Positions 1-13,674 of a stretch of 13,674 nucleotides of DNA are shown here, in pieces. The first letter of the stretch is position 1; every line of letters starts with the position of its first letter. The notes beneath the pieces are model-generated. The model made no database searches. It was not told where the DNA came from and worked only from the letters and a program-made list of their open reading frames with translations. The position numbers were made by a program, and so were the translations under genes. The stretch lies in the NCBI GenBank assembly GCA_027080315.1, contig JALWSI010000194.1, forward strand, positions 1-13,674, given 5' to 3'. The stretch is from a bacterium. Lineage in GTDB: Bacteria; Thermosulfidibacterota; Thermosulfidibacteria; Thermosulfidibacterales; JALWSI01.

Positions 1-31
1 ATTCCAGTTCCTTCCTGACATCCTCGTCCAT
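1..31 (-). CDS. Start of an unidentified gene, cut by the left edge
   Basis: An ATG at 31 opens a frame that reads MDEDVRKELE before the window ends. It begins 6 bases after the stop of the 86-residue gene, and the sequence AGGTGACC just before it can act as a ribosome binding site. It is therefore probably the fifth gene of the leftward CoA-transferase operon. Ten charged residues are too few to assign a family. The alternative is a chance ATG, but the operon spacing and the upstream AGGTG favour a real start. Confidence 0.5.
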   Translation of the reverse strand, partial: MDEDVRKELE

Positions 32-37
32 GGTCAC

Positions 38-298
38 CTATTTTATCTCTTCATAGGCGTAGCACTTCTTCACAATCCTGTGCTCCGGGACGCACCAGAA
101 GAAGGGCCAATGGATCTTCTTGCACCAACCGATTATGTCAGCCGGAGGAAACTGAGAGTTTTTGATAACCGGTTTGAAGTATTTGCAGCCCCAACAAATG
201 TGATCGCTATCCTTCTCGGGCTCGAGGATCATGAGCTTAAACTCGGCTGGCGTCATCTCCTCTTTGGGTTTATTCAAAAAGCTTCTGTCAATTCCCAT
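38..298 (-). CDS. Small cysteine-rich protein, possible Fe-S or zinc subunit
   Basis: 86 residues, no signal peptide or membrane segment, with five cysteines at 35, 38, 59, 69 and 79. The visible pattern is CWGCKYFKP, then GWCKK, then FWCVPEHR, then KKCYAYEE. Spaced cysteines of the form CxxCK..P...G.C...W...C...E resemble, from memory, the small HiPIP-like subunits of glycyl radical enzymes such as benzylsuccinate synthase (BssB/BssC) and 4-hydroxyphenylacetate decarboxylase, which bind a [4Fe-4S] cluster. This is a resemblance only, and a plain zinc-binding protein is equally possible. Its start is preceded by GGAGGAGG (304-312 on the opposite strand), among the strongest ribosome binding sites in the operon. 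It lies 17 bases after the 162-residue gene. No glycyl radical enzyme is visible in the window; if there is one it would be further left. Confidence 0.75.
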   Translation of the reverse strand: MGIDRSFLNKPKEEMTPAEFKLMILEPEKDSDHICWGCKYFKPVIKNSQFPPADIIGWCKKIHWPFFWCVPEHRIVKKCYAYEEIK

Positions 299-315
299 TG
301 ATCGCCTCCTCCTCT

Positions 316-804
316 CTACCAGTCTCTAACCAAGCCCCTCTTCTTCCTCTCGAGGAACTCTTCCCATAGCTCTGGGGAGTTTTCCTCAATAGGCCACTTG
401 AATCCTGCGGAGCCCAGAGGACCAGTGGACTTGGGCTGGGGACGTTGCCCCCTCACAGGATAGCCCCTTACGCTGAACTTAACCGGATCGGGTTGTCCAA
501 GGTAGATGTGCCTGGGAAGACAGAGGTAGGGTCTTGTTCTGCCTTCTGTCCCAGGCAGGTAGTTCTTGTAGCCCTCAAGGGGCTTATCGGCGTAGAGAGG
601 AAGAATGTCGGGCTCGGTTCCAGGGGGCTGCTCCTCTGGACCCTTATACATCCAACCCTCGATCATGTATATGTAATAGACGGTTCCACACTCTGCACAG
701 GCAATCTTGCCTTCCCAGTTCCAGAAGTTGAAGGGGTCCAGATAGTTAACGGTGTTGCACACCTTTCCATCTATCTCTTTTTTGCACCATATTATATCAC
801 ACAT
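316..804 (-). CDS. Unrecognised 162-residue protein with N-terminal cysteine knuckles
   Basis: I do not recognise this family. The N-terminal 50 residues hold cysteines at 2, 7, 16, 36 and 39. The C36-A-E-C39-G knuckle and the C7/C16 pair could together form a zinc ribbon or rubredoxin-like metal site. A further cysteine sits at 95. The rest is rich in Pro, Gly, Tyr and Arg and looks like an extended soluble domain, with a charged helical tail (about 143-158). There is no signal peptide or membrane segment, so it should be cytoplasmic. The ATG at 804 follows GGGGG with about 8 bases between, and lies 11 bases after the stop of the second CoA-transferase, which places it in the same operon. 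By position it could be an accessory or electron-transfer partner of the transferases or of an enzyme encoded further left. That role is inference from context alone. Confidence 0.8.
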   Translation of the reverse strand: MCDIIWCKKEIDGKVCNTVNYLDPFNFWNWEGKIACAECGTVYYIYMIEGWMYKGPEEQPPGTEPDILPLYADKPLEGYKNYLPGTEGRTRPYLCLPRHIYLGQPDPVKFSVRGYPVRGQRPQPKSTGPLGSAGFKWPIEENSPELWEEFLERKKRGLVRDW

Positions 805-815
805 AGCATATCCCC

Positions 816-2228
816 CTATATTATGGTCTTCTCATACCACTCTTTGAGGGTGCTCATGGGATAACCGAGAAGCTCGTGGTAGATCTTAATGTTGTCGGCA
901 CCCACAGGCCTCAGATCCCAATACTTTCTTCTGGGTGTCTTGGACATGAGACCGCAGCTGTAAGTGCTTTGCACCAAGAAGTCTCCGTACACTGGATCAG
1001 CCTGCCAGCGAAGGGTTCCCCTCTCGCGGTAGTGATCAGACTCGTAAACCTCCTGGTCGTTGAGCACCGGCATCGCCAAGAGACCAGCCTCTTTTAGAAT
1101 TTTAACAACCTCAGAGCGGCTCTTGTCTGCTGCCCACTTCTCAAGCTCGTGGTAGATCTCAACCTGTGCCTCAGCCTCCACTCTGTCTTTGTGGTTCATG
1201 TATTTGTCGTAAAGGTCCATACGGCTGATAACCTTGCAAAGCTCTTTGAAGTCAGGATCGTTAAAGGCGCTCACCATCACGTAGCGTGCCTCTTCCCTCA
1301 GCTGGGGATTTCTGTCGTTGGGATAGTCAGACTTGCCGCAGATGATGATGCCATGGACGCAAAGCTGGGTGTCCCAGTTGCCCCAACGCTGACGGACGAT
1401 TCCGAAGCGTCCGTATAGAGGAGTGGTGTAGCCCAAGCATCTGGTGGCAGCCTGCACCTGGGAGAACTCAATCATGGTTCCCAGACCGGTCTTGCGCCTC
1501 CAGAGAAGAGCTGCGAGCATGGCCACAGTAATCTGGGTGCCTGAGTACCAGTCAATGTTCCAGTTAGAGCTCTTGGTGGCGTGACCACCGAAGTCCTCGT
1601 GGAAACCGGTGATGCTGGCGAGACCCGCGTGAGCCTGACCAAGAATGTCATAGGAGCCTCCCCAGACCTTTGGACCGTAACCGAATCCACCGCCCCAAAC
1701 ATAGATGAAGCGGGGGTTCAGTTCTTGGAGATACCTATAGCTCTGTTTCCACTTGTCAAAGGTTCCAGGCCTGTAGCACTCTGTGAGACCGTCAGACATT
1801 CTCACCAGGGAGTAGAATGCCTCTTTGATCTCCTCCCGGTGGTAGTCCATGGAGATGTAGTACTCGTTCACGTTTGCGTTGAAGCAGGCCACGCCAGTTC
1901 CTGTCATGGGCCTTTCGTCGTGAAGAGGATACACATAGCACTCGTTGAAGGGGGAGGTATGGCGCATGGGGTCTCCCATACGGGGCATTTCCACCTTGAT
2001 CACCTCGGCACCCAACTCCGCTAAGTTGGTGACGGAATGGGGGGTGAAGATGTACATGGTGGTGCTGAGCCACCTGATTCCTTTGAGGGCCGTGGGCTTG
2101 ACGAACTCGTTGCCTACGTCAAACACCTTACGGCAGTAGTCCTCAAAGGGAATCTTCATCTCATCCATTTCCTCCTGGCTCTGGGGCCCCGGCTGATCCT
2201 CAATGGGTATTCTCTCAAATTTCTCCAT
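816..2228 (-). CDS. Class III (CaiB/BaiF type) CoA-transferase, second of a pair
   Basis: Predicted to move CoA between an acyl-CoA donor and a free carboxylic acid through an aspartyl-CoA thioester. With the ATG at 2228 the protein has 470 residues. Family marks in order: KPTALKGIR (about 44-52), [11 protein letters not shown] (70-80), [10 protein letters not shown] (85-94), RPGTFDKW (about 153-160), [15 protein letters not shown] (about 163-177), [12 protein letters not shown], and NIDWYSGTQ, whose Asp (about 226) aligns with the catalytic Asp169 of oxalate-type formyl-CoA transferase. Usual members have about 400 residues; the extra length is mostly a 40-odd-residue N-terminal extension. 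The preceding transferase ends in TGA, which shares a base with this ATG (TGATG), implying translational coupling. GTG at 2231 is an alternative start, but GGGGG at 2236-2240 is better spaced for the ATG. The pairing recalls BbsE/BbsF (benzylsuccinate CoA-transferase). The true substrate is unknown. Confidence 0.9.
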
Positions 2229-3781
2229 CACACTACCCCCTTGTCCTCAAGTTCTCTCATCTTCCACTGGTCAATTCCCAGATACTTCATGTAGATCTCG
2301 TAGTTGTCCTTCCCAACTGGCCTGCCTAACCACTTCACCCTTGCAGGGGTATGTAGCTGGAAGCCATCGGGAGGATAGGCATAGAGCAGGGTACCGTAGT
2401 GCTCGTCCTCAATGGTGTCAACCCAAGGACGATACTTGAAGTGGGGGAACTCCGCCACTTCGTCAATGAAGAGCAATGGACCAGCGGCGATCTCGTATTC
2501 CATGAGTTTGTCCTCAGCCTCTTTACGGCAGATACCCCTGAGCCATCTTGCGGTGAGGGTATAGGTCTTGGTGAGGGCCTGCAGAGCGTTTCTGGCTCCC
2601 ACCTCTTTGAGCAGGGGATCTTCTCCGATGAGGCGTCCAAACTCGGGATAGTCTCTCTCTATACACATGCCGATACGGTACCAGAGACGGTCGGTCTGGC
2701 CACCGATCATCATGTATCCGTCACGGCAGGGGTTCCAAGCGTACTGGTTCAGGTTGGGATCCCAAGAGCCTGTTCTTCCTTTGATGCTGGCGTTGAATCC
2801 GTACCAGGTGAGGTCAAAGTCAAGGATGTCCAACAGGGCCTCTGCTGAGGTGACCTCTATAAACTGTCCCTCTCCACTAAACTCGTCTCTCCAATACCAG
2901 GCGGCCAAGATGCTCACAGCCACCTGCTCGCCGGCGGTGTAGTCGGCAAACCAGGGTCCCGACCTTGTGGGGTTACCGCCTCTCTCCCTGTCCAGCAGGT
3001 CAGGGGGGAATCCTGTGTTGTGGACCCAAGAGCAGGCAACCATGCCAAAGGGATCCAGCATAGGCTGACCAAACTTTGAAACCTCGTCTTTCATGGAGCC
3101 CCACTGGCCCACCTCGCCTGTCCAGCAGTAGACCAGCTTGGGATTGATCTTCTCAAGATACCTGTAGCTCAAACCCCTCTCATCCATGTAGCCAGGGGGA
3201 TAGTACTCAATAATTGCGTCCACCGTGGCAGCCAGGCCTTTGAACATCTCCTGGCCTTCCTCGGTGTCAAGGTCCAGGGTTATACAGTACTTGTTGCGGC
3301 ACTCATGGATGAATTCCAAACCACAGGGTTCACCTGTGTACGCGTCCTTTAACATATACTCTTCGCGACCAAAGGGGGTGAGTTGCCTTAGGGGATCACC
3401 TCCAGGAGGCTCAACTTTGATAACCTCTGCTCCCAGCTCTGATAGGAGGGAAGCAGCAAAAGGACCGCTTAGCTTCCAGGTTCCAACCTCCAGAACCCTG
3501 TAACCCTGAAGGGCTTCGGGTTTAAGGAAGTTGTACTCCATACGGAGGTTGTCCTCGCACCATTTACCGAACTCCTGAGCCTTTCTGGCGGCGTACTGTT
3601 TCTCCATCACCTCGTCGGGAGAAGGAGGAGGGGTAACTGGCCAGGGCCTCACCTCAGGGCTGTTGATATCGAGGGTATCAGCTCTGCTATTGATCTCAAT
3701 CTCAATAACTTCCTGCTGCTTGCGAGGCGCATGCCGAGCTTTTGCCCGCTCTGGGAGTTTGATCTTCAACTCTTCTGCCAT
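2228..3781 (-). CDS. Class III (CaiB/BaiF type) CoA-transferase, first of a pair
   Basis: 517 residues, first gene of the leftward operon. Core marks: [16 protein letters not shown] (85-100), [19 protein letters not shown] (114-132), [25 protein letters not shown] (about 194-218), and FADYTAGEQ (278-286), with D280 matching the catalytic Asp of the family. The fold is expected to be the interlocked-ring dimer of family III, perhaps formed with the neighbouring transferase. The first 84 or so residues are an extra segment with a basic start and a Pro-rich stretch ([10 protein letters not shown], 47-56), unlike ordinary members of about 400 residues. The N terminus shows no export signal. GGGAGG (3790-3795) stands 8 bases before the ATG, a good ribosome binding site. 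By eye, codons end in C or G more often than in the flagellar block, which fits strong expression. A catabolic role in activating an organic acid is likely; the acid cannot be named. Confidence 0.92.
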
Positions 3782-3898
3782 AATTTAAACCTCCCACTCA
3801 AATATCGTCTCTACCTTTTCCAAACTTTCCCAAACAAACCTTTAAAAGAGCCATCCACTTCAAAACACACAATGTCCCACTTTTTTAACACTACCTGT

Positions 3899-3916
3899 TT
3901 ACATCTACCACCTCCT
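3899..3916 (-). promoter_or_regulatory. Start-stop element (strong Shine-Dalgarno, ATG, TAA) in the CoA-transferase leader
   Basis: On the minus strand AGGAGGTG (3909-3916), which fully matches the anti-Shine-Dalgarno core, is followed 4 bases later by ATG (3902-3904) and at once by TAA (3899-3901). A ribosome loading here would initiate and terminate without elongating. It lies inside the leader predicted from P1 or P2, about 118 bases before the true start at 3781. The run is purine-rich, so chance is possible. A regulatory role is inference. Confidence 0.35.
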
Positions 3917-4003
3917 CTCTTATTCAAGATAATTCGCTCGCGGTTCTACCTTGCCCTACTCTCATTTCCTCTAAAACGTTTTTCCCCTCTCCTGGGCATC
4001 CCT

Positions 4004-4031
4004 AATAAAACGGCGCTATCATTCCTGTCAA
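4004..4031 (-). promoter_or_regulatory. Candidate sigma-70 promoter P2 for the CoA-transferase operon
   Basis: The same arrangement as P1 recurs 41 bases downstream: a perfect TTGACA (4026-4031), 16 bases, then TTTATT (4004-4009). Transcription would start near 3998, giving a leader of about 215 bases. The identical layout of the two copies strengthens each. They could also be two binding sites for one regulator. Confidence 0.45.
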
Positions 4032-4044
4032 TAGGAAAAAATCA

Positions 4045-4072
4045 AATAAAGTTATTCTTTTTTGAGTGTCAA
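4045..4072 (-). promoter_or_regulatory. Candidate sigma-70 promoter P1 for the CoA-transferase operon
   Basis: On the minus strand, a perfect TTGACA (-35, 4067-4072) is followed after 16 bases by TTTATT (-10, 4045-4050, 4 of 6 matches). It would start transcription near 4039, leaving a leader of about 255 bases before the ATG at 3781. Its -35 abuts the TTGAGT of a weak rightward candidate. Judged by eye only. Confidence 0.45.
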
Positions 4073-4194
4073 TATAACCCTTTTAATATCATATAGATAT
4101 GCTCTAAAACAGCGAGACAAAAATTGGTATAGTTAGAGTGAAAAGATAAAAAAACAAAGGCGTTTAGCGAAGATGGCAAGGGGTAAATGTCTTG

Positions 4195-4223
4195 TTGGCA
4201 AAACCCTTTTTCATTACTATGGT
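4195..4223 (+). promoter_or_regulatory. Candidate sigma-70 promoter for the LOG gene
   Basis: TTGGCA (4195-4200, 5 of 6 to consensus) and TATGGT (4218-4223, 4 of 6) are 17 bases apart. Transcription would start near 4230, giving a leader of about 65 bases. This supports the start at 4298 over the longer reading frame that opens at 4187, since the promoter would lie inside that frame. A weaker alternative is TTGAGT-16-TAATAT at 4062-4089. Confidence 0.4.
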
Positions 4224-4297
4224 ATTATCTCTCTTGCGCGGTGGCTCCTAAGGGCCTATATCGGTTAGTATGTTTTGAAAGGAGGATGGTGGCAGTG

Positions 4298-5032
4298 ATG
4301 GAAGATGAGAAAGGTGCAAGGAGAGAAATTAAGCATAAGAGCCTATGTTACTACCAGCTTAACGAGCTCTGCAAGGAAGAGTCATGGCGAATGTTCAGGA
4401 TAATAGGGGACTTTGTGGAGGGTTTTGACGCAATTCCTCCCTTGCTTCCCTCTGTTACCATATTTGGATCAGCCAGGGTGAAGGAGGATAGTCCGATTTA
4501 CCAGACCACTATGAAATTAACGGCTTTGCTGGCAGAGAAGGGATTTACCGTGATCACAGGAGGAGGGCCGGGAGTGATGGAAGCAGCCTGCAGAGGAGCC
4601 TATGAGAAGGGGGGAATCTCCATTGGGCTTAACATTGAGCTTCCCCACGAACAGACTTCTAATCCCTACTCTACCCTCACTCTGAACTTTCACTACTTTT
4701 TTGTGAGGAAGGTTATGTTGGTTAAATACGCCAGTGCCTTTATCCTTATGCCAGGGGGGCTTGGAACCTTTGACGAGCTTTTTGAGACTTTGACCCTTAT
4801 TCAGACCAGGAAAATTAGAAGGTTTCCGGTGATCCTGTTTGGGAGTGATTACTGGGGAGGATTGGTGGATTGGCTCAAAAATAACACCCTTGCAAGGGGG
4901 TTTATAAGCAAGGAAGATATGGAGCTTTTTAGACTTATGGATTCTGTAGAGGAGGCAGTAGAGTTTGTGGATTCTTGGTATAAAGAGAGGGGAGAGTGTG
5001 AAGGTGAAGCCAAGGTGCATCATGTGCCATAA
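4298..5032 (+). CDS. LOG-family nucleoside monophosphate phosphoribohydrolase (TIGR00730 type)
   Basis: Members of this family, once annotated as lysine decarboxylases, cleave the N-glycosidic bond of a nucleoside 5'-monophosphate (in plants and some bacteria, of cytokinin ribotides) to release base and ribose 5-phosphate. The 244-residue protein has the Rossmann-like core with both signature motifs: GGGPGVMEA (88-96) and PGGLGTFDE (152-160), the latter carrying the catalytic Glu. The N-terminal 50 residues (ESWRMFRIIGDFVEGFD) are the helical lead-in seen in long members. AGGAGG (4280-4285) precedes the start; ATG 4298 is 12 bases away and in-frame GTG 4295 is 9 away, so the start could be one codon earlier. 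An in-frame ATG at 4187 lacks a binding site. It is cytoplasmic, with no metal or membrane features. It sits 88 bases before fliQ on the same strand and may be co-transcribed with it, without an evident flagellar role. The physiological substrate is unknown. Confidence 0.9.
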   Translation: MEDEKGARREIKHKSLCYYQLNELCKEESWRMFRIIGDFVEGFDAIPPLLPSVTIFGSARVKEDSPIYQTTMKLTALLAEKGFTVITGGGPGVMEAACRGAYEKGGISIGLNIELPHEQTSNPYSTLTLNFHYFFVRKVMLVKYASAFILMPGGLGTFDELFETLTLIQTRKIRRFPVILFGSDYWGGLVDWLKNNTLARGFISKEDMELFRLMDSVEEAVEFVDSWYKERGECEGEAKVHHVP

Positions 5033-5120
5033 GATTCTACTATAGTTATTGAAACCCCTTTAGTAATAGGTTAAAAGGAGATGTGGGAAAGGGGCAACTG
5101 TCTGTGAAAGGAGGACTTGA

Positions 5121-5390
5121 ATGACAGGTGTTACGGCAGTTGCCATAGGGATAAGTGCCATGAAGACGGCTCTGCTCTTATCTGCACCTGTGCTTGTCTT
5201 CTCTTTGGTGATAGGTCTCTTGATAAGTATTCTCCAAGCGGCAACCCAGATCCAAGAGATGACATTAACCTTTGTTCCAAAGATATTCGCTGCGGTGTTG
5301 GCTGTGGTGATCTTTGGACCGTGGATGCTCCGTTTAATGATCAGCTACACCACCCAGCTGATATCAAATATCCCTATGTATGTGAGGTAG
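5121..5390 (+). CDS. fliQ: Flagellar export gate protein FliQ
   Basis: 89 residues, the usual length for FliQ, a small hydrophobic part of the FliP-FliQ-FliR core of the flagellar type III export gate in the inner membrane. Two long hydrophobic helices are visible (about 15-40 and 50-75), separated by the short conserved turn with QAATQIQEMTLTFVPK (about 39-54), which is typical of the family. AAAGGAGG (5107-5114) stands 6 bases before the ATG. fliR begins 10 bases after its stop. fliP, which normally comes just before fliQ, is absent: the upstream gene is the LOG hydrolase. No strong promoter is evident in the 88-base gap; a weak TTGAAA (5049-5054) with TTAAAA (5071-5076) is present. No sigma-54 or sigma-28 motif was found there. 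Confidence 0.97.
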   Translation: MTGVTAVAIGISAMKTALLLSAPVLVFSLVIGLLISILQAATQIQEMTLTFVPKIFAAVLAVVIFGPWMLRLMISYTTQLISNIPMYVR

Positions 5391-5400
5391 GAGACCAGTC

Positions 5401-6195
5401 TTGAACTTTACCCCTCCTGTTTTTGACCTCACCACCGTCTATTGGTTTTTCGTTCTCTTTTTGCGGGCAGCATCTTTTATATTCACTGCTCCCATAATAG
5501 GGAGTCGCAATGTGCCTGTGACTGTTAAGGCTGGCCTTTCATTGGCTATAGCCATAGTGGTGTATCCTGTTATTCCTCATAGCTACTTTGGACAGGTACC
5601 AGAAAACCTTCCTACTTTAGCCATGATTGTGATTAGAGAGGTTATAATAGGTATGGCCATAGGGTACGGAGCCCGTTTGGTGTTTGACGGGGTGCAGTTT
5701 GGTGCCCAGTATGTGGCCTTCATGATGGGATTGGGTATAGCCAATGTTCTTGATCCGCAGTCAGAGGCCCAGATGCCCATTATTGCTCAAATGGAGGGGG
5801 TTATTGCCTTTATTCTGTTCATAGCCATTGGAGGACATTTGTGGTTTATATCTGCATTTCACGATAGCTACTACATAATTCCCACAGGTGGGTTTAAACT
5901 GGTCTCTGGCGCCTGGGTTCTCTATTTAATGAAGATGGTGGGCAGGCTCTTTGTGATCGCCATGAAGGTGAATGCTCCAATATGGGCTGCCCTTCTATTT
6001 ACCCAGGTATGTATGGGCATAGTGGCCCGAATGATCCCACAGATAAACATATTCATCGTTGGTTTTCCTCTTCAGATAGCAATAGGTTTCTTTGTGCTGG
6101 CCTTCTCTTTGAATGTTCTGGCCACGGTTTTAGAGAGGTACTTTTATCAGCTTCACAAGGACATCTTCTTGATTATGCGATTGATGGCGGGGTGA
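5401..6195 (+). CDS. fliR: Flagellar export gate protein FliR
   Basis: 264 residues, normal for FliR, a polytopic inner-membrane protein that joins FliP and FliQ in the export gate. Hydrophobic segments lie at about 12-30, 45-58, 72-92, 128-150, 172-190, 193-212 and 215-242. The stretch QINIFIVGFPLQIAIGF (214-230) is a hallmark of the family. The start is TTG at 5401, not ATG: AGGAG (5389-5393) is 7 bases upstream, and the next residues (NFTPPVFDL) fit the family's N terminus. The fliQ stop overlaps this binding site, so the two genes are probably coupled. flhB follows after 5 bases. Confidence 0.96.
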   Translation: MNFTPPVFDLTTVYWFFVLFLRAASFIFTAPIIGSRNVPVTVKAGLSLAIAIVVYPVIPHSYFGQVPENLPTLAMIVIREVIIGMAIGYGARLVFDGVQFGAQYVAFMMGLGIANVLDPQSEAQMPIIAQMEGVIAFILFIAIGGHLWFISAFHDSYYIIPTGGFKLVSGAWVLYLMKMVGRLFVIAMKVNAPIWAALLFTQVCMGIVARMIPQINIFIVGFPLQIAIGFFVLAFSLNVLATVLERYFYQLHKDIFLIMRLMAG

Positions 6196-6200
6196 TGTAG

Positions 6201-7283
6201 ATGCCAGAGAGAGACGACCAGGAACGCACAGAAGACCCAACTCCAAAGCGAAGGCAGGAGGCAAGGGAGAAGGGCCAGATCCCTAAAAGCCGAGAGGTGG
6301 CTTCTGTAGCCCTGCTATTTGCAAGCTGCATCTACTTTCTCTTTCTTTACAAGTACACCTACCAACATCTGGGAGAGACCATTGTTCACTTCTTCAGGCT
6401 TATTCCTAATGTGAAAGAGATGAACATATACGCCTTTACTCGGGCTCTGACCACAGGGATGAAAGAGCTGGGAATGGTTCTGACCCCCTTTTTACTTTTG
6501 ATGGTTGTGGTCTCTTTGGTTGCAAATATTGGACAGGTGGGTTTTATATTAACAGGAGAACCCCTGATCCCGAAGCTGGACAAGTTGAATCCTATTTCTG
6601 GAATAAAGAACCTATTTTCAAAGAACTCCCTGGTAGAGCTGGTTAAGGGGCTTTTGAAGATAGCAATAATAGGCTTTGTGGCCTACAAGGTGCTTAAAGG
6701 CGACTTTGCAAAGATTTTTGCCTTAGGTCTGCTCCCCGTTTCAGGTCTTGCAGGATTCATCCTGTGGGCTGCTTTCAAAGTCACCATGAAGATAGTGATG
6801 GTCTTCGTTATTCTCGCCATTCTGGATTACGGCTATCAGAAGTGGGAGAACGAGCAGCAGTTGAAGATGAGTGTTCAAGAGGTGAAAGAGGAGCTGAAGC
6901 AGATGGAGGGAGATCCTCAAATCAAGGCGAAAATAAAGCAGCTTCAGCGTGAGATGGCCCAGCGTAGAATGATGGAAGAGGTACCGAAGGCCGATGTGGT
7001 CATCACGAACCCCACTGAGCTTGCCATAGCCCTGAGATACGATGATGCAAAGATGGAGGCACCTACTGTTGTAGCCAAAGGAGCGGGGTTTGTGGCCCAA
7101 CGAATAAAGGATATAGCAAACAAGCATGGGGTTCCCATTGTGGAGAACAAGCCTCTGGCCCAAACCCTCTACAAAGCGGTGGAGATAGGAGACGAGATCC
7201 CTGAGCACCTCTACAAAGCAGTGGCAGAGGTGCTGGCCTATGTCTATTCCCTCAAGAACAGGGAGAGAAGGAAAACAGCTTAA
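6201..7283 (+). CDS. flhB: Flagellar export switch protein FlhB
   Basis: 360 residues. FlhB sets the substrate-specificity switch of the export apparatus from rod/hook to filament proteins. It has a charged N terminus ([23 protein letters not shown], about 11-33) conserved in FlhB and its injectisome relatives, four hydrophobic segments (about 33-50, 92-112, 150-165 and 180-208), then the soluble cytoplasmic domain. Self-cleavage occurs between Asn and Pro of an NPTx motif, here N270-P271-T272-E273, so the last residue is Glu where Salmonella has His. NPTE occurs in other bacterial FlhBs and should still cleave. GGGGTGA just before the start can serve as ribosome binding site and includes the fliR stop. 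flhA begins directly after the stop with no gap. Confidence 0.97.
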
Positions 7284-9407
7284 ATGGCAGAAGAACGCAG
7301 CTTCATAGACCGATACCTGGGTTCTTCCTTTGACGTTGGCATAGCCCTGAGCGTCGTACTTGTTCTAACCGTCATGATCATCCCTCTCCCTGCTCCTATC
7401 TTGGATATACTGCTCGCAACCAACATATCTCTTTCCCTCCTGATTCTACTAACCTCGGTTTACGTTCAAAGGCCATTGGAGTTTTCATCATTTCCCACGG
7501 TGCTTCTCATTACCACCCTCTTCAGGCTCTCCCTTAACGTGGCCACCACCAGAAGGATTCTCCTTTACGGCAACAAAGGTACCGCTGCAGCTGGCCATAT
7601 AATTCAAGCCTTTGGTCAATTTGTGGTGGGAGGCAACTACGTAGTGGGGTTTGTGGTGTTCCTGATTCTGGTGATCATAAACTTTGTGGTTATCACCAAA
7701 GGTGCCCAAAGAATAGCCGAAGTGGCAGCCCGCTTCACTTTAGATGCCATGCCGGGAAAGCAGATGGCTGTAGATGCGGACCTGAACGCGGGGTTGATTG
7801 ATGAAGCTGTGGCCAGAAAGCGCAGAGAGGAGATTCGCCGAGAGGCCGACTTCTACGGAGCAATGGACGGAGCCAGCAAGTTCGTTAGGGGAGACGCAAT
7901 AGCCGGTGTTATTATTACTGTTATCAATATCCTCGGTGGATTGATCATAGGGGTGATGCAACTGCACATGTCTCCCGAAAAAGCGGCTAAGACCTTCACC
8001 ATCTTGACCATTGGAGACGGATTGGTGGGTCAGATTCCAGCCCTTCTTATCTCCACCTCTGCCGGTATCGTGGTTTCAATGGCGGCCTCTTCTGAAGAGA
8101 GCCTTGGCAGGGACATCACCCAGCAGATTGCAGGGAATGCGAAGGTGCTGGGTTTAGGATCGGCTATTCTCTTCTTTGCGGGCATAGTGCCAGGATTGCC
8201 TTTGATCCCTTTCTGGACCCTTTCTGCCATACTTGGAGTCATCACCTACATCACCTTGAAACGCACAAAAGAGGCGGAGGTGGTGTCTGAAGAAGAGAAG
8301 GCAAAAGAGGAGGCAGAGACTCCAGAAGAAGAGGTGGAGAAACTTGCCACAATGATCCAAGTGGATCCCGTTGAGCTGGATCTGGGCTACGGACTTATCC
8401 CTTTGGTTGAGGAGGGTAAGGGTGGAAATCTTCTGGCCAAAGTGAAGGCCATGCGAAGGCAGATCGCTCTGGATCTGGGAATAATAGTGCCCCCTGTGCG
8501 CATAAGAGACAACCTGCAGCTTCCACCAAATGTTTACACCATCCTCCTGCAAGGGGTTGAGGTGGCAAGGGGAGAGGTGATGATGGATAAGCTTTTGGCC
8601 ATGAGCCCAGGTGGAGAGGTGAAAGAGATTGAAGGTATTGCAACAAAAGAGCCCGCCTTTGGTCTGCCAGCGGTCTGGATAGCCCCCGAGCTTCAAGACA
8701 AAGCTCAGTTGGAGGGATACACAGTGGTGGATCCTGCCACAGTGGTGGTGACCCATCTATCTGAGGTGCTCAAGACCCACGCCCATGAGCTGCTGGGTCG
8801 CCAGGAGGTGCAGAATCTGCTTGACAGCGTGGCCAAGACCTCTCCCAAGCTGGTGGAGGATCTTATCCCCAATATTCTGCCTTTGGGCACAGTTAGGTCC
8901 GTGCTGCAGAACCTTGTGAAAGAGGGGGTCTCAATACGAAACCTGCAGAGAATCTTGGAGACCTTAGCGGATCTTGGTTCTAAGACAGACGATGTGGAGG
9001 TGCTTACAGAGTACGTTAGACAGGTTTTGGCACGCCAGATTGTGCATCAGTACATTGGGCCTGATGGCACCCTGCCAATAGTGGTGTTGGATCCGGCTTT
9101 TGAGAGGGTTTTGGTGAATCACGTTAAGAAGACCGAGCAGGGAAGCGTGCTGGCCTTGCCGCCTCAGACGGAGAAACGGTTAGCAGAGAATATTGAACAG
9201 GCTCTTAAAGCACCTCTTGAGAAGGGTATTCAGCCTGTTGTGGTTGTTGCAGCAGAGTTGCGCCCTGCCTTTAGAAGGTTTATGGATAGATACATACAGA
9301 AGGTTGCTGTATTGTCGCCTTTAGAAATACAGTCTGATATCAGGGTGCAGGTCTTGGGTGTTGTGAAGTGGGAAGAAGAGGATAAGAAGGAAGAGGAGGG
9401 TAGATGA
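7284..9407 (+). CDS. flhA: Flagellar export protein FlhA
   Basis: 707 residues, a full-length FlhA (FHIPEP family), the nonameric ring of the export gate that couples to the proton motive force and docks chaperone-substrate complexes. The N-terminal half (about 18-325) carries the membrane segments and the highly conserved stretches [20 protein letters not shown] (68-87) and [19 protein letters not shown] (154-172), then the cytoplasmic loop with [20 protein letters not shown] (187-206). An acidic linker (about 329-352, [19 protein letters not shown]) joins it to the cytoplasmic domain. The start directly follows the flhB stop. The only binding-site candidate is AAGGA around 7268-7272, so translation is probably coupled. 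The stop overlaps the flhF start (ATGA). Confidence 0.98.
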
Positions 9408-10732
9408 AGATAAAGTGCTACACCGCCTCAACAGCCAAAGAGGCCCTTGAGATGGTTAGAAGGGAACTGGGGGAGAATGCCCTGATTCTCTCTACAAAAG
9501 AGAGATTTGGCAGGGTTGAGGTGGTGGCAGCTACCGAGTTTGACTTTGACACCCTCAAAGAGGAAGAGCCGCGCAAGGCAATAGACATAGTAGAGCAGAT
9601 TAAGGAGTCTTCTTCACCTCCAGGTTCGTATCCACCTTCTTCTCCGTCTCTTTCAAGCATTTACCAGCATCTTCATGGGCCTCAAGGTGGAGAGCCTCCT
9701 CCCCCACAGGGAGAGAAACCTACTTCACAGGTACCTCAGGTTGCTCCTCCCGGAATGCCCGTGGCATCAGAGCAGTCTCCTGTTCCCTCACACGTCATGG
9801 CAGAGATTATGGAGATAAAAGAGGTGCTGTTGAGACTGCTTCAGGACCGAAAGGAACAGGAGACAATAAGAGGGCTGTCAAACGAGATAAAAGAGATAAA
9901 AGAGCTACTTAAGAAACAGACCCAGCAGACAGAGTCATCTACCGGGGACCTTCAGGTAGGAGAGAGTCTGAGGCCCATCTATGAGAGGTTGAAAAAGCAG
10001 GAGCTTAGCGGAGAGCTTCTTAAGAATGTTATGATTACCCTCTCGCTTCATCCCGATGCGGTGGATCCATACCTTATTGCAGAAGAGGTTTTGAGCAAAG
10101 AGATATTAACCGTTGATATATTTGGCCAAAAGCCCTCAAAGGTTCTGATGCTTCTCGGTCCCACTGGGGTGGGGAAGACAACCACAATAGCCAAACTCGC
10201 CGCCATGGGCACCATCTCTGGGCTCAAGATGGGTATTGTGAACATTGACACCTATCGTATTGGAGCCACGGAACAGTTAAAGACCTACGCCAGGATCATG
10301 GGCTTACCCTTTAAGGTGGCACACTCTCCAGAGAGTTTCGTGCAATGCTGCGACTCCTTGAGTTACCTGGATCTCATCCTGGTTGATACCGCAGGAAGAT
10401 CTCCTACAGACGACCTTAGAATAGAGGACATGAGAGGCTTTCTTGACTCTTCTGTGCCCATAACCTCTTTGGTTGTTTTGGGGATACCCACCAGAACAGA
10501 GGACATGCTGATGGCTGTTGAGAAGTTTAAGGACTTTAAGGTGGTTGGGTTCATTTTCACCAAGTTGGACGAGAGCAGCGTATATGGCCCAATGATAACC
10601 GTTTGCAAAAAGGCTGCAAAACCAGTGGCCTACATCACAACCGGTCAAAGGGTTCCCGAAGACATAGAACTCGCCTTACCTGGTAGAATAGCGAGGCTTA
10701 TTCTGGGAACAGAGAGTATTCTTACGAGGTGA
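9404..10732 (+). CDS. flhF: Flagellar SRP-like GTPase FlhF
   Basis: 442 residues. FlhF is the third SRP-type GTPase (with Ffh and FtsY); it marks the site of flagellar assembly, typically the pole. Parts in order: B domain (1-66, beginning [15 protein letters not shown]), a Pro/Ser/Gln-rich flexible linker (about 67-130), a charged helical region (131-175), the N domain (about 185-235), and the G domain with P-loop GPTGVGKTT (252-260), [16 protein letters not shown] (281-296), [10 protein letters not shown] (328-337) and TKLDE (386-390). It starts inside flhA (ATGA overlap) with AGGAGG (9394-9399) 4 bases upstream. flhG follows 6 bases after its stop, as expected for partners. All key GTPase motifs appear intact. 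Confidence 0.97.
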
Positions 10733-10738
10733 GCTGAG

Positions 10739-11653
10739 ATGGAGGAGAAGAGGGCCCTCATATCTCAGACCCCTCAGGATATCTTAGGTCCAGAGGATCA
10801 GGCCCACAGCCTGAGACAGTACTTCTCTCCTGGTCGTGAGACTGTGGTTGTGGCTATCACCAGTGGAAAAGGTGGGGTGGGCAAAACCAACTTCACAGCA
10901 AATACCGCTTATCTTCTGGCCCAAATGGGTAAAAAGGTCTGTGTGCTTGATGCCGATTTGGGATTAGCCAACATAGACGTGTTGTTGGGTCTTGTGCCCC
11001 GTAAGACCTTGGCCAATGTGCTCAGGGGCGAATGCACCATGACAGACATTGTTCTGGAAGGACCGGGAGGAATGGCCATTATTCCTGCAAGCTCGGGGCT
11101 TAGAGAGATGGCCAACATGGGGCGTGAACAACAGAAGATTCTGGCAGACCAGATGGCGTCATTAGATGGGGAATTTGATTTTCTCTTCATAGACACTGCA
11201 GCCGGGATTTCTCAGCAGGTTATGGCCTTTCTAGCTGCGTCTCCTCAGGTGATCCTGATTACCACTCCAGAGCCAACTGCGGTGACAGATGCCTACGCCA
11301 TGGTTAAGTTGCTAAACTCAGAGTACGGCAAGCGCACCATCTATTTGGTGGTGAATATGGTTAGGCGATACAGAGAAGGTGAGGAGACCGCGGGAAAGCT
11401 ATCTTTGGTAGTTAAGCGTTTTTTGGGGGAGCACATAAAGATTGAGCATCTTGGCTCTCTACCTTACCAGACAGACATTGCCATCTCTGTGAGAGAACAG
11501 AGGCTTTATGTAGAGAAGTATCCAGACCGGAAATTCGCTGGCCTCTTGAAAGAGATATGCTACAAACTTACGGATTTTACCCTATTCCCTGGTGTTAGAG
11601 GAGGGGTTTCTCTGTTTGCAAAGGCTTTAATGAGAGGTTTGGGCAACAAATGA
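10739..11653 (+). CDS. flhG: MinD-like flagellar number regulator FlhG (FleN/YlxH)
   Basis: 304 residues. FlhG is a ParA/MinD-type ATPase that limits flagellar number and stimulates the GTPase of FlhF. The short N terminus contains EDQAHSLRQYF (19-29), matching the DQAxxLR activator motif that acts on FlhF. Next comes the deviant Walker A GKGGVGKTN (43-51), the switch I aspartate in DADLGLANIDVLLGL (about 70-84), and FLFIDTAAGIS, the Walker B region. The C-terminal end (about 285-304) is amphipathic and could form the membrane-targeting helix known in MinD-type proteins. GAGGTGA (10726-10732), which contains the flhF stop, stands 6 bases before the ATG. Its own stop overlaps the next start (ATGA). 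Confidence 0.96.
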   Translation: MEEKRALISQTPQDILGPEDQAHSLRQYFSPGRETVVVAITSGKGGVGKTNFTANTAYLLAQMGKKVCVLDADLGLANIDVLLGLVPRKTLANVLRGECTMTDIVLEGPGGMAIIPASSGLREMANMGREQQKILADQMASLDGEFDFLFIDTAAGISQQVMAFLAASPQVILITTPEPTAVTDAYAMVKLLNSEYGKRTIYLVVNMVRRYREGEETAGKLSLVVKRFLGEHIKIEHLGSLPYQTDIAISVREQRLYVEKYPDRKFAGLLKEICYKLTDFTLFPGVRGGVSLFAKALMRGLGNK

Positions 11654-12009
11654 TACCTGGAATAGACAACTTCTTGTCTATTGTTGAGGCTATAGTGAAC
11701 AGGGTGCTTATTCACAGCGTGTATCGTAGAAGGATCACAGGGGTGGCCATGCTGCTATCCTGTGGAGTTGTGGTATTGTATGCAGTGGATCCCCATCATC
11801 CTTTTTCCAACGATCCCCTTCTATGGTTGGCATGGGTGGTTATTCATGGACTTTCCTGGTTTTTTGTCTTTCTTTTCATATGTCTCATAGCCACCTATTT
11901 TATTCTGAAAGAGGACATCCTATCTTTCATGGAAGACGAAGAAGAGGAAGATAGGTCTGAGTTTGCCACGAACGAGATGGAGAACGCTGAGGAGAGAGTG
12001 AGTGGATAA
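11650..12009 (+). CDS. Small two-helix membrane protein between flhG and fliA, function unknown
   Basis: 119 residues with no family I can name. Two hydrophobic helices (about 29-46 and 58-86) flank a short loop with DPHHPFSND. An N-terminal amphipathic stretch ends in basic residues (RRR at 26-28), which by the positive-inside rule places the N terminus in the cytoplasm. The C-terminal tail after residue 87 is strongly acidic (MEDEEEEDRSEF) and also cytoplasmic. It overlaps flhG by 4 bases and fliA by 8, so it is an integral member of the operon. In Campylobacter jejuni (Cj0062c) and Helicobacter pylori (HP1033) a small membrane protein gene sits at exactly this place between flhG and fliA. 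I infer these may be the same conserved factor; sequence homology was not tested. Confidence 0.85.
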   Translation: MIPGIDNFLSIVEAIVNRVLIHSVYRRRITGVAMLLSCGVVVLYAVDPHHPFSNDPLLWLAWVVIHGLSWFFVFLFICLIATYFILKEDILSFMEDEEEEDRSEFATNEMENAEERVSG

Positions 12010-12709
12010 GGAAGAACTGTTCTACAAGTACCTCCCCATTGTGGAGAGATGTGTTATGCGTATAAAGGAGAGGATTCCTGCCCACGTTGAGGCTGATGAC
12101 TTGGTTAACCAGGGGGTTATCGGACTTCTTGATGCCATAGATAGGTTTGATCCTCAGAAGGGGGTGCCTTTCCCTGTCTTTGCAGAGATAAGGGTGAGGG
12201 GGGCTATAATGGACTATCTGCGCTCCTTAGATTGGCTTCCACGGTCAAGCAGGGGAAGGCTTAAAGAGTACGAAGAGGCATTAAAGATGCTTGAGCAGAA
12301 ACTGGGCAGAGAGCCAACTCCTAAAGAGCTTGGAGATCTATTAGGTGTGGATGAAGAGGAGGTGCATAGGTTAGAGCTTGAAGTGGCTAATCAGTTCTTT
12401 GTTAGCTTAGCCACTCCGATTGTGGAGTCTGAGAACCCCCAAACCCTTCTTGATGTCCTTGCAGGAGACGAAGAGGAATCTCCAGAGGCGATATGTGAAA
12501 GGGTTGAGACCATAGAACTGTTGGCCAAGGCCATAGATAAATTGCCCGAAAGAGATCAACTGCTCCTGTCTCTTTACTACCGAGACAACCTCACAATGAA
12601 GGAGATTGGAAGGGTTCTTGACATATCGGAATCCAGGGTGTCTCAGCTACACTCAAGGGCTCTATTGAGATTGAAGGATGAGATAAATAACCTTTCTGGA
12701 CGTGAATAA
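12002..12709 (+). CDS. fliA: Flagellar sigma factor FliA (sigma-28)
   Basis: 235 residues, normal for FliA, which directs RNA polymerase to late flagellar and chemotaxis promoters. Region 2 is clear (ADDLVNQGVIGLLDAIDRFD, 31-50, and FAEIRVRGAIMDYLRSLDWLPR, 60-81). Region 3 follows (about 84-125, with GREPTPKELGDLLGV). Region 4 holds the helix-turn-helix that reads the -35 (LPERDQLLLSLYY, 181-193, and LTMKEIGRVLDISESRVSQLHSRAL, 197-221). The start is GTG at 12002, inside the end of the membrane-protein gene, with AGGAG (11990-11994) 7 bases upstream. The anti-sigma factor FlgM is not in the window. fliM follows after 16 bases. Confidence 0.96.
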   Translation: MDKEELFYKYLPIVERCVMRIKERIPAHVEADDLVNQGVIGLLDAIDRFDPQKGVPFPVFAEIRVRGAIMDYLRSLDWLPRSSRGRLKEYEEALKMLEQKLGREPTPKELGDLLGVDEEEVHRLELEVANQFFVSLATPIVESENPQTLLDVLAGDEEESPEAICERVETIELLAKAIDKLPERDQLLLSLYYRDNLTMKEIGRVLDISESRVSQLHSRALLRLKDEINNLSGRE

Positions 12710-12725
12710 ATAGCAGGAGAGATAT

Positions 12726-13674
12726 ATGGCAGAGATTTTGAGTCAGGACGAGGTTGATGCTCTACTTTCAATGATCCAGACTGAAGAGGAGGTGGAGCTG
12801 GAGACCGCAACTGAGCGCTTCACCTCGCGAAAAACCGTTGTGCCTTACAACTTCAAGCGCCCTGATCGTATCTCTAAGGACCAGATGCGGTTTCTGCAGT
12901 TTATTCATGATCGTTTTGCACGAAATTTCAGCTCTGTGCTATCGGCCTATCTACGTAGTATCGTTGAGGTTAACCTGGTCTCCATTGATCAGATATCTTA
13001 CTCTGAGTTCCTCATGTCTCTTCCGGATCCTACCTGCTTCTGCGTTGTGGGGATCCAGCCCATAGAGGGTAAGGCTGCATTTGAGATAAACCCCACTCTG
13101 GCTTTTCCTATGATAGACAGGTTGCTTGGTGGACCTGGAGAGCCTCTGAGCGAGATGAGGGCTCTTACTGACCTTGAGGTGGATATTCTTGATGGAGTTA
13201 TCCAGAGGGCCATGGAGGAGCTTCGCTTCGTCTGGTCAGAGGCCATGGAAGAGATAGAGTTTGTGGTTGAGGTGAAAGAGACCAGCCCTCACTTGATCCA
13301 GATAGTCTCCCCAAACGAGGTTGTGGTTCTTGTGGTCTTTGAGGTGAGAATCGGAGAGGTGCAGGGTATGATGAACCTCTGTATCCCTGCCATAGCTTTA
13401 GAGCCCATAAGCAGTAATCTTAGCCAGGAGTGGTTCACTGGCACCCGAGAGGTTTCTGAAGAGGATAGACAAAGGATCGTGAAGCACGTGCTAAACGCAA
13501 AGGTGGATCTTAACGCCATACTGGGGGAGACCAAGATCACCGTTGGAGAGGTTTTGGACATGGAGAGTGGGGATCTCATAAGGTTACCAACTCCTATGCA
13601 TGCCCAGTTGAAGATAAAGATAGGGGCAGAAGAGATATTCAAGGGAGTTGTGGGTATATTGAGGGGAATACGGG
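12726..13674 (+). CDS. fliM: Flagellar motor switch protein FliM, cut by the right edge
   Basis: The frame is open from ATG 12726 to the end of the window: 316 residues and one base, with no stop, against a usual total of about 330. FliM is the middle layer of the C-ring and receives CheY-P to reverse rotation. The N terminus carries the CheY-binding peptide (ILSQDEVDALL, 4-14), then a linker and the middle domain (about 40-230) with its conserved GGPG motif (135-138). The C-terminal part (about 240 to the edge) is the FliN-like domain (VDLNAILGETKITVGEVLDMESGDLIRL). AGGAG (12715-12719) lies 6 bases before the ATG. fliN or fliY is the expected next gene, as in Campylobacter, but lies outside the window. 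Confidence 0.96.
   Translation, partial: MAEILSQDEVDALLSMIQTEEEVELETATERFTSRKTVVPYNFKRPDRISKDQMRFLQFIHDRFARNFSSVLSAYLRSIVEVNLVSIDQISYSEFLMSLPDPTCFCVVGIQPIEGKAAFEINPTLAFPMIDRLLGGPGEPLSEMRALTDLEVDILDGVIQRAMEELRFVWSEAMEEIEFVVEVKETSPHLIQIVSPNEVVVLVVFEVRIGEVQGMMNLCIPAIALEPISSNLSQEWFTGTREVSEEDRQRIVKHVLNAKVDLNAILGETKITVGEVLDMESGDLIRLPTPMHAQLKIKIGAEEIFKGVVGILRGIR

Follow-up and report, generated by a model that had tools for sequence, protein, structure and literature searches.

A paired class III CoA-transferase at the head of a conserved operon in sulfate-reducing and hydrothermal bacteria

Family III CoA-transferases occur both as paired and as single genes. Benzylsuccinate CoA-transferase, BbsEF (PDB 9fn0), is a heteromeric enzyme made from two genes; its chains are 409-410 aa long without extensions, and its operon partners are bbs/bss genes. 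A phthalate-type system in anaerobes also has a two-subunit family III CoA-transferase. Frc/YfdW, YfdE and SUGCT, on the other hand, are single genes for proteins of about 400 aa, without Cys-rich partner genes. The same fold also serves racemases and lyases, as in AMACR and DddD. The gene pair described here, called A and B, has the fold and the catalytic Asp column in common with the single-gene enzymes and would be a two-gene heteromer like BbsEF, but both of its proteins are extended at the N-terminus and its operon partners are different ones, among them Cys-rich proteins. No phthalate genes were noticed adjoining the A-B operon.

The window, by which we mean the whole stretch of 13,674 nucleotides analysed, carries both genes on the minus strand. 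Subunit A (2228..3781) is a class III CoA-transferase-like ORF of 517 aa with an N-terminal extension of about 85-90 aa, and subunit B (816..2231) is a class III CoA-transferase of 471 aa with an extension of about 45 aa. The class III (CaiB/BaiF) domain PF02515 (Pfam, cut-off 23.3 bits) is found at full length in both, at residues 91-488 of A (1.3e-66, 225.7 bits) and residues 49-446 of B (1.4e-64, 218.9 bits). The junction between the genes reads GTGTGATGG, where the TGA of A overlaps the start of B, and this start can be read as GTG (4 nt overlap) or as ATG (TGATG). The original prediction, made from the sequence of the window, saw here two divergent homologous transferases joined at TGATG, which agrees with both ORFs and with their 30-32% identity. 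It also gave each protein a catalytic Asp. Alignment places D280 of A and D227 of B in the column of Frc D169, so that the residue in A was named correctly and the one in B, given as about D226, was one position off. The N-terminal extension that it assigned to each protein is borne out by the position of the domain, which begins at residue 91 of A and residue 49 of B, and by its conservation in orthologs belonging to other phyla. An exception is the stretch of the first ~25 residues of A, which varies and which some orthologs lack. Judged by their sequences, A and B are a real, conserved pair of class III CoA-transferase type, from a known enzyme family.

The pair stands at the head of an operon with the conserved gene order A-B-F2-F25-F16-F10-MBL, found at no fewer than 23 loci from several phyla and kept in nearly all loci unless a contig end intervenes. 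Where the closest genomes offer sufficient sequence, A-B is followed by F2 (~162 aa), F25 (~86 aa), F16 (~100 aa), F10 (~143 aa), a gene for an MBL-TPR protein, and F3. The window holds the first part of this series, all on the minus strand: F2 at 316..804 (162 aa), F25 at 38..298 (86 aa), and at 1..31 the start of F16 (MDEDVRKELE...), ten codons before the contig ends, which was matched to F16 of loci L041/L043. The remainder of F16, F10 and MBL come next in relatives but are not on the window's contig; a search for F10 in the rest of the window's assembly gave no hit. Scanning named genomes with the F2 alignment gave 21 loci, including Desulfacinum hydrothermale, D. infernum, Desulfosoma, Desulfobacca and Syntrophobacterales, as well as MAGs labelled Aquificota, Thermodesulfobacteriota, Chloroflexota and Bacillota. 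F2 is present in 38 of 395 sampled genomes from the phylum of D. hydrothermale (30 canonical, 8 with only a divergent shorter form) and is rare outside it, with 9 of 386 sampled genomes, seven of which belong to the window's own order, the window's genome counted. The hosts are sulfate-reducing and hydrothermal bacteria. All six Thermodesulfobacteriota hosts tested have dsrA above cut-off and none does in the window's order, so that possession of the operon does not depend on sulfate reduction. The HGD-D family is patchy among the hosts. Viral contigs held no relative of A, and plasmids held only family III members, all below 60% identity. In the literature, no description of the A-B-F2-F25-F16-F10-MBL operon was found; the CoA-transferase family is known, unlike the operon and its four small protein families.

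None of these small proteins (F2, F25, F16, F10) has a Pfam or NCBIfam family above cut-off. F2 is zinc-ribbon-like and has four invariant Cys (C7, C16, C36, C39) in an alignment of 24; its fold model (pLDDT 70.6) has no PDB match. F25 has exactly four invariant Cys in 19 sequences, including a divergent one, in the pattern C-x2-C, C, C (C35, C38, C59, C79, numbered by the first row). Metal binding by both proteins is putative, in the case of F25 of metal or Fe-S. Nothing significant was found for F25 in PDB or Pfam, so that a likeness to the small Fe-S subunits of glycyl-radical enzymes would be tentative. The fold model of F10 (pLDDT 80) is similar to RIFT-type barrels, among them PHS018 (Foldseek E 0.0096, Z 7.6). 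This similarity falls short of showing relationship and suggests a RIFT-type beta-barrel only weakly. The MBL proteins match Lactamase_B plus TPR, and are the least conserved members of the operon.

A divergent version of the system, at loci L069 and L125-L135, consists of A', B', F2' and mostly F25', and F10 and F16 were not seen in it. A' and B' of L069 are 44-47% identical to the window proteins, and those of the other divergent loci are 54-59% identical to the L069 proteins. The genes after this block vary. Directly behind A'-B'-F2'-F25', loci L125-L129 have an LsrF-like thiolase (measured for L129, at 351 bits against an NCBIfam cut-off of 297) and then a zinc-type dehydrogenase, while L130-L135 and L069 have F3 and an AMP-forming acyl-CoA ligase. 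The likeness to LsrF (3-hydroxy-5-phosphonooxypentane-2,4-dione thiolase) is confined to genes beside the divergent version; it is not part of the window's operon, and the context of the E. coli lsr operon is absent. A class II aldolase-like gene lies nearby in L125 and L126. As the tails vary and A'-B'-F2'-F25' is kept, the stable core of the system is A-B-F2-F25. Since F2 and F25 stay with A-B even in divergent versions, they are likely bound subunits or dedicated partners of it.

A and B are neighbours in every intact locus, with a spacing of -4 to +2 nt (longer overlaps in a few loci result only from taking the first possible start codon). Across the 23 loci that have the full set of A, B, F2, F10 and MBL, the pairwise distances of A and B correlate at r = 0.932, the highest value of all operon gene pairs, to which shared species history contributes. 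Median identities are 0.73-0.77 for A, B and F2, as against 0.44 for MBL. The original prediction of a heteromeric pair is supported by this constant adjacency, close spacing and co-divergence, and the two proteins almost certainly work together. The reading we favour, and hold to be probable, is that A and B form one heteromer in which B is catalytic and A is an obligate partner, and that their genes open a conserved operon with a catabolic role. In such an enzyme Asp227 of B would attack the acyl-CoA donor to give an acyl-aspartyl anhydride, and CoA would then be handed to the acceptor acid. A would be the obligate partner, usually though not always with an Asp of its own, F2 and F25 would be bound or dedicated Cys-rich proteins, and the MBL-TPR protein may hydrolyse the product.

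How the work is divided between the two subunits depends on how their residues are conserved. The catalytic Asp of B is present in 42 of 42 readable sequences (32/32 canonical, 10/10 readable divergent). In A the same column has Asp in 23 and Ser in five of 28 canonical orthologs, and Asp in eight and Glu in one of nine divergent sequences. B also shares W105, Y139, Q200 and N244 (Frc numbering) with Asp-type subunits, at 23/23 and 15/15, and A does not; at the Tyr139 position, invariant in B and in Asp-type paralogs, 18 of 19 A sequences have Leu. The earlier proposal that both subunits could be active is weakened by the replacements in A, whose Asp is not essential, and B is likely the catalytic subunit. 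Other pairs in the same organisms provide a comparison. The window's genome (G000) has three more, C18-1/2, C18-3/4 and C62-1/2, each with Asp in the first subunit and Trp in the second, and among sibling-pair partners in the host order the column is W/H in 15 of 15, with His in one relative. A-B departs from this pattern of an Asp subunit with a Trp/His partner, because most species keep Asp in A; a subunit with a structural role alone would not be expected to do so. It may be that both subunits are catalytic. Each Asp would then belong to an active site of its own, and the heterodimer would either load two acids of different kinds or carry out its two half-reactions on different partners. 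Asp in 31 of 37 A sequences, where all 15 sibling partners lack it, speaks in favour of this, but with Ser in five canonical A proteins, Glu in a divergent one, and Leu in the Tyr139 position, we think it unlikely, if still worth keeping in mind. As for the sibling pairs themselves, contig C18 has four consecutive family III CoA-transferase genes (L046, 885-6284), with Asp alternating with Asp-less (Trp) proteins, and similar clusters are found in five related genomes (L049, L050, L052, L053, L054). On contig C62 (L047, 1837-4435), a gene that reads as thiolase-like comes just before an Asp/Asp-less pair.

Other alternatives concern the reaction and the substrate. The original prediction assumed an uncharacterised acid, and there is indeed no close characterised match: against solved family III enzymes, A and B score no higher than ~92 bits, and they stay far below every NCBIfam equivalog cut-off, those of Frc/YfdW, YfdE and SUGCT included. 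A BbsEF-like arylsuccinate (or SptAB-like aryl acid) CoA-transferase would fit the pairing of family III subunits and the PDB search in so far as A prefers chain 9fn0_A (67 bits, against 45 for 9fn0_B) and B prefers 9fn0_B (72 bits, against 33 for 9fn0_A). However, other enzymes score equal or higher, namely 4ed9 and 10uh for A (about 92 bits) and YfdW for B (78 bits), so that in these searches neither protein appears specifically closest to BbsEF. No bbs-like neighbours were noticed, no match to the PFL-like glycyl-radical enzyme family PF02901 was found in five genomes of the host order (G000, G001, G003, G006, G007) or in G350, G080 and G388, and several hosts have few or no acyl-CoA dehydrogenases. 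This makes such an enzyme very improbable. A benzylsuccinate-type role was rejected, and benzylsuccinate is an unlikely substrate, because the five genomes of the host order gave no sign of a fumarate-adding glycyl-radical enzyme that would make it. In two Desulfacinum genomes there is one PF02901 match each, assigned at the level of PF02901 only. It could also be that the fold serves another reaction here, such as the racemase or lyase reactions of AMACR and DddD, and that together with the Cys-rich proteins it forms a metalloenzyme of several subunits whose chemistry is distinct. Two Cys-rich proteins outside known families do accompany A-B even in its divergent form, and a RIFT-type barrel is weakly predicted for F10. 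Yet B retains the signature residues of ordinary-length Asp-type paralogs, metal binding by F25 and F2 is putative, and F10 and F16 are missing from the divergent version as far as seen, and we regard this as quite improbable. A bolder reading takes A-B-F2-F25 as a four-subunit, metal-containing enzyme of CoA-transferase type, of a kind not described before, with F16, F10 and MBL extending it in the canonical version. Its Cys-rich subunits would participate in the reaction, and its substrate would be one that supports growth of anaerobes but has gone unrecognised. This is a speculative idea that we rate as rather unlikely.

Returning to the pair as one heteromer with B catalytic, the origin that the original prediction proposed for its subunits is not supported. 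The F-x-KP-x-AL-x-G motif is present in both A and B, as noted there, and duplication of an already extended ancestor had been suggested from it. Sequences such as FLKPEALKG and FSKPEALSD occur in the same position in unextended paralogs of ~445 aa, so the motif is not specific to extended members and the argument fails. The tree of family III proteins (BbsE/BbsF sequences left out) does not decide the matter either: it places A beside the Asp-less partners and B beside the Asp-type subunits, with weak support (88/51). A also scores nearer the Asp-less type. Placement of A in the Asp-less lineage is weak, since A and B as one clade are not rejected (p-AU 0.37).

Some hints on the acid and its regulation come from the host genomes and the surroundings of the operon. 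The window's order is rich in acyl-CoA dehydrogenases (8 in G000), but G080, G388 and G600 have one each and none was detected in G350 (85% complete), and each of the latter four genomes has the operon or its divergent form. As G350 carries the operon, beta-oxidation of the fatty-acid type is probably not the route for the acid in every host. These counts argue against an obligatory beta-oxidation of the product, though weakly as regards G350, because this genome is incomplete. A PAS-sigma54 activator gene is found upstream in several loci and an IclR gene in one, which fits an inducible catabolic operon. Sites resembling sigma-54 promoters (9-10 of 10 positions) lie upstream of A in 3 of 28 loci (L137, L141, L142), and a scan upstream of A in the window gave no good one.

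The wider neighbourhoods were read from the stretches around the loci. Upstream of A, loci L039-L042, L045 and L080 have a second MBL-TPR gene, which in several adjoins a tRNA (m1A) methyltransferase-like gene; in this place the window has a LOG-like gene (TIGR00730) and flagellar genes. The latter, named by reading their translations, are export and regulation genes on the plus strand at 5401-13673 (fliR, flhB, flhA, flhF, flhG, a fliA-like sigma factor and fliM), and among them at 11650-12009 is a 119 aa ORF without Pfam or NCBIfam match. After F3, loci L041, L072, L071 and L090 from relatives of the window have adjoining amidoligase-like and class II glutamine amidotransferase genes on the opposite strand.

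The natural replacement of Asp by Ser in A in one lineage offers a clear way to test whether catalysis is possible in the second subunit of a heteromeric family III enzyme. A strictly ordered operon with four small protein families lacking characterisation is common to Desulfacinum, which is cultured, and to uncultured hydrothermal lineages. As the cultured hosts can be reached by proteomics and expression, it could become possible to assign an entire step in the catabolism of anaerobes.
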